Assembly (NCBI GenBank): GCA_025354165.1
Contig: JANXNI010000058.1
Coordinates: forward strand, 1 to 64,000
Source: Burkholderiales bacterium
GTDB lineage: Bacteria; Pseudomonadota; Gammaproteobacteria; Burkholderiales; Casimicrobiaceae
DNA: 64,000 bases
Direction of reading: 5' to 3'
The notes beneath the pieces are model-generated. The model was not told the DNA's origin. It worked only from the letters and a program-made list of their open reading frames with translations, and ran no database searches. The translations under genes and the position numbers were made by a program. Shown here one piece after another: positions 1 through 64,000 of the stretch (the stretch's first letter is position 1; each line of letters opens with the position of its first letter).

Positions 1-441
1 CAGACGATCCGCATCGGCGACCGGGATCACGATGACGTCCGCCATCCGATCAATTTCCGCCTGCACGTTGCCTCCATTTAACAGCGCGGGCGTCAGGTAC
101 TTGTTCTTTTGGTCGGCGCGAATTTGATGGCTGATGAAACCTTGCGTTTGCGAATCAATCACCGCCATGTCGCCGACGCGCATGCGCTGCGGCAGGCCGT
201 TGTACAGAAAAGTCGCGGTGTCGTCGTTGATCTTTTCGAGCAACAAACCTTCGTCGGTGAAGACGCCGACGCGTGCTTCGCGCCGCACGCCGTCAATCAT
301 GAATTGAGCGCTGGAGCGGGCGCTCACCGAGGAGAGTTGCAGCGTCGTGGCCAGAAGTGCGGAGCTTGACGACAACACGCTCAGCGCAAGCAACACACGC
401 AAAACCGGGGAGGCAAACATCAGAAATTTCATGATCCGCAT
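1..441 (-). CDS. Retropepsin-like aspartic protease-type protein, partial, degenerate active site
   Basis: This is the N-terminal part of an exported protein that runs off the window edge. Reading the minus strand from the ATG at 441 (ATG 432 and 420 are alternatives in the same frame) gives a hydrophobic signal peptide ending near SSSSALLA. About 110 residues of mature protein follow. The segment NGGNVQAEIDRMADVIVIP, then ADADRL, resembles the active-site loop of the single-domain clan AA aspartic proteases found in proteobacterial periplasms. There the signature is D-T/S-G-A followed by a hydrophobic strand and an A-x-R-L-G helix. Here D-T-G is replaced by D-R-M, so peptidase activity is doubtful. 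The gene lies downstream of gltBD on the same strand but is separated from gltD by repeat copy A. Family assignment is inference from a short stretch; the missing C-terminus would settle it. Confidence 0.55.
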   Translation of the reverse strand, partial: MRIMKFLMFASPVLRVLLALSVLSSSSALLATTLQLSSVSARSSAQFMIDGVRREARVGVFTDEGLLLEKINDDTATFLYNGLPQRMRVGDMAVIDSQTQGFISHQIRADQKNKYLTPALLNGGNVQAEIDRMADVIVIPVADADRL

Positions 442-501
442 GTTAGTACGACGGGCCGATTGACCTGATCGCGCGACCCGACGCGGATACAGTTCGCTGC
501 T

Positions 502-621
502 ATCAGCTTTTTCGAGAAACTGCCATTGCACAGGGGCTATAGGCAAGAACGGGCATAAATCGAGTTTGTGGCAAATGGCCGTTAAGCCCCGTTAAAATGG
601 GGCATTCAGCGAAAAGCTGAT
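502..621. repeat. Copy A of a ~120 bp inverted-repeat-bounded element
   Basis: The element starts ATCAGCTTTTTCG (502-514) and ends CGAAAAGCTGAT (610-621), so its ends are inverted repeats. Inside are a GGGGCT block, a central hairpin (CATAAA 554-559 paired with TTTGTG 565-570) and an AGCCCC...TGGGG block before the right end. The right end abuts the gltD stop codon (complement of 622-624). Related copies lie at 17684, 25924, 33656, 46755 and 61959. Confidence 0.75.
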
Positions 622-2103
622 CTACCGTGGCAGCGTCGACGAGCCCATCAAAAAGGCATCCACCGAGCGTGCACATTGACGGCCTTCACGAATCGCCCAA
701 ACCACGAGGGATTGACCACGACGCATGTCACCCGCCGCGAAAACTTTGGGCACGTTGGTGGCGTACGCCGCCGTCGGGCCCTGAGCATGGCCTTCGTCGG
801 TATGCGCCCTGGCGTTGCCACGCGCATCACGCTCGACACCAAACGCCGCCAGCACCGGCGCAACCGGATGCACAAAACCCATTGCCAGCAGCACGAGATC
901 AGCCTTCATTTCCCATTCGCTGCCCGGCACTTCCTGCATCTTGCCGTCTTTCCATTCGACCCGCGCCGCCTTGAGACCCGTGACCTGACCGTCTTTGCCG
1001 ACCAACGATTGCGTCGTCACCGACCAGTCGCGCGCGACACCTTCTTCGTGCGATGACGACGTGCGTAATTTCAGTGGCCAGTTTGGCCACACCATCGGCT
1101 TGTTTTCGTTCTCGGGCGGCTGCGGCATCAGTTCGAATTGCGTGACACTCGCCGCGCCGTGACGGTTCGACGTGCCGACGCAATCGGAGCCCGTATCACC
1201 GCCGCCGATCACCACGACGTGTTTGCCTTTGGCCGAGATGACCTCGACGTCATCACCCGCCACACGTTTGTTCTGCAGCGGCAGAAATTCCATCGCGTAG
1301 TAAACGCCCTTCAACTCACGCCCCGGCACCGGCAGATCGCGCGGATGCTCGGCACCGCCGGACAAAACGACAGCGTCGAACAGTGATGTGAGCGTTTCAG
1401 GCGAGACGATTTCTTTCGCGTCATTGCCGACGCCCGCGACGAGTGTTCCGTCGCCCACCCTCACGCTGGTTTTGAAGGTCACGCCCTCCGCTTCCATCTG
1501 CGCGACTCGGCGGTCGATGTGCGATTTCTCCATTTTGAAATCAGGAATGCCGTAGCGCAGCAAGCCGCCGATGCGGTCTGATTTTTCAAACACGGTGACA
1601 GAGTGGCCCGCGCGCGCGAGCTGCTGCGCAGCGGCCATGCCTGCGGGGCCGGAGCCAACAACAGCGACCGTCTTGCCCGTTTTCTGCGCAGCAATTTGCG
1701 GCGTAACCCAACCTGATTCCCAGCCCTTGTCGATGATGAAATGTTCAATCGACTTGATGCCCACCGCGTCGTTATTGATGTTTAAAGTACACGCCGCTTC
1801 GCACGGCGCGGGGCACACGCGACCGGTGAACTCGGGAAAATTGTTGGTGCTATGCAGCGTGTCCAGCGCCTGCTTCCAGTGGCCGCGATAGACGAGGTCG
1901 TTCCAGTCGGGAATGATGTTGTTGACTGGGCAGCCGGTTTGACAGAACGGAATGCCGCAATCCATGCAGCGCGCGCCCTGTTGCTTCGCCTCGTCGTCCT
2001 TCAGTGTGACGACAAATTCGCGATAGTGATGGAGCCGCGATTTCGGCGCTTCAGCAGCCTCGCTCAAGCGTTGAAACTCCATGAATCCGGTGATTTTTCC
2101 CAT
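622..2103 (-). CDS. gltD: Glutamate synthase (NADPH) small subunit
   Basis: The small subunit passes electrons from NADPH through FAD to the large subunit GltB for glutamate formation from glutamine and 2-oxoglutarate. The 493-residue length is normal. The N-terminal region carries the cysteine pattern of the two 4Fe-4S sites ([17 protein letters not shown] near residue 45 and [11 protein letters not shown] near residue 97). The FAD-binding Rossmann motif [18 protein letters not shown] follows near residue 145, then the NADPH-binding motif [13 protein letters not shown] near residue 297. The C-terminal FAD-contact region contains [18 protein letters not shown]. The start codon is 76 bp downstream of the gltB stop, so the two form one operon. 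The spacer holds a short inverted repeat. The stop codon touches repeat copy A. Confidence 0.97.
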
Positions 2104-2145
2104 GATCTTCTTCGTGTCTTCGTTATCTGGCGGTATCTGGTTTTA

Positions 2146-2172
2146 CCCCCTCTCCCCTTGCGGGAGAGGGGA
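2146..2172. repeat. Short inverted repeat in the gltB-gltD spacer
   Basis: CCCCTCTCCCC and GGGAGAGGGG flank a TTGC loop, followed by GAC. The same hairpin, also followed by GGAC, occurs at 60964-60984 upstream of the glutaminase gene. It is an interspersed intergenic palindrome and could act as a processing or stabilising stem between gltB and gltD. Confidence 0.7.
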
Positions 2173-2179
2173 CAGATCG

Positions 2180-5100
2180 TTATTTCGCGACCGCTTCTTT
2201 CGTCGCCGACTTCGCTTTAATCGACTCTGCATACATATCCGTCAGTGCCCGCTTGTACTCATGCGGGAACACCTTCACGAAATGTTTGCGTTGATTCGTC
2301 CAGTCGTCCATGATGGCTAATGCAACGGCCGATCCGGTGTAGCGCAGGTGCTTGTCGATCAGCGATTTGATCATCGCCTCGTCGCTCATGTCGCGATGAC
2401 GTTTGCGGCCTTTGCCCTGAGCGATCAGCTCTTGCTCAGCGCCCGTTTGCTCGATCTCGGAGACGACCGCTTCAACCGACACCATCGACAGATTGCAGCG
2501 TTTCGCAAATACTCCGTTCGGGTCGTACACGAACGCCAGACCGCCCGACATGCCCGCCGCAAAGTTGCGTGCTGTTTCACCCAGCACGACGACCGTCCCG
2601 CCCGTCATGTACTCACAGCCGTGATCGCCCGTGCCTTCAACCACTGCCGTTGCACCGGAGTTACGAACGGCGAAGCGCTCGCCCGCCACGCCACGGAAGA
2701 ATGCCTCGCCCTCGGTTGCGCCATACAACACGGTATTGCCGATCACGATGTTGTCTTCGGCCCTGGCCAGGCATTTCGCATCCGGATAGACGATGATGCG
2801 ACCGCCCGAGAGGCCCTTGCCGGTGTAATCGTTGGTCGCGCCTTCGATCTCGAACGTGATGCCGCGCGCGAGAAATGCGCCGAAGCTCTGACCCGCGATG
2901 CCTTTGAAGCGCATGTGAATCGTGTCGTCCGGCAAACCGGCGTGTGCGTATTTCGACACTACTGCGTGCGACAGCATCGCGCCGACCGAACGGTTGCGAT
3001 TGCCAATGATGAACGTGCCTTCGACCTTTTTCTTGTCGTCAAGCGCAGGTTTTGCGGCAGCGATCAGCTCGTGATCAAGCGCGCCGGTGAGGCCATGATC
3101 CTGCTCCTCGACGTGGTAACGAGCAACGGATGCGGGCATACGCGGTGTGTAGAAAACTTTTGAGAAATCAAGCCCGCGCGCCTTCCAGTGATCGATGCCG
3201 GATTGCATATCGAGCCAGTCGCTGTGGCCGATCAATTCGTCGAACGAGCGCACGCCGAGTTTCGCCATCAACTCGCGTGCTTCTTCGGCGACGAAGAAGA
3301 AATAGTTAACGACGTGCTCTGGCTGACCGTTGAATTTTTTGCGCAGCTCAGCATCTTGCGTCGCGACGCCGACGGGGCAGGTGTTCAGGTGACACTTGCG
3401 CATCATGATGCAGCCTTCGACCACCAACGGCGCGGTGGCGAAACCGAATTCATCAGCCCCAAGCAGCGCGCCGATAACGACATCGCGCCCGGTCTTCATC
3501 TGACCGTCGGCTTGCACGCGAATACGACCACGCAGTTGATTGAGTACGAGCGTCTGCTGTACCTCCGCGAGTCCTAACTCCCACGGCGTACCGCAATGCT
3601 TGATCGACGAAATCGGAGAAGCGCCGGTGCCGCCATCATGGCCCGCAACTACGACATGATCCGCTTTACATTTGGTCACGCCCGCAGCGACCGTCCCGAT
3701 GCCAACTTCGCTCACCAGCTTGACGCTGATGCTCGCTCTTGGGTTGGAGTTTTTCAGGTCGTGAATGAGCTGCGCCAGATCTTCAATCGAATAAATATCG
3801 TGGTGCGGCGGTGGTGAAATGAGACCGACGCCCGGCACCGAGAAGCGAAGTTGCGCGATGTACTCGGACACCTTGTGACCAGGCAGCTGACCGCCTTCAC
3901 CCGGCTTCGCGCCTTGCGCCATCTTGATCTGAATTTGATCGGCACTGGCGAGATATTCCGCTGTTACACCGAAGCGGCCTGACGCGACCTGCTTGATTTT
4001 GGAGCGTAGTGAATCGCCTTCTTTCGCCCGAACAGTGTCCCCGACGCGATGCGCGCCCAAACGCGATTGCATCGTCTCGCCTTTAGCCAACGGGATGTAG
4101 CGCTTGGCGTCTTCGCCACCTTCGCCGGTGTTCGATTTGCCGCCGATGCGGTTCATCGCAATCGCTAGTGTGGCATGCGCCTCAGTCGAAATCGAGCCGA
4201 GCGACATCGCGCCGGTAGCGAAGCGTTTGACGATTTCTTTCGCGGGTTCAACTTCTTCCAAAGGCACGGGTGTGCGCTGCTCGAACTTGAAGTTGAACAA
4301 TCCGCGCAACGTTTTCAGTTTGCCGGACTGGTCATTGATGAGTGCGGCGTATTCTTTGTAGGTCGCCGCATTGTTCGAGCGCGTCGCGTGCTGCAACTTG
4401 GTGATGACCTCGGGCGTCCACATGTGCTCTTCGCCACGCGTACGCACAGCGTATTCACCACCCGCATCGAGCATTTCAGCGAGCACGGGATCATTGCCGA
4501 ATGCGAGCTGATGCAGTCGCATTTGCTCTTCGGCAACTTCGAAAATACCAATGCCCTGCACGCTAGAGCTGGTTCCGGTGAAATACTGATCAAGGAACTT
4601 GGCATTCAAACCAACTGCTTCGAAAATCTGCGCGCCGCAGTAACTTTGATAGGTGGAAATGCCCATCTTCGACATCACTTTGTTCAAGCCTTTGCAGATG
4701 GCTTTGACAAAGCGCTTTTCGCTTTCGTACGCAGAAATCTGCGGCACGATGTCGGAGAGCTGCGTGAGCGTTTCCAGCGCGAGATAAGGGTGAATTGCCT
4801 CTGCGCCATAGCCGCCGAGCAGTGCGAAATGATGCACTTCGCGTGCTGAGCCCGTCTCAACGACCAGACCGGCGGAGGTGCGCATGCCGGTCTTCACCAG
4901 ATGCTGATGCACGGCCGAAGTTGCGAGCAGCGCGGGGATCGGCACGCGATCCGCCGCCACCGCCCGATCCGAAAGAATCAGTACATTCACGCCAAGCTTG
5001 ATGTTGTCAACGGCTGCTGCGCACAGGCTCGCCACAGCGGCTTCAATGCCTTCCTTGCCCCACGTTGCGGGGTAAGTAATGTCCAGCTCCTTTGCACGGA

Positions 5101-6889
5101 ACGCGCCGCTGGAGAACAGCTCGATATGACGAATACGCTCCATGTTCTGGCTGCTCAGAATCGGCTGTTGCGCTTCGAGACGCGCTTGCGGCTCCGTTGC
5201 GTCATGGCCCAGCAAATTCGGGCGCGGACCGACGAAGGTGACCAGCGACATCACCAGTTCTTCACGAATAGGGTCGATTGGCGGGTTGGTCACCTGCGCG
5301 AACAGTTGGCGGAAATAGTTGAACAGCGGTTTCGCTTTGTTCGACAGCACGGTTAGCGCGGCGTCATTGCCCATCGAGCCTGTGGCTTCTTCGCTGGTGG
5401 CGACCATTGGTGTCAGGATGACTTTGATATCTTCCTGCGTGTAGCCAAACGCCTGCTGGCGATCCAGCAACGACACGGCTGATTTCTCCGCAGGCGCGGG
5501 CTCCGGCAGGTCTTCCAGCGACACGCGTGATTGCTCAATCCATTCCCGATATGGCTTGGCACCCGCGAGATCGCTCTTGAGCGTTTCGTCATCAATGATG
5601 CGACCCTGCTCAAGATCGAGCAGCAGCATCTTGCCCGGCTGCAAACGCCATTTTTTGACGATTTTTTCTTCAGGAATTTCGAGTACGCCGACTTCAGACG
5701 CCATGACGATCATGTCGTCATCGGTGACCACATAGCGAGCGGGCCGCAAACCATTGCGGTCGAGCGTCGCGCCGATCTGGCGACCATCGGTGAAAGCCAT
5801 CGCTGCCGGACCGTCCCACGGTTCCATGAGCGCGGCGTTGTATTCGTAAAACGCACGACGATCCTCGTCCATCGCGGTATTGCCCGCCCACGCTTCGGGG
5901 ATCATCATCATCGCAGCATGTGCCAACGAGTAGCCGCTCATGACGAGCAGCTCAAGGCAATTGTCAAAGGAGGCTGTGTCCGACTGACCGTCGTAAATTA
6001 GCGGCCACAATTTCGGCAAATCATCGCCGAGAACGGACGACGCAATCGCGCCTTCGCGCGCGCGAATCCAGTTGGCGTTACCGCGCAGCGTATTGATCTC
6101 ACCGTTGTGGCAGACCATACGGAACGGATGCGCCAGATCCCATGTCGGGAAGGTGTTGGTCGAAAAGCGCTGATGCACCATTGCCAGCGCTGTGACCAGC
6201 ATCGGGTCTTTCAGATCAAGGTAGAACGCGCCAACCTGATCGGCTAGCAACATGCCTTTGTAAACGATGGTGCGCGTCGACATCGACGGCACGTAGAACT
6301 CTTTGCCGTGGCGCAGTTTTAGCGCTTGAATGGCATGGCCGGAGCTTTTGCGGATGATGTAGAGCTTCCTTTCCAGGTCATCCTGATCCATATTCTTCGA
6401 GCCGCGCCCGATGAATACCTGCCGAATGATCGGCTCTATCGCGCGCACACCGTCGCTGAAGCCGGAGTCGTTGACTGGAACATTGCGCCAACCTAAAAGG
6501 ACTTGGCCTTCGGACGCGATTGCGCGCTCAATTTCCTGCTCGCAAGCCATGCGGGATGCCGGTTCCTGCGGGAGAAACACCATCCCAACGCCGTATTGGC
6601 CAACGGCTGGTAAGGTAATTTTCAGTTTGCCGCATTCGCGGCGAAAAAATGTATCCGGCACCTGGATCAGGATGCCCGCGCCGTCACCTTGTAATTTGTC
6701 CGCGCCTACCGCGCCGCGATGGGTCAGATTCTCAAGAACCTTCAAGCCCTTTTCGACGATATCGTGGCTCTTGCGGCCTTTAATATTCGCCACGAAACCC
6801 ATACCGCAGGCGTCGTGTTCATGCTTCGGGTCGTATAGGCCTTGAGCGGCGGGCTTGTAGGTAAAGTCAGTCAGGTCGGCTTGCTGCAT
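2180..6889 (-). CDS. gltB: Glutamate synthase (NADPH) large subunit
   Basis: The large subunit hydrolyses glutamine and channels the ammonia to 2-oxoglutarate. An open frame extends upstream to 6973, but I place the start at the ATG at 6889 (MQQADLTDF). This leaves a short propeptide before HDACGMGF, where Cys28 becomes the N-terminal nucleophile after processing. Order: class II amidotransferase domain (about 28-430), central domain, FMN-binding synthase domain with [12 protein letters not shown] and PGEGGQLPG, a 3Fe-4S site with C-x5-C-x4-C spacing ([15 protein letters not shown]), and the C-terminal beta-helix domain with GGxI/V repeats. At about 1569 residues it has the usual family length. 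It is the first gene of the gltBD operon. A GGA eight bases before the start is the only ribosome-binding hint. Confidence 0.96.
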
Positions 6890-7012
6890 GTCGGTATCCA
6901 CGGTGGGGCAATCTCGGAAAGCATCGCATTGACTGTGCCACACTGGCATCTCGCTAAGGCTAACCAAAGCCAATCAATGCAGAAACGGTATAGTTTTATT
7001 CACGGGCCGCAT

Positions 7013-7041
7013 AGTTTATCGAATAAAGCGTTTTGCTGCAA
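7013..7041 (-). promoter_or_regulatory. Candidate gltB promoter
   Basis: On the minus strand, TTGCAG (complement of 7036-7041) and TAAACT (complement of 7013-7018) are 17 bp apart. They lie about 125 bp upstream of the gltB start, in the divergent gap shared with the lipoprotein gene. Prediction by eye only. Confidence 0.35.
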
Positions 7042-7113
7042 CGCGATAAATGTTGTTTTGCCGCTCCGCACCTCGAACGTTGCACGGCATACCCCTTGCG
7101 CTATGCCATTGTC

Positions 7114-7143
7114 TTGCGGTTAAATCTAGAAATTGCGTATAAC
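7114..7143 (+). promoter_or_regulatory. Candidate promoter of the lipoprotein gene
   Basis: TTGCGG (7114-7119) and TATAAC (7138-7143) are separated by 18 bp and lie 65 bp before the proposed GTG start at 7208. The match to the sigma-70 consensus is reasonable; there is no experimental support. Confidence 0.4.
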
Positions 7144-7207
7144 GTATTGATTGCGCGCCGGTTTTGTCTGTCGGACGCGTGTATTCCAGAGTTTGAAAGG
7201 CCCCACC

Positions 7208-8614
7208 GTGGTTACATCCAGAACGTCAATTAGGTCGCTGCTCTCTGTGGCGGCTCTCGCAGCCCTTTCGCTGCTCTCAGGTTGTGGCGGCGGCGGCGCC
7301 GTTACGCCGAGCTGTGCGGACACTAACAGTTGCCCGGTCGTGGTGCCTCCCGTCGTGATCCCACCGCTTGTGGTCAGTCCTGGAACACTCAATGCTTATG
7401 CGGGCGTCCCGGTAGTTGTAACGATCATCAGTGGCGTTGGGCCATTCCAGGTGTTCACCTCGGACGCGACGGTGCTCCCGGTCACGCAAGTCGTTCCCGG
7501 CGCGGCCATTACGCTCGTCCCGACCAACGTCGACGCGGATCGCCAAGTATTGCTCACCGTGCGTGATGCTGCCGGGCAATCAACCACGGTTGCGGTCACG
7601 GTCAAGGCCACGCCGTTGATCGGTGCGATGACGGTTACGCCCGCAAATGCCTCGCTTTGTGGGGCGTTGGGCGTACCGATCGGAACAGTAGCGATCTGCT
7701 CCGGAGAAACAGCTTCAGCTTCGCTCACGCTCAAAAGCGCGAATGCGTTGCCGATCTCCAATCGGCAGGTTCGCTTCGATGTGATTCTCGGACCCTACAG
7801 TTTTGCGCTGGATCGCGAAGCGACTGTATTTGCCAAAACTATTACCGTGACGACCGATCAGAACGGTCAAGCGATTGTCACCATTCGCTCTGACGCCGGT
7901 GTGCCGACACAGGTTTCGCTGATTCGCGGAACCGACGTCAGCAGCGGCAACCGTGTCGATGCATCGTTCACTATCCTCCAGGCGACGAGCGGTACGCCTG
8001 CTTATAGCGTGAGCCCGGCCAAGGCGAGCATTACTGGGTACTACGTCAATACCTGTGGCGCTGGCTCTGTCAGCTACGTCATCTACGGTGGAACGGCACC
8101 TTACACGGTATTCGCCAGCAGTTTAAGCAGCATTAGCCTTGAATCCGGCAATACGCGCGGTCAAACGGTCATTGTGCCCCGTTCGGGTGCGTCATTCAGC
8201 GCATTCTCTTTGGGAAGCGCCTGCGCGGGCACCAGCACCACGCTGCTGACAATTACCGATGCGACGGGGCGCGTAATCACGGCTTCATTTGATCTTATCG
8301 CCGGTACAGTGGCATTGCCAGTAGCACCGGATCCAAACGATCTGATCGTGACGCCGCCGGATGCGCGCATTGTGTGCACGGTCGGATCAGTTGTGGTGTT
8401 CACGATATCTGGCGGTACATCGCCGTATACGGTGGCGACGGATCGTCCGTACGTGCCGCCAGCGGTCGCCGAAACCACCCCGTCTAACGGGACGACCGTT
8501 TCTGGCGCGAACGTCAGACTGAACCAATCATTCGCGCCGGGAACCGTAATCAACGTTGCCGTGGCCGATGCCAAGAGCAAGACGAAGGCGGCAACCATCA
8601 CATGCGTGCCGTAA
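7208..8614 (+). CDS. Outer-surface lipoprotein with Ig-like repeats, function unknown
   Basis: I start this at GTG 7208 because AAGG lies seven bases upstream and the result is a clean lipoprotein signal: RTSIR, a hydrophobic stretch, and the lipobox LLSGC with Cys26. A Gly run and a Pro/Val-rich linker follow. The remaining ~420 residues are Thr/Ser/Val-rich and hold at least three similar modules, each with a G-G-T-A/S-P-Y-T-V-like strand (VGPFQVF, GGTAPYTVF, GGTSPYTVA) and an acidic turn such as VRDAAGQS, ITDATGR or VADAKSK. This is the look of tandem Ig-like folds. Paired cysteines in the later modules suggest disulfides, which fits an exported protein. No enzyme motif is seen. The gene stands alone, with its own promoter candidate and a strong terminator. 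Confidence 0.7.
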   Translation: MVTSRTSIRSLLSVAALAALSLLSGCGGGGAVTPSCADTNSCPVVVPPVVIPPLVVSPGTLNAYAGVPVVVTIISGVGPFQVFTSDATVLPVTQVVPGAAITLVPTNVDADRQVLLTVRDAAGQSTTVAVTVKATPLIGAMTVTPANASLCGALGVPIGTVAICSGETASASLTLKSANALPISNRQVRFDVILGPYSFALDREATVFAKTITVTTDQNGQAIVTIRSDAGVPTQVSLIRGTDVSSGNRVDASFTILQATSGTPAYSVSPAKASITGYYVNTCGAGSVSYVIYGGTAPYTVFASSLSSISLESGNTRGQTVIVPRSGASFSAFSLGSACAGTSTTLLTITDATGRVITASFDLIAGTVALPVAPDPNDLIVTPPDARIVCTVGSVVVFTISGGTSPYTVATDRPYVPPAVAETTPSNGTTVSGANVRLNQSFAPGTVINVAVADAKSKTKAATITCVP

Positions 8615-8636
8615 ACTTTTGGTGATGTAATCAACC

Positions 8637-8660
8637 AAAACGCCCCGTGAGGGGCGTTTT
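8637..8660. terminator. Bidirectional rho-independent terminator
   Basis: AAAA, CGCCCC, a GTGA loop, GGGGCG and TTTT form a perfect stem flanked by A and T runs. It serves the convergent lipoprotein gene (plus) and aroK (minus). Confidence 0.85.
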
Positions 8661-8733
8661 AATTTCTGGCACGATCCCCACCGTCTTGTCCAGTTCTCGA
8701 TTGCCGCATACAACTAAATACCGATACCGAAAC

Positions 8734-9264
8734 TTATGTAGCCGCCGCTGATTGTGCCTCAGCGAGCTGGACAATCTCTGCAACTACGGCGCTCGGCCTG
8801 TCCCGGTAGGACTCAACGACAAAGTGGGCCGTCTCGCGGTACAACGGGTGCCGTACTTCGTAGAGGTGGCGTAGGCGCGCTAGTGGATCGGTGACCATCA
8901 ATAGTGGACGATCACGGTTGCGTCTGACGCGTTCGTAGGAGGTCTCAGGAGTCGAGTGCAGGTAGAAGACCGTTCCGCGCGCGTGCAACACATCGCGGGT
9001 GCTTGCATTAAGTATTGCGCCGCCGCCGGTGCCCAGAATAATGGGCTGGTGATGCGTGATCTCATCAATGATTTGTGCTTCGCGAGCGCGGAATGCGGAC
9101 TCGCCCTCAATCTCAAAAATAGTTGCCACGCTGACACCGGTGCGTGCTTCGAGTTCGTGGTCGGAATCGAAGAAGGGCCGACTGAGCCGCTTCGCCAGCA
9201 ATTGTCCGATGGTGGTCTTGCCCGATCCCATCAAACCGATCAGAAAGATGTTTTGCGTGTGCAC
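8734..9264 (-). CDS. aroK: Shikimate kinase
   Basis: The enzyme phosphorylates shikimate with ATP in aromatic amino acid synthesis. Visible motifs are the P-loop GLMGSGKTTIG (residues 10-20), the shikimate-binding DSDHELEARTG with the DxD pattern (33-43), the GGGA glycine motif (78-81) and the lid arginines RRNRDRPLL near residue 115. The length of 176 is normal. aroK commonly follows pilQ and precedes aroB in proteobacteria. Here a terminator lies between pilQ and aroK, and aroB is not downstream, where the lipoprotein gene converges instead. Confidence 0.95.
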   Translation of the reverse strand: MHTQNIFLIGLMGSGKTTIGQLLAKRLSRPFFDSDHELEARTGVSVATIFEIEGESAFRAREAQIIDEITHHQPIILGTGGGAILNASTRDVLHARGTVFYLHSTPETSYERVRRNRDRPLLMVTDPLARLRHLYEVRHPLYRETAHFVVESYRDRPSAVVAEIVQLAEAQSAAAT

Positions 9265-9366
9265 AGCGCTGAAAGTTTTGAGTCAATTTGACCGAGTGTA
9301 GATTTGCTGCCTCATGGCATTCGATGTTCGCAGCCAACATTTGACCGTATCGTCTCGTCCGCACGT

Positions 9367-9395
9367 AAAAAAGGCGCGATTTTGACCGCGCCTTT
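9367..9395 (-). terminator. Terminator of the pil operon
   Basis: On the minus strand GGCGCGGTCAAAATCGCGCC is followed by six T residues. It lies about 30 bp after the pilQ stop and before aroK, so most pil transcripts should end here. Confidence 0.8.
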
Positions 9396-9423
9396 GTTCC
9401 TCACGAGGGTGAGTGCTCCGCCG

Positions 9424-11652
9424 CTAGTTAACCGTTCCCGAAGTGTCCGTAAGGATACGCGGCGTCAGGAAGATAAGAAGTTCCTGCTTGTCAGTTCCCC
9501 GGTTGGTGCGTTTGAACAGGTTGCCGATGAATGGCGCATCGCCGAGAACTGGCACCTTGTCAGTTGAGTCAGTGAGCGTCTCTTCGTAAATGCCGCCAAG
9601 GACTACGGTGTCGCCGTTATTAGCAATTACTTTTGTAGTGACGCGGCGAGTATTCACAATCGGGCTGCCATCCTGAAAGCCTGCGATCGAGTCTTTGGTT
9701 ACGTCCACGTCAAGAATTACGCGTCCATCCGGTGTGACTTGTGGCGTCACTTCGAGACCCAATACTGCACGTATAGTCACGACCGACGATTGCCCGCCGA
9801 CGCCACCCGACACTCGCAATTTGAATTCCTGACCCTGCGAGATCGAAGCTTTCTGGTTATTCGCTGTGACCACCCGAGGGCTTGAGATTACCTTGCCGCG
9901 ATTTGCTGCTTCAGCTGCGGACAATTCGAGATTGACGAGATTACCGTTGCCCAGGTTCAAAAAAGTCATGGCAAGCGTGCCAGCAGGGTTGCTGACAGGC
10001 AGATTGACGTTATATGGCACCGAGTTAATGTACGTTCCGGTCACCTGCCCCGTTGTTGCGTCAGGCTTTTGTTGCCAATAGTAGCTGGACGGTGAAAAGC
10101 CGGTAACGATACCAGTGCCTGGAACGTTGGCCTGATTTGGGTCGCCAATCGGCGTACCGGTGATGCCGATATTACGACCGTTGCTATTCATCCCCACGCC
10201 CACGCCAAATCTGGCTCCCAATTGGCGGCTGAATTTGTCGTCCGCGATCACGACGCGGGCTTCAATGAGCACTTGTTTGACTGAAATGTCGATACGCTGA
10301 ATCAGCGCTCGAACCTCTGCCAGCTTGGAAGGCGTGTCTTGAACGATCAAAACGTTGGTTCGCGCGTCAACGGTTGCACTGCCGCGCTTCGACAGTACAC
10401 CGGTGGTTGACGCGCTGGCACCCGAACCGCTGGTGGTGGGGACGAGAATTTTGCGCAACTCTTCAGCTTTTTGGTAGTTCAGCTGGAACAACTCCGTACG
10501 CAGCGGCTCGATGTCGGCGACTTGCGCTTTGGCTTCGAGCTCCTGCTTCTCTTTCAGCGCCAATTCTTCCTTGGGGGCGATCCAGACAACGTTGCCGTTT
10601 TTGCGCATATCAAGTGAACGCGCCTGCATCACCAGATCAAGCGCCTGATCCCATGGCACATCCTTCAGGCGCAGCGTGACGTTGCCAGCCACCGTGTCGG
10701 AAACGATGATATTGAGGCCCGTAAAATCACCAATGACCTGCAACACTGAGCGCACTGCGATGTCCTGAAAATTGAGCGAAAGTTTCTCGCCTTTGTAGCC
10801 AGGTCGTGACCCTTGGGTGAGTTTGTTCGGATCCTCAACGATTGGCTTGATTTCGATGATCAAACGGTTATCAGTCTGGTAAGCCGAGTGCTCCCAAAGA
10901 CCCTTCGGTTCAATCACCATCCGTGTGTTGGCACCTTGAGTGAAGGTGTCAATCACTTGCACCGGTGTCCCGAAGTCGGATACATCAAGTTTGCGTTCAA
11001 GATTGCGCGGCACATTAGTCCGCAGAAAATCGACAACGAGTAGCTTGCCTTGTGGCTTGATATCGATTCCGGAATTAGCATCGGTGAGATCCACGATGAT
11101 GCGACCTTCACCCGCTTGACCGCGACGGAAGTCGACGTCGCGCAAGCCAAATGTTGCGCCGTCAGTGGCGGCAGTTGCAGTGAATCGACCGGTCGCCGGT
11201 GCGGCGTCCGCAATTGCGGTACCCGGAGCGTCAAATAAGGCAATCGATAGCTTTTTGCCGTCGCTCTTGACGTCGTACGCCTGTGACTTGATCAAGTTCA
11301 AAACCACACGGGTACGGCCTTGCGCCTGTACGACGTTATAGCTGCGTAGCACCGAATCGGTTACTTCGTTGGTCGCCTTGCCAAGACTGGTGGTGTTAGC
11401 GAAGTCAAGTACCAATCGTGGAGGGGATGCAATGGCAAACACAGACGGCGCACCGGGCAGCGGGTCTTTCAGCGAAAAGGTGAGCGTCGTGCGACCCGCG
11501 GCCCCCTTGGCGACCGCGACGTCCTCAATGACGTTTTGCGCTGCGGCAGTCGGCGCAAAGCCAACCAGCGCCAGCGGTGCCGTCATAGCCAATAACGCGG
11601 CGAGTGTTCGCCCCTTCCCGCACAGCGCGCGCAATCGTTGCGTGGTCTTCAT
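9424..11652 (-). CDS. pilQ: Type IV pilus secretin PilQ
   Basis: PilQ forms the outer-membrane gate through which the pilus passes. The frame is open to 11703, but the true start is almost certainly ATG 11652 (MKTTQRLRAL). It overlaps the pilP stop as ATGA and gives a signal peptide ending TAAAQ. Order: two AMIN domains (about 25-260) that bind peptidoglycan, an STN/N0 region beginning LSLNFQDIAVRSVLQVIGDF, an N1 domain with a Ser/Gly-rich loop, and the C-terminal secretin barrel. The barrel carries VPVLGDAPFIGNLFKR and ends ELLIFLTPRIL. Length 742 is typical of the longer PilQ proteins. It is the last gene of pilMNOPQ. Confidence 0.96.
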   Translation of the reverse strand: MKTTQRLRALCGKGRTLAALLAMTAPLALVGFAPTAAAQNVIEDVAVAKGAAGRTTLTFSLKDPLPGAPSVFAIASPPRLVLDFANTTSLGKATNEVTDSVLRSYNVVQAQGRTRVVLNLIKSQAYDVKSDGKKLSIALFDAPGTAIADAAPATGRFTATAATDGATFGLRDVDFRRGQAGEGRIIVDLTDANSGIDIKPQGKLLVVDFLRTNVPRNLERKLDVSDFGTPVQVIDTFTQGANTRMVIEPKGLWEHSAYQTDNRLIIEIKPIVEDPNKLTQGSRPGYKGEKLSLNFQDIAVRSVLQVIGDFTGLNIIVSDTVAGNVTLRLKDVPWDQALDLVMQARSLDMRKNGNVVWIAPKEELALKEKQELEAKAQVADIEPLRTELFQLNYQKAEELRKILVPTTSGSGASASTTGVLSKRGSATVDARTNVLIVQDTPSKLAEVRALIQRIDISVKQVLIEARVVIADDKFSRQLGARFGVGVGMNSNGRNIGITGTPIGDPNQANVPGTGIVTGFSPSSYYWQQKPDATTGQVTGTYINSVPYNVNLPVSNPAGTLAMTFLNLGNGNLVNLELSAAEAANRGKVISSPRVVTANNQKASISQGQEFKLRVSGGVGGQSSVVTIRAVLGLEVTPQVTPDGRVILDVDVTKDSIAGFQDGSPIVNTRRVTTKVIANNGDTVVLGGIYEETLTDSTDKVPVLGDAPFIGNLFKRTNRGTDKQELLIFLTPRILTDTSGTVN

Positions 11653-12185
11653 TTCTTTTGCTCCCGCTCTTGCAGCATGATCTTGGTTTGACGCTCGGCC
11701 CAATCGCCCGCACCGTCTTGAAATAGTTCTTTCATCGTCACTTCACCGTCAGAGATGGCGGTAATCACGCCAAAGTTCTGCCCCATGTAATTACCCTGTC
11801 GAACCTGAAAAACGCGGTTATCGTTAGCTTTCACCAAGCCCACAATGGCGCGACCCTTTTGCAGCGTACCAACCATCTTGAGGGTCTCAAGCGGATACGC
11901 CTCCAGCGCCTCCTTGCGCCGCGCCATGTCAGGCCCACGGGATCCCTTGCCTGTTTCAATCTTCCGCGGCTTGAACGGATCGGGCTGGTCGAAGGCGTTG
12001 TAGGTGAACGCTTCGTAGGGTCGCATCGCCGGTATGGGGTCGATCCTGCCTTTAGACGCCAAGCCCTGTTCGGCCATCCATGCTTTCAGATCCTGATCAT
12101 CGCCGCCGCCGCAACTGGACAGTAGCAACGCGCTTGCCGCAATCAACAAACAGTCTACTGGGCGTGTAATGAGCATCTTCATCAT
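11649..12185 (-). CDS. pilP: Type IV pilus assembly lipoprotein PilP
   Basis: PilP links the PilNO inner-membrane complex to the secretin PilQ. The N-terminus is a lipoprotein signal with lipobox LLSSC (Cys25) followed by GGGDD. The C-terminal beta domain contains LKMVGTLQKGRAIVGLVKANDNRVFQV in two pieces, with VRQGNYMGQNFGVITAI, the conserved PilP core. Its start ATG overlaps the pilO stop (ATGA) and its own stop overlaps the pilQ start. Of the tandem starts (ATG 12185 and 12182) the first is used here. Translational coupling through the operon is likely. Confidence 0.95.
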   Translation of the reverse strand: MMKMLITRPVDCLLIAASALLLSSCGGGDDQDLKAWMAEQGLASKGRIDPIPAMRPYEAFTYNAFDQPDPFKPRKIETGKGSRGPDMARRKEALEAYPLETLKMVGTLQKGRAIVGLVKANDNRVFQVRQGNYMGQNFGVITAISDGEVTMKELFQDGAGDWAERQTKIMLQEREQKK

Positions 12186-12814
12186 TTAGGCGCCTTAGCA
12201 GCTTCCTTCGCCTTACGCTGCTTTGACACTTCTTCGTCGTCAAGGTAGCGGAAGGTCTTGGCTACAGCCTCCATTGTCAACACGCCGTCTTTGGGGTCCT
12301 TGTTAGTGATGGCGATGTCGTTCAATGTCACGATGCGCGACAGCTGCGATACATCACTGGTAAAGGCTCCGATGTCGTGATAATTGCCGGTCACACGCAA
12401 ATCTACGGGCAGTTCCGCGTAAAAGTCCTGCTGCCGCTCTACACTCGGCTTGAACAACTCAAATTGAAGCCCCCGCCCCAATCCGGCCTGATTGATATCG
12501 GACAGTAACGCGTCCATTTCGCTTTTGCTAGGCAATTGCCGCAGAAGCGCACCGAACTGTTGCTCAACCTCTTTGAGCTGCTGAACGTACAAATCCAGAT
12601 TGATGGCCTGCGCCTTCTTCGAACTGTATTCCTGGCGTAGCGTCACTTCCTGCTTCTGTTTGGCATCGAGCTCATCGTACTGCGGCATCCAGCCTAAATA
12701 CGCGGCAAGACCCATCAGCACAAGAATCAACAGTGCAATCGCGCCAAATTTGGCGGGTAGCGGCCAAATCCCGATATCGCGGGGATTAAGGCGTTTTATT
12801 TCGTCCCAAGTCAT
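12182..12814 (-). CDS. pilO: Type IV pilus inner-membrane protein PilO
   Basis: PilO pairs with PilN in the inner-membrane alignment complex. The protein has a short cytoplasmic N-terminus, one transmembrane segment (about 24-43, IALLILVLMGLAAYLG), a coiled coil (about 50-95) rich in Glu, Gln and Lys, and a periplasmic ferredoxin-like domain with ELPVDLRVTGNYHDIGAF. The C-terminus is Lys/Ala-rich. It starts nine bases after pilN ends. Confidence 0.95.
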   Translation of the reverse strand: MTWDEIKRLNPRDIGIWPLPAKFGAIALLILVLMGLAAYLGWMPQYDELDAKQKQEVTLRQEYSSKKAQAINLDLYVQQLKEVEQQFGALLRQLPSKSEMDALLSDINQAGLGRGLQFELFKPSVERQQDFYAELPVDLRVTGNYHDIGAFTSDVSQLSRIVTLNDIAITNKDPKDGVLTMEAVAKTFRYLDDEEVSKQRKAKEAAKAPK

Positions 12815-12823
12815 ATCTACGCC

Positions 12824-13459
12824 CTATTTCGTAATGGCCTGCATGACTTTGTCACGCGAGCTAGGAGCCCCAGCCGGGGGGGCAGTGCCAGTCGACACGG
12901 ATTTTTCGGGCACTTTTTCTAGTCCCTTCAGGCTGATATTGAGGCTGAATTCATTGGCGCGCTGGTTGCGGTCAGTCACGGCTTTAATCTCTACCAACTC
13001 CGGCTTCTCCAGATACGGCGATGACTCAAGGTTTCTCATCAACGTGGACACACGGGCGTTCGACTGTGCGAGCCCGACCATATTGACCTTTTGGCCGGTT
13101 TGCTTGACCGATTTCAGGTAGACCCCGTCGGGGAGTTGACGCACCAGTTGATCGACCAACTTGACGGACGCGCTGCGATTAACTTGCAGCGTTTCCACGA
13201 CTGACTTCCGCGCCAGCAACGCAGCAGTTTGCTCTCTAAGCTTTTTGATCTCGTCGATCTGCTCGGTTAGTTTCTTGTTTTCCGCCACCAGAAAATCATT
13301 GCGCCGTTGCTGCGATGCGATTCGCTCGTCCAGATACAGTTTGCCAACGTACCAAACGGCGGCAACGCCAACCAGAACGCCGATTAATATGAAGTTGAAT
13401 TCGCGGCGTCGCACCGCGCGTTTCATCTCGCGGTGAGGCAGCAGGTTAATGCGAATCAT
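12824..13459 (-). CDS. pilN: Type IV pilus inner-membrane protein PilN
   Basis: PilN binds PilM in the cytoplasm and PilO in the membrane. The N-terminal motif MIRINLLPHRE is the conserved PilM-binding peptide. A transmembrane segment follows (about 22-43), then a coiled coil with alternating acidic and basic residues (about 45-85) and a ferredoxin-like fold including LPDGVYLKSVKQ. The start overlaps the pilM stop by four bases. The C-terminus is a Pro/Ala-rich tail. Confidence 0.95.
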   Translation of the reverse strand: MIRINLLPHREMKRAVRRREFNFILIGVLVGVAAVWYVGKLYLDERIASQQRRNDFLVAENKKLTEQIDEIKKLREQTAALLARKSVVETLQVNRSASVKLVDQLVRQLPDGVYLKSVKQTGQKVNMVGLAQSNARVSTLMRNLESSPYLEKPELVEIKAVTDRNQRANEFSLNISLKGLEKVPEKSVSTGTAPPAGAPSSRDKVMQAITK

Positions 13460-14547
13460 GCGTCAAACCTCCGCAGGGCGAGGCCACACGCGACCAGCAA
13501 TGCCGGCGCGTCAGCCGCAAGTTGTCGAGATTTCACGCCGGGGCTCAAGCCCATCTCGGAAAAAGGATTGGCGACCGAAGCAATCACATTGGTACGACGG
13601 GACACCGCATCGGACAAGCCGGGCAGCGCGGCGCAGCCACCGGCCAGCAGCATGTAGTCGAGCTGGCCCTGTGCGCTGGAAGTCAGGAAGAACTGCAACG
13701 CCCGCGCCGCCTCGATGGCGAGCGTATCAATATACGGACGCAAAACATCGTTGTCGTAGTTCGCTGGCAGATTTCCTGAGCGCTTCGCCGCCTCAGCTTC
13801 CTCGCCCGTCATGTTGTACGCGCGCTGAATTTCCTGCGTGAGCTGGTTGCCACCAAACGGGCTTTCGCGCATGAAAATCTGCTCGTCATTTCGGAATACG
13901 TAAAACCGCGTTGACGTTGCGCCGACGTCCAGCACACCAATGTTTTGATCGATACCTTTGCCGGGTAGTGCTTCCGCCATCAGCTCGTATGCACCCATGA
14001 CGGCCATCGCTTCGATGTCCATAACAGCGGGCGTCAGTCCGGCGGATTCCAGTGCGGCGATACGATCTTCCACTTTTTCACGGCGCGCGGCGGCAATCAT
14101 GACCTCGACCTGTGTTGCGTCGTTGGCCACAGGTCCGATCACGGCGAAGTCGAGATTGACTTCGTCGAGCGCAAACGGGATGTACTGGTTGGCTTCGGCT
14201 TCCACCGCGAACTCAAGGTCTTCGTCGCGATTGGTGGCTGGCAACGTGATGCGCTTTGAGATAACCATGCTGGTCGGCAGGGCAACTGCCGCAGTTTTTG
14301 AGCGGGAGCCCAATTTCCGCAGCGCCCGCTCAATGGTTGCGCCCACCGCCTCAAGATTGGCGATATTGCCATCCGTCACCGCGTCACGCGGCAACGGCTC
14401 AATGGCATAACGGCTTAGCTCCGGTCGCTGCCGGGTGCCGGACAGCTCCACCATTTTTACGGCGGTGCTGCTGATGTCAACACCGATGAGCGGGGTGCTT
14501 TTTGCACCGAATACTCCCCGGAGTGAACCCAAAAAATCTTTTTGCAT
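13456..14547 (-). CDS. pilM: Type IV pilus actin-like ATPase PilM
   Basis: PilM is the cytoplasmic actin-fold protein of the pilus assembly platform and the first gene of pilMNOPQ. The phosphate-1 motif LIGVDISSTAVKMVEL lies near residue 21 and the phosphate-2 region GVLDVGATSTRFYVFRN near residue 206. The adenosine motif LLAGGCAALPGL is near residue 305. Length 363 is close to family members. The start ATG lies ten bases after a perfect 7-bp hairpin and has no obvious Shine-Dalgarno sequence. The PBP1A gene lies divergently upstream, a conserved arrangement in proteobacteria. Confidence 0.95.
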   Translation of the reverse strand: MQKDFLGSLRGVFGAKSTPLIGVDISSTAVKMVELSGTRQRPELSRYAIEPLPRDAVTDGNIANLEAVGATIERALRKLGSRSKTAAVALPTSMVISKRITLPATNRDEDLEFAVEAEANQYIPFALDEVNLDFAVIGPVANDATQVEVMIAAARREKVEDRIAALESAGLTPAVMDIEAMAVMGAYELMAEALPGKGIDQNIGVLDVGATSTRFYVFRNDEQIFMRESPFGGNQLTQEIQRAYNMTGEEAEAAKRSGNLPANYDNDVLRPYIDTLAIEAARALQFFLTSSAQGQLDYMLLAGGCAALPGLSDAVSRRTNVIASVANPFSEMGLSPGVKSRQLAADAPALLVACGLALRRFDA

Positions 14548-14556
14548 TCAGAGCTT

Positions 14557-14575
14557 AGGCGACTTTATGTCGCCT
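14557..14575 (-). promoter_or_regulatory. Hairpin just upstream of the pilM start
   Basis: AGGCGAC, a five-base loop and GTCGCCT form a perfect 7-bp stem. In pilM mRNA its base is ten nucleotides from the start codon, where a ribosome-binding site would sit. Confidence 0.5.
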
Positions 14576-14628
14576 GAAACTTTAAGTTGGGAGAGGAGTG
14601 TTGCATAAGGTTCGTCCGCTGGCAAGAC

Positions 14629-14655
14629 GTGACCAAAAATTAGGCCCTCTATAAT
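14629..14655 (+). promoter_or_regulatory. Candidate promoter of the PBP1A gene
   Basis: A perfect TATAAT is at 14650-14655, with the weak -35 GTGACC at 14629-14634 (15-bp spacer). It lies 117 bp before the proposed start. Confidence 0.4.
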
Positions 14656-14771
14656 CAGAAAAAATACAACATTGGCATAACGGGCCTAGCCACGGCGGCA
14701 TTTGCGACAATGGCGCGCTGTGGAGAAAGCCCCCGTGAGTGATGGCCGGATCCGGGGGAAAAGGTCTTTTC

Positions 14772-17132
14772 ATGTTCAAGCGCTGGCTGATTTATCTGGG
14801 TTCTGTGTTCGCTGGCGTCGTGCTGGTTGGCGGCGTCGTGGGCGTGCTGGTCTGGGTGCTGATCAGCGCGCGTCTGCCTTCGCTTGATGTGCTGACCGAC
14901 TATCAGCCGAAATTGCCGCTGCGTGTGTTGTCGGAGGATGGCGCAACCCTTGCCGAATATGGCGAAGAGCGCCGTCGCGTGGTTAAGCTCGCCGACGTTC
15001 CGCTGCATGTCCGACAGGCAATTCTTGCCGCCGAGGACGGCAAGTTTTATGAGCATTCTGGCGTGGACTGGCTGGCCGCCCTTCGCGTGGCCTATACCAA
15101 CGTCACCACGGGATCGCGAATTGGTGCCAGCACTATTACCATGCAAGTGGCGCGCAATTTTTTCCTGACGCGCGAGCGCATGGGTTTGGCTGGTTATTTG
15201 CGTAAAGCCAATGAGGTAGTGCTCACTTACAAAATTGAGCAGGAGCTGACTAAAGATCAGATTCTTGAGCTGTATATTAATCAGATATTTCTGGGACAGC
15301 GCGCTTTTGGATTTGCGGCTGCTGCACAGGTCTACTATGGAAAACCGCTGGCCAGCATTACCGTCGCCGAAGCCGCCATGCTTGCCGGGCTGCCGAAGGC
15401 GCCCTCCGCTTACAACCCGTTTGCCAACCCGAGTCGCGCAACGTTGCGTCAACAGTACGTGCTGCGACGCATGCGCGAGCTGGAGTATCTGAATGATGCG
15501 CAATACAAGTCAGCCTTAGCCGCGCCGTCGACGCTCTCGCGCGACGGCATCAACACCGTGCACTCCGAGTTTTTGAACGAAATGGTGCGCCAGTTCGTGT
15601 TCGATCTGGTCGGCGAATCGGCATACACACGTGGCCTGACGGTCACCACCACCATCAAGTCGCGTGATCAGGAGGCAGCCTACCAGTCGCTGCGCCGTGG
15701 CGTGCTGGAATACGAGCGCCGTCACGCGTTCCGTGGCCCCGAGGCCTATGTCGAACTACCTGCTGCCGGTAAGGACAGCAAAGAGTCGAAGGACGCCTTG
15801 GCGGAGGCGATCGACAGCGCCCAGCAGCAATTCCCTGATAGCGATGACTTGCTGACGGCGGTGGTGCTCGAAGCCAACGCCAAGCGGATCGTCATCACGC
15901 GGGGTGAGGGTGAAAACTACACACTGGAAGGCGAAGGCATTCGTTTTGTCAAGAACGCGCTCGCCGAAAACGCGCCGTCGGGTGAGCGACTGCGACGCGG
16001 TGCGGTGCTGCGCGTGACGCAGGACGAAAAAAACGTGATGCGCATCACACAATTGCCGCAGGTTGAAGCCGCGCTGGTAGCGATGGATCCGAAGGATGGC
16101 GCGGTGAAGAGTCTCGTGGGTGGCTTTGATTTCTATCGCAACCAGTTCAATCATGTCACACAGGCAAGCCGCCAGCCCGGCTCGTCATTCAAACCGTTCA
16201 TCTACTCCGCAGCGCTGGAAAAAGGCATCACCGCAAGCACCGTCATTAACGATGCGCCGCTGTTTTTCTCGGCCGGACAGACCGGTGGCGAAGAGTGGGA
16301 GCCGAAAAACTACGACGGAAAATATGACGGCCCGATGCGGGTCAGGACGGCGCTCGCCAAGTCAAAAAACATGGTCTCTATCCGCGTCCTTCGCTCGATC
16401 GGGCCGGGCTATGCGCAGGACTACATCACCAAATTCGGCTTCGATCCGAAGCAACATCCGGCTTATCTGACGCTCGCGCTCGGCGCGGGGCAGACCAACC
16501 CGATGCAAATGGCCGCCGCGTATTCGGTATTCGCGAACGGCGGTTTCCGCATCAAGCCGTACTTCATCAAAAAGATCGTCGACAGCAAAGGGCAAGTTGT
16601 TTTCGAAGAGACGCCAGTTATCGCGGGCAAGGATGCGCAACAGGCCATCGATCCGCGCAACGCCTTCATCATGACCACGCTGCTGCGCGACGTCGTGCGC
16701 GCGGGCACCGCGACCAAGGCGATGTCACTCGGCCGCAATGATCTCGCGGGCAAAACGGGCACCACCAACGACAGCTACGACGCGTGGTTCGCCGGATTCA
16801 ATTCGTCCCTGGTCGGCATCGCGTGGGTCGGGTTCGATCAGCCGAAATCGCTCGGCGAACGCGAAACCGGCGGCGGCGTCGCGCTGCCGATCTGGATCAA
16901 CTACATGAAATCTGCCATGAAGGGGATGCCGGAAACGCCGCTCAAACCACCGCCCGGTGTGGTCAGTGCGACGACCGGTCCCGGCGGCGAAGGTGATGGT
17001 TTGGTGCAATCGGCAGGTGTCACCGACTGGTATTACTCGGAGTTCCCGCCCAAGCGCTTTATCGATCCGCTTACCGGTAATGAAGGCAGCCGCAGCAAGC
17101 AGGATGAGGAAGTGCGGCAGCAGCTCTTCTGA
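14772..17132 (+). CDS. mrcA: Class A penicillin-binding protein 1A
   Basis: This is a bifunctional peptidoglycan glycosyltransferase and transpeptidase in the inner membrane. I use ATG 14772 (MFKRWLIYL), with AAAGG upstream, rather than the longer frame from 14739. Order: a membrane anchor (about 5-28), the GT51 domain with catalytic Glu in AAEDGKFYEHSGVDW and the second motif GASTITMQVARNF, a linker/OB-like insertion, and the transpeptidase domain. The transpeptidase has SxxK in QPGSSFKPFIYS, SxN in SKNMVS and KTGTT. Length 786 is usual for PBP1A. It is divergent from pilM and is translationally coupled to the next gene through TGATG. Confidence 0.96.
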   Translation: MFKRWLIYLGSVFAGVVLVGGVVGVLVWVLISARLPSLDVLTDYQPKLPLRVLSEDGATLAEYGEERRRVVKLADVPLHVRQAILAAEDGKFYEHSGVDWLAALRVAYTNVTTGSRIGASTITMQVARNFFLTRERMGLAGYLRKANEVVLTYKIEQELTKDQILELYINQIFLGQRAFGFAAAAQVYYGKPLASITVAEAAMLAGLPKAPSAYNPFANPSRATLRQQYVLRRMRELEYLNDAQYKSALAAPSTLSRDGINTVHSEFLNEMVRQFVFDLVGESAYTRGLTVTTTIKSRDQEAAYQSLRRGVLEYERRHAFRGPEAYVELPAAGKDSKESKDALAEAIDSAQQQFPDSDDLLTAVVLEANAKRIVITRGEGENYTLEGEGIRFVKNALAENAPSGERLRRGAVLRVTQDEKNVMRITQLPQVEAALVAMDPKDGAVKSLVGGFDFYRNQFNHVTQASRQPGSSFKPFIYSAALEKGITASTVINDAPLFFSAGQTGGEEWEPKNYDGKYDGPMRVRTALAKSKNMVSIRVLRSIGPGYAQDYITKFGFDPKQHPAYLTLALGAGQTNPMQMAAAYSVFANGGFRIKPYFIKKIVDSKGQVVFEETPVIAGKDAQQAIDPRNAFIMTTLLRDVVRAGTATKAMSLGRNDLAGKTGTTNDSYDAWFAGFNSSLVGIAWVGFDQPKSLGERETGGGVALPIWINYMKSAMKGMPETPLKPPPGVVSATTGPGGEGDGLVQSAGVTDWYYSEFPPKRFIDPLTGNEGSRSKQDEEVRQQLF

Positions 17133-17686
17133 TGGGCCACGAGCGTGAGTCGCTGGCTGCCGTCGCAGCCCGCATCATCGTCGAATCAGAGCTGACCGAC
17201 TGGGCGCTGGCGCGGCGCAAAGCTGTGGCTGAGTTGGGCTTGTCCGGGCACGGTGCGCCGCTGCCGTCCGACGACGAAATCATCGCTGAAATCAAAACCT
17301 ATCACGCGCTTTTCAGCGGCGACGAATGGACGCAGCAGGTGCGTGCGCAACGCGAATTTGCGCTGGAAGCAATGGGAGAGCTCAGTCGCTTCAACCCCTT
17401 GTTGGTCGGCCCCGTCGCCGAAGGTTGGGCGCACGCAGGCAGCGAAATTCGCATCGAACTCAAGCCCGAGAATCCGAAAGAGGTCGAATACGCCTTGATC
17501 GAACTCGGCGTCGAATTCGAGCCCACGCTTGCCAAAGACGGCACGGTTTTGCTCGAAGTCATCGACGGCGACTGGCCCATGCGCATCGTCGTGCGCGAAC
17601 GTGGCCGAGCGTCAGACCCGCGATTTCGGGTTCGATTGAGCGGCCCACAATTACAACAGCTCTTGCATGAAAGCACGGCTGATTAG
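17132..17686 (+). CDS. Conserved hypothetical protein, nucleotidyltransferase-like
   Basis: The ATG overlaps the stop codon of the PBP1A gene (TGATG), so translation is probably coupled. The N-terminal half is helical and acidic (AARIIVESELTDWALARRKA). The middle holds FNPLLVGPVAEGWAHAGSEI, then a strand pair ending YALIELGVEFE. The Gly-x-x-x-G-x-A-x-x-x-S-x-I arrangement resembles the active-site strand of nucleotidyltransferase folds, and similar proteins of this length are common in betaproteobacteria. I cannot name the substrate. Its coupling to a peptidoglycan synthase may be functional or only positional. The last codon and stop merge into repeat copy B. Confidence 0.7.
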   Translation: MGHERESLAAVAARIIVESELTDWALARRKAVAELGLSGHGAPLPSDDEIIAEIKTYHALFSGDEWTQQVRAQREFALEAMGELSRFNPLLVGPVAEGWAHAGSEIRIELKPENPKEVEYALIELGVEFEPTLAKDGTVLLEVIDGDWPMRIVVRERGRASDPRFRVRLSGPQLQQLLHESTAD

Positions 17687-17774
17687 GGGCTAAAGCGGCC
17701 TTTCCGTAATAGTCGACTTATTGTTATTTGCGAACCTACCCCCAATGCAATGGTGATTACAGCGAAAAGCCGAT
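17684..17774. repeat. Copy B of the inverted-repeat element, left end truncated
   Basis: The copy begins inside the upstream gene's TAG stop with TAGGGGCTA. It keeps the ACCCCCAATGCAATGG block and the right end ATTACAGCGAAAAGCCGAT (17756-17774). The left CAGCTTTT terminus is missing, so this is a shortened copy of about 91 bp. Confidence 0.6.
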
Positions 17775-17924
17775 AGCTCCTGAAAAAGCAAAACTAACAC
17801 TTTGTTACGAAGTACTCTGACCTCCGGCTGACCTTTTCCGCTCTCCCGCGTTCAAATGGTGACAGGGCGAAATGCAGAACAACGCGAACGCCATGTTTCA
17901 TCAAAACCAGAAAGCGAGACCGCA

Positions 17925-18311
17925 ATGAAACTGTTCAAATCCACCCTCTCCGCAACCCTGATCTCCGTCGCGCTCATCGCGTCCGGGGCAGCGTTGGCGC
18001 AACCCGCTGCCGGCATGCACCATCAGCCCGGCGAGCGCATCGTCAAATTTCTAAACCTCGACGCTACGCGCGCCGCCCAGGTCACGACCATCATGACCGA
18101 CGCTAAAACGCAGCGTCGCACCGTCATGGAATCGATGAAAGGCAAACGCGACGACCCTGCTGCTCGTGAAGCCGCTCACGCGCAAATGAAAGCCATTGGC
18201 GAAGGCACCCAAGGCAAACTCGCCCAGGTACTGACTCCGGACGAAATGGCCAAAATGAAAGAAGCCCGCAAAGGTATGCGCGGACATGGTCACGGAATGA
18301 TGCGCGGATAG
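17925..18311 (+). CDS. Periplasmic Spy/CpxP-like protein
   Basis: I start this at ATG 17925 (MKLFKSTLS) because it gives a clean signal peptide cleaved after SGAALA. The mature ~105 residues are helical and rich in Met, His, Lys and Gly, with LTPDEMAKMKEARKGM in place of the LTxxQ motif of the Spy/CpxP family. The C-terminal His/Gly/Met tail (GHGHGMM) could bind metal. Spy-like proteins are small periplasmic chaperones or stress sensors. The gene stands alone between repeat copy B and a strong terminator. Confidence 0.7.
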   Translation: MKLFKSTLSATLISVALIASGAALAQPAAGMHHQPGERIVKFLNLDATRAAQVTTIMTDAKTQRRTVMESMKGKRDDPAAREAAHAQMKAIGEGTQGKLAQVLTPDEMAKMKEARKGMRGHGHGMMRG

Positions 18312-18345
18312 GCAAACCACACCGACGCGCTTACACAGCGCGTAC

Positions 18346-18377
18346 AAAAAAAAGAGCGGCTAGTGCCGCTCTTTTTT
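18346..18377. terminator. Bidirectional rho-independent terminator
   Basis: Eight A residues, GAGCGGC, a TAGT loop, GCCGCTC and six T residues. It serves the Spy-like gene (plus) and the delta-60 repeat gene (minus). Confidence 0.88.
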
Positions 18378-18412
18378 GTTTAACCCGCGTAGTTTTGCGA
18401 GTTGGTGAACGG

Positions 18413-20104
18413 CTACGGCAAGCAGGCCACACCGTGCGTCGATTCAATCCAGGTCAGGATTTGTTGCGCGTTGCGAGCGGTTGGAGACGACGTATTCACA
18501 GCACCCACGGTCAGAGCATCACCCGAGAGTCCAAGCAGCGCACGAAGGATTAAGAGGCCGTCGGTCAATGCGTTGACTTGACCATCGCCGTCGGCGTCGA
18601 GATTCAACGATGCGAGGTAGGTTTCAAGCACGTGACCAGTGCGGGTCGCGTTTTGACCGAATGCGCCCGCGCTTAGTGCGTCCCCTCGGTAGCCGAGGAG
18701 GTAGCGGATGATTATGACGACATCCGAATATGCACGTGTGGCAAGGTTGCCATCAACGTTCAACGCGCAGGCAGCGGACGGATAAGCCCCTCCTTCAAGT
18801 CTTGCCACGCAAAGATAAGTCATACCGCCCGTCGTACACGACCCAGCGATGACGATTTTCCCGCCTGCATCGACGATTACGCGTGTGCCGTATGAATCAC
18901 CCGATGCAGCAGGGAAAAGTGCTTTTCCACCCACACCAAACGTGGCGTCCAAAACGCCGTTAGCGTTATAGCGCGCAGCACAGAAGTACGACCGCGAGCC
19001 GGAGTAACAGGCGCCCGCCAGCACAATTTTTCCATCCGCCTGCAACGCCAAATCTCTCGCATTCGCAGAACCTGAGTTAAAGGACGTAAACACGTGACCA
19101 GCGTCGCCGAACGATACGTCGAGCGAACCGTTTGGAGCCAAGCGCACCAAGCAAAATGACTGGAGTTCACCGGTTACTTGGCAGCCTCCGGCTACGAGGA
19201 TTTGGCTGTCGTCTTGAAGCGCGATGCCGGCTGCCGACTGAACCGTACCAGGCAGCGCTGCAACAACCTTCCCCGAAGTTCCAAAACTCAAATCCAACAA
19301 GCCGTTTGCGTGATAACGGGCAATGCAGAAGTCAAAACCCACCCCGTTAAAGCAATGTCCGCTCACTAGCAATTTTCCATCAGCCTGAATTACCAAGTCA
19401 AAGGCGCTATCGTTATTTCCGGTCAGATCGGTCGTAACCATTCCATTGCCGTTAAAACTTGCGTCGAGCGACCCGTCCTCGTTATACCTCGCCATGCAGA
19501 AGTCAATCGCCTGCTGCGCATCGCACTCCCCAACAAGCACTATTCTGTTTTGGGAATCGACTGCAACCGCGTGGCCATTCGCGTCACTCGTTCCTATCGT
19601 GGTCACAACGCTGCCTGATCCATCACCGAACGATGAATCCAGAATGCCTTCGCTGCTGAACCGCGCGACGCAAAGGCCAGTTGGCCCAAACGCATACGGC
19701 CCGTTTGCTGCTACACAAGTACCCGCAAGTATGATGTGGCGGTCACGAGTGACAGCAACTGCTTCGGCAAACTTGAGTGGCCCCGGCGGTTGCCCCGCAC
19801 TCGAGAAAGTTAAATCTACATTCCCGTTACCAAGTACGCGGGCCTTTGAAAAACGGGGAAACGACCCAACTGTGCCGCCGACAATATAGGCATCGTCGCC
19901 ATGTGCGGCGATCGAAGCGCTGTAGCCATTGTCTCCGGCGGCGGTGAGGATCACAATGCCTCCACCGCCGAACGACGTGTCCAATTGACCGGGAGTAGCG
20001 GCCGAACTACCGCACAGCGCACATCCAAACGTGGTGCCTATCAAAGCAAACAGCCACTTGCGGCAAAACGTGGGCAGGTGTGAGCAGAGAAATGCAGCAA
20101 TCAT
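18413..20104 (-). CDS. Secreted delta-60 repeat protein with dockerin-like C-terminus
   Basis: From ATG 20104 the protein has a signal peptide (hydrophobic, ending near SSAAT). Seven repeats of about 57-60 residues follow, each opening with L/V-D-x-(S/T)-F-G-x-x-G (LDTSFGGGG, LDSSFGDG, LDASFNGNG, LDLSFGTSG, LDVSFGDAG, LDATFGVGG and one degenerate). Each contains a DGK-I/L-V-x-A/G-G strand. This is the delta-60/beta-propeller pattern. The last ~115 residues form a two-loop calcium-binding-like module (LDADGDGQVNALTDGLLIL) that also ends the protease at 29814-32021. An upstream extension to 20248 is open but adds nothing like a signal, and no good Shine-Dalgarno decides the start. Role unknown, probably a cell-surface or extracellular protein. 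Confidence 0.75.
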   Translation of the reverse strand: MIAAFLCSHLPTFCRKWLFALIGTTFGCALCGSSAATPGQLDTSFGGGGIVILTAAGDNGYSASIAAHGDDAYIVGGTVGSFPRFSKARVLGNGNVDLTFSSAGQPPGPLKFAEAVAVTRDRHIILAGTCVAANGPYAFGPTGLCVARFSSEGILDSSFGDGSGSVVTTIGTSDANGHAVAVDSQNRIVLVGECDAQQAIDFCMARYNEDGSLDASFNGNGMVTTDLTGNNDSAFDLVIQADGKLLVSGHCFNGVGFDFCIARYHANGLLDLSFGTSGKVVAALPGTVQSAAGIALQDDSQILVAGGCQVTGELQSFCLVRLAPNGSLDVSFGDAGHVFTSFNSGSANARDLALQADGKIVLAGACYSGSRSYFCAARYNANGVLDATFGVGGKALFPAASGDSYGTRVIVDAGGKIVIAGSCTTGGMTYLCVARLEGGAYPSAACALNVDGNLATRAYSDVVIIIRYLLGYRGDALSAGAFGQNATRTGHVLETYLASLNLDADGDGQVNALTDGLLILRALLGLSGDALTVGAVNTSSPTARNAQQILTWIESTHGVACLP

Positions 20105-20365
20105 GGCGATGCTCGGCGCTGTGAACACCAGTGAAAGTCTAGCGGCTCCTGCCGACAAGACCCCAGCTCCTGTTTGGAATACCCACGTATATGGGCTAGG
20201 TGCATGAAAAAACTTCCGGTCGACTTTTGTGCAGGTTGGGTTCAACACACGCTAAATGACATGTTTTTGAGAAATGCTGAATGTCCCATAGTCGCTTCCG
20301 TGCGGGCAGGAGCAACGTGGTTTTTCTTGCGCAAGAGTAAAGGCTAGGTCGAACAGAAGTCGCTT

Positions 20366-20385
20366 GCCCCTGCCTGTGCAGGGGC
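20366..20385. terminator. Stem-loop downstream of sucD
   Basis: GCCCCTGC and GCAGGGGC, an 8-bp perfect stem, lie about 33 bp after the sucD stop. There is no T-run in the minus direction, so it may be a 3' stabilising stem rather than a classic terminator. The rest of the gap up to 20104 shows nothing clear. Confidence 0.45.
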
Positions 20386-20417
20386 TGTAAAGGATCTGGT
20401 TACTTTGAACCTAATAC

Positions 20418-21296
20418 CTACTTCAGCAAACTCTTCAAAAGCTTGCCCATCTCAGCCGGATTGCGCGTGATGTGAAAGCCGCACTCTTCCATGATGGCGA
20501 GTTTGGCGTCCGCTGTGTCCGCGCCGCCGCTGATCAGCGCGCCGGCGTGGCCCATACGTTTGCCTGGTGGTGCCGTGACACCAGCAATGAAGCCGACGAC
20601 CGGTTTCTTCATATTGGCTTTGACCCACATTGCGGCCTCCGCCTCATCCGGGCCGCCGATTTCGCCGATCATGATGACAGCGTCGGTCTCGGGATCTTCA
20701 TTGAACAGACGCATGATGTCGATGTGCTTTAACCCGTTGATCGGGTCGCCGCCGATGCCGACGGCGGTGGATTGGCCGAGGCCGAGTTCGGTGAGTTGAC
20801 CGACCGCTTCATAGGTCAGCGTGCCCGAGCGCGACACAACGCCGATGCGGCCCTTCTTGTGAATGTGGCCGGGCATGATGCCGATCTTGATTTCTTCCGG
20901 CGTGATGAGGCCGGGGCAGTTGGGCCCGAGCAACAACGTCTTTTTGCCGAGCATTTTGTAGCGTGTTCTCAGCATGTCGAGCACCGGAATGCCCTCGGTG
21001 ATGCACACGACCAGATCGAGTTCGGCATCAACCGCCTCGTCAATCGCCGCAGCCGCGCCCGAAGGCGGCACGTAGATCACGCTGACCGTTGCGCCAGTTT
21101 GCGCTTTGGCTTCCTTGACGCTGGCGTAAATCGGAATGCCTTCGAAATTCTCGCCCGCTTTTTTAGGGTTCACACCAGCCACGAATGCCGCTTTGCCATT
21201 GGCGTAGGCCGCGCAGCCGTGGGTGTGGAACTGGCCGGTTTTGCCGGTGATGCCCTGGGTAATAACTTTGGTGTCTTTGTTGATCAGGATCGACAT
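20418..21296 (-). CDS. sucD: Succinyl-CoA synthetase alpha subunit
   Basis: SucD forms succinyl-CoA from succinate, CoA and a nucleoside triphosphate together with SucC. Motifs are the CoA-binding N-terminal Rossmann domain ([13 protein letters not shown]), [16 protein letters not shown], the conserved LLGPNCPG, and the phospho-histidine site [10 protein letters not shown] (His near residue 247). Length 292 matches the family. GAAGGA lies upstream of the ATG. It follows the extended sucC gene by 23 bp in the usual sucC-sucD order. Confidence 0.97.
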
Positions 21297-21319
21297 GGTT
21301 TTTTCCTTCGTTATTACTT

Positions 21320-23503
21320 TTATTGCGCTACGAATTCGACGCGGCGATTTTTCTGCTTGTTTTCAGGCGTGTCGTTGGCAGCGACTGGCTTGGTGTCGCC
21401 GTAGCCTTTGCCGGTGAGCGCTTCTTTCGGCACACCTTTGGCGACCAGATAGGCCACAACGCTGTCGGCGCGGCGCTGTGAAAGCGCCAGATTGCTTTCG
21501 GGCAGACCCACGTTGTCGGTGTGGCCACCGATTTCGCCTTTGGTTTTGCCGTCTTTAATCAGCTCCGCCAGATCGTTCAATTCCTTGGCTTCGCCGCCAC
21601 CAATCTTGGCGCTGCCGGTATCGAATTCGACCTCCAGCTTGAACGTTTTGGCACCCGCTTTGAACGCATCGGCGGCAGCCATTGCCACGCCTTTGAGCTC
21701 GCTTGACCAAGTCACGCCATCCCCCAGCATCGCCTTGATTTCGGCTTCGGCGTCTTTCATGACCGCGTCACCCATTTCGCCCGTAGCTTTGACGCCAGCG
21801 CCGTCGAATGCGAGGCCCGTTGTCTTGCCGCCAAACGATTTGAGCCAGCCGAAAATGTCAGCCCATTTGCCAGCGAACGAGAACGCGGGAAGCGCTGCGT
21901 CGAGCGTCAATTTGTCAACGACGTTAGCGTCGCCGTAAGCCGCTTTGGCAGCCGCCAGAATCGCGTCTTTCGCGGCCTGATCTTTCACGGCACCTTCGAG
22001 CGTGACTTTGCCGTCGGCAACGTTCGCCGTCCACTTGCCGAATGACGGCAACGCGGGCTTCGCCGCTTCAACTACTTTCGGCGCAACAGGAGGCGTTGGC
22101 GGCGCAGGCGGCGCCTCTTTCGTTTGCGTGCATTGCTTCAACAACAGCGCAGCCAGAATCGCACAAACGATGACGGCCAGCCACTTCATCCAGCCCGATG
22201 CGGGCGCGGACGGCGTTAATGGCTTTGATGCGGTAGCGGCAGTTGCAACCGTCGCAGCAGCCGGTTTCGCAGTGGCTGCAATTGCGGCAGTACCGAGAGC
22301 CGCCGCACCAACCTTAGCCGCAACGGCTGCACCCGGCTTGAAACCTTTAGCCGCAGCCACGACTTTCTCAGCCGCTTCACCCATGTTGTTGGCGACGATG
22401 ATCGGCAAGCCCGATTTGGCCAAAATTTCTTTGCCCAAGTCTTCGTTGGTGCCCTTCATGCGCACTACGAGCGGCACTTTCAGACCGACTGCTTTCGACG
22501 CCGCGACCACGCCTTCAGCAATGGTGTCGCACTTCATGATGCCGCCGAAAATGTTGACCAGAATCGCTTTCAGATTCGGGTTTTTCAGCATGATCTTGAA
22601 CGCTTCGGTCACCTTCTCGGTCGTGGCACCGCCGCCGACGTCGAGGAAGTTCGCGGGCTCGCCGCCGTACAGCTTGATGGTGTCCATCGTCGCCATCGCG
22701 AGGCCTGCGCCGTTGACCAGACAGCCGATATCGCCGTCGAGCGAGATGTACGCCAGATCAAACTTGCTGGCTTCGATTTCAGCAGGATCTTCTTCGTCGA
22801 GATCGCGCATCGCGACGATGTCGGGATGGCGATACAGCGCGTTGCTGTCAAAATTGAATTTCGCGTCAAGCGCGACGACGCTGCCGTTGCCGGTAACGAC
22901 GAGCGGGTTGATCTCGGCGAGTGATGCGTCCTTGTCGATGAACGCGTGATAGAGACCTTGCAGGCACTTGCGCGCTTCGACAAACGATTCCGACGGAATG
23001 CCAATCGCGCCGGAGATTTCGTCGCACTGCGCATTGGTCAGACCGAGGCCCGGATCAATGAACACTTTCTTGATCGCGTCAGGATTTTTGTGCGCGACTT
23101 CCTCGATATCCATGCCGCCTTCGGATGACGCCAGGAGCGCTACGCGCTGCGTACCACGGTCGAGCACCATCGAAACGTAGAGCTCCTTTTTGATGTCGGC
23201 GCCGTCTTCGATGAAGAGGCGACGCACCTTCTGGCCCGCCGGGCTGGTTTGATGCGTGATGAGCTGCATGCCGAGAATCGCGGTGGCGTATTCGCGCACC
23301 TGCTCCAGCGACTTCGCCACTTTGACGCCGCCGCCCTTGCCGCGACCGCCCGCATGAATCTGCGCCTTGACCACCCACACCGGGCCGCCGAGTTCCTGCG
23401 CGGCTTTGACCGCCTCTTCCACCGAAAAAGCCGGGATGCCGCGTGGCACCGGAACGCCGAATTCGCGAAGAATCTGTTTGCCTTGGTACTCGTGAATTTT
23501 CAC
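21320..23503 (-). CDS. sucC: Succinyl-CoA synthetase beta subunit fused to a membrane-anchored OmpA domain
   Basis: The GTG start at 23503 follows AGAAGGGG. Residues 1-387 are a complete SucC: N-terminal [23 protein letters not shown]-grasp region, LAEINPLVV (Glu197, Asn199), [11 protein letters not shown] and [16 protein letters not shown] normal SucC would stop near residue 388. Here the frame continues for 340 residues: an Ala/Thr linker (388-437), a transmembrane segment (about 440-456), a Pro-rich stretch (464-475), two BON-like segments (about 488-600) and an OmpA-type domain (about 622-727). The OmpA domain keeps [19 protein letters not shown] and the C-terminal NRRVEF, the peptidoglycan-binding pattern. 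I see no stop or frameshift at the junction. The topology would put SucC in the cytoplasm and OmpA in the periplasm. An internal ATG at 22189 (MKWLAV) could give a separate OmpA product, but its ribosome-binding site is weak. Confidence 0.9.
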
Positions 23504-23542
23504 GCTAACCCCTTCTTTTATTTAAGTGACTGATTTTCAGAT

Positions 23543-23593
23543 TTGTAGGAGCGGCGAAAGCTGCGAACTTCGCGGCTTTCGCCGCTCCTACAA
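23543..23593. repeat. REP-type palindrome, perfect 18-bp arms
   Basis: TTGTAGGAGCGGCGAAAG and its exact complement flank a 15-bp centre (CTGCGAACTTCGCGG). It lies between sucC and the DUF2889 gene and is the cleanest member of a family that also occurs at 25873, 38788, 40447, 47645 and 48772. Confidence 0.85.
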
Positions 23594-23600
23594 GCAATTT

Positions 23601-24161
23601 CTAAGACGTAGCTTCAGCGGTTTCGCCAACGTACCACGTCGGGTAGTACACGCGAACAGTTTCGCCGGTGATGGCCAGCGCATGACAGGAATCCAGTTGA
23701 AATGGGCGCTTGCCGTCGTGCGACTCGGTCTCGTTACGAATACCGGCAAACGTCTGCACCGCAGCGGTCGGCAGATAACCCAGCAATTCCGACAAATGCG
23801 TACAGCCCTTGATGCCGCCCATGTGCTCGGCAATCGATTTGCGGAAGCCTTTCAGCAGGTTGGCACCGATCAATTTTTTGTATTCCGGCGTAATGCGATT
23901 GCATTGACCGGGGTAGGGCATGTCGTCGGTCGCAGCTTCGATGTTGATCACTGCAAAGGTGCGATCAATCGTCACCCGCGCCCACATCTGATGCACCGGA
24001 ATGTCTTTGCTGCGCGCGCCCATCGCGAGTTTGTAATCGCGATCTTTGGTGTCGGTAATGTGCGCCTCAATATCGAACAGCCCATCATCGCGACGGAAGC
24101 CTTCGTAACTCACGCGGCGTAAATGCAGGCGCTCGCGGGCGGCAGGAGGGGACAACGGCAT
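23601..24161 (-). CDS. DUF2889 domain protein
   Basis: The frame is open to a TTG at 24194. I prefer ATG 24161 because MPLSPPAARERLHLRR is the usual beginning of DUF2889 proteins. The 186 residues contain the family pattern: RRDDGLFDIEAHITDTK, PVHQMWARVTID, a paired Cys-containing segment, GGIKGCTHLSELLG and a C-terminal DSCHALA with conserved Cys and His. The family has no established enzymatic role that I can name. The gene lies upstream of sucC on the same strand, separated from it by a REP palindrome, and is probably a separate unit. Confidence 0.8.
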   Translation of the reverse strand: MPLSPPAARERLHLRRVSYEGFRRDDGLFDIEAHITDTKDRDYKLAMGARSKDIPVHQMWARVTIDRTFAVINIEAATDDMPYPGQCNRITPEYKKLIGANLLKGFRKSIAEHMGGIKGCTHLSELLGYLPTAAVQTFAGIRNETESHDGKRPFQLDSCHALAITGETVRVYYPTWYVGETAEATS

Positions 24162-24346
24162 GTGAGGTTTTGGTGAAGCGCAACCACCGATCAATCACAA
24201 GCTGGAGTAGGCTGAAACCAGCATGAGCCTTGTTCGGCGACGCGATAGACTGTGTCGGGAGAATGATTCTAGCGCGCTGCACGGCAAAATGTTGTGCGGT
24301 GCAGCGGAGCACCAGAATGGGTCTGAAACCCCGTGGAGGACGCGTA

Positions 24347-25852
24347 GTGAGTGAGAAAAAGTACGTTTTGGCGCTGGATCAAGGCACCACCAGCTCACGG
24401 GCGATCCTGTATGGCCACGACGGCGCGCCGGTCGCCTCGGCGCAGAAGGAGTTTCGCCAGCATTTTCCGCAGCCGGGCTGGGTTGAGCACGACGCCAATG
24501 AGATTTGGGCGTCGCAGCATGAAGTGATGCTGGGCGCTATCGCCAAAGCGGGCGCGCAGCCAGCAGAAATCGCCGCCATTGGCATCACCAATCAGCGCGA
24601 AACCACGGTGGTTTGGGATCGCGCGACCGGCAAGCCCATCGCCAACGCCATCGTCTGGCAGGATCGGCGCACGGCAGGGCTCTGCGATGAATTGAAAGCG
24701 CAGGGTAAAGCCGCGCTGATCCAGCAGAAGACCGGGCTGGTGCTGGACGCCTATTTTTCGGGCACCAAGCTCAAGTGGCTGCTCGACACCGTTCCCGGCG
24801 CTCGCAAACGAGCCGAGAACGGAGAGCTTGCGTTCGGCACGATTGACGCGTGGCTGATCTGGAACCTTACCGGCGCGAACCACGCAAAATCGACCCACGC
24901 GACCGATCCGTCCAACGCCAGCCGCACGTTGCTGTTCAATATTCACACCAATTCTTGGGATGACGAACTGCTCGCGCTGCTCGACATTCCGCGCGCTGTG
25001 TTGCCGGAAGTTCGACCTTCTTCCGGTTCCTTCGGTGAAGCGCAGATTGACGGCGTCGCCGTGCCGATTGCAGGCGATGCGGGCGATCAGCAGGCCGCTT
25101 TGTTTGGTCAGGCGTGCCACTCGCCCGGCATGGCAAAAAATACCTATGGCACGGGATGTTTTTTGCTGCTCAATACCGGTTCGAAAGCGGTTTCGTCAAA
25201 CAATAATTTGCTCACGACCACCGCGTGGCAACTCGCCAACAGCGCGCCACAATACGCGCTCGAAGGCTCCGTTTTCATCGGCGGCGCGGTCGTGCAATGG
25301 TTGCGCGACGGGCTGCGCGCCATCAAAACTGCGGCGGACGTCGAGGCACTCGCCGCAGAAGTTCCCGACTCCGGCGGCGTCTATCTCGTGCCTGCATTCG
25401 CGGGCCTCGGCGCGCCGCACTGGGATCCGTACGCGCGCGGTGCCATGTTCGGCCTCACGCGCGGTAGCGGCATCACGCACATCGCCCGCGCCGCGCTCGA
25501 ATCCATCGCCTTTCAGTCCGCCGATGTATTGACCGCGATGGAGAAAGATGCGGGTCTCAAGTTGACCGAATTGCGCGTTGACGGCGGTGCAACCGCAAAT
25601 AACTTGCTCATGCAGATTCAGGCCGATTTGCTCGGTGTGCCTGTGGTGCGACCGAAAGTGCTGGAAACCACGGCGCTGGGCGCGGCGTATCTCGCAGGCC
25701 TCGCGGTTGGTTTCTGGAAGGACGCTGGGGACATCCACCGCAACTGGCAGGTGGATCGCATCTTCGAACCCACGTTGTCGCGAGATCGTGCGGGCGAGAT
25801 GATGGCCGGCTGGGCAAAAGCGGTGGAGCGAAGCAAGCGTTGGGTGAATTGA
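24347..25852 (+). CDS. glpK: Glycerol kinase
   Basis: GlpK phosphorylates glycerol to glycerol-3-phosphate. The start is GTG 24347 ([17 protein letters not shown]), set by GGAGGA seven bases upstream; the frame reaches back to 24230 without support. Motifs are the ATPase phosphate-1 site [13 protein letters not shown], substrate-binding [19 protein letters not shown], the phosphate-2 region [10 protein letters not shown] with GTGCF, and the adenosine site [21 protein letters not shown]. Length 501 is normal. It stands alone here, but ugpQ, ugpBAEC, plsY and cls in the same window supply or consume its product. Confidence 0.97.
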
Positions 25853-25872
25853 GGGCTTTCGCATATCGCTTG

Positions 25873-25897
25873 TTGGAGCGGTTCCACCGCGATTTTC
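25873..25897. repeat. Single REP arm after glpK
   Basis: TTGGAGCGGTTCCACCGCGA matches one arm of the REP family seen at 38788-38852. The second inverted arm is absent, so this is a solitary or decayed REP. Confidence 0.55.
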
Positions 25898-25923
25898 ACT
25901 GAACATCAAAGTGTGAAGCGGGA

Positions 25924-26043
25924 AACAGCTTTACGCTGCAATCGCCATTGCACATGGGCTCAATGCGTAAAGACAAGCATGTCGACTTATATCGATAACT
26001 CACCCCAGCGCCTGACCAGAAAGGCTTCTGGCAAAAAGATGCT
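25924..26043. repeat. Copy C of the ~120 bp inverted-repeat element
   Basis: The left end AACAGCTTTACGC is followed by GCCATTGCACATGGGCTCAA, nearly the same as the left half of copy A. The right end GGCAAAAAGATGCT is a decayed terminal repeat. The glpK-rpiB gap (25853-26163) holds this element and the REP arm and nothing else I can identify apart from the rpiB leader. Confidence 0.6.
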
Positions 26044-26163
26044 ACGTCACGAAGTGCCTCTTGAGCCGTTCTGGCATCTAATTGTTTGGCCACATGCATG
26101 GCGGCAACAACAATTTGACATAAAAATAGCGCCACACATGGCGCAAAACGGAGCGACTTTTCA

Positions 26164-26613
26164 ATGACCACCAACAACCGCATCGTCCTCTCCAGCGACC
26201 ACGCCGCTATTGTTCTCCGACAGGCCATTGCTGCCCATGTCGCGGCGCGTGGCTGGGTGGCGGTCGACATCGGGCCCACGACACCGGAGAGCACCCCCTA
26301 TCCCAAGCACGGCGCGGAGGCGGCGCAACTCGTCGCTTCTGGCGATTGCCGTTTTGGCATCATTCTGTGCGGCACCGGCCAGGGCATCATGATCGCGGCG
26401 AACAAAGTCAAGGGCATCCGTTGTGGCGTCTGTCTCGACACATTTTCTGCGCGCATGATTCGCCAGCACAACGACGCCAACATGCTGGCGCTTGGCGCGC
26501 GCGTGGTGGGCGAAGGGCTGGCGCTCGATATTGTCGATGCGTTCCTGACCGCCCAGTTCGAAGGCGGTCGCCATGCAACGCGGGTGGCGATGATTGAGGC
26601 GCTGGAGGGGTAG
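26164..26613 (+). CDS. rpiB: Ribose-5-phosphate isomerase B
   Basis: RpiB interconverts ribose-5-phosphate and ribulose-5-phosphate in the pentose phosphate pathway. The short (149-residue) RpiB/LacAB fold is clear: SSDHAAIVLRQ near the N-terminus, DIGPTTPESTPYP, the catalytic-cysteine loop GIILCGTGQGIMIAANK, then GVCLDTFSARMIRQHNDANMLALG in two pieces. GGAG lies upstream of the ATG. It precedes the amidohydrolase gene by 40 bp, possibly in one transcript. Confidence 0.95.
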   Translation: MTTNNRIVLSSDHAAIVLRQAIAAHVAARGWVAVDIGPTTPESTPYPKHGAEAAQLVASGDCRFGIILCGTGQGIMIAANKVKGIRCGVCLDTFSARMIRQHNDANMLALGARVVGEGLALDIVDAFLTAQFEGGRHATRVAMIEALEG

Positions 26614-26653
26614 TACGCTCCGTAGGGTCGCGAATGGGTTGAGAGGTTGATTG

Positions 26654-27514
26654 ATGCGTACTTCACCGAACCTGAAAACGTTGCTGGCGTTCTGCACGGC
26701 TGCCTTGCTCGCGACAACCGCGCGCGCTGTCGAGCCGCTCCCCGTGTTCGACGCCCACCTGCACTACAACATCGAGGCGAGAGAGGGCTATCCGCCCGCC
26801 AAAGTGTTAGAGATTTTCCGTCGGAGCAACGTGCGCGGCATCCTCGCGACGTCGCGGCCCAATGAGGGCTCTGAGCTGCTGATGAAAGCGGCGCCCGAAT
26901 CGTTCACCATCGTGCCGTTTATCCGCGTCTATCGTGATCGCGCGGATTACGGAACGTGGCACAAAAATCCCGAAATCGTCGCCATGATCGAGCGTGAATT
27001 TGCCGACGGCGCGATGAAAGGGAAAGTGCGCGGCATTGGTGAATTTCATCTGTATGGCGACGAAGCGAAATCAAAAGAGTTCGCGCAAATCGTCGCCTTC
27101 GCGCAGAAGAATGATTTGTGGCTGCATGCGCACAGCGACGAAGCCGCCATTGAAACCATCTTCACGCTCAATTCAAAAGCAAAAGTTATCTGGGCGCACA
27201 CCGGCTTCAACACTTCCACCGAACGCGTGGCATCCCTCATGAAAATGCACACGAATTTGATGGGCGAACTCTCGTATCGCAACGACATCACCGAAGGCGG
27301 CAAACTCTCGAAGGCTTGGCGCACGCTGTTCACCGCGTACCCCGATCGGTTTCTGCTCGGTTCCGATTGCTGGGTCGTGGAGCGCTGGGCGCAGTACGGC
27401 GAAATCATGGACTACTACCAGCGCTGGCTCGCGCAGTTGCCGCGGGACGTAGGGACAAAAATTGCGTATCGCAATGGCGAGCGGATTTTCGGTATTTCGT
27501 TACTCCGCAAATAG
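26654..27514 (+). CDS. Exported amidohydrolase (metal-dependent hydrolase)
   Basis: The start ATG 26654 follows GAGAGG by seven bases. A signal peptide (cleavage after ATTARA) is followed by the metal-binding FDAHLHYN (HxH), GEFHLY, LHAHSDE, WAHTGFN and a C-terminal LLGSDCW with the conserved Asp. These are the TIM-barrel amidohydrolase landmarks. The substrate cannot be predicted. Periplasmic location is inferred from the signal peptide. Length 286. It may be co-transcribed with rpiB. Confidence 0.8.
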   Translation: MRTSPNLKTLLAFCTAALLATTARAVEPLPVFDAHLHYNIEAREGYPPAKVLEIFRRSNVRGILATSRPNEGSELLMKAAPESFTIVPFIRVYRDRADYGTWHKNPEIVAMIEREFADGAMKGKVRGIGEFHLYGDEAKSKEFAQIVAFAQKNDLWLHAHSDEAAIETIFTLNSKAKVIWAHTGFNTSTERVASLMKMHTNLMGELSYRNDITEGGKLSKAWRTLFTAYPDRFLLGSDCWVVERWAQYGEIMDYYQRWLAQLPRDVGTKIAYRNGERIFGISLLRK

Positions 27515-27545
27515 CGGCTCGTCCAAGGTCGCGCTCCATCTCCGC

Positions 27546-27650
27546 CGTCATTCTCGGCGTAGCCGGGAATCCAGAATGTTGGCTAAGTCTCCACACGGGA
27601 ATGTTCCATGCACGTTTCTGGATGCCCGCCCTTGGCCAGCATGACGCCGC
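27546..27650. repeat. Inverted pair of GTCATTC...GGGAATCCAG repeats
   Basis: CGTCATTCTCGGCGTAGCCG followed by GGAATCCAGAA is mirrored by TTCTGGATGCCCGCC...CATGACG about 50 bp on. The same unit forms the pair at 42260-42336. It resembles the short palindromic repeats common in betaproteobacterial intergenic DNA, such as the neisserial ATTCCC-type repeats. Confidence 0.65.
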
Positions 27651-27651
27651 T

Positions 27652-27692
27652 TTGACATTTTCCGATCCCTACTGACACAATGCTGTCAGTAG
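27652..27692 (+). promoter_or_regulatory. Promoter with palindromic operator for the VOC-EVE-WYL operon
   Basis: TTGACA (27652-27657) and CACAAT (27676-27681) are 18 bp apart. A perfect 9-bp inverted repeat, CTACTGACA-N6-TGTCAGTAG (27669-27692), covers the -10 box. This is the geometry of a repressor operator. The WYL-type regulator encoded two genes downstream is the obvious candidate. Confidence 0.65.
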
Positions 27693-27741
27693 CAGGCGCA
27701 AACAATCCTTCCTGTCATCACCCACCACGAAGGAAACCATC

Positions 27742-28107
27742 ATGATCGGCAACGCAGTCTGGTTTGAAATCCCCGCAAACGATTTCGAGCGCGCAGTCAA
27801 GTTTTACGAAGCAGTCTTTCAGGTCACGCTACGCCGCGAAAAGATCGGCGGCGATCTTGGCGTGTTCCCCGGCAGCGAGACCTCGGTGAACGGCGCTGTC
27901 GTCAGTCAGGCGGGCTACGTGCCAGCCACCAATGGCGCGGTCGTTTACCTGAACACCGGTGACGACATGGCCCCCTACATCGAGCGCGTCGTCGCCAATG
28001 GCGGCATCGTCATCACGCCAAAAACCGCGTTGCCGCCAGGCATGGGCCACTTCGCGCACTTCGGCGACACCGAAGGCAATCGTGTCGGTTTGTTTTCGCA
28101 AAACTGA
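27742..28107 (+). CDS. VOC family (glyoxalase-like) protein
   Basis: The 121-residue protein has the vicinal-oxygen-chelate layout: WFEIPANDFERAVKFYEAVF at the N-terminus, a hinge, then AVVYLNTGDDMAPYIERV and GHFAHFGDTEGNRVGLFS. His near 103 and Glu near 111 are likely metal ligands. GAAGGA lies upstream of the ATG. It is the first gene of a tight operon with an EVE protein (2 bp on) and a WYL regulator. VOC proteins beside YafY-type regulators are common; the substrate is unknown. Confidence 0.85.
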   Translation: MIGNAVWFEIPANDFERAVKFYEAVFQVTLRREKIGGDLGVFPGSETSVNGAVVSQAGYVPATNGAVVYLNTGDDMAPYIERVVANGGIVITPKTALPPGMGHFAHFGDTEGNRVGLFSQN

Positions 28108-28109
28108 TC

Positions 28110-28595
28110 ATGAGCGCCGCCACGCAGCCGACGCGATACTGGGTTGGCGTTGCTTCGCAGGACCACGTCGCACGCGGCGTGGCAGGCGGGTTTTGCCAGC
28201 TTTGTCACGGCAAAGCTGCGCCACTCAAACGCATGTCGCCGGGTGACTGGATCGTCCACTACTCGCCGAAAGAGCGACTCGATGGTGTAGAGCTGTGTCA
28301 GCAGTTCACCGCTATTGGCGAGGTCATCGGCAACGACGTCTACGTCTTCGTAATGGCACCCCGTTTCGCGCCGTTTCGCCGTGACATCCGGTTTGCCAAG
28401 GCACAGGCAACACCGATTCGCCCACTGGTTGAAAAGCTCTCGTTTATTCGCGATCCGAAGCGTTGGGGTTACGTTTTTCGCTTCGGTCATTTCGAGATGT
28501 CGAGAGACGACTTCGAACTGATTGCGAGCCGAATGCTGGGCGACGTGCCCGACGTTGCATCGCGAGTGCCGGTGCAGTTCGCGCTCGCGGCCTGA
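28110..28595 (+). CDS. EVE domain protein (UPF0310 type)
   Basis: The 161-residue protein is a single EVE domain: YWVGVASQDHVARGVAGGF at the start, the aromatic/basic HGKAAPLKRMSPGDWIVHYS, then a second half with FAPFRRDI and RWGYVFRFGHFEM. EVE domains belong to the PUA-like superfamily and bind modified bases in DNA. Some are fused to or neighbour restriction and regulatory genes. Here it sits 2 bp after the VOC gene and 12 bp before a WYL regulator, so it is co-expressed with both. Confidence 0.85.
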   Translation: MSAATQPTRYWVGVASQDHVARGVAGGFCQLCHGKAAPLKRMSPGDWIVHYSPKERLDGVELCQQFTAIGEVIGNDVYVFVMAPRFAPFRRDIRFAKAQATPIRPLVEKLSFIRDPKRWGYVFRFGHFEMSRDDFELIASRMLGDVPDVASRVPVQFALAA

Positions 28596-28607
28596 CGGAC
28601 TGCACGG

Positions 28608-29315
28608 ATGCGCCGCGCAGACCGACTGTTTCGTATCGTCCAGTTTCTGCGCGGCCGTCGACTCACCACGGCGCAACAGTTAGCCAAATGGCTGCAAGTC
28701 AGCGAACGCACCATCTATCGCGACATCCGCGATCTGTCGCTCACCGGCACACCCATCGATGGCGAGGCGGGCGTGGGCTATCGCCTGCGCGGCGGATTCG
28801 AGTTGCCACCGCTCATGTTTGAACTCGAAGAAATCGAAGCCCTAACGCTTGGCGCGCGCATGGTCGAAGCGTGGAGTTCGCCGCAACTTGGCGCAGCCGC
28901 ACTATCCGCCATTGCCAAGATCGCCACCGCGCTGCCGCCCGAGCGCAGACAGTGGTTAGAGGCCAGCCGCACCTACGTGCCGCAGTTCCACATCCCGAAG
29001 CAACTTGGTGAACGATTCGAGCTTTTGCGCGGCGCGATTCGTGATCAGCTAATCGTGCATTTCGTCTACGCCGATGTCGCGAAGAGGCTCAGCGAACGGC
29101 GCGTGCGGCCGCTCTCGCTTTACTTCTGGGGCGAACACTGGACCCTCGCTGCGTGGTGCGAATCGCGCGACGACTTTCGTAGCTTTCGCATTGATCGTGT
29201 GATTCGTTTGCAGGTCACTGATGAGAAATTCAAAGAAGAGTCGGGCAAGCGACTGGCTGATTTCGTGCGGGCGCAGCGATCAGCGGCAATGGCCAGGAAC
29301 GACCCAATAGCGTAG
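28608..29315 (+). CDS. YafY-type transcriptional regulator with HTH and WYL domains
   Basis: An N-terminal winged helix-turn-helix (RLFRIVQFLRGRRLTTAQQL, then VSERTIYRDIRDL at about 33-45) is followed by a linker and a WYL domain. In the WYL core the usual W-Y-L triplet appears as LYFWGEHWTLAAWCE, with RSFRIDRV after it. WYL domains bind nucleic acid or nucleotide ligands and control the HTH. As the last gene of the VOC-EVE-WYL operon it probably represses that operon through the palindrome at 27669-27692. Length 235 is typical. Confidence 0.88.
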   Translation: MRRADRLFRIVQFLRGRRLTTAQQLAKWLQVSERTIYRDIRDLSLTGTPIDGEAGVGYRLRGGFELPPLMFELEEIEALTLGARMVEAWSSPQLGAAALSAIAKIATALPPERRQWLEASRTYVPQFHIPKQLGERFELLRGAIRDQLIVHFVYADVAKRLSERRVRPLSLYFWGEHWTLAAWCESRDDFRSFRIDRVIRLQVTDEKFKEESGKRLADFVRAQRSAAMARNDPIA

Positions 29316-29396
29316 CTATACTGTCGCGACCAAAAAGCGGGTTGGATTTCAGCAAAACCTGGAGTCAATTTCTGGCTGAAATTAGTAGAGGTGCAA

Positions 29397-29795
29397 ATGA
29401 TGAATGGTCGACGTTTAACTCCATCGGTCGGTGCTTTAATAGTTGCGTTCTGGCTGTGCATCACCACATCGGCGCTCGCTGCGCGAGAGTCCGAGTCAGA
29501 GCAAGCCGTACACCCGGACGCGTTAGCTCAGATCCAGACGATCTTGTCAGAGAAAGCGGCGCGCAGTCCAGTGGAAAACAAACTGGACTCCAACCTTCTT
29601 TACGGCATGCGGGCGCTGCAGCAACGGCGTTTCGGTCAGCTACGGATCGAGCCCGCGTATGTGGAGAGCTTTATGCAGGAACACGTCGCAGCCGACGAAA
29701 CCGTGCAAGTATCGATTCAGGCTAAGGTCAGCGATGGTCTGCTGGCCAGTCTCGCTGCTGCGGGAGCGCGCGATGTGAATGCACTAGCTGCCTAG
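29397..29795 (+). pseudogene. Signal peptide and propeptide of a secreted protease, ended by an in-frame TAG
   Basis: The start ATG 29397 follows AGAGG by five bases. The signal peptide MMNGRRLTPSVG plus a hydrophobic core is cleaved after TSALA. The ~105 mature residues look like a protease propeptide (helical, ending DGLLASLAAAGARDVNALAA). TAG at 29793-29795 ends it, but the same frame continues GEITARMPLTNLLDIASRND, the usual end of such propeptides, straight into the catalytic domain. The residue lost to TAG sits where Tyr or Phe would be expected, so a single-base nonsense change is the simplest reading. I label this half a broken-gene fragment, although separate translation of both halves is possible. 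Confidence 0.65.
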
Positions 29796-29813
29796 GGTGA
29801 GATCACCGCACGT

Positions 29814-32021
29814 ATGCCACTAACCAATCTGCTCGATATTGCGTCGCGCAACGACGTGCGCTTTATCGGACGTTTCGACCCAGGCGGCAGCGGCCGCTAC
29901 ATCCCGACCGCCGATGAGCTGCGCGCGCGCCTCGCCGATTTGCCTCGTGAGATTGCGAAGATCGGCTCGGTCACCTCGCAGGGCGTGGTCGCGCATGCCG
30001 CTGACAAATCCCACAGCACCGGCATCACCGGCACCGGCATCAAGATATGCGTGCTGTCGGATGGCGTCAATTCGCTAGCGGCGCGTCAGGCCAGCGGTGA
30101 TCTGCCGGCTTCGGTTGACGTTGTCACCGGACAAGCTGGCAATGGTGACGAAGGCACCGCGATGCTCGAAATCATCTATGACATGGCTCCCGGTGCCACG
30201 CTCGGCTTCGCGACCGCGACCGGTGGGACGGCCCAGATGGCCGCGAATATCCAGACGCTGCGCAACTCGCCGCACAACTGCAACATCATCGTAGATGACT
30301 GGACTTATTTCCTTGAGCCAGCCTTTCAGGAAGGGACCATCGCGCAAGCCGTCACCACGGTTGTGACGGGCGGCGCGTTGTACTTTTCCGACGCAGCCAA
30401 CTCCGGCAATCTTGCCCACAACCAGTCGGGCACGTGGGAGGGCGACTTCGTCAACGGTGGAGCGGTCGGTGCTCCTATTGTTGAAAGCGGGACGCTTCAC
30501 AGCTTCGGCGCTAATTCATTCAACACGATCACGACGAGCAGCTCTTTCTGCTGGTATGTGCTGACGTGGAGTGACCCGATGGGCGCGTCGACCAACGACT
30601 ATGACTTGTTCATCCTGAATTCGACGGGCACTACGGTGTTGTTCCAGTCAACGACCACGCAGAACGGCACACAAAACCCGCAGGAATTCGTCAACACCTG
30701 CACCAATTTGGCCAACGCGCGTATCGTCGTCGTCAACCGTTCCGGAGCTGCTGCAACGCGCGCGCTGCGCATTGACACCGAGCGCGGTCGCCTCGCTGTC
30801 GGCACCAACGGCAACACATTCGGACACAACGGTGGCGTCAATACGATTACGACGGCAGCAGTCAATGTCGCAACGGCGGGCGGCGGTGTGTTCGTCGGGG
30901 GCGCTGCCAATCCGGTCGAGAGCTTCAGCTCAGACGGTCCGCGCCGACTCTTCTACACACCTGCGGGCGCGGCAATCACCCCAGGCAATGTTCTGTTCGG
31001 TAGCAACGGCGGCACTTTGCTAAACAAGGTCGACATCACGGCCGCCGACGGTGTGACCACGACATCGCCGGGATTCACCACCTTTTTCGGCACCTCGGCC
31101 GCTGCGCCGCACGCTGGTGCAATCGCCGCGCTCGCATGGTCAGCCAAGCCGTCGGCGTCTTCGTCGACGACAAAGGCCGCGTTGCTCAGCTCGGTGCTCG
31201 ACAACGAGGCCGCAGGTTATGACGTGGCGGGCGGCGCAGGCATCGTCATGGCACCGGCCAGCGTTCGTGCGATGCTCAATCCGCTGGGCGTCACCAAATC
31301 CTTCTCGGCCGCGTCCATCACCGCCGGGACGACGTCCACGCTCACGATCACGCTCAGCAATTCGAACACCGTCGCTTTGAGCGGTATCGCATTGGCCGAC
31401 ACTTATCCGGCTCAGGTGGTTAACGCGGCGACGCCGACCGCCACGATCGCTGGTGCGGGCTGTACTGGCACGTTGACAGCGGCCGCTTCCGGTGGGTCAA
31501 TAACGCTGAGTGCGGGCACGGTACCAGCGTCCACCAATTGCATCATCACCGTGAAAGTCACCAGCAGCACGCCGGGCATTTACAGCGACGCGAGCGGCAG
31601 CCTCACGACGCCAATCGCGCTCAACACGGCCGCAGGATCAGCGACGCTAACTGTGCTGACCGCGCAATGCGTGCTTGATCTTGATGGCGACGGCGTCATT
31701 GACCCGCTGACTGATGGCCTGATACTCATCCGCGCCATGGCCGGACTGTCTGGACCGAACGCAATTGCTGGAGGCATCGGCAGCAGCCCCAGCCGCTCGA
31801 CGTGGAACGCGATCAGCCCCTATATCAACCCGGCGTTTCTCGACATTGACGGGAATAGCGCTGTCGATAGTAAGACCGATGGTTTGATGCTGCTGCGCAT
31901 GATGTTCAAGCTCAGCGGAGATGCGGTAACCAATAACGCGGTAGGCGTCGGCGCAACGCGCGCTAACTGGCCCGCGATTCGCGATTACGTCAACACTCAA
32001 TGCGGAACCAGCTTTAACTGA
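29814..32021 (+). CDS. Subtilase/S53-like serine peptidase domain with dockerin-like C-terminus
   Basis: This is the catalytic remainder of the gene starting at 29397, in the same frame. From ATG 29814 (preceded by GGTGAG 12 bases away) it has no signal peptide of its own. Motifs are Asp in GIKICVLSDGVNSL, DEGTAMLEIIYDMAPGA where subtilisins have His, and the nucleophile in FFGTSAAAPHAGAIAALAW. The Glu in place of His recalls the Ser-Glu-Asp sedolisin-like peptidases. A beta-sandwich domain follows (VTKSFSAASITAGTTSTLTI). The last ~115 residues hold two DxDGDG-type loops (LDLDGDGVIDPLTDGL and LDIDGNSAVDSKTDGLMLL), matching the end of the delta-60 protein at 18413. Without readthrough or restoration of the stop this protein would not be exported. 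Confidence 0.75.
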   Translation: MPLTNLLDIASRNDVRFIGRFDPGGSGRYIPTADELRARLADLPREIAKIGSVTSQGVVAHAADKSHSTGITGTGIKICVLSDGVNSLAARQASGDLPASVDVVTGQAGNGDEGTAMLEIIYDMAPGATLGFATATGGTAQMAANIQTLRNSPHNCNIIVDDWTYFLEPAFQEGTIAQAVTTVVTGGALYFSDAANSGNLAHNQSGTWEGDFVNGGAVGAPIVESGTLHSFGANSFNTITTSSSFCWYVLTWSDPMGASTNDYDLFILNSTGTTVLFQSTTTQNGTQNPQEFVNTCTNLANARIVVVNRSGAAATRALRIDTERGRLAVGTNGNTFGHNGGVNTITTAAVNVATAGGGVFVGGAANPVESFSSDGPRRLFYTPAGAAITPGNVLFGSNGGTLLNKVDITAADGVTTTSPGFTTFFGTSAAAPHAGAIAALAWSAKPSASSSTTKAALLSSVLDNEAAGYDVAGGAGIVMAPASVRAMLNPLGVTKSFSAASITAGTTSTLTITLSNSNTVALSGIALADTYPAQVVNAATPTATIAGAGCTGTLTAAASGGSITLSAGTVPASTNCIITVKVTSSTPGIYSDASGSLTTPIALNTAAGSATLTVLTAQCVLDLDGDGVIDPLTDGLILIRAMAGLSGPNAIAGGIGSSPSRSTWNAISPYINPAFLDIDGNSAVDSKTDGLMLLRMMFKLSGDAVTNNAVGVGATRANWPAIRDYVNTQCGTSFN

Positions 32022-32031
32022 TGGTGGGTAA

Positions 32032-33573
32032 ATGAACGGTGCAAAGAGTCTCGTCGAGACGTTGTTGAAATCCGGCGTGGACACCTGTTTCGCCAATCCC
32101 GGCACCAGCGAAATGCACTTCGTTGCGGCGCTCGATCAGAGCGTCGGCATGCACTGCGTGCTGGGCTTGCAGGAGAACGTGGTGACCGGGATGGCGGATG
32201 GTTATTACCGCATCAAAGGCAAGCCGGCTTGCACGCTGTTGCACTGCGGGCCCGGCCTCGCGAATGGTCTCGCTAACTTGCACAACGCGCGCCGCGCTCG
32301 CAGCGGCATCGTGAATATTGTCGGCGATCAGGCGACGTATCACCGTCCGCTCGATGCGCCGCTCACCGCCGATACCGAGAGCCTTGCGCGCGCCGTGTCC
32401 GCATGGGTGCACACCAGCGCGCATGCTGCTGATGTTGGGCGCGATACGGCCGTTGCTGTGCAAGCAGCGTCAGCGGCAACGGGCCGCATCGCAACGCTGA
32501 TTTTGCCGTCTGATACGTCGTGGGATGAGGGCGGCGTGGTGGCCGATGCGCTGCCGGTGCTTGTATCGCCCGCGATCAATCCGTTCGCCGTGCAGAACGC
32601 GGCTCGCGTGCTTCGTTCAAGCAAAAACGTATTGATTCTGATTGCCGGGAACGGAACGAACGCGCTGTCGCAATCGCTCGCGTGGCGCATCGCGCAGGCC
32701 ACTGGCGCGGCGCTGATGGCGGATTACATCACTGGCCACGTTGCACGCGGGCGCGGACGTTTGCAGCTGGATCGCGTGCCGTACAACACGGATCAGGCCG
32801 TCAAAGTGCTGAGCCGGTTTGAACACATCATTCTGGTGAGCGCGAAGCCGCCCGTCGGCTTTTTCGCTTATCCCGGCAAGCCGTCGAAGCAATATCCCGA
32901 CACCGCGCAACTGCATGTGCTCGCGCGCGAGGATCAGGACGCCGAGGCTGCGCTGCGGGCGCTGGTCGATGAGCTTGGCGCACCCGAAGTCGCTATCCCC
33001 GATCCCGGCCCGCGACCGGATATCGTGACCGGCGCACCGACGCCCGAAGGCCTCGCGCAAACGCTGGCGGCGGTGATGCCGGAGCACGCCATCATCGCGG
33101 ATGAGAGCGTGTCGTACGGTCGCGGCTTTTACAAAAACACCCATGCCGCACCCGCGCACGACTGGCTGCATCTTGTCGGTGGCGCCATTGGTGCGGGCAT
33201 GCCGATGGCGACTGGCGCGGCAATCGGCAGCGGCGGTCAGCGCCGCGTGATCAATTTGCAGGCGGACGGCTCGGCGATGTACTCGCTGCAATCGTTGTGG
33301 ACGCAAGCGCGCGAGCGGCTGCCGGTGACCACCATCCTGCTCAACAATCGCAAATACAGCATCCTGATCGGCGAATACAAAGCCGTTGGCGCGACGCCGG
33401 GCCCGACCGCGATGAGCATGCTCGATCTTGGCAACCCGAATCTCGACTGGGTCGCGCTCGCCAAAGGCATGGGCGTCGAAGCCGCGCGCGCGACGACGCT
33501 GGAAGCGTGCGCCGATCTCATGCGGCAAAGTTTCAAGCAGAGCGGGCCGTTTTTGATTGAACTGACGATTTAG
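32032..33573 (+). CDS. Thiamine pyrophosphate enzyme, acetolactate synthase-like
   Basis: The 513-residue protein has the three-domain TPP enzyme plan: an N-terminal Pyr domain with CFANPGTSEMHFV and the catalytic Glu in VLGLQENVVTGMADGYYR, a central domain, and a C-terminal PP domain. The PP domain has the TPP/Mg motif LQADGSAMYSLQSLWTQARE (GDG-like, ending in NNRKYSIL). Proteins of this subgroup (MdlC/IlvB-related, no FAD motif evident) include benzoylformate decarboxylase-like enzymes; the substrate is uncertain. GGTGGG precedes the ATG, ten bases after the protease stop, though functional linkage to the protease is unlikely. Confidence 0.82.
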   Translation: MNGAKSLVETLLKSGVDTCFANPGTSEMHFVAALDQSVGMHCVLGLQENVVTGMADGYYRIKGKPACTLLHCGPGLANGLANLHNARRARSGIVNIVGDQATYHRPLDAPLTADTESLARAVSAWVHTSAHAADVGRDTAVAVQAASAATGRIATLILPSDTSWDEGGVVADALPVLVSPAINPFAVQNAARVLRSSKNVLILIAGNGTNALSQSLAWRIAQATGAALMADYITGHVARGRGRLQLDRVPYNTDQAVKVLSRFEHIILVSAKPPVGFFAYPGKPSKQYPDTAQLHVLAREDQDAEAALRALVDELGAPEVAIPDPGPRPDIVTGAPTPEGLAQTLAAVMPEHAIIADESVSYGRGFYKNTHAAPAHDWLHLVGGAIGAGMPMATGAAIGSGGQRRVINLQADGSAMYSLQSLWTQARERLPVTTILLNNRKYSILIGEYKAVGATPGPTAMSMLDLGNPNLDWVALAKGMGVEAARATTLEACADLMRQSFKQSGPFLIELTI

Positions 33574-33655
33574 GCGTTTTCGTTGCTGGGAATTGCCCCG
33601 GATTAAGGCGGTTTTATGGCTCCTTCAGACGTCACGAGGAAGGCGCGATCACGAT

Positions 33656-33770
33656 TAGCTTTTGCCCAAATTAACCTGTAAAAAGGGGGTAGAGCCCGTA
33701 AATGGCATTTGTTGACTACAGCCATAAATGCCACGTAGCCCCAATCCAGAATGGGTTACAGCAAAAAGCT
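33656..33770. repeat. Copy D of the ~120 bp inverted-repeat element
   Basis: The ends are AGCTTTTGC (33657-33665) and GCAAAAAGCT (33761-33770). The centre is a perfect 8-bp hairpin, TGGCATTT and AAATGCCA (33703-33710, 33725-33732). The block AGCCCCAATCCAGAATGGG precedes the right end. The element ends one base before the cls stop codon (complement of 33772-33774). Confidence 0.75.
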
Positions 33771-33771
33771 A

Positions 33772-35175
33772 TTACAACTGAAATCCCGCCCAGAGCACCG
33801 CACCTTCGGCCACATCGCGCAGCAATCCCGGACGATCCGCAACGTACGCTACCGCTGATGTGCGCTCACGTTCAAACCACTCGCCAAATTGCTGGATTTC
33901 CGTCGCGCTGTGAAACGCGAACATTAATTCGTAATTCAGAAACAGGCTGCGGCTATCCAGATTGGCCGATCCCGCCAGCGCCAGTACATCGTCAATCACC
34001 GCCAGCTTGGCGTGCAGCATTTGCGGGGCCAGCCACACACGCGCGCCGGCGCCCGCCAGCGTGCGCAGCGCTCGATTGCGCGCCACATCCGACATGCGGT
34101 GGTTCGACCTCGCCGGAATCAGCAAATCCACTGTCACACCGCGCCGTGCTGCCAGACACAGCGCCAGCAACAGCGCCGAGTCCGGCACAAAGTACGGAGT
34201 GACCAGCGCCATGCGCGTTTGCGCGCGATAGGCGGCGGTCACCAATAGCGAGTAAACCGTATCGTCTACCTGATCCGGGCCCGACGCGATGAGCTGCGCG
34301 CCCGCCGACTCAGGCGCGGGCAACCACGTCGCAGGCGGCGGAAGCGCCAGATATGGACGACCGCGCGCGAACGCCCAATCGTGCTCAAACAGCGCATGCG
34401 CCTGCACCACGAGCGGCCCGCGCAAATCAAACGTCAGGTCGTGCCACGCCGCCGTTTCAGCATTACCTTCAAAATATTCAACGGCCAGATTGCGCCCGCC
34501 GCACCACACACGCTGGCCGTCCTGCGCCGCGTCCACCACCAGGAGCTTGCGATGATCACGCAGATTGCTTCGCCCTTTTTTAAACGGCGAATGCAGCGGC
34601 GGCACGAACAGCAAAAATTCGCCACCGCAATCGGTCAACGAGCGCAGTCGCGGCCGACCCGCCATCAGACTGCCAAGCCCATCGAGCAACAGCCGCACCT
34701 TCACGCCAGCGCGCGCTTTCGCGCAAAGCCGTTCGATCACCGCCTCGCCAATCTCGTCGCGACCGAGAATGAAGGTACAAAGATCAACCGTGTGCTGTGC
34801 GCCATCCAGCGTGTCCCACAACGCATTCAACGCCTGCTTGCCATCGGCATGTAACGTGAATTCGCGGTACGCCGCAGGCTCCGGCTGCTGTAGCGTCAGG
34901 ATCGTCTGCACGGGCCACGAAGCCGTCGCGTAAATACTGCTCAGCGTCGCAATGGGAAGCGCATCCGGCCGCGCCCGTTTGCGCGAACCAAACAAAAGAA
35001 AAGCCGGTAGCGCCACATACGGCATCAGCAAAATGAACAACACCCACGCAATAGCCGCCGTCGGATGTCGCCGTTGATGCATCACATGCGACGCAATAAC
35101 GTAAGTCAGCACCGCCAACGCCGACACCAGCCCGTGCAGCGTCAGCCAGTAAGCGGGAGTCAGACCGTGAAACAT
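33772..35175 (-). CDS. cls: Cardiolipin synthase (phospholipase D family)
   Basis: The enzyme condenses phosphatidylglycerol molecules to cardiolipin in the inner membrane. Two N-terminal transmembrane segments (about 9-30 and 38-60) are followed by two PLD domains with HKD-type motifs. The first is LRDHRKLLVVDA (about 205-216) and the second is MLHAKLAVIDDVLALAGSAN (about 385). The length of 467 matches ClsA-type enzymes. It is transcribed away from the restriction-modification genes, and its stop codon touches repeat copy D. Confidence 0.93.
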   Translation of the reverse strand: MFHGLTPAYWLTLHGLVSALAVLTYVIASHVMHQRRHPTAAIAWVLFILLMPYVALPAFLLFGSRKRARPDALPIATLSSIYATASWPVQTILTLQQPEPAAYREFTLHADGKQALNALWDTLDGAQHTVDLCTFILGRDEIGEAVIERLCAKARAGVKVRLLLDGLGSLMAGRPRLRSLTDCGGEFLLFVPPLHSPFKKGRSNLRDHRKLLVVDAAQDGQRVWCGGRNLAVEYFEGNAETAAWHDLTFDLRGPLVVQAHALFEHDWAFARGRPYLALPPPATWLPAPESAGAQLIASGPDQVDDTVYSLLVTAAYRAQTRMALVTPYFVPDSALLLALCLAARRGVTVDLLIPARSNHRMSDVARNRALRTLAGAGARVWLAPQMLHAKLAVIDDVLALAGSANLDSRSLFLNYELMFAFHSATEIQQFGEWFERERTSAVAYVADRPGLLRDVAEGAVLWAGFQL

Positions 35176-35626
35176 CAGTTAGATTTATATGCGCACACGC
35201 ATGCTCTGCCGCGTGTTCTGGGGCGAAGCGTGCTCCTCGCGTACGCCATCGCAATCAGGCTCGACTTGCTACTGTCGCGTTGATTTCGTTGACTGAAAAT
35301 GGCTGTTATGGGCCTCATGCTGCTCGCGGATCAGGGATGAAACCGCATTATGTCCATCCGCAAGCTTTGCGGCGGTCTCGGTCGCCAGCGCAGCAAGCGA
35401 AACGCGCACGCCCACTCTCGATGTCCCAAGCGACGCTAAACAAGTCAAATGCAGGAGAGTTGCCAGGCCGAAGAGCAATGGGACTGGCAAAGCTTGCAAT
35501 CAGTACATCCTGTAGCGCACGCGGGATTGACGCTCAAAAAGTCGCAACTGGACGAATCGACAGCTATCATCTTGGCGATAATTGTCTTTAGCCGCGTTGA
35601 TCGCATAGTCAGGTTCTCCAGAATAC
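35176..35626. other. 451-bp gap without a convincing gene
   Basis: This gap separates cls from the methyltransferase gene. Short frames on both strands (for example 35269-35499 minus, TTG start) lack a ribosome-binding site and recognisable motifs. It should contain the promoters of both neighbours. I see no controller gene or repeat. A faint resemblance to a glycine riboswitch at 35449-35500 was rejected. Confidence 0.5.
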
Positions 35627-37042
35627 ATGAATTCAAGCGTCGTTGATTCTTTGCGGCACGAAGCCAACGCGAAGTTAGATCCGAAGCGCAAGAGCGCGTT
35701 GGGGCAGTTCATGACGCCCTACAAAGTCGCCGAATTCATGGCGAATTTGTTTACACAGCGCAGCGATGTCGTGTTGCTCGACGCTGGGGCGGGCATTGGA
35801 TCGTTAACGCTGGCTGCGAGCGAAGTGCTGGATATCGTACGAGCGGAGGCGTGGGAGTTGGATCCGGTGATGATCGCCTATCTGGAGTCGAATCTCGACG
35901 GCTTGGGCGTTTCCTATGAAATTCACGAAACGGACTTCGTTCTTGATTCGGTAGACCGGATTCAGTTCATGAGCGGCACGCGATTCACGCACGCGATTCT
36001 GAATCCGCCGTACAGAAAAATCAGCGCACAGTCGGTCCATCGTTTCGCCTGTCGACAGGTCGGTCTGGAGACCGTCAATCTTTACACGGCCTTTCTCGCT
36101 TTGGCCATCCTGCAAATGCGCGAACTAGGCGAAATTGTCATCATCATTCCGCGCTCATTTTGCAACGGCCCATACTACAAACCGTTTCGCGAACTGATGC
36201 TAGCGGAGTGCTCGATTGACGCTATACACGTGTTTGAATCGCGCGACAAAGCGTTCAAGGACGACGATGTGCTTCAGGAGAACGTGATTCTCAAACTCAC
36301 GCGCGGCGGCGTGCAGAGATCGGTCAAATTGTCCGTTTCGCGCGACGCCAGTTTTGCTGATTTGCAGCAACGCGAACTCGAATTCGATCGCGTCGTACAA
36401 CCGGGTGATCGCGAAAAATTCATCTGCATACCGCTGGAAGACGAAGCGCTCGATCACGGTGGTCTGTTTGTACATTCACTGCGCGAACTTGGCGTTGAAG
36501 TGTGTACTGGGCCGGTCGTTGATTTTCGTCTGAAGAATTGGTGGAGTCAGAGCCCGCAGCCAGGCACTGTTCCGTGCCTCTATCCGCATCACTTTACGGC
36601 AGATGGTTTTCACTGGCCGAAGGAACACAAGAAACCAAATGCACTATTTCGCTCACCGGAGGTCGATAAGTGGCTAATGCGAGAAGGAATTTACGTGCTC
36701 GTCAAACGATTCTCCGCGAAGGAAGAGCGCCGTCGCGTTGTCGCGCATCTTGTGACACCGCAAGACACGCGAAGTGAATGGGTCGGCTTCGAAAATCACT
36801 GGAACGTTTTGCACATCGGCAAGCGCGGTTTGCCAATGGAGATCGCGAACGGCCTGACCTGTTTTTTGAACAGCACGCCGCTCGACGATTATTTTCGCGT
36901 GTTCTCTGGCCACACTCAGGTGAACGCTACGGATTTGCGCAACATGAAATTTCCGAGCATTGAAAAGCTTGAACGCGTGGGACGAGCTTATAGCCGCCAC
37001 CTCAGCCAAGAAGCGACTGACGAACTGGTGCGATTAGCGTGA
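35627..37042 (+). CDS. DNA adenine methyltransferase of a BsuBI/PstI-like type II system
   Basis: The protein methylates adenine N6 in the recognition site and so protects host DNA. Motifs are GQFMTPYKVAEFMANLF (about 25-41), AdoMet-binding LLDAGAGIGSLTLAA (about 48-62), EAWELDP, and the catalytic ILNPPYRKIS (NPPY near residue 124). The C-terminal half (NHWNVLHIGKRGL, VFSGHTQVNATDLRNM) looks like the target-recognition region of Eco57I/PstI-type enzymes. Length 471. Its TGA overlaps the GTG start of the endonuclease gene (GTGA), so the pair is coupled. No strong Shine-Dalgarno precedes the ATG. Confidence 0.9.
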   Translation: MNSSVVDSLRHEANAKLDPKRKSALGQFMTPYKVAEFMANLFTQRSDVVLLDAGAGIGSLTLAASEVLDIVRAEAWELDPVMIAYLESNLDGLGVSYEIHETDFVLDSVDRIQFMSGTRFTHAILNPPYRKISAQSVHRFACRQVGLETVNLYTAFLALAILQMRELGEIVIIIPRSFCNGPYYKPFRELMLAECSIDAIHVFESRDKAFKDDDVLQENVILKLTRGGVQRSVKLSVSRDASFADLQQRELEFDRVVQPGDREKFICIPLEDEALDHGGLFVHSLRELGVEVCTGPVVDFRLKNWWSQSPQPGTVPCLYPHHFTADGFHWPKEHKKPNALFRSPEVDKWLMREGIYVLVKRFSAKEERRRVVAHLVTPQDTRSEWVGFENHWNVLHIGKRGLPMEIANGLTCFLNSTPLDDYFRVFSGHTQVNATDLRNMKFPSIEKLERVGRAYSRHLSQEATDELVRLA

Positions 37043-37980
37043 GCAAGAAGAAAAAGCTGCAAGATGCGCTGCACATTCTGGAAAGCCTGGGCATGCCGAG
37101 GGCGCAGCTTAACGAGCGATCGGCGCTTTGTTTGCTAGCGTTGGTCGATGTCAAACCAACTACGTCGTGGACCGCGTGCAAAGACCCGCTCATCGGTATC
37201 ACGCCGATCATGGATTGGGCGAAGGCTCATTACGGCGTCGACTACGCACCAAACACGCGGGAAACATTTCGCCGACAGTCGATTCATCAGTTTATTGAGG
37301 CAGGTATTTGTCGATACAACCCGGACAAGCCTGACCGACCAGTGAACAGCCCAAAGGCGGTTTATCAGATTGAGCCGACACTGCTGAACGTGCTTCAAGC
37401 CTTCGGCAAACCGCAATACGACGCCTTGTTCAAAACGTTTCTGAGCACCCGACAAAGCTTGACCGAGCGATACGCGAAAGCGCGCGAGATGGTCACGATT
37501 CCGCTCGCGATGAAGGGCGGCAAAACAGTTGCGTTGTCGCCCGGCGATCATTCGGAACTCATTCGCGATATCGTTGAGCAATTCGGCGCTCGCTACACGC
37601 CGGACGGCGAGTTGGCCTACGTTGGCGATACCGGTGACAAGCATGGATATATCGACGACGACTTGTTTCGTAGCCTCGACGTTGAGCTGGACGCGCATGG
37701 CAAGATGCCGGATGTCGTGATCTACATGCGCTCGAAGAATTGGCTGGTCTTGATCGAGTCGGTCACAAGTCACGGCCCCGTTGATTCGAAGCGACAAATT
37801 GAACTGACACGACTGTTCGGCAAATGCAGCGCGGGCTTGATCTTCGTTTCCGCGTTTCCGAATCGCCGAACATTCCTCAAGCACCTCAGCGCGATTGCGT
37901 GGGAGTCGGAAGTGTGGATTGCCGATGCGCCCACGCATCTGATTCATTTCAACGGTACGCGCTTTCTGGGGCCATACTAA
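37039..37980 (+). CDS. BsuBI/PstI family restriction endonuclease
   Basis: The C-terminal 150 residues match the BsuBI/PstI family closely: LSPGDHSELIRDIVEQFGAR, AYVGDTGDKHGYID, the PD-(D/E)xK-like core KMPDVVIYMRSKNWLVLIES with VTSHGPVDSKRQ, and the C-terminal IHFNGTRFLGPY. The N-terminal part is a helical specificity or dimerisation domain. Family members cut CTGCAG, but specificity here is unproven. The GTG start at 37039 overlaps the methyltransferase stop. Length 313 is typical. A coupled pair of this kind is often a mobile addiction-like unit. Confidence 0.92.
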   Translation: MSKKKKLQDALHILESLGMPRAQLNERSALCLLALVDVKPTTSWTACKDPLIGITPIMDWAKAHYGVDYAPNTRETFRRQSIHQFIEAGICRYNPDKPDRPVNSPKAVYQIEPTLLNVLQAFGKPQYDALFKTFLSTRQSLTERYAKAREMVTIPLAMKGGKTVALSPGDHSELIRDIVEQFGARYTPDGELAYVGDTGDKHGYIDDDLFRSLDVELDAHGKMPDVVIYMRSKNWLVLIESVTSHGPVDSKRQIELTRLFGKCSAGLIFVSAFPNRRTFLKHLSAIAWESEVWIADAPTHLIHFNGTRFLGPY

Positions 37981-38013
37981 AGCCCGCCGGGACGCATCAC
38001 CGAACGACGTAGT

Positions 38014-38769
38014 TCACGCCCGAAACGGAATCAAACTCACCGCATCGGTGATGATCGTATCTACGCCCCAACCCCACAATTTCTCCGCCGAATCGGGATC
38101 GTTGCAGGTGTAGCAGGCGACGCGCAGTCCGTTCGCGTGAGCAACGTTGACGATGTCTTGCGTCAACGTTCGCCAGTTGGCGTCCATCGCTATCGCGCCG
38201 ACGGTTTTGCAGCGGGCTAGCCAATCTGCCGGGAGCGGACTGTCGAACAAATGCGCGCGGTCGAATTCGGGCGCGGCGTCGCGGGCGGCGATCAGCGCTT
38301 CGGTGGAGAACGATGAGAGCAGCGGCTTCAGCGCGGCGTGCGCTGGGTCAGTAAACAGGGCTTGCGTTTCGAGCGCGACCGCTGCGCCGGTTTCGCGTTC
38401 GCGGCCGATGCAGGGTTTGATTTCGGTGTTGAGTGTGACGCCGCTCGCGATGCAGAATTTTGCGACGCGCCAGTAAGTTGGGATGGGCTCGCCTGCGTAG
38501 TCCTTTGAATGCCATGAACCGGCGTCCAGCAGCGCGAGTTGATGCCATGTTTTTGCGGCGACGCGTCCGCGTCCGTCAGAACAGCGATTGGTGGTGTCGT
38601 CGTGCATGAGCAAGAGCGTGCCGTCGCCCGAGAGCTTGACGTCGATTTCGGCTGCGCGATAGCCATGCGCGACGCCGAGGCGAATCGCGGCTAACGTGTT
38701 TTCGGGGGCGAGCTTGCCAGCGCCGCGATGGGCGATGGTTTTGGCGTAAGGCCAGGCGGGGATATTCAT
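38014..38769 (-). CDS. ugpQ: Glycerophosphodiester phosphodiesterase
   Basis: UgpQ hydrolyses glycerophosphodiesters to glycerol-3-phosphate and an alcohol. Motifs are AHRGAGKLAPENTLAAI (catalytic His and Glu-Asn-Thr), AEIDVKLSGDGTLLLMHDDT, a Lys-containing LNTEIKP, and the C-terminal WGVDTIITDAV. The length of 251 without a signal peptide fits the cytoplasmic UgpQ type. The ugpBAEC importer lies 3.6 kb away on the same strand, so it probably feeds on imported glycerophosphodiesters. Confidence 0.93.
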   Translation of the reverse strand: MNIPAWPYAKTIAHRGAGKLAPENTLAAIRLGVAHGYRAAEIDVKLSGDGTLLLMHDDTTNRCSDGRGRVAAKTWHQLALLDAGSWHSKDYAGEPIPTYWRVAKFCIASGVTLNTEIKPCIGRERETGAAVALETQALFTDPAHAALKPLLSSFSTEALIAARDAAPEFDRAHLFDSPLPADWLARCKTVGAIAMDANWRTLTQDIVNVAHANGLRVACYTCNDPDSAEKLWGWGVDTIITDAVSLIPFRA

Positions 38770-38787
38770 GGCGCGAGTTTAATCATG

Positions 38788-38852
38788 TGTGGGAGCGGTT
38801 CTGCAGCGATTCTCCAGGGCGACGCATCAATCGCGGCGGAACCGCTCCCACA
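38788..38852. repeat. REP pair upstream of ugpQ
   Basis: TGTGGGAGCGGTTCTGCAGC and the inverted copy GCGGCGGAACCGCTCCCACA are arms of 24 bp with two mismatches. It lies between the ugpQ start and the aldehyde dehydrogenase stop and contains a CTGCAG. Confidence 0.8.
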
Positions 38853-38859
38853 GACGCAG

Positions 38860-40383
38860 CTACAAGTCGAAGCGAATTCCCTGCGCCAACGGCAATTTCG
38901 AGCCGTAGTTAATCGTGTTGGTGGCGCGGCGCATGTACGCCCGCCAGCTATCCGAACCCGATTCGCGGCCGCCGCCGGTTTCCTTTTCGCCGCCAAACGC
39001 GCCGCCGATCTCGGCGCCGCTGGTGCCGATGTTTACGTTCGCGATACCGCAGTCACTGCCTGCGGCAGAGAGGAAGCGCTCCATTTCGCGCAGATCGTTG
39101 GTGAAGATGCACGACGACAGCCCGTGCGCGACGGCGTTGTTGAGTGCGATGGCCTGCTTAACGTCGCCGTCGTACTTGACGATGTAGAGGATCGGCGCGA
39201 ATGTTTCGTGACACATCACATCCGCTTGCGAGGGCATTTCAACGAGGGCAGGATTCACATAAAACGCATCGGCGCCCAGCGCCTCAAGCGTGCGCTCGCC
39301 GCCGACGATTCTTCCGCCCGCATGGCGCGCGGCCACGAGAGCTGTTTGCATCATGTCAAACGCGGCTTTGTCGATCAGCGGCCCGACCAGCGTGCCATCC
39401 TCAAGCGGACTGCCGATCCGCAGCTTGCCGTAAATTGTTTTGAGACGCGATACCAGCGCATCGTAAATCGACGCATGCACAATCAGGCGACGCATCGTGG
39501 TGCAGCGTTGACCCGCAGTGCCGACCGCTGAAAATGTGACGGCGCGTTCAACCATTTCGAGCGTCGCGCTCGGCGCGATGATGGCGGCGTTGTTGCCACC
39601 GAGTTCGAGAATGCTGCGCGCGAATCGTTTGGCGGTCGCTTCGCCGACCATGCGGCCCATGCGCGTAGAGCCCGTCGCGGAAACGAGCGGGATGCGCGCA
39701 TCCGCCGTGAGCGCCGCGCCGACATCCGCTCGCCCGAGCAACACCGCTGACAAATTGTCTGGCGCGGTGTGACCAGCCTCGTGATAGCGCTTCACGGCGC
39801 GATCAAAAATCGCTTGCGTCGCCAGCGCGGTGAGCGGCGCTTTGTCGGATGGTTTCCAGATCGTGCTGTTGCCGCAGACGAGCGCGAGCGTGGCGTTCCA
39901 CGCCCATACCGCGACTGGAAAATTGAACGCGCTGATGATGAGCGTTGGCCCCAGTGGATGCCACGTTTCCATCATGCGATGTTCGGGGCGTTCAGAGGCA
40001 ATCGTGAGGCCGTAAAGTTGGCGCGACAGACCGACAGCGAAGTCGCAGATGTCGATCATCTCCTGCACTTCACCGAGTCCTTCCTGCAGAATTTTCCCCG
40101 ACTCAATCGACACCAGTTTGCCGAGCGCCTGCTTGTGAATGCGTAGCTCCTCACCGAGCAGGCGAACCAGTTCGCCGCGAGCGGGCGCAGGCACCAAGCG
40201 CCACGCCAGAAACGCGTCGCGACTTTGCGCAACCGCGCGTTCGACGTCGCCTGATGAAGCGCATTGCAGCGTTGCGATCACGTCGCCCGTGATCGGCGTG
40301 CGTGCCACGATGGCGTTTCCGGCGACATCGCCGGGCAGCGTGAGACCCAGTTGTTTGCAAAGATCAAGTGCAGTTTGTTTCAT
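38860..40383 (-). CDS. Aldehyde dehydrogenase, AmaB/ALDH7 type
   Basis: ALDH7-type enzymes oxidise alpha-aminoadipic semialdehyde (piperideine-6-carboxylate) in lysine breakdown. I use ATG 40383 (MKQTALDLC). Motifs are ISAFNFPVAVWAWN with VCGNSTIWKPSDKAPL (cofactor region), VSATGSTRMGRMV, the catalytic Glu in ILELGGNNAAI, and the Cys in AGQRCTTMRRL. The GQRCTTxRRL and SGAEIGGAFGGEKETGGGRE patterns mark the ALDH7 subgroup. Length 507. The next gene upstream is a saccharopine dehydrogenase-like enzyme with a divergent Lrp regulator, supporting a lysine role. Substrate by analogy only. Confidence 0.85.
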   Translation of the reverse strand: MKQTALDLCKQLGLTLPGDVAGNAIVARTPITGDVIATLQCASSGDVERAVAQSRDAFLAWRLVPAPARGELVRLLGEELRIHKQALGKLVSIESGKILQEGLGEVQEMIDICDFAVGLSRQLYGLTIASERPEHRMMETWHPLGPTLIISAFNFPVAVWAWNATLALVCGNSTIWKPSDKAPLTALATQAIFDRAVKRYHEAGHTAPDNLSAVLLGRADVGAALTADARIPLVSATGSTRMGRMVGEATAKRFARSILELGGNNAAIIAPSATLEMVERAVTFSAVGTAGQRCTTMRRLIVHASIYDALVSRLKTIYGKLRIGSPLEDGTLVGPLIDKAAFDMMQTALVAARHAGGRIVGGERTLEALGADAFYVNPALVEMPSQADVMCHETFAPILYIVKYDGDVKQAIALNNAVAHGLSSCIFTNDLREMERFLSAAGSDCGIANVNIGTSGAEIGGAFGGEKETGGGRESGSDSWRAYMRRATNTINYGSKLPLAQGIRFDL

Positions 40384-40446
40384 GGCGAATCCAATGGATA
40401 TCAAAGCGTGTTCTGTGTGACGAAGTGTATGGGGCGCACGTTGCTT

Positions 40447-40515
40447 TTGTAGGAGCGACTTGTCGCGGCCCTTCTTCGTTCTCGCAACTGTGGTCGCGGC
40501 AAGCCGCTACTACAA
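40447..40515. repeat. REP pair between the lysine-pathway genes
   Basis: TTGTAGGAGCGACTTGTCGC and the inverted GCGGCAAGCCGCTACTACAA are imperfect complements across about 20 bp. It ends exactly where the next gene's stop codon begins (complement of 40516-40518). Confidence 0.8.
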
Positions 40516-41616
40516 CTACGAAATCGACTCAATACGGCGTGACTGCTCGTACGCGATTCCAAAGCGGTTAGTCAGAAAATCTGGCAGCGCCACCTGCTCC
40601 TGACGAATGAATCCGCTGGTCGGCAATTTGCCAGAACGGAAGAGATCGACCGCCGCACAAATGCCCGCCGCTGTCGTGATCTGGATGGCGGACACCGCTT
40701 CGTCGCTGCCGGTGGCGCGTTGCGCGAAGATCTTGCGGGCAAACACTTCCTGCACGTAAGCGCCTTTGCGCATGCCGCTGACGGTGACGAACACGAGCAC
40801 CACATCCTGCATGGTCGTTGGCACCGATTTGCGCATGATGTCCTTGAGCGCTTCCTGATCGTTCGACAAGCGCAGCTCGGACAACAAAAATTGCATCAGC
40901 GCGCGGTGACCGGGATAACGCACGCTTTTGTAATCAAGGTTGCGCACTTTGCCGTCGAGCGTTTCGCACAAGGTGCCGAGGCCGCCGGACGTGTTGAATG
41001 CTTCGTACTCCACGCCGTCGAGCGAAAAGTGCTCCAGCCCTTCGAGCGGCAGCATCGCGGTGATCGCACCTTCGTGAATCGCCTCGCACGGATGGCAGTA
41101 TTCGTTGATCAGACCGTCCACGCTCCAGGTCAGGTTGTACTTGAGCGCGTTGGTGGGGAAAGCGGGCAGCGCGCCAACACGCATCTTGATTTCGTCGAGG
41201 CTGTCAAAGCCTCGTGCGAGGTGGTTGGCCACGATGCCGATGAACCCTGGCGCGAGACCGCACTGCGGCATGAAGGCAGTTTTCGCACCCTGCGCTAAAC
41301 CCATGATGGCTTTGGTCGCGGCGACGTCCTCGGTGAGATCGAAGTAATGACAACCTGCGCTCTTTGCTGCGGTCGCGATTTTCACGGCGAGGTGATACGG
41401 CAGCGCGTTGATCACGGCGTCGTGACCCTTGAGCGCGCTTTCGAGGGCCGCTGCGTGGGTGGTATCGACGACGCTGGTTTCGACGTTTAAGTGCGCCAGC
41501 TTGTCGAGCGACGTCTGTGATTGGTCGATCACGGTGAGCGAGTAGTCGCCCGTATTGACGAGCAAGTGAGCGATGGTGTGGCCGATGTGCCCGGCGCCGA
41601 GAAGTGCGATTTTCAT
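40516..41616 (-). CDS. Saccharopine dehydrogenase-like / lysine 6-dehydrogenase-type enzyme
   Basis: The N-terminal Rossmann motif MKIALLGAGHIGHTIAHLL binds NAD(P). It is followed by DAVINALPYHLAVKIATAAK and CHYFDLTED, the saccharopine dehydrogenase family signature. QCGLAPGF and the C-terminal catalytic half complete a 366-residue protein of the family's shorter class. With the ALDH7-type enzyme downstream (same strand) and a divergent Lrp regulator, the likely task is oxidation of lysine at C6 to the semialdehyde. The exact reaction is inferred from context. No clear Shine-Dalgarno precedes the ATG. Confidence 0.8.
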   Translation of the reverse strand: MKIALLGAGHIGHTIAHLLVNTGDYSLTVIDQSQTSLDKLAHLNVETSVVDTTHAAALESALKGHDAVINALPYHLAVKIATAAKSAGCHYFDLTEDVAATKAIMGLAQGAKTAFMPQCGLAPGFIGIVANHLARGFDSLDEIKMRVGALPAFPTNALKYNLTWSVDGLINEYCHPCEAIHEGAITAMLPLEGLEHFSLDGVEYEAFNTSGGLGTLCETLDGKVRNLDYKSVRYPGHRALMQFLLSELRLSNDQEALKDIMRKSVPTTMQDVVLVFVTVSGMRKGAYVQEVFARKIFAQRATGSDEAVSAIQITTAAGICAAVDLFRSGKLPTSGFIRQEQVALPDFLTNRFGIAYEQSRRIESIS

Positions 41617-41714
41617 GATGTGCTGCGTGTGGCTCGTTACTTGAATAGGGAAATTTTAGGAAGGAGCGCCGACGATTAATAGGAGCAAAAGCGGCGATAC
41701 GCTTCACTAAATGC

Positions 41715-41730
41715 GACAATTTGTATTGTC
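41715..41730. promoter_or_regulatory. Palindromic operator candidate, Lrp region
   Basis: GACAATTTGTATTGTC is a perfect 6-bp inverted repeat around TTGT in the divergent gap. It covers the farthest-upstream possible ATG (41711) of the Lrp gene, which argues against that start. It is a plausible site for the Lrp-type protein. Confidence 0.5.
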
Positions 41731-41761
41731 AAAAATGCGTTTTGAAGTAGCGGAGGAAAAT

Positions 41762-42247
41762 TTGGTCACCTTAGCCCGAAAAGCATCCGCGCAAGTGGTC
41801 GTCAATGCAAGCCCTGTTCTCGATGCAACGGATCGTGAATTGCTCGCGCTATTGCAGGCCAATGCGCGCGAAAGCGTGACCACGCTCAGCAAGAAACTCG
41901 GCGTCGCGCGAACGACGGTGATCGCTCGCATGGAGCGCCTGCAAACGAGTGGCGTGATTACGGGTTACAGCGTGCGACTCAATCAGGCGACGCTTGAAAA
42001 GAGCCTGCAGGCCTATGTCGGGCTGGCAGTGGAGTCGCGCGCAGGGCGCGAGGTGCTGAAGCGCCTGGCAAAAATGCCGGAGATCAAACTGGTGTGCAGT
42101 GTGAGCGGCGAGTTTGATTACGTGGCGTGGATTCGCGCCGATTCGCCTAATGCGCTGGATCGTCTGCTCGATGAAATCGGCGAGACGGAAGGTGTGAGCA
42201 AGACGACAACGTCGGTAGTGTTGGCGGAGCGAATAAACCGGGGTTAA
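41762..42247 (+). CDS. Lrp/AsnC family transcriptional regulator
   Basis: The HTH domain (LDATDRELLALLQANARESV, then KKLGVARTTVIARMERLQ) is followed by a RAM ligand-binding domain (LQAYVGLAVESRAGREV and VSGEFDYVAWIRA). The frame is open from 41711, with ATGs at 41711 and 41735. I prefer TTG 41762 because GGAGG lies five bases upstream of it, whereas no Shine-Dalgarno precedes either ATG and the operator palindrome overlaps the first. It is divergent from the saccharopine dehydrogenase-like gene, whose expression it probably controls in response to lysine or a related amino acid. Confidence 0.85.
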   Translation: MVTLARKASAQVVVNASPVLDATDRELLALLQANARESVTTLSKKLGVARTTVIARMERLQTSGVITGYSVRLNQATLEKSLQAYVGLAVESRAGREVLKRLAKMPEIKLVCSVSGEFDYVAWIRADSPNALDRLLDEIGETEGVSKTTTSVVLAERINRG

Positions 42248-42259
42248 TTTATCTCGCGG

Positions 42260-42336
42260 CGTCAGGCTCGCCGGGAGGCGGGTATGTCCTCCTACCGCCG
42301 ACTGCCCTGGATTCCCGGCGAACCGAGAATGACGCC
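42260..42336. repeat. Inverted pair of GTCATTC...GGGAATCCAG repeats
   Basis: CGTCAGGCTCGCCGGGAGGC at the left and GGATTCCCGGCGAACCGAGA then ATGACG at the right are imperfect complements, and match the pair at 27546-27650. It fills the gap between the Lrp and ugpC genes, which converge. Confidence 0.65.
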
Positions 42337-42347
42337 ACCTGTACGAG

Positions 42348-43412
42348 CTAAATCCGCTTACCCGTATCAGCATCAAACCAGTGCACGCGCATCGGGTCGA
42401 ATGACAACGGTAGTCGGTCACCAACGCGCGCACCGGTGGCGTTGTCGAGGCGGCAAATGACGCGATAATTTGCAAACTGACCGTAGGCATACGCGTCAGC
42501 GCCCACCCATTCGATCATCTGGATCGCGATGGAGAAGCGCGCTTGCGCTTCGGGAACCAACTGCAAATGCTCCGGGCGAACACCGAGCGCAACGCGCCCA
42601 CCGTTGTCGATGGTGGACGGGAATTCGCCGACGTGGAACATGTCGCCCTGATCGGTTTTGAGCGATTGCCCGGCGCGCACGCCCCAGATCTGGTTCATGG
42701 CGGGCGTGCCGATGAAATTGGCGACGAACAATGACGCGGGGCGTTCGTAGACTTCTTTCGGTGTGCCGACTTGTTCGATGATGCCCGAGTTCATCACCAG
42801 CATGCGATCCGAGAGCGTCATCGCTTCGATCTGGTCATGCGTCACGTAGAGGCTCGTGACTTTCAGTTCCTGATGCAGCTTTTGCATTTCAAGACGCATG
42901 TCGACACGCAGCTTGGCATCGAGATTTGATAACGGCTCATCAAACAAAAATACCTTCGGTTCGCGCACAATCGCGCGGCCCATTGCGACGCGCTGGCGTT
43001 GTCCGCCCGAGAGTTGGCGCGGCGTGCGATCCAGTAGATGGGCAAGCTCCAGAATTTCTGCGGCTTTGGCAACGCGCGCCGAAATATCGGCCTCGCTCAT
43101 CTTGCGAATTTTCAGGCCGTACGACATGTTCTGACGCACCGTCATGTGCGGATACAGCGCGTAGTTCTGGAACACCATCGCGATGTCGCGGTCCTTTGGC
43201 TCCAACTTGTTGACGACCTTGCCATCGATCCAGATTTCGCCACCGGTGATGGGCTCCAGCCCTGCAACCATTCGCAGCAGCGTGGATTTGCCGCAACCCG
43301 ATGGGCCGACAATCACCACGAACTCGCCATCACCAATCGTAAGATCGACGCCGTGAATGACATCCACGTTGCCGTAGGACTTTTTGACTCCTTTGAACTC
43401 GACTTGCGCCAT
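42348..43412 (-). CDS. ugpC: sn-Glycerol-3-phosphate ABC transporter ATPase
   Basis: UgpC powers glycerol-3-phosphate import. Motifs are Walker [18 protein letters not shown] (residues 36-52), the Q-loop [14 protein letters not shown], signature [14 protein letters not shown], Walker [13 protein letters not shown] and the H-loop VTHDQIEAM. The C-terminal ~120 residues form the MalK-type OB domain. Length 354. It starts one base after the ugpE stop as the last gene of ugpB-A-E-C. Assignment to Ugp rather than another sugar importer rests on gene order and the nearby ugpQ. Confidence 0.92.
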
Positions 43413-43413
43413 C

Positions 43414-44259
43414 TTATTTCTCGCTATCCACTAAACCTTTGACGAACCACTTCTGCATGAAGATCACCACGAGCACTGGCGGCAATAGCGCCAGCATTGC
43501 AGTGGCCATCACCAGATTCCATTCGGTCGCCGCGTCGCCGCCCGAGATCATGCGTTTGATGCCGATCACGACGGTGTACAAACTTTCCTGCGTAGTAATC
43601 AGCAGTGGCCAGAGATACTGATTCCAGCCATAGATAAACAGGATCACGAAGAGCGCTGCGATGTTCGTTTTTGAAAGGGGAAACAGCACGTCTTTGAAGA
43701 AACGCAGCGGGCCTGCGCCATCGATTTTTGCGGCTTCAACCAGTTCATCGGGCATGGTCAAAAAGAACTGCCGGAACAGGAATGTGGCAGTCGCCGACGC
43801 GATCAGCGGCACGGTTAACCCGAAATAACTGTCCAGCAATTTCAGATCAGAAATTACCTGATACGTCGGAAGGATACGCACCTCCACCGGCAGCATCAGC
43901 GTGATGAAAATCAGCCAGAACGCTAGCGTGCGACCCGGAAAACGGAAGTAAACAATCGCGAATGCAGACAGCATCGAGATGACGATTTTGCCCACCGCGA
44001 TCACCAGCGCCATGATGAGGCTGTTGACCATCATGCGGCCGACCTGAGCCGACTGATTGCCTGCGCCGCTGAACAGCACAGTCTTGTAGTTGTTAAGCAG
44101 CTGATCGCCGGGAATCAGCGAAATCGGCGACTGCAACACCTGCTCGGCAGACAGCGTGGAGGCGACAAAAGTCACGTATAAAGGCAAGGCAACAATGACG
44201 ACGCCGATGCACAAAACAAGGTGGGCGAGAAACGTTGAAAACGGTCGGTTTTCAATCAT
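43414..44259 (-). CDS. ugpE: sn-Glycerol-3-phosphate ABC transporter permease
   Basis: This is one half of the membrane channel of the glycerol-3-phosphate importer. About six transmembrane segments are visible, starting with [20 protein letters not shown]. The coupling-helix EAA motif is [20 protein letters not shown] (about 190-210). The first-helix motif and length of 281 match MalG/UgpE proteins. It lies between ugpA (48-bp gap) and ugpC (1 bp). Confidence 0.93.
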
Positions 44260-44307
44260 GGTAACGACCTGTGTTTACGGATTTCGACGAGCGATTTACG
44301 ATGTTCA

Positions 44308-45189
44308 TCAATACTGCACTTTGCGCTCGACATAGCGGAATTGCACCACGGTGAGGCCGATCACGATCAGCATCAGCACCACGCTTTGCGCTGCGCTGCC
44401 GCCAAGGTCAAGCCCCTTGAACCCTTCGTTATAGACCTTGTAGACGAGGATTTCGGTTGCACGTCCGGGTCCGCCCTTGGTTGACGCATCGACAATCGCA
44501 AACGTATCGAAAAACGCGTAGACCATGTTCACTACAAACAGGAAAAACGTGGTTGGCGACAACAGCGGAAAGATGATGTCCCAGAAGCGCCGCATCGGGC
44601 TCGCGCCGTCAATCGACGACGCTTCGATCAGTGATTTCGGAATCGATTGCAGCCCGGCGAGGAAGAAAATAAAGTTGTAACTTATCTGCTTCCATACGGC
44701 GGCGACGATGATCAATCCGAGCGCCTGTTTTGAATCGAGAATGTGATCCCAGTGCACGCCGACGAGGCTCAGCCAATGCGTGACGAGCCCGAGCGATGGG
44801 CTCATGAGGAAGGTCCAGAGCACGCCCACGATGGCTGGCGCAACGGCATACGGCGCGATCAAAATGGTTCGGTAAATCGAAGTACCCTTGATCACCTTGT
44901 CGGCCTTGACCGCGAGGAACAATGACAGACTGAGTCCGAGTACGCTGACAGCTGTCGAAAATATCGCCGTGACCTTGAACGATTCGAGGTAGGCATCGTC
45001 GTTGAACAGCGTGATGAAATTGTCGAACCACACAAATGTGGTGCGCTCACCAAACGCATCCTGCACCTGCATCGACTGCCATAGTGCCTGTCCCGCCGGC
45101 CAGAAAAAGAACACCAGCGTAATGGCGATTTGCGGCGCGATCAGCAGATACGGCAGCAGTTTCGAATCGAACCGGACGCGTTTTTCCAC
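44308..45189 (-). CDS. ugpA: sn-Glycerol-3-phosphate ABC transporter permease
   Basis: This is the second channel subunit. The N-terminal transmembrane segment (LLIAPQIAITLVFFFWPAGQ) is followed by five more. The EAA loop is KSLIEASSIDGASPMRRFWD (about 187-206). Length 293 matches MalF-like UgpA. It is separated from ugpB by 94 bp containing a strong GC hairpin. Confidence 0.93.
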   Translation of the reverse strand: MEKRVRFDSKLLPYLLIAPQIAITLVFFFWPAGQALWQSMQVQDAFGERTTFVWFDNFITLFNDDAYLESFKVTAIFSTAVSVLGLSLSLFLAVKADKVIKGTSIYRTILIAPYAVAPAIVGVLWTFLMSPSLGLVTHWLSLVGVHWDHILDSKQALGLIIVAAVWKQISYNFIFFLAGLQSIPKSLIEASSIDGASPMRRFWDIIFPLLSPTTFFLFVVNMVYAFFDTFAIVDASTKGGPGRATEILVYKVYNEGFKGLDLGGSAAQSVVLMLIVIGLTVVQFRYVERKVQY

Positions 45190-45234
45190 GGGACTTTTCT
45201 GCGCTTAAGAGTTAACTTCGATCAGTCTAAATGA

Positions 45235-45261
45235 GAAAGCCCGGCGCGGGGCCGGGCTTTC
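45235..45261 (-). terminator. Intercistronic hairpin between ugpB and ugpA
   Basis: GAAAGCCCGGC and GCCGGGCTTTC make an 11-bp stem. No strong T-run follows in the minus direction (TCATTTAG). It may reduce read-through into ugpA and stabilise the ugpB message, as is common after binding-protein genes. Confidence 0.6.
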
Positions 45262-45283
45262 CTTGTTCAAGCGGTCGTTAAAC

Positions 45284-46591
45284 CTACTTGTTTGCCGCCT
45301 GGAATTTTTCGAGTTGCTCGTTGCCGCGCTTCACGGCTTTATCGAGCGCTGTTTTGGCATCCTGTTTGCCACCCCACACGCCTTCGAGTTCCTCATCAAT
45401 AATCGCGCGAATCTGCACGAAATTGCCGAGGCGCAGGCCGCGTGATGTTGGCGTCGCGTTTTTCTCGATCATTTGTTTGACCGACACGTCAGTGCCCGGA
45501 TTTTTTTCGTAGAAGCCCGATTTTTTGGTCACTTCATAAGCAGCTGTGGTGATCGGCAGATAGCCCGTCGCCTGATGCCATCCCGCGACACGCTCCGGCG
45601 CAGACAGGAAGGTGAAGAACTTGGCCACGCCTTTATAGTCCGGAGCCGGACGGCCGGTCATGACAAACAGACTGGCACCGCCAATGATGGTGTTCTGCGG
45701 TGCGCCGGCGACATCGCGGTAATACGGCAGCGGGCCAACGCCCCATTCGAACTTGGCGTTGCGCTTGATATTGGCATACGCGGCCGATGACGACGTCAGC
45801 ATCATGCATTCGCCGCTGAAGAACTTTGACTCCGCTTCGTTGGTGCGACCGCCGTAGGTGAAGTAGCCCTTTTTCATCCAGTCGGCCATGTTGCTGATGT
45901 GCCTGACGTGCAGCGGACTGTTGAACAACAATCGCGTATCAGTGCCACCAAAACCGTTGTTCTTCGAGGCAAACGGCACGTTGTGCCACGCCGAGAAGCT
46001 CTCGAGTTGAGTCCAGCTTTGCCAACCGCTGGAGAATGCGCACTTCTCACCGTTTGCCTTGAGTTTGGCTGCGGCGGCCATGACTTCCGGCCATGTAGCG
46101 GGCACAGCATTGGGATCAATACCAGCCTTTTTGAACGCGTCCTTGTTGTAATAGAAAACGGTCGTCGAGCTGTTAAACGGGAACGACACGAGATTGCCCT
46201 TGGCATCTGCGAAGTAGCCGGTCACCGCCGAGATGTAGGCCTTCTGGTCAAACGGCTCACCGGAAGCCTTCATCAGTTCATGCACCGGCATCACGGCTTT
46301 TTTCGCGGCGATCATGGTCGCGGTGGCGACTTCCTGCACCTGCACGATGTGTGGCGCGTTGCCTGCGCGCGAAGCGGCGATGGCGGCGGCGAGCGTTTCT
46401 GGGTACGTTCCTTTGAACACGGGAACGACTTTGTACGTCGTCTGCGAGGCATTGAAATCTTTGGCGAAATCGTTGACGCGGTCATTGAGCGCGCCGGTCA
46501 TGGCGTGCCACCACTGAATCTCGGTTTGCGCCAACGACGCGGTCGAAAACCCCAAGGCGGCGCATGCGGCTACCAGCAACTTAATCTTCAC
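45284..46591 (-). CDS. ugpB: sn-Glycerol-3-phosphate-binding periplasmic protein
   Basis: UgpB captures glycerol-3-phosphate in the periplasm. I use GTG 46591 (VKIKLLVAACAALG), set by GAGGAG five bases upstream; the frame reaches 46615. The signal peptide is cleaved after TASLA. The mature protein begins QTEIQWWHAMTGALNDRVND, the usual UgpB start, and contains the hinge region VSFPFNSSTTVFYYN and GGASLFVMTGRPAPDYKGVA. Length 435. It is the first gene of ugpBAEC. Its promoter lies in the 355-bp gap shared with terC, which also holds repeat copy E; I could not identify a Pho box there. Confidence 0.93.
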   Translation of the reverse strand: MKIKLLVAACAALGFSTASLAQTEIQWWHAMTGALNDRVNDFAKDFNASQTTYKVVPVFKGTYPETLAAAIAASRAGNAPHIVQVQEVATATMIAAKKAVMPVHELMKASGEPFDQKAYISAVTGYFADAKGNLVSFPFNSSTTVFYYNKDAFKKAGIDPNAVPATWPEVMAAAAKLKANGEKCAFSSGWQSWTQLESFSAWHNVPFASKNNGFGGTDTRLLFNSPLHVRHISNMADWMKKGYFTYGGRTNEAESKFFSGECMMLTSSSAAYANIKRNAKFEWGVGPLPYYRDVAGAPQNTIIGGASLFVMTGRPAPDYKGVAKFFTFLSAPERVAGWHQATGYLPITTAAYEVTKKSGFYEKNPGTDVSVKQMIEKNATPTSRGLRLGNFVQIRAIIDEELEGVWGGKQDAKTALDKAVKRGNEQLEKFQAANK

Positions 46592-46754
46592 GAGTGCTCC
46601 TCTTTTCAAAATCACGAATTGTGCTTATATCTTGTGACGGCATTGCGACACCCTCCTTGGCTGTCTGATGCAATGCGGCTGACAGCCCTATTATGCGCCC
46701 GTCTTTAGCGGCTTCCATTGATCGTCATTGAGTGTTGCCCCGGTTGCGTTGATC

Positions 46755-46872
46755 TACAGCTTTTCGTTGATAGTCTTATCGCATAGGGGATAGGGCCTTA
46801 AATGAGCATTTGTCGATAATTGAATGAATTCGACAATTCCCCCAATGTAGTGGTCATTTCAGCCCGAAGTTG
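46755..46872. repeat. Copy E of the ~120 bp inverted-repeat element
   Basis: The left end TACAGCTTTTCG (46755-46766) is clear; the right end CAGCCCGAAGTTGC is decayed. Inside are AGGGGATAGGGCCTTAAAT, a perfect central hairpin TTGTCGA/TCGACAA (46810-46816, 46830-46836) and CCCCCAATGTAGTGGTCATT. It lies between the divergent ugpB and terC genes. Confidence 0.7.
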
Positions 46873-46892
46873 CTTAATGTTTAAGCGGTGAA

Positions 46893-46925
46893 TTGACAGC
46901 CTCGCCCCCTAGAATTACTTCTAAT
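46893..46925 (+). promoter_or_regulatory. Candidate terC promoter
   Basis: A consensus TTGACA lies at 46893-46898. The -10 partner is weak (TACTTC at 46916 or TTCTAA at 46919). It sits 50 bp before the proposed start. Confidence 0.3.
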
Positions 46926-46946
46926 CAAAAACAGAGGGATGACACT

Positions 46947-47636
46947 TTGGAACTCGCACTTTTCTCGGGCGTTTGGTGGGCCGCATTGGGCTCAATCGTT
47001 CTCGCCAATATCGTGCTCTCCGGCGACAACGCAGTGGTGATTGCGATGGCCGCACGCAAGCTGCCGGACAATCAGCGCTCCAAAGCCATTTTCTGGGGAT
47101 CGGCCGCAGCGATTGTGTTGCGGATCGTCCTCACGCTGGTTGCCGTGCAGTTGCTCGCGCTGCCGTACCTCAAAATCATCGGTGCGCTGCTGCTGCTCTA
47201 CATCGGCGTGCAGTTGCTTGCTGAGGGCGATGATGACGGCGAAGACGACAGCAAGCCGGTGAAAGACGGCATGATGGCGGCAGTGCGCACCATCCTGATT
47301 GCGGATTTGGTAATGAGCCTCGATAACGTAATCGCCGTCGCTGCGGCCGCCAAGGGCAACACCACGCTGCTCATCATTGGCCTCGCAGTCAGTATTCCAC
47401 TGATCATCTTTGGCTCAACGTTGCTCATGAAAGTCATGGATCGTTTCCCGATCATCATCACGCTCGGTGCAGCGCTGCTTGGCTTTTTAGCGGGCGAGAT
47501 GTTTGTCACCGATCCTTCAACCGCCGCCTTCTTTGCCAAGCTTGAAGGCTCACATACGTGGGCACCGGTGCTTGGCGCTGTGATTGTGGTGGTGATTGGG
47601 ACGTGGTTGGCGCGTAGGCACAAGGCTGTCGCTTAG
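46947..47636 (+). CDS. TerC family integral membrane protein (YjbE type)
   Basis: TerC-family proteins are metal-ion transporters, several exporting manganese, often to metallate exported proteins. I start at TTG 46947 (LELALFSGVWW), eight bases after AGAGGG, because it gives a first transmembrane helix at the expected place. Seven hydrophobic segments are visible. The two conserved acidic motifs are LSGDNAVVIAMAARKLP (about 24-40) and LVMSLDNVIAVAAAAKGN (about 125), each with the transmembrane Asp-Asn pair. Length 229. No manganese riboswitch of the yybP-ykoY type was seen upstream. Confidence 0.88.
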   Translation: MELALFSGVWWAALGSIVLANIVLSGDNAVVIAMAARKLPDNQRSKAIFWGSAAAIVLRIVLTLVAVQLLALPYLKIIGALLLLYIGVQLLAEGDDDGEDDSKPVKDGMMAAVRTILIADLVMSLDNVIAVAAAAKGNTTLLIIGLAVSIPLIIFGSTLLMKVMDRFPIIITLGAALLGFLAGEMFVTDPSTAAFFAKLEGSHTWAPVLGAVIVVVIGTWLARRHKAVA

Positions 47637-47644
47637 TTTCGTTC

Positions 47645-47713
47645 TTGTAGGGGCGGTGAAAACCGCGAAAGCGTCCGCCTCGGCTAGCCATCGCGGCTTT
47701 CGCCGCTCCTACA
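47645..47713. repeat. REP pair overlapping the folB stop codon
   Basis: TTGTAGGGGCGGTGAAAACC and the inverted CATCGCGGCTTTCGCCGCTC then CTACA. The CTA at 47709-47711 in the right arm is the complement of the folB TAG stop, so the repeat supplies the end of that gene. Confidence 0.8.
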
Positions 47714-48074
47714 TTGACGCGCTACGGACGCCGCGCTCAATCATTACGCCCACCATCGCGGCGTTCTTGATCGCGCCGGGTTTGCCGATGGTGACTTTCA
47801 CCCACGGCGCGTGAAATTCCCCGAGTACCGTTTGCGCGACATGCTCGGCTAGTCGCTCCACGGTTTTGTAGTGAAGCGTTTTCAGAAGCTCAACCAATCG
47901 CGCCGAAATGCTGTCGTAATTCATCAACCCCTTCGCGCTGTCGTGCTCAAACGATTCGTTCGATGCCGCCGCGATTTCAAGGTCAATCAGCACCGGGCGC
48001 GGCGACACGCGCTCCCAGTCGTAAACACCCAAAATGGTTTCGCATTTGAGACCGCGAATAAATATGACATCCAC
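47709..48074 (-). CDS. folB: Dihydroneopterin aldolase
   Basis: FolB cleaves dihydroneopterin in folate synthesis. The start is GTG 48074 (VDVIFIRGLKCETILGVYDW), with GGAG nine bases upstream. Key residues are the Glu of CETILGVYDWER (substrate contact), the EIAAASNESFEHDS region and the Lys in VKVTIGKPGA. The C-terminus (KNAAMVGVMIERGVRSASM) ends with codons adjoining and partly inside a REP element whose GTAG is the stop. Length 121 is normal. It is divergent from plsY, an arrangement common in betaproteobacteria. Confidence 0.93.
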   Translation of the reverse strand: MDVIFIRGLKCETILGVYDWERVSPRPVLIDLEIAAASNESFEHDSAKGLMNYDSISARLVELLKTLHYKTVERLAEHVAQTVLGEFHAPWVKVTIGKPGAIKNAAMVGVMIERGVRSASM

Positions 48075-48163
48075 GCCAAGAGACTCCTGATGACCGCGAG
48101 AAGCTTGCTCGCATACACTGCCTACCATTCTAGAGAGCGCCGTTGACTGGCGAGGGGAGCACC

Positions 48164-48769
48164 ATGAACATGCCTGACATCATCGCGTTGGTGGTCGCAT
48201 ATCTGATCGGTTCATTGTCATTCGCCGTTATCGTCAGTCGCGCGCTCAAATTGCCCGATCCGCATAGCTATGGCAGTGGCAATCCCGGCGCAACCAATGT
48301 GCTGCGGAGCGGCAGCAAAACGGCGGCGATCCTCACGTTGTTGGGCGATACGCTCAAAGGCGTCGCAGCGGTGCTGCTGGCGAAATATTTCGCACCACAT
48401 TTCGGCGTCACCGAGATCGGCATTGCAGTCGTCGCAATCGCCGTGTTCCTCGGGCACTTGTTCCCGGTTTTCTTCGGTTTCAAAGGCGGCAAAGGCGTTG
48501 CTACGGCAGCAGGTGTGCTGTGGGCGCTCGACTGGCGCATAGGCCTGGGGCTCACGCTCATTTGGGCGTTGATCTTTGCGCTGAGCCGGGTGTCGTCGTT
48601 AGCGGCGCTGATTGGTAGCGCGATGGCGCCAGTTTTGGCGTGGCATTTCCTCGGTGTTGGGCCAGCGTTTTATGCCGTGCTGGCGATGGCAGTTTTGCTC
48701 ATCTGGCGGCATAAAGAAAATATTGAGCGGCTGGTTTCTGGCAAAGAGGGAAGCTTCAAGAAACCCTGA
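48164..48769 (+). CDS. plsY: Glycerol-3-phosphate acyltransferase PlsY
   Basis: PlsY transfers an acyl group from acyl phosphate to glycerol-3-phosphate, the first step of phospholipid synthesis. The start ATG 48164 follows GGGGAG. Motifs are the three conserved cytoplasmic loops: SYGSGNPGATNVLR (about 36-49), GHLFPVFFGFKGGKGVATA (about 97-115) and a C-terminal RHKENIERL. Five transmembrane helices are visible. Length 201. Confidence 0.95.
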   Translation: MNMPDIIALVVAYLIGSLSFAVIVSRALKLPDPHSYGSGNPGATNVLRSGSKTAAILTLLGDTLKGVAAVLLAKYFAPHFGVTEIGIAVVAIAVFLGHLFPVFFGFKGGKGVATAAGVLWALDWRIGLGLTLIWALIFALSRVSSLAALIGSAMAPVLAWHFLGVGPAFYAVLAMAVLLIWRHKENIERLVSGKEGSFKKP

Positions 48770-48771
48770 TT

Positions 48772-48843
48772 TTGTAGGAGCGGCTTGCCGCGACCCAAGG
48801 TGGCGGTCTTGCAACGGTTGGTCGCTTCAAGCCGCTCCTACAA
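48772..48843. repeat. REP pair overlapping the tsaD stop codon
   Basis: TTGTAGGAGCGGCTTGCCGC and the inverted GTCGCTTCAAGCCGCTCCTA then CAA are near-complements over about 24 bp. The CTA at 48838-48840 is the complement of the tsaD stop codon. It lies between plsY and tsaD, which converge. Confidence 0.82.
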
Positions 48844-49968
48844 AGAGGCAGGAGCGTGCAACTCCGACAACGCCCATCGTGGCCGCACATTGATCGCGTA
48901 ATCGTTCTTCGCCTCTGCCAACCGCAACGCCCCGACATGCGCAATCATCGCGCCGTTATCCGTGCATAGCGCGACTGGCGGATAAAACACGTTCGCGCCG
49001 ATGCGTGCCGCGCCTGCCGTCAACGCGTCACGCAACCGCGTGTTCGCGCCGACACCGCCCGCGACAACAATGTGCTTGAGCCCCGTTTGTTTCAGCGCTG
49101 CGAGCGACTTGCTCACCAGCGAGTCAACAATCGCCGCTTGAACCGAAGCTGCCAGATCTGAACGACTCGGATGATCGGCAGGTAACGTCGGTTGCGAGGT
49201 AGAAGCCGCGCCACGAGCAGGCAGCGCTGTGCCCGTTAATCGCCGAACTTCGTTGGCGACGGCCGTTTTCAATCCGGCAAAGCTGAAATTCAGATCACCC
49301 GAATGCAAAAGCGGTCGCGGAATCGCGAACGCTTTCGGATTGCCGCCTTCCGCCAATTTCGCCAGCAACGGACCACCGGGATATGCGAGACCGAGTAGCT
49401 TCGCCGACTTATCGAATGCTTCGCCGGCCGCGTCGTCGATGGTGTCACCGAGGAGCGTGTACTCACCTACGCCGTCAACTCGCATCAACTGCGTATGCCC
49501 ACCCGACACCAAAAGCGCGACAAACGGAAAGTTCGGTTCTGGATCAGCCAAAAGCGGTGACAACAAATGCCCTTCCATGTGGTGAACCGGAATCAGCGGT
49601 TTGCCCCAGGCGAATGCCAGACTCGCGGCCAGTTGCGCTCCGACGAGTAGCGCGCCAGCCAGTCCCGGCCCTTGTGTGTAAGCGACCGCTCTCACGTCGT
49701 TGCCCGTAATGCCTGAAATAACCAGAACTTGGTCGATCAAGCGCAACCCATATTTGATGTGGTCGCGACTCGCCAGCTCCGGAACTACGCCGCCGTACGG
49801 CGCATGCAAAGCGATCTGCGAATGCAGCGCCTCGGCCACCACTTTGCCAGTCGACGCGTCGAATAGCGCGACTCCGGTCTCGTCACAAGACGATTCGATG
49901 CCTAGCACCAAACCGGATTTACGCCCCGAAGCGCGGGAAGCAGCGGTTTTTCTTGAATGTTCAGTCAT
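48838..49968 (-). CDS. tsaD: tRNA threonylcarbamoyladenosine transferase TsaD
   Basis: TsaD transfers the threonylcarbamoyl group to A37 of ANN-decoding tRNAs. Motifs are [16 protein letters not shown] (about 22-37), [14 protein letters not shown], the metal-binding HHMEGH (about 128-133), [33 protein letters not shown] and [13 protein letters not shown] with CTDNGAMIA. An N-terminal extension of about 19 residues ([19 protein letters not shown]) precedes the usual start, and no Shine-Dalgarno supports ATG 49968, so the start may lie further in. The stop codon is supplied by a REP element. It is divergent from rpsU. Confidence 0.95.
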
Positions 49969-50053
49969 TTCGAGTTATATTACCCGGCTACTCAGAAGAA
50001 ACGCGCTAAACGAAGCGAAAGCACGCACGGCGCACTAAACCGCAAAAACACAC

Positions 50054-50263
50054 ATGATCGTCAAACTCCGCGAAAACGAACCTTTCGAAGTAGCACTGCG
50101 CCGCTTCAAGCGCGCCATTGAAAAAACGGGCCTCCTCACCGAGCTGCGCGCCCGTGAGTCCTATGAAAAGCCAACGACCGAGCGCAAGCGCAAGCACGCC
50201 GCTGCCTGCAAACGCAACTACAAACGTCTGCGCGCAATGCAATTGCCGCCGAAGATGTACTAG
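50054..50263 (+). CDS. rpsU: 30S ribosomal protein S21
   Basis: S21 sits near the 3' end of 16S rRNA and helps initiation. The basic 69-residue sequence ([20 protein letters not shown], then [18 protein letters not shown]) is unmistakable. The 20 bases before the ATG (GCACTAAACCGCAAAAACAC) contain no Shine-Dalgarno. It precedes a terminator and yqeY; in many relatives the next genes are dnaG and rpoD, which are not here. Confidence 0.96.
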
Positions 50264-50280
50264 ATTTTTCTGCTGAGTAG

Positions 50281-50310
50281 AAAAACGCGGCTCCTTTGGG
50301 AGCCGTTTTT
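50281..50310 (+). terminator. Terminator after rpsU
   Basis: CGGCTCC, a TTTG loop, GGAGCCG and TTTTT, preceded by an A run. It lies between rpsU and yqeY, so yqeY may depend on read-through or its own promoter. Confidence 0.85.
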
Positions 50311-50343
50311 GTTTTCGCATTCCGAATTGTTAGGGAGTCCACC

Positions 50344-50796
50344 ATGAGCCTCAAAGAAACTATTACCAACGACATGAAAACCGCGATGAAGGCGGGCGAC
50401 AGCGCGAAGCTCCTGACCATTCGCATGTTGCTTGCGGCTGTGAAGCAGCGCGAAGTGGATGAGCGCATCGTGCTGACTGACGCCGACGTCGTCGCCATCG
50501 TCGAAAAGGCGATCAAACAGCGCAAAGAATCCATCGCCCAGTTCACCACCGGCAACCGCCCCGATCTGGTCGCGAAAGAAGAGGCCGAAGCCGTTGTGCT
50601 CGCGGCTTATATGCCTGCGCAGATGAGCGAGGGCGAGGTCGACGCGATCCTCACGGCTGCCGTCGCAGCGGTCGCCGCAACGGGCGTCACGGGCAACGCC
50701 GCAATGGGAAAGATCATGGCGATTGTTAAGCCGAAGCTTGCGGGCAAGGCAGATATGACCTCCGTTTCCGGCAAAGTTAAAACGAAGCTCGGCTAA
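50344..50796 (+). CDS. yqeY: GatB/YqeY domain protein
   Basis: The start ATG 50344 follows GGGAG; the frame reaches back into the terminator. The 150 residues are the YqeY pattern: MSLKETITNDMKTAMKAGDS, LLTIRMLLAAVKQREVDER, then KEEAEAVVLAAYMPAQMSE, and a C-terminal helical part with GKADMTSVSGKVKTKL. YqeY resembles the tail domain of the GatB amidotransferase subunit; its precise role is not settled. Its TAA stop overlaps the DUF1992 stop as CTAA. Confidence 0.92.
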   Translation: MSLKETITNDMKTAMKAGDSAKLLTIRMLLAAVKQREVDERIVLTDADVVAIVEKAIKQRKESIAQFTTGNRPDLVAKEEAEAVVLAAYMPAQMSEGEVDAILTAAVAAVAATGVTGNAAMGKIMAIVKPKLAGKADMTSVSGKVKTKLG

Positions 50797-51110
50797 TCCA
50801 GCTTCGCTGCATGCTGCGCCTCGCGCAGCATGGCAATCTTTGTAATCAGCGCCTTCGCCTTCTCGGTTCGTTCGCTTAAGGGCAACGCAGCCAATTCTTT
50901 CTCAACACTCGCAATCGACTTGAGTAACGCAATCTCAGGCGGCGTATACCCCGCGTTTTTGAGCACGCGCATGATCGTTCGAATTTCCGCTGGAACCAGC
51001 AAGTCGTCGCTCAAATCAAGTGGCGCCCCTTCGCCTTGCAGATTGCTCAAATCACCGCGAGCCGCAGCTTCTGCCGCACGGCGTTCGGCGATGATGTCAG
51101 CCCAATGCAT
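50793..51110 (-). CDS. DUF1992 (DnaJ-homologue C28-like) domain protein
   Basis: The 105-residue protein begins WADIIAERRAAEAAARGDL and continues SNLQGEGAPLDLSDD, which matches the DUF1992 pattern of an N-terminal helix, N-L-x-G-x-G-x-P-L, and a later KNAGYTPPEIALLKSI. No catalytic residues are evident and the role is unknown. It converges on yqeY with overlapping stops and is followed seven bases upstream by the end of guaD, so it is probably co-transcribed with guaD. Confidence 0.85.
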   Translation of the reverse strand: MHWADIIAERRAAEAAARGDLSNLQGEGAPLDLSDDLLVPAEIRTIMRVLKNAGYTPPEIALLKSIASVEKELAALPLSERTEKAKALITKIAMLREAQHAAKLD

Positions 51111-51116
51111 AGCGTT

Positions 51117-52421
51117 TCAACCCGGGCGGGAATGCACGCAAACCCCGTTCGCATAAGTCGCTGCCACGGCCCGGTCATCGCCCAGCGTCATGAGCGCAAA
51201 GAACGTATCGAGTGGGTCGTCAAGCACGGCCGTGCGCCGCGCTAACAGCGGCGTCGCCTTCGGGTCGAGCAATGCAAAGTCCGCCTCTTTGCCCGGCGCA
51301 ATCGAGCCCAATTTGTCATCGAGCGATAACGCTTTCGCGCCGCCCAATGTCGCAAGATAGAGTGCGTAGGCTGGCGACAATGAAGTGCCCTGCAACTGCT
51401 GCACTTTGTACGCTTCACCCAGCGTGCGCAGCATCGAATAGCTTGTGCCGCCACCCACATCGGTGCCGACGCCAACAACGTTACCCGCAGCAATCGCCTG
51501 CTTCAAATCGTAAAGCCCGCTGCCGATAAACAAGTTCGATGTCGGGCAGAACGACGGCCTCGCGCCCGCTGCCGTCATGCGCGCACGATCCGCGTCGTCA
51601 AGGTAAATGCAGTGCCCGTAAATTGCCTTGTCGCGCAGCAGACAGTAGTGATCGTAAATGTCCAGATAGCTGCGGTGACCGGGGAACAGCTCGGCCGCCC
51701 ACGCGATCTCGGCCTTGTTCTCAGCGACATGTGACTGGATGTAGGTCGTCGGGTGTTCGTGCGATAACGCCTTCATCTTCTCCATTTGCGCGATGGTGGA
51801 CGTTGGCGCAAAACGCGGCGTGATGGCATACAGCGAACGCGCATGTTCATGCCAGCGCTCAATCAATAGTTTGGTATCTCGATAACCTGTTTCGGCGGTA
51901 TCCATCAAGGCTTCTGGCGCATGTCGATCCATCAGGCACTTGCCTGCAATCATTCGCAAACCACGCGCTTCTGACGCAGTGAAAAAAGCGTCGACCGACT
52001 GTGGGTGCACGGTGCAAAAAACGCTCGCCGTCGTCGTGCCGTTTTCCAGCAATCGATCAAGAAAAAACGCTGCCGCCGTGTCAGCAAAGGCGCGATCCGC
52101 AAACTTTGTTTCTGCCGGAAACGTGTAACGACTTAACCAGTCCAGCAGTTGCGTGCCGTACGCACCAATCACGTCCACCTGTGGATAATGCACATGGGTA
52201 TCAATAAACCCCGGCACCATAATCTTGCCGCGTTGATCGTCGATGCTCACCCCCTGTCCGAGCGTTGGCAACAGCGCTTCGGCTGGCCCGACGTTTTCGA
52301 TGTATCCATCGCGCACCAGCGTGATTGCGTCGGGCAAATATTCGACGGCGGACGCATCGCCCGAAAGGCCTGGATCGCGCAGGCAATGCAGCAGAGAAGA
52401 GCGAATAGCAGTCACATTCAT
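51117..52421 (-). CDS. guaD: Guanine deaminase
   Basis: GuaD deaminates guanine to xanthine. I use ATG 52421 (MNVTAIRSSLLHC); the frame reaches 52457. Motifs are the metal-binding GFIDTHVHYPQVDVIGAYG (about 70-88), ENGTTTASVFCTVHPQSVD, IQSHVAENKAEI, YGHCIYLDD and the Asp in VGVGTDVGGGTSYSM, as in amidohydrolase-family guanine deaminases. Length 434. It is divergent from the esterase gene across 177 bp of noncoding DNA. Confidence 0.94.
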   Translation of the reverse strand: MNVTAIRSSLLHCLRDPGLSGDASAVEYLPDAITLVRDGYIENVGPAEALLPTLGQGVSIDDQRGKIMVPGFIDTHVHYPQVDVIGAYGTQLLDWLSRYTFPAETKFADRAFADTAAAFFLDRLLENGTTTASVFCTVHPQSVDAFFTASEARGLRMIAGKCLMDRHAPEALMDTAETGYRDTKLLIERWHEHARSLYAITPRFAPTSTIAQMEKMKALSHEHPTTYIQSHVAENKAEIAWAAELFPGHRSYLDIYDHYCLLRDKAIYGHCIYLDDADRARMTAAGARPSFCPTSNLFIGSGLYDLKQAIAAGNVVGVGTDVGGGTSYSMLRTLGEAYKVQQLQGTSLSPAYALYLATLGGAKALSLDDKLGSIAPGKEADFALLDPKATPLLARRTAVLDDPLDTFFALMTLGDDRAVAATYANGVCVHSRPG

Positions 52422-52598
52422 ACTGCGATGATATTCGTGAAAGCAGGCTGTCAGCATTTGCGCGCACGATGGCTGAAATTACGCCTACGAATGGTTATTT
52501 GTGGCTTGATCGGTTCGATGAATCCCAAATGTGTCGGTAGGTCGGGGTAAAAGCTCGTTACGGGTACGCTTGTTGCACCGATCTGCATCCCCCGCCGG

Positions 52599-53858
52599 GT
52601 GTTTGCAATACCGGCCTTCGATGAGAGCTACGCCATCAAACAGAAAAATATTCTCCGACTGCAACGATTCAGAGATCGCCTGCGCGCGATGTTTTCACTT
52701 CGACAGTCGTCTCAGGCTCCGCGCGGTCCTGTCGCGGCCGCACCTCTCGAAGAAGCCAAATCGCTGATATCGCATGCCGAGGTGGCGCTGAAGCCGCTCG
52801 TAGAATCTCCTGCCTCCACGGTCAGCGACGTCGCTGAAGTTGCCGAGGAGCTCGAATTAGCCGATGCGGCGGCCGCCTCGGAACCACCCGACGCGGCTTC
52901 TGCCAAACTCGAGGCACGCCTTACCCATGCCAAAACAGTCGAAGGCAGCGCGCGCAGCGTTGACGGCGCAACGTCGCCGTGGCTCTTGCTGCCCGCCGAG
53001 CGCAACTACCGCTTATATGTGCCACCGCACGTCTCGCAGAAAAATGGAGGTGACACGTTGCCACTGGTGGTCATGATTCACGGTTGCCGCGAAACTGCCG
53101 AAGAGTTTGAGCGCGGTACCCGAATGAATGCGATTGCGGATCGCGAGGGCTTCGCCGTGCTCTATCCGGATCAGGCGACGTTTGCCAATATTCGCCGATG
53201 CTGGAACTGGTTCGAGCCGAACACGGCGGCGGGTAACGGCGAATGCGCCATCATCCTCGAAATGATTCGCGCAGCGAGCAAACACACGAAACTTGACGGC
53301 ACTCGAGTCTGTGTCGCAGGCATGTCGTCGGGCGGTGCGATCGCGGGCCTGCTCGCCTATCATCACCCCGCCACGTTCGCCGCAGTTGCCGTGCATTCCG
53401 GCCTGCCACCGATGATGCCGCCATCAGCCGCCGCCGCGATTTCTGCAATGAAAAAGGGAGTACGCGTCAACGGCGACTTGCTGGCCGACGGCTATTGGAA
53501 CACGCACGACATGCTGCCACCGCCGCTCATCGTATTCCACGGTGACAAAGATGAAACTGTCACCGAGAAAAACGCAACGTCGATGGTCAAGCTATGGGAA
53601 AAGCTTTACGAAAGCGCCCCGCAGGCGGGCCAATTAGTTCGTGTGGCGACAGAAATTGCATCCGACGAAAACACACGCGCCTACTCGCAAATCGAGCAGC
53701 AACGCGAAGGAAAAACCGTCGTCAGTGGGCTGCGTATTCACGGACTCGCACATCAGTGGAGCGGCGGTGACTCAGCGCTTCCGTTCAACGATGCCAAAGG
53801 GCCCGATGCGTCGGAGCTGATCTGGAAATTTTTTGAGCGACAGCAGAGAGTTGGCTAA
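52599..53858 (+). CDS. PHB depolymerase/feruloyl esterase-type alpha/beta hydrolase
   Basis: The catalytic domain (about 125-419) has [32 protein letters not shown] (oxyanion region), the nucleophile elbow in [15 protein letters not shown] (G-x-S-x-G, Ser near 246), an Asp in FHGDKDETV and the His in GLAHQWSGG. This is the esterase/PHB depolymerase family 1 pattern. The N-terminal ~120 residues are low-complexity Ala/Glu-rich with no clear signal peptide, which fits an intracellular enzyme. The GTG start at 52599 is uncertain; ATG 52689 is an alternative. Its stop overlaps that of the next gene as CTAA. Confidence 0.82.
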
Positions 53859-56800
53859 ACCAGCACGCGCTCAATCCCGCCCGAATTCGCTTTCGCCACA
53901 TACTCCGGCATCCACTTCTCGCCTAGCAAATGTTTGGCGATTTCGACGACGATGTAATCCGCTGTGGTGTCGCTGTCATTATCGTAGCGCGACAAACCTT
54001 GCAGGCACGACGGGCAGCTCGTGAGAATCTTCACCTCACCCTGAAACTTTTGATCCGCGCCTGCATCCGTCTTGACAGGAATTGCGCGCAGCTTGTCTGC
54101 ACCTTGACGCATCTCTTCTTCCTTGCGGAAACGCACTTGCGTTGAGATGTCGGGACGCGTAACGGCCAACGTGCCGGACTCGCCGCAGCAACGATCATTG
54201 AGATCGATCTTTTGACCCATGAGTTCGTTCACGACAGCCATGGGTTGATAGGTTTTCATCGGCGTATGGCAGGGGTCGTGATACATGTATCGCGTGCCCG
54301 TGATGTTCTCCAGCCTGATGCCCTTTTCCATCAGGTACTCATGAATATCGAGCAGACGGCAACCGGGGAAAATTTTCTCGAACTCGTACTTCTGCAATTG
54401 ATCCATGCAGGTGCCGCAGCTCACGATCACGGTCTTGATATCGAGATAGTTGAGCGTATTGGCAACCCGATGAAACAGCACGCGGTTGTCGGTAATGATT
54501 TCCTGGCCTTTGTCGTGATTGCCGCTGGCCGTTTGCGGATAGCCGCAGCACAGATACCCAGGAGGCAACACCGTTTGCGCGCCGACGTGCCACAGCATCG
54601 CCTGCGTCGCCAATCCAACCTGCGAGAACAGTCGCTCCGACCCGCAGCCGGGGAAGTAGAAAACTGCTTCCTGCTCATCCGCATTCATCTGCGGATTGCG
54701 GATGATCGGCACGACTTTGTCGTCTTCGATATCGAGCAGTTTGCGCGCGGTCTGCTTTGGCAATCCACCAGGCATGGGTTTGTTGATGAAGTGAATCACC
54801 TGCGCCTTGATGGCGGGCTTGCCCCCAGTCGTGGACGGTGGCCGCTTTGTCTGCGAACCAATCAAGCCAAAGCGCTTGGCAAGACCATGCGCAAAGCGCT
54901 GCATTCGGTAGCCGCCGTTGACGACCGTGCGCTTCAGAATGTTCACGGTGGCCGGATCGCGCGCATTGAGCAGCACCATCGCAATTGCCGTACCGGGGTT
55001 GAATTTTTTCTTGCCTTCCTTGCGTAAGAGATTCCTCATCGCCATCGACACGTTGCCGAAATCAATGTCGACGGGACAAGGATTGACGCACTTGTGACAG
55101 ACTGTGCAGTGATCCGCAACGTCGGCCAATTCATCCCAGTGTCGCAATGAAATGCCGCGCCGCGTTTGCTCCTCGTAAAGAAAAGCTTCGACCAGCAACC
55201 CCGTTGCGAGGATTTTGTTGCGTGGCGAATAAAGCAGGTTCGCGCGCGGCACGTGCGTAGCGCAAACAGGTTTGCATTTGCCGCAACGCAAACAGTCTTT
55301 TACTGAATCCGCAATCGCGCCGATGTCGCTCGCTTCAAGAATCAGCGACTCGCTGCCGAGCAGGCCAAACGACGGCGTGTACGCATAACGCAGATCGCCG
55401 CCGGGCATCAGTTTGCCTTTGTTGAAACGACCTTCCGGGTCAACCTTTTGCTTGTAGCGCTGGAACGGACCAATCTCGTCGTCGGTGAGAAATTCGAGCT
55501 TGGTCAGACCAATGCCGTGCTCGCCGGAGATGACGCCGTCGAGCGACCGGGCCAGCGCCATGATGCGGGCAACGGCGGCGTTCGCCTCTTGCAACATCTG
55601 GTAGTTGTCGCTGTTGACCGGCAAATTGGTGTGCACATTGCCGTCGCCCGCATGCATATGCAGCGCAACCCATACGCGGCTGCGCAGAACTTCTTTGTGA
55701 ATTGCCTGGATACGATCCACGATGGGTTTCAGTGCTTCGCCCGCGAAAATGTCTTCGAGTGGAGCCTTGATTTCTGCCTTCCACGATACGCGAATTTCGT
55801 GTGATTGCTGTTGGCGGAAGTTCGTCTCGATGTTGTCGAGCAGGCTTTGCCAGTTTTGCCGGACGGAAACAACGAGCGCACGTGCTTCGCTTACTTTTTC
55901 GGCAAGCAACTCTGTCGAAACGCCATACTCTTCGTAACGATTCTGGGGCATCGCACCTACGAAAAACTTCTCAAGCTCGACGCAGAGTTTGAGTTTGTTT
56001 TTGATCGAAAGCTCGATGTTGATGCGCTCAATGCCATCGCAATAGTCACCCATGCGCGGCAATGGAATCACCACATCTTCGTTCAACTTGAACGCGTTGG
56101 TGTGCTTGGCGATCGCGGCTGTGCGCGCGCGATCCAGCCAGAATTTTTTGCGCGATTCGGCGCTCACCGCCACGAAGCCCTCAGCGCCACGCATGTTGCA
56201 GATGCGCACGACCTCTGATGCTGCTTTGGCGACTTCGTTTTCGTCGTCACCGACGATGTCGCCGATGAGGATCATCTTCGGACGACCGTGACGCTTGGCT
56301 TTGGTCGCATAGCCCACGGCGCGTACATAGCGCTCGTCGAGATGCTCGAGGCCCGACAGCATCACGCGGGCGTTGCCGCTCTTCGGCAGCGCGTCGAGAA
56401 AATCCTTCACCTCCACAATCGCTGGCACCGAATCACGCACCTGTCCGAAGAACTCCATACACACCGTGCGCGTGTGCGGCGGCATCTTGTGCAGCACCCA
56501 TTTCGACCAGGTGATCAGGCCATCACAGCCTTCTTTCTGCACACCAGGCAGGCCGCTAAGAAACTTGTCGGTGACGTCCTTGCCGAGTCCGATTTTGCGG
56601 AAGCTGGGGCCGGGAATAATGAGTGTTTCTTCCCGCAACACCTTGCTGCGATCCAATTTCGCGTCAAAGTATTGCAAACGAAACGTCGCATGATTCGCAT
56701 CATGAATCTTGCCGAGGTTGTGATCCATGCGCGTCACTTCTAGCCACTCGCCTTGTGGCGTCACCATGCGCCATGCCGCCAGATTGTCGAGCGCAGTGCC

Positions 56801-57865
56801 CCACAACACGGCTTTCTTGCCGCCTGCATTCATCGCCACGTTGCCACCGATGCAGCTGGCATCAGCGCTGGTCGGATCGCACGCCCAGACGAGCCCCGCG
56901 TGCTCTGCGGCTTCCATCGCGCGACGCGTCACGACGCCCGCTTCACACTCGATAACGCCGTAGGCTTCGGTGTGGCCGGGCAATATTTCAAACTTGACCG
57001 ATGACAGGGTCTCCAGCTTCTCAGTGTTGATCACCGCAGATGTTTTCGTGAGCGGAATCGCACCCCCGGTGTAACCCGTTCCGCCACCGCGCGGAATGAT
57101 CGTGAGACCGAGTTCGATGCAGCCGTTGACGAGACCGACGACCTCTTCTTCCGAATCCGGGTGCAGAACAACGAACGGATACTCCACGCGCCAATCGGTC
57201 GCATCGGTCACGTGCGATACGCGCGCCAGACCATCGAACGTGATGTTGTCTTTGTGGGTGACTTTGCCCAGCACTTTGAGCACGCGTTTGCGCAAATCCC
57301 AGGTTTCGCGGAACTGCGCTTCGAAACGATCAACCGCTTTGGCAGCACGCGTAACCAGTTCGCCCACCTTCTCTTTTCGTGCTGCGCCGTCGGCATCTGC
57401 AACGTCGACGTTGCGCCGCTTCTCCACCTCACGCAAACGATGGCGCAATGCGTTAATCAACATCGCACGCCGACGCGGATTGTCGATCAGATCGTCCTGC
57501 AAATACGGATTGCGCTCAACGACCCAAATATCACCCAGCACCTCGAACAACATGCGGGCACTGCGCCCGGTTCTTCGCTCGCCACGCAGCGAATGCAGAA
57601 TGTCCCAAGCGTCGTCACCAAGCAATCGGATGATGATTTCGCGGTCGGAAAAACTCGTGTAGTTGTACGGAATTTCACGGATGCGGGATCCCTCACCGCC
57701 GATTTCGCCTGATGTCAACTGAGCATGCGAAGCTTTTTGCGCAATCGTGCGCGGTTTCGCTGACATCGCACCGGAAGCCGCAGCAGTGGCCGGCATTGCG
57801 TCCAGTCGAAACAGTCTGGCTAGCCGCTCAACCGAGCGTGCCATCGACATCAAGGGAGCCTTCAT
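53855..57865 (-). CDS. Very large FAD-dependent oxidoreductase with Fe-S and CCG domains
   Basis: The 1336-residue protein fuses a D-lactate/glycolate dehydrogenase-like flavoprotein to its iron-sulfur partner. From ATG 57865 the order is: a basic N-terminal region and a DUF3683-like domain, FAD-binding ([20 protein letters not shown] and [17 protein letters not shown]), FAD-oxidase C-terminal domain, then two 4Fe-4S motifs ([15 protein letters not shown] and [15 protein letters not shown]). Two cysteine-rich CCG domains close it ([13 protein letters not shown] with YLCCGYP, and [11 protein letters not shown] with [12 protein letters not shown]). The frame reaches 58024 with no better start, and no Shine-Dalgarno is clear. 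It is divergent from the decarboxylase gene, and its substrate, a 2-hydroxy acid by analogy, is not identified. Confidence 0.88.
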
Positions 57866-58037
57866 GGGCAGCCGCTTTGATGTGCTTACGCACACCCCGA
57901 GTGAATAGGAACGCAGTATATCGCGGTGCAGCAAACCCCTGAAGCCACGACCCCGCGCGGTTTGGCCCTGTTTCCAAGACGGTTTTCTGTAGCATTCGCA
58001 TCTCCTCAAATTTTGCCCGCTCAAAGGTCAGCGCACC

Positions 58038-60278
58038 ATGAAATTTCGCTTCCCCGTCATCATCATCGACGAAGATTGGCGCGCTGAGTCGTCCTCGGGT
58101 CTGGGCATTCGGGCGCTGGCCAAGGCGCTGGAGGAACAGGGCATGGAGGTCGTCGGCGGCTTCACTTATGTTGACGTCGGCATGGTGGCCAATCAGGCGG
58201 CGCGCGCCTCGGCCTTTGTAGTGTCGATTGACGACGAAGAGGTCAATGAAGATGGCGTGGAGAGTCAGGCCGTTCACGATCTGCGCAAATTCATTGAAGC
58301 AACACGCAAACGCAATGCCGACGTCCCGATATTTCTGTTCGGAGAAACGCGCACTTCGCAGCATTTGCCCAACGACATCCTGCGCGAACTGCACGGCTTC
58401 ATTCACATGTTTGAGGACACGCCAGATTTCGTCGCCCGCAACATCCTGCGTGAAGCGAACAAATATCTCGGCTCATTGGCACCACCGTTTTTCAAGGAAT
58501 TGCTGGACTACGCCAACGATGGTTCGTACTCATGGCATTGCCCTGGCCACTCGGGTGGCGTGGCATTTTTGAAGAGTCCCGTGGGTCAGATGTTCCACCA
58601 GTTCTTTGGTGAAAACATGTTGCGCGCGGACGTGTGCAACGCGGTTGAGGAGCTGGGGCAATTGCTCGATCACACCGGGCCGGTGGCAGCCTCCGAGCGC
58701 AACGCTGCACGCATCTTTGGTGCCGATCATTTGTTCTTCGTGACCAACGGCACCAGCACGTCGAACAAGATCGTGTGGCACGCGAATGTCGCGCGCGACG
58801 ACATTGTGCTGGTGGATCGCAACTGCCACAAAAGCATCCTGCATGCGATCATGATGACCGGCACTATCCCGATCTTTTTGCAGCCTACGCGCAATCATTT
58901 CGGCATCATCGGGCCGATCACGCGCGATCAGTTTTCGATTGAGTCAATCCAGAAAAAGATCGACGCACATCCATTGGTCAAAGACAAAACCGCCAAGCCG
59001 CGTGTGATGACCATCACGCAGAGCACCTATGACGGCGTGCTCTACAACGTCGAGACGATCAAACAGGAATTGCAGGGCTACGTCGAGAACTTGCACTTCG
59101 ACGAAGCGTGGCTGCCGCATGCCGCATTTCATCCGTTCTATCAGGACATGCACGCCATCGGGCCGGGCCGCAAGCCGTGCAAGGACTCCACCGTGTTCGC
59201 CACGCAAAGTACGCACAAGCTACTCGCTGGCTTGTCACAGGCGTCGCAGATTCTGGTGCAGGATGCTGAGAATCTAAAGCTTGATTTCACGCGTTTCAAC
59301 GAAGCGTATCTGATGCACACCAGTACGTCGCCGCAGTACGCCATCATCGCCAGTTGCGATGTGGCCGCTGCGATGATGGAACAGCCCGGCGGCGGCGCGC
59401 TCGTGGAGGAGAGCATTTCGGAAGCGCTCGATTTCCGCCGTGCGATGGCCAAGGTGGACGACGAATTCGGTCAGGACTGGTGGTTCAAGACCTGGGGCCC
59501 GGATGCGTTCGATCACGTCGGTGTCGGTCAGCGCGATGAATGGTTTTTAAAGCCGGACGACGAATGGCATGGCTTTGGTCACATCGAAGCGGGCTTCAAC
59601 ATGCTCGACCCGATCAAGGCGACGATTGTCACGCCGGGGCTCGACATCAACGGCAAATTTTCGGATCAAGGTATTCCCGCTTCGCTGGTCACCAAATACC
59701 TTGCCGAGCACGGTGTGGTGGTCGAGAAAACGGGGCTGTACAGCTTCTTCGTCATGTTCACGATCGGCATCACCAAGGGTCGCTGGAACACGCTGGTGAC
59801 TGAGCTGCAACAGTTCAAAACCGACTACGACCAGAACCAGCCGTGCTGGAAAGTGATGCCGGAATTTGTCGCCAAGCATCCCGAATACGAGCGCGTCGGC
59901 TTGCGCGATCTCGCGCAACGCATTCACGGCGTCTACCGCAAATACGACATCGCCCGCGTGACCACCGAGATGTATTTGTCGCCGATGGAAGCCGCAATGA
60001 AACCGAGCGATGCGTTCGAGCATCTCGCGCACCGCACGGTAGATCGCGTACCGATTGACGAGCTGGAAGGCCGCATCACCGCGATGCTCGTGACGCCCTA
60101 TCCGCCGGGCATTCCACTGTTGATTCCCGGTGAACGCTTCAATAAAACTATCGTGCAGTATCTGAAATTTGCACGCGAGTTCAACACGCTATTGCCGGGG
60201 TTTGATACCGATGTGCATGGGCTCGTGATGGAGCATCACAAGGGGGAAGAGCGGTACTTTGTGGATTGTGTGAAGTAG
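58038..60278 (+). CDS. Arg/Lys/Orn decarboxylase (PLP fold type I)
   Basis: The 746-residue protein has a response-regulator-like N-terminal wing domain (MKFRFPVIIIDEDWRAESSS, about 1-130) and a PLP domain with the Schiff-base lysine in FATQSTHKLLAGLSQASQIL (Lys near 395). HCPGHSGGVAF, LVDRNCHKSILHA and FDEAWLPHAAFHPFY complete the active-site signature. The C-terminal domain has a conserved LVTPYPPGIPLLIPGE. The motif layout fits the inducible lysine and arginine decarboxylase group; the exact substrate cannot be called. AAGGTC lies upstream of the ATG. The gene is divergent from the giant FAD oxidoreductase. Confidence 0.93.
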   Translation: MKFRFPVIIIDEDWRAESSSGLGIRALAKALEEQGMEVVGGFTYVDVGMVANQAARASAFVVSIDDEEVNEDGVESQAVHDLRKFIEATRKRNADVPIFLFGETRTSQHLPNDILRELHGFIHMFEDTPDFVARNILREANKYLGSLAPPFFKELLDYANDGSYSWHCPGHSGGVAFLKSPVGQMFHQFFGENMLRADVCNAVEELGQLLDHTGPVAASERNAARIFGADHLFFVTNGTSTSNKIVWHANVARDDIVLVDRNCHKSILHAIMMTGTIPIFLQPTRNHFGIIGPITRDQFSIESIQKKIDAHPLVKDKTAKPRVMTITQSTYDGVLYNVETIKQELQGYVENLHFDEAWLPHAAFHPFYQDMHAIGPGRKPCKDSTVFATQSTHKLLAGLSQASQILVQDAENLKLDFTRFNEAYLMHTSTSPQYAIIASCDVAAAMMEQPGGGALVEESISEALDFRRAMAKVDDEFGQDWWFKTWGPDAFDHVGVGQRDEWFLKPDDEWHGFGHIEAGFNMLDPIKATIVTPGLDINGKFSDQGIPASLVTKYLAEHGVVVEKTGLYSFFVMFTIGITKGRWNTLVTELQQFKTDYDQNQPCWKVMPEFVAKHPEYERVGLRDLAQRIHGVYRKYDIARVTTEMYLSPMEAAMKPSDAFEHLAHRTVDRVPIDELEGRITAMLVTPYPPGIPLLIPGERFNKTIVQYLKFAREFNTLLPGFDTDVHGLVMEHHKGEERYFVDCVK

Positions 60279-60652
60279 TAGCGGTGCGCTCGCGCAGCTC
60301 CGGATATCAAACTAGCTTTTTCTCAGTGAATCAAAACGCCAACCGAATTGTCGTTGAACTCTGTGAGCGCTTGCGCCAAGCTGATCATTTCGAACACGAG
60401 GACATCATCGGTCGCTTGCAAGACTTTGCTGATGCCTATGCCGTTCCATTTCTTCGAGAGGCAGTGCTCATGAAGCCCCGTCTCAGTTACCTCGACTACG
60501 ATGACTACGGCGCGTACTACAAAAAGTGCTTTTGGGCGTTGAATGCAATCGGAACTGACGACGCAATTGCGATCATTGAGGAATTCGCATCATCGAAAGA
60601 TTCCGTCATCAAAAGAGAGGCGCTCTACCGCATGTCAAAATTGGTGTCGTAA
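60266..60652 (+). CDS. Small HEAT-repeat-like hypothetical protein
   Basis: The frame from GTG 60266 overlaps the decarboxylase end by 13 bp. A GTG at 60326 is an alternative. The last 90 residues are helical (NRIVVELCERLRQ, HEDIIGRLQDFADAY, AVPFLREAVLM, KKCFWALNAIGTDDAIAIIEEFA, KREALYRMSKL, read in pieces), which is the spacing of HEAT-type helical repeats. There is no Shine-Dalgarno for either start. I do not recognise a function. Expression is plausible from read-through of the decarboxylase gene. Confidence 0.5.
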   Translation: MCEVVAVRSRSSGYQTSFFSVNQNANRIVVELCERLRQADHFEHEDIIGRLQDFADAYAVPFLREAVLMKPRLSYLDYDDYGAYYKKCFWALNAIGTDDAIAIIEEFASSKDSVIKREALYRMSKLVS

Positions 60653-60730
60653 GGTGTGCATCAAAGTGCGGAGCATCGACATGCACAATTTACGATTAGC
60701 CCGCCCCTTCAGTCCGCGCCGAGGAGCGGA

Positions 60731-60820
60731 GCAACGGGCGGTCGTAGACGTGTCGTCGGCACACACTGTGCGTAGCGTCAGCGAAGCTTTCGTGTGACGT
60801 TGACACGTCCCGCCCGTTGC
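60731..60820. repeat. Long nested palindrome
   Basis: GCAACGGGCGG (60731-60741) pairs perfectly with CCGCCCGTTGC (60810-60820). Inside it GACGTGTC (60747-60754) pairs with GACACGTC (60802-60809). The loop also contains GCACA/TGTGC. The whole can fold into a hairpin of about 90 nucleotides in the 375-bp gap before glsA. Confidence 0.75.
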
Positions 60821-60863
60821 GAGCACCGGAGGGAGAAGCGGGGTGCAGGGGCTAGCCTCTTTG

Positions 60864-60893
60864 CCTACTTTCTGGGCAATGCCAGAAAGTAGG
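60864..60893. repeat. Perfect 12-bp hairpin, CCTACTTTCTGG type
   Basis: CCTACTTTCTGG and CCAGAAAGTAGG flank a GCAATG loop. Palindromes with the AGAAAGTAGG core are a recurring intergenic motif in beta- and gammaproteobacteria (family knowledge). It follows the nested palindrome within the same gap. Confidence 0.8.
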
Positions 60894-60963
60894 TCGCCCC
60901 GCGCGGTGACAGAGCGCGCTGGTGGCACATATCAAACCTCACTCCACCAGCCCTCACCCTAAT

Positions 60964-60984
60964 CCTCTCCCGCAACGGGAGAGG
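60964..60984. repeat. Short inverted repeat, second copy of the gltBD spacer repeat
   Basis: CCTCTCCCG, CAA and CGGGAGAGG, followed by GGAC. It is the same hairpin family as 2146-2172. It lies 43 bp before the glsA start. Confidence 0.72.
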
Positions 60985-61027
60985 GGACATGACGTCGCCT
61001 GCGCCAAGACGGGAAGATAATTCCCGC

Positions 61028-61957
61028 ATGGACTACCAAGACACCCTAGAACGCATCCACACCGCGCTGAAACCCCTCATCGGCGAAGGCAAGGTGGCCT
61101 CCTATATTCCCGAACTGGCGAACGTTGCGCCGGATCAATTTGGCATGGCGGTATTGAATATTGATGGCACGGTGTTTTCGGTCGGCGATGCGACCAAGCG
61201 TTTTTCGATTCAGTCAATTTCCAAGCTTTTCGCGCTGACGCTCGCCTTTCAGCGCGAGGGTGATTCGCTGTGGACGCGTGTGGGGCGTGAGCCTTCGGGT
61301 ACGCCGTTCAATTCTCTGGTGCAGCTAGAAGCCGAGCAGGGCATTCCGCGCAACCCCTTCATCAATGCCGGTGCGCTGGTGGTGACCGACATGCTGGTCG
61401 CTCATCACGGCGGTGGCGAGGGCGCGCAGGATGCGTTGCTCGCGTTTGTGCGGTCGCTCGCGGGTACGGGCGGGACAGGTATCCAGATCAACGGCCGCGT
61501 CGGCGAATCGGAAATTCGTACCTCATCGCGTAATGCCGCGATGGCGCATTTCATGAAGAGTTTTGGCAATTTGCACGGCAAAGTAGGCGAGGTGATCAAT
61601 GCGTATTGTCATCACTGCGCCATTGAAATGAACTGCATTGAGCTCGCGCGCGCGGCGTGTTTCATCGCCAACAAGGGCGTGAATCCGTGGAGCGGGGAAG
61701 CGGTGGTTGACCCAAGTTCGGCGAAGCGGTTGTCCGCGCTGATGCTGACCTGCGGCACCTACGACGCTGCGGGTGATTTCGCCTTTCGCGTCGGCCTGCC
61801 TGCAAAGAGCGGCGTCGGCGGCGGGATTGTGGCGATTCTGCCGGGCGAATGCGGGATTTGCGTGTGGTCGCCGGCGCTTGAGGAAAGCGGCAACAGTCGT
61901 GCCGGATCGCTGGCGCTGGAGATGTTTACTTCGCTAACGAAGCGGTCGATTTTTTAG
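61028..61957 (+). CDS. glsA: Glutaminase (serine-dependent beta-lactamase fold)
   Basis: GlsA hydrolyses glutamine to glutamate and ammonia. I use ATG 61028 (MDYQDTLERIHTALKPL), with GGAAG about ten bases upstream; the frame opens at 60989. Motifs are KVASYIPELANVAPDQFGMA, the nucleophile SIQSISK (S-x-x-K), PRNPFINAGALVV, a Tyr-containing NAYCHHCAIEMNC, and CGTYDAAGDFAFRVGLPAKS with SGVGGGIVAI. Length 309. Its TAG is followed directly by repeat copy F. Confidence 0.95.
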   Translation: MDYQDTLERIHTALKPLIGEGKVASYIPELANVAPDQFGMAVLNIDGTVFSVGDATKRFSIQSISKLFALTLAFQREGDSLWTRVGREPSGTPFNSLVQLEAEQGIPRNPFINAGALVVTDMLVAHHGGGEGAQDALLAFVRSLAGTGGTGIQINGRVGESEIRTSSRNAAMAHFMKSFGNLHGKVGEVINAYCHHCAIEMNCIELARAACFIANKGVNPWSGEAVVDPSSAKRLSALMLTCGTYDAAGDFAFRVGLPAKSGVGGGIVAILPGECGICVWSPALEESGNSRAGSLALEMFTSLTKRSIF

Positions 61958-61958
61958 A

Positions 61959-62078
61959 TACAGCTTTTAGACAAATGCCATATTGTGTACGGGCTGATGG
62001 CACAAAATCCGGAAAGTCGACTAGCGCATAAAACACCTTGTAGCCTTCGTGAAAACGTTGTTTAAAGAAAAAGCTGTA
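61959..62078. repeat. Copy F of the ~120 bp inverted-repeat element
   Basis: The ends are TACAGCTTTT (61959-61968) and AAAAAGCTGTA (62068-62078), perfect inverses over ten bases. The interior is the most diverged of the six, though GCCATATTGTGTACGGGCT still aligns to the GCCATTGCACAGGGGCT of copy A. It starts one base after the glsA stop codon. Confidence 0.68.
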
Positions 62079-62161
62079 ACCCCGGAACGGCGTCGCTCGT
62101 CCGGGAAAATTGCGCGAATAAACGTCAGTAGCGGCGCTGTGCCGCATTCGTTTGCAGGGCC

Positions 62162-63031
62162 CTACTGCGCTAATCTCGCAATGCGCTGGCCCGCCGTTTC
62201 GGCTGAAAGCTGAACCCGCAAACGACGCAAATCGGCCAGATAATTCAGTCCCGCAATCGCTCGCGTGCCGTACCAGCTCACATATTCGCCGTCGATAAGT
62301 TCGATCGGCTGCGTCAGGTGCATCGTGCTTCGCAATTCTTCGATGTGTTCATCGCCAAACGAGTACGGCTCCGACGACAAAAAGATTCGCTCAGCGCTGC
62401 GCCAAACGCTGTCGTCCGCCGCCATTTCCGGATAACGCTTTTCGGCCTGCACCGGCAACGTTTTCCAGCCCACGGTTTCGAGCATCGCGCTGACGTAGGT
62501 GTCGCGTGAAATCGTCATCCACGGGTTTTTCCAGATGGCGTAGAGGACAGTTTGCGGCGGCAATGGCGCGCCGACTGCACGTGCGCCCGCGAGCGCAATG
62601 GCCAGTTCGATGGCCAGACGGTGCGCGGCTTCATCCGCTGAAAAAATATGTCCCAGCAGACGGAACAGCCCCACGTTGTCGTCCGGCACCATCGGATGCG
62701 TGACCACGATATTCGGAATCACTTTGCGCAGATGATCGACGTCGGCCTTGCGGTTTTCATCGATATTGACGATGACGTGCGTCGGCTCGGTGTCGATCAG
62801 CCGCGCGATGTTCACATCCTTGGTGCCACCGACTTTTGGCACGTCGCGCACCGCAGGCTCAGGATGAATGCAAAACCCAGTGCGCGCGACGACCTGGTCG
62901 CCCAGACCGAGTGCAAACAGCGTCTCGGTGATCGAGGGCACAAGGCAGGCGATGCGCAGTCTTGCCGGGTTGGCGAAACGGACGTGGGGACGACCTATGG
63001 CGTCGGGAATAACTTCTGGGAACGTGCTCAT
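62162..63031 (-). CDS. BtuF-like helical-backbone metal/cobalamin receptor without signal peptide
   Basis: The 289-residue protein has the two-lobed fold of cobalamin- and siderophore-binding receptors: RIACLVPSITETLFALGLGD near the N-terminus, VARTGFCIHPEP, VGGTKDVNIARLIDTEPTHV, a hinge helix, and AIWKNPWMTISRDTYVSAML in the second lobe. The N-terminus (MSTFPEVIPDAIGRPHVR) is neither hydrophobic nor a lipobox, so unlike BtuF it appears cytoplasmic. No transporter genes are nearby. It stands downstream of dsbA, past a terminator. Ligand unknown. Confidence 0.8.
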   Translation of the reverse strand: MSTFPEVIPDAIGRPHVRFANPARLRIACLVPSITETLFALGLGDQVVARTGFCIHPEPAVRDVPKVGGTKDVNIARLIDTEPTHVIVNIDENRKADVDHLRKVIPNIVVTHPMVPDDNVGLFRLLGHIFSADEAAHRLAIELAIALAGARAVGAPLPPQTVLYAIWKNPWMTISRDTYVSAMLETVGWKTLPVQAEKRYPEMAADDSVWRSAERIFLSSEPYSFGDEHIEELRSTMHLTQPIELIDGEYVSWYGTRAIAGLNYLADLRRLRVQLSAETAGQRIARLAQ

Positions 63032-63061
63032 CAGTCAGGACGTGGGGATGTTTCGCGCAAT

Positions 63062-63088
63062 AAAAAGGCCGCGTAGAGCGGCCCTTTT
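63062..63088 (-). terminator. Terminator after dsbA
   Basis: GGCCGC, GTAGA and GCGGCC with A and T runs on either side. In the minus direction it ends in TTTTT, about 20 bp after the dsbA stop. Confidence 0.82.
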
Positions 63089-63105
63089 AGTCATCCAATG
63101 GAAGC

Positions 63106-63768
63106 TTACTTCTTCCGCTCCGAACGCGCCTTGGCGATCACGAAATCGAGCGCGGCCGGGACGTCCTTGTGGCTGCCTTTGAGCAGGTGCGGCTGAATCT
63201 TGAATTTGCCATCGACAAAAATCATCGGCACGCTGTCGACCTGATAGTTGCTGGCGAGGGTTTTGGCGCGATTCATTTTGCTGTTGACAGCGAACGAGCC
63301 CCACATTTCTTTGACTTTGGCGACGTCCAGACCGTTGGTACCCGCCCATTCAAAGAACACATTTTCCTCCCACAATTTCACGTTGGCGCCGTGGATGGAC
63401 TGAAACACTTTGGCGGACAGATCTTCACGGCTCAACGCCTCCAGCGTGTAATAAATTTTGCCTAGATTGACCCACGCAGGCTGGAACGCGACCGGCACAC
63501 GCTTGAAGCTGACGTCGGCTGGCACTTTTTTGATCCACGGACCGAGATATTCCTCAAGGTCGCGGCAGTGCGGGCAGCCGTAGCTGTAGAACTCGATCAC
63601 TTCAATTTTCGCGCCCGACTCAACGGTCTGCACGTTTTTCAGGCGCTGATAATCTTTGCCTTCGGTTAACTGCTCTTGTGCTGTAGCCGTGAACGATGCC
63701 GCCGACGCTGCAATCACGCCACACGCCAATAAAGCCGACCATTTAGAGGATTTCATCCAACGCAACAT
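63106..63768 (-). CDS. dsbA: Thiol:disulfide interchange protein DsbA
   Basis: DsbA introduces disulfide bonds into exported proteins in the periplasm. GGAGAC precedes ATG 63768. A signal peptide (cleavage after TATAQ or nearby) is followed by the thioredoxin fold with the active site FYSYGCPHCRDLEEYL (CPHC) and the cis-proline loop in VDSVPMIFVDGKF. The helical insertion lies between. Length 220. It lies next to a SPOR-domain gene, as in other betaproteobacteria. Confidence 0.95.
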   Translation of the reverse strand: MLRWMKSSKWSALLACGVIAASAASFTATAQEQLTEGKDYQRLKNVQTVESGAKIEVIEFYSYGCPHCRDLEEYLGPWIKKVPADVSFKRVPVAFQPAWVNLGKIYYTLEALSREDLSAKVFQSIHGANVKLWEENVFFEWAGTNGLDVAKVKEMWGSFAVNSKMNRAKTLASNYQVDSVPMIFVDGKFKIQPHLLKGSHKDVPAALDFVIAKARSERKK

Positions 63769-63889
63769 AAAGTCTCCGTCTGTTTGTCTGATTGTTTGTT
63801 TAATTCGCGATCAATACGACTAACGTATCAATCAATTAGTTCGCCGACATCCTCCGCCGCCACGTCGTTAACCGACAAGCGGCCGATCA

Positions 63890-64000
63890 TCAGGGCTTGA
63901 TAACGCTCACTTCAATGCCCTGCCGCGCCAGGTCGCCGCGCACTTTGCCAGCCTCGTCCGGGTCGCGATAGGGCCCAACGCGCACGCGGTGAACCGTGCC
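63890..64000 (-). CDS. SPOR domain protein, C-terminal fragment
   Basis: The last 36 residues of a protein entering from beyond the window. HRVRVGPYRDPDEAGKVRGD and the ending GIEVSVIKP match the second half of a SPOR domain (R-V-x-V-G-P-Y), which binds denuded glycan at the division septum. Such proteins (FtsN-like or DedD-like) often precede dsbA in betaproteobacteria. A TGA stop is followed by a second TGA. The rest cannot be seen. Confidence 0.75.
   Translation of the reverse strand, partial: GTVHRVRVGPYRDPDEAGKVRGDLARQGIEVSVIKP

Follow-up and report, generated by a model that had tools for sequence, protein, structure and literature searches.

Introduction

Succinyl-CoA synthetase beta subunits (SucC) of known structure (1jkj, 2nu6 and others; NCBIfam NF001913) are chains of 385-437 residues without a tail of the kind described below. 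The OmpA-type domain is best known from other settings. TssL and MotB are inner-membrane proteins in which it serves as the wall anchor, and Rv0899 (OmpATb) of Mycobacterium tuberculosis (2l26) carries a BON domain followed by an OmpA domain and, we assume, a membrane helix as well. The photosystem I apoprotein A2, PsaB (7f4v_aB, 872 aa; presumably from Gloeobacter), is an energy-converting membrane protein with a C-terminal OmpA-like domain. It has long been asked whether bacterial TCA enzymes are spatially organised beside the respiratory chain, with mostly weak interactions considered as the basis.

Here we describe a SucC that continues into a membrane helix and an OmpA domain, encoded in a 64,000-nucleotide stretch of DNA ("the window") from a Burkholderiales bacterium of the family Casimicrobiaceae. 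Like the solved SucC proteins, it has the full catalytic part and an adjoining sucD; by contrast, the forms found in its genus are 500-734 aa long and carry a helix, with OmpA in 7 of 13. The extension has the BON-OmpA order of Rv0899, which is its best PDB match in both sequence and fold, but Rv0899 has no N-terminal enzyme domain. A DUF937-TM-OmpA protein (L071, in genome G296) shares the plan of an N-terminal domain, one hydrophobic stretch and OmpA; unlike the fused SucC, it starts with DUF937, gives no BON match and lacks the PSAPxAGW motif. The TssL and MotB families appear among the profile and PDB matches, but these are secretion and motility components, whereas the fused SucC is a metabolic enzyme. 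PsaB, in turn, is an integral photosystem subunit, whereas here a soluble enzyme has been given a new anchor.

Each of the domains is well known. The first-pass annotation knew of no described protein with this combination, and we found none among the matches listed in a SucC-aimed search of open-licence full text; neither was a membrane- or wall-anchored SucC described among those matches. Neither this set of domains nor the anchoring of a succinyl-CoA synthetase through its own chain appears to have been described in the literature covered.

A single reading frame joins SucC to a membrane helix and an OmpA domain

The fused gene occupies a single uninterrupted frame of 727 codons at window positions 21320-23503 on the minus strand, with a GTG start at 23503 and a TAA stop at 21320-21322. 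The GAAGGGG immediately 5' of the GTG is its likely ribosome-binding site. The layout of the frame and of the following gene is:

22343-23503, minus strand: catalytic portion of SucC with ATP-grasp_2 and Ligase_CoA, residues 1-387
22214-22342, minus strand: Ala-rich linker, residues 388-430, fast-evolving
22130-22213, minus strand: membrane helix (436-458 in the model) with the PSAPASGW juxtamembrane motif before it, together residues 431-458
22037-22129, minus strand: Pro/Ala/Lys linker C-terminal to the membrane helix, residues 459-489
21902-22036, minus strand: first BON domain, approximately residues 490-534 (marginal Pfam match at 494-534)
21701-21865, minus strand: second BON-like fold, residues about 547-601 (model only, below every Pfam cut-off)
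21323-21640, minus strand: OmpA-type peptidoglycan-binding domain, residues 622-727 (Pfam, fold match, motif residues)
20418-21296, minus strand: sucD, normal alpha subunit, 292 aa, ATG start (named by eye)

The catalytic part matches Pfam ATP-grasp_2 (residues 2-203, 253 bits) and Ligase_CoA (262-382, 111 bits), and scores 584.1 bits against a cut-off of 370 with the NCBIfam equivalog for the succinate--CoA ligase beta subunit, covering model positions 1-386 of 388. Against solved bacterial SucC, the E-value is about 1e-125. Asn199, Asp213 and Asn264, which we take to be the metal- and substrate-binding residues of the active site in E. coli numbering, are present at the same numbers, their equivalence being based on near-gapless alignments to two solved SucC proteins. 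The start of sucD lies 23 bp beyond the stop of the fused sucC, which bears out the first-pass annotation and is the usual operon arrangement of SucC. The product differs from a soluble SucC of about 388 aa in its length of 727 aa and its predicted membrane helix, and is therefore classed as a SucC variant.

The OmpA domain (PF00691) is matched at residues 627-720 with 73.8 bits (cut-off 27.2). Asp663 and Arg678 of its GHTD...LSxxRA motif are intact; after A. baumannii OmpA, we presume that these residues hold peptidoglycan. The open frame and the Pfam and NCBIfam matches thus confirm what had been proposed on first reading, i.e., a complete SucC that runs without a stop through a linker and a membrane segment into an OmpA domain with its key motif residues in place. 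The BON-like segments named in the same proposal held up in part: the first passes the Pfam cut-off marginally (PF04972, residues 494-534, 27.7 bits versus 27), and the second is seen only in a structural model of low to medium confidence. In relatives, the BON match ranges from 34.4 bits in G001 to BON_like only (E 0.085) in G013 and no match at E 0.1 in G011. In the model of the extension, built with 7 sequences (mean pLDDT 57, pTM 0.38), residues 436-458 form the helix, and a pair of BON-like units and an OmpA fold follow. A full-length AlphaFold model (mean pLDDT 53) was too poor for use. Foldseek with the extension model returned Rv0899 at the top (E 2.1e-12), then mostly OmpA-type domains, including 3td5 (E 8.5e-8), an OmpA-like domain solved together with a peptidoglycan peptide.

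The window genome, a 97-contig draft (95% complete), has one match to PF08442 over the cut-off; a second match, in a 910-aa frame, falls below it at 21.8 bits. Since the genome is a draft, an ordinary second sucC could have escaped detection. No such tail is present on the products of mdh, sdhA, sdhB, gltA, sucA, sucB and lpd in the cluster of the window genome, of which sdhA was identified by TIGR01816 and the others were named by eye. Among the TCA proteins examined, SucC is the only one predicted to be anchored by fusion.

The membrane anchor is conserved throughout the genus

A search of 17 genomes of the genus gave matches in 15 at the limit used, 13 of them with a complete sucC. In G006 and G014 the gene is cut by contig ends, and G003 (85% complete) and G008 (79%) are unmatched. 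All 13 complete proteins have a C-terminal extension with the linker, the common juxtamembrane motif and the helix. Five have both BON and OmpA regions (G000, the window genome, and G001, G011, G013 and G015; 727-734 aa), two have OmpA without BON (G002, 638 aa; G007, 648 aa) and six have neither, ending in a Pro/Ala-rich tail at 500-551 aa (G004, G005, G009, G010, G012 and G016). The first-pass annotation had asked whether full-length fusions occur in related genomes: the extension and helix do so in 13 of 13, and OmpA in 7 of the 13. What these members all share is the membrane anchor, whereas OmpA is an optional addition; given its absence from 6 of 13 members, wall binding is not required throughout the genus.

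Scanning the genome contig collection with a degenerate motif pattern gave 9 loci, all apparently from genus members, in metagenome-assembled genomes of six naming series; this pattern, stricter than the one used within the genus, does not capture the G009 and G016 sequences. Within the genus, the juxtamembrane motif scan gave 13 matches, 12 of them in SucC, with a pattern that misses G016. The sole match outside SucC lies at G015:C479:10408-10434. G015 also has the contig-cut start of a second sucC, 62 residues long, beside its complete fused copy.

Outside the genus, 40 SucC proteins (32 from the same family, 8 from other families of the order) are 382-400 aa long and have no C-terminal extension. 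The count includes L159, which was missed by the motif and read by eye (388 aa). Its 32 same-family members come from 47 genomes, the 15 uncounted ones comprising 8 unmatched, 3 with partial matches and 4 others. Four same-family genomes outside the count, G021, G027, G031 and G035, have open frames of 392-422. The 8 from other families come from 24 genomes. For the first-pass annotation, close relatives with a normal sucC stop and a distinct ompA-like gene directly behind it would have spoken against a fusion. No such arrangement was seen: all 13 genus members read through, and the 40 SucC frames of other genera stop. The fusion is real and genus-wide, and an ompA gene apart from sucC is rejected for the 13 complete members.

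Predicted anchoring, topology and function

In each of the 13 fused proteins, 19-residue hydropathy peaks at the proposed helix (1.85-2.68), compared to a maximum of 1.25-1.67 anywhere in unfused SucC (n = 14). With good support, we infer that succinyl-CoA synthetase is anchored to the membrane in these bacteria; support is moderate for a periplasmic OmpA domain bound to the wall, which is plausible. We consider it likely that the locus encodes a working succinyl-CoA synthetase, with beta subunit and envelope anchor on one chain, kept on the cytoplasmic side of the inner membrane. SucC would fold in the cytoplasm and pair with the normal SucD, and the single helix after it would cross the inner membrane. 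Because pairing with SucD is expected in the cytoplasm, the helix should run N-in, C-out, which would place the BON and OmpA parts in the periplasm, where OmpA could grip peptidoglycan via Asp663 and Arg678.

The charge distribution leans slightly against this orientation under the positive-inside rule, with 0-2 Lys/Arg in the 15 residues before the helix window and 2-3 in the 15 after it. Moreover, in forms that carry OmpA the Ala-rich linker is itself weakly hydrophobic, with next-best windows reaching 1.70, so that a hairpin with a cytoplasmic OmpA domain is conceivable.

An enzyme tethered in this position may hand succinate to the membrane-bound succinate dehydrogenase and keep ATP formation near the membrane. 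As succinate is the substrate of that dehydrogenase, proximity is the most natural purpose, and substrate proximity as the benefit of anchoring is a conjecture. With one SucC in the draft, all succinyl-CoA synthetase of the window organism should be anchored, unless it is cleaved or a copy was missed; proteolysis within the fast-evolving linker could release soluble SucC.

Selection and origin of the extension

For ten chosen pairs, dN/dS is 0.03-0.09 in SucC, 0.04-0.19 in the membrane segment, 0.05-0.15 in BON and 0.04-0.20 in OmpA, with looser linkers (0.03-1.0); the domain ranges cover pairs in which neither sequence lacks the domain and dS is computable, and several dS values are near saturation. 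Ratios well below 1 in every domain indicate that the whole polypeptide is selected as protein.

A tree built from the SucC part recovers the genus as one clade (100/99). The pairs G009/G016 and G005/G012, which have the helix only, branch earliest, followed by G013 with the full form, and G004 and G010 sit among OmpA-bearing relatives. The simplest reading of this order is that the anchor came first and BON-OmpA was probably added later, with subsequent loss of BON in the G002/G007/G010 group and of OmpA in G004 and G010. A full-form ancestor, which would require more losses, is not preferred; some forks of the SucC tree are weak, and for this reason such an ancestor stays in play.

There are candidate donors. 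Of 300 genomes surveyed in the order, 14 that lie outside the genus have a match spanning BON and OmpA (four were read), and a sister genus has one such protein (L224). The OmpA domain of the DUF937-TM-OmpA protein is 48% identical to that of the fused SucC over 107 residues and is its nearest row in the OmpA tree (fork 91/82, on a long branch). Branches of this tree are long and its forks weak, and its "energy" group was disregarded because the PufC row of L206 was wrongly cut; it does not contain the CoxB and PufC of the window genome itself, L144, the CoxB rows, three HppA, two PufC and five stand-alone rows. A search of a plasmid collection gave 8 records with OmpA-only matches.

Alternative explanations

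A misassembly, missed stop or frameshift that joins sucC to an ompA-like gene could be imagined in a draft of 97 contigs, but the same fusion is found in 13 genomes, including the single-contig G005 (in its helix-only form), and the motif lies on 9 contigs of six naming series. With the extension conserved across the genus, an artefact of assembly, frameshift or stop codon is refuted, and we give it practically no weight. An explanation that keeps the frame intact is that it yields two products, through an internal start at the Met of GWMKWL or cleavage in the linker, and that the fusion serves co-expression only. The 17-residue stretch at the proposed start does resemble the beginning of a signal anchor, the linker between SucC and the helix evolves fast, and stand-alone BON-OmpA proteins are known in the order and in one sister genus. 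However, G016 has Leu (CTC) in place of this Met, and inspection by eye showed no clear ribosome-binding site ahead of it in the 13 members; on these two grounds the internal start is rejected; it would in any case still leave a full-length product. Retention of motif and helix in the six members without OmpA is also unexplained by a separate OmpA product. Overall, a two-product gene seems unlikely to us.

We are similarly doubtful that the envelope module is the selected function, with SucC as passive cargo, a cytoplasmic domain with good expression that has replaced DUF937 in a protein of the DUF937-TM-OmpA type. The closeness of that protein in the OmpA tree and its identity level speak for such an origin. 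On the other hand, the helix is never lost among the 13 proteins, whereas OmpA or BON is lost in some; the earliest branches of the SucC tree carry the helix only; and the fused SucC, the sole one found in the window genome, shows the lowest dN/dS of the chain. We therefore prefer the reading of a working, membrane-held succinyl-CoA synthetase: an ordinary enzyme with a new, conserved cellular address. Such a protein suggests that a TCA step is physically tied to the cell envelope in a betaproteobacterial genus known from metagenomes, where evolution appears to have organised one TCA enzyme covalently across a whole genus. The natural variants (anchor; anchor and OmpA; anchor, BON and OmpA; and the sister genera without any of these) form a test set for SucC tethering.

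Other energy-converting proteins with OmpA ends

The window genome has 16 OmpA matches, 15 of them over the cut-off. Three further OmpA ends sit on energy-converting proteins:

G000:C12:13058-15619, minus strand: HppA membrane pyrophosphatase with OmpA, 854 aa (L138; H_PPase 885 bits, OmpA 38 bits)
G000:C72:138327-139898, minus strand: cytochrome c oxidase subunit II (CoxB) with a cytochrome c domain and OmpA, 524 aa (L140; OmpA 53 bits)
G000:C17:90715-92106, plus strand: reaction-centre cytochrome PufC with OmpA, 464 aa (L141; CytoC_RC 453 bits, OmpA 51 bits)

We surveyed these ends in 90 relatives, the window genome included. For HppA, the match extends to the OmpA end without stops in 14 of the 17 genus members and in 5 of the 57 other genomes with a match; in the remaining members, G016 reaches the end with two internal stops, and G006 and G014 fall short. 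For CoxB, it extends to the OmpA end in 14 of 17 members (all except G005, G009 and G016) and in none of 49 other genomes with a match. PufC has matches in 7 of the 90 genomes, four of which extend to the OmpA end: those of G000, G001, G006 and, from outside the family, G047. OmpA-ended HppA and PufC thus occur outside the genus and are not confined to it; the CoxB-OmpA and SucC extensions were found only in the genus among the relatives examined. The window organism is probably phototrophic, and likewise G001 and G006.

As a tentative and rather speculative extension of these observations, SucC, CoxB, HppA and, in some members, PufC might be pinned by OmpA side by side to the same peptidoglycan, forming an energy zone in register with the wall. 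If the three other OmpA fusions share the purpose of the SucC fusion, energy metabolism would be scaffolded by the cell wall.

DNA next to sucC

Short palindromic repeat-like DNA of the CCCGCGCAGGCGGGAATCC type lies 3' of the sucC stop in G015, G011 and G007 (L011, L012 and L020), and not in G000. The gap between sucC and sucD, determined by script, is 397 bases in G011 and 383 bases in G007. In the window itself, a large frame next to sucD (18413-20248, minus strand) appears by eye to contain SFG-type repeat units and, at its C-terminus, a dockerin-like stretch.
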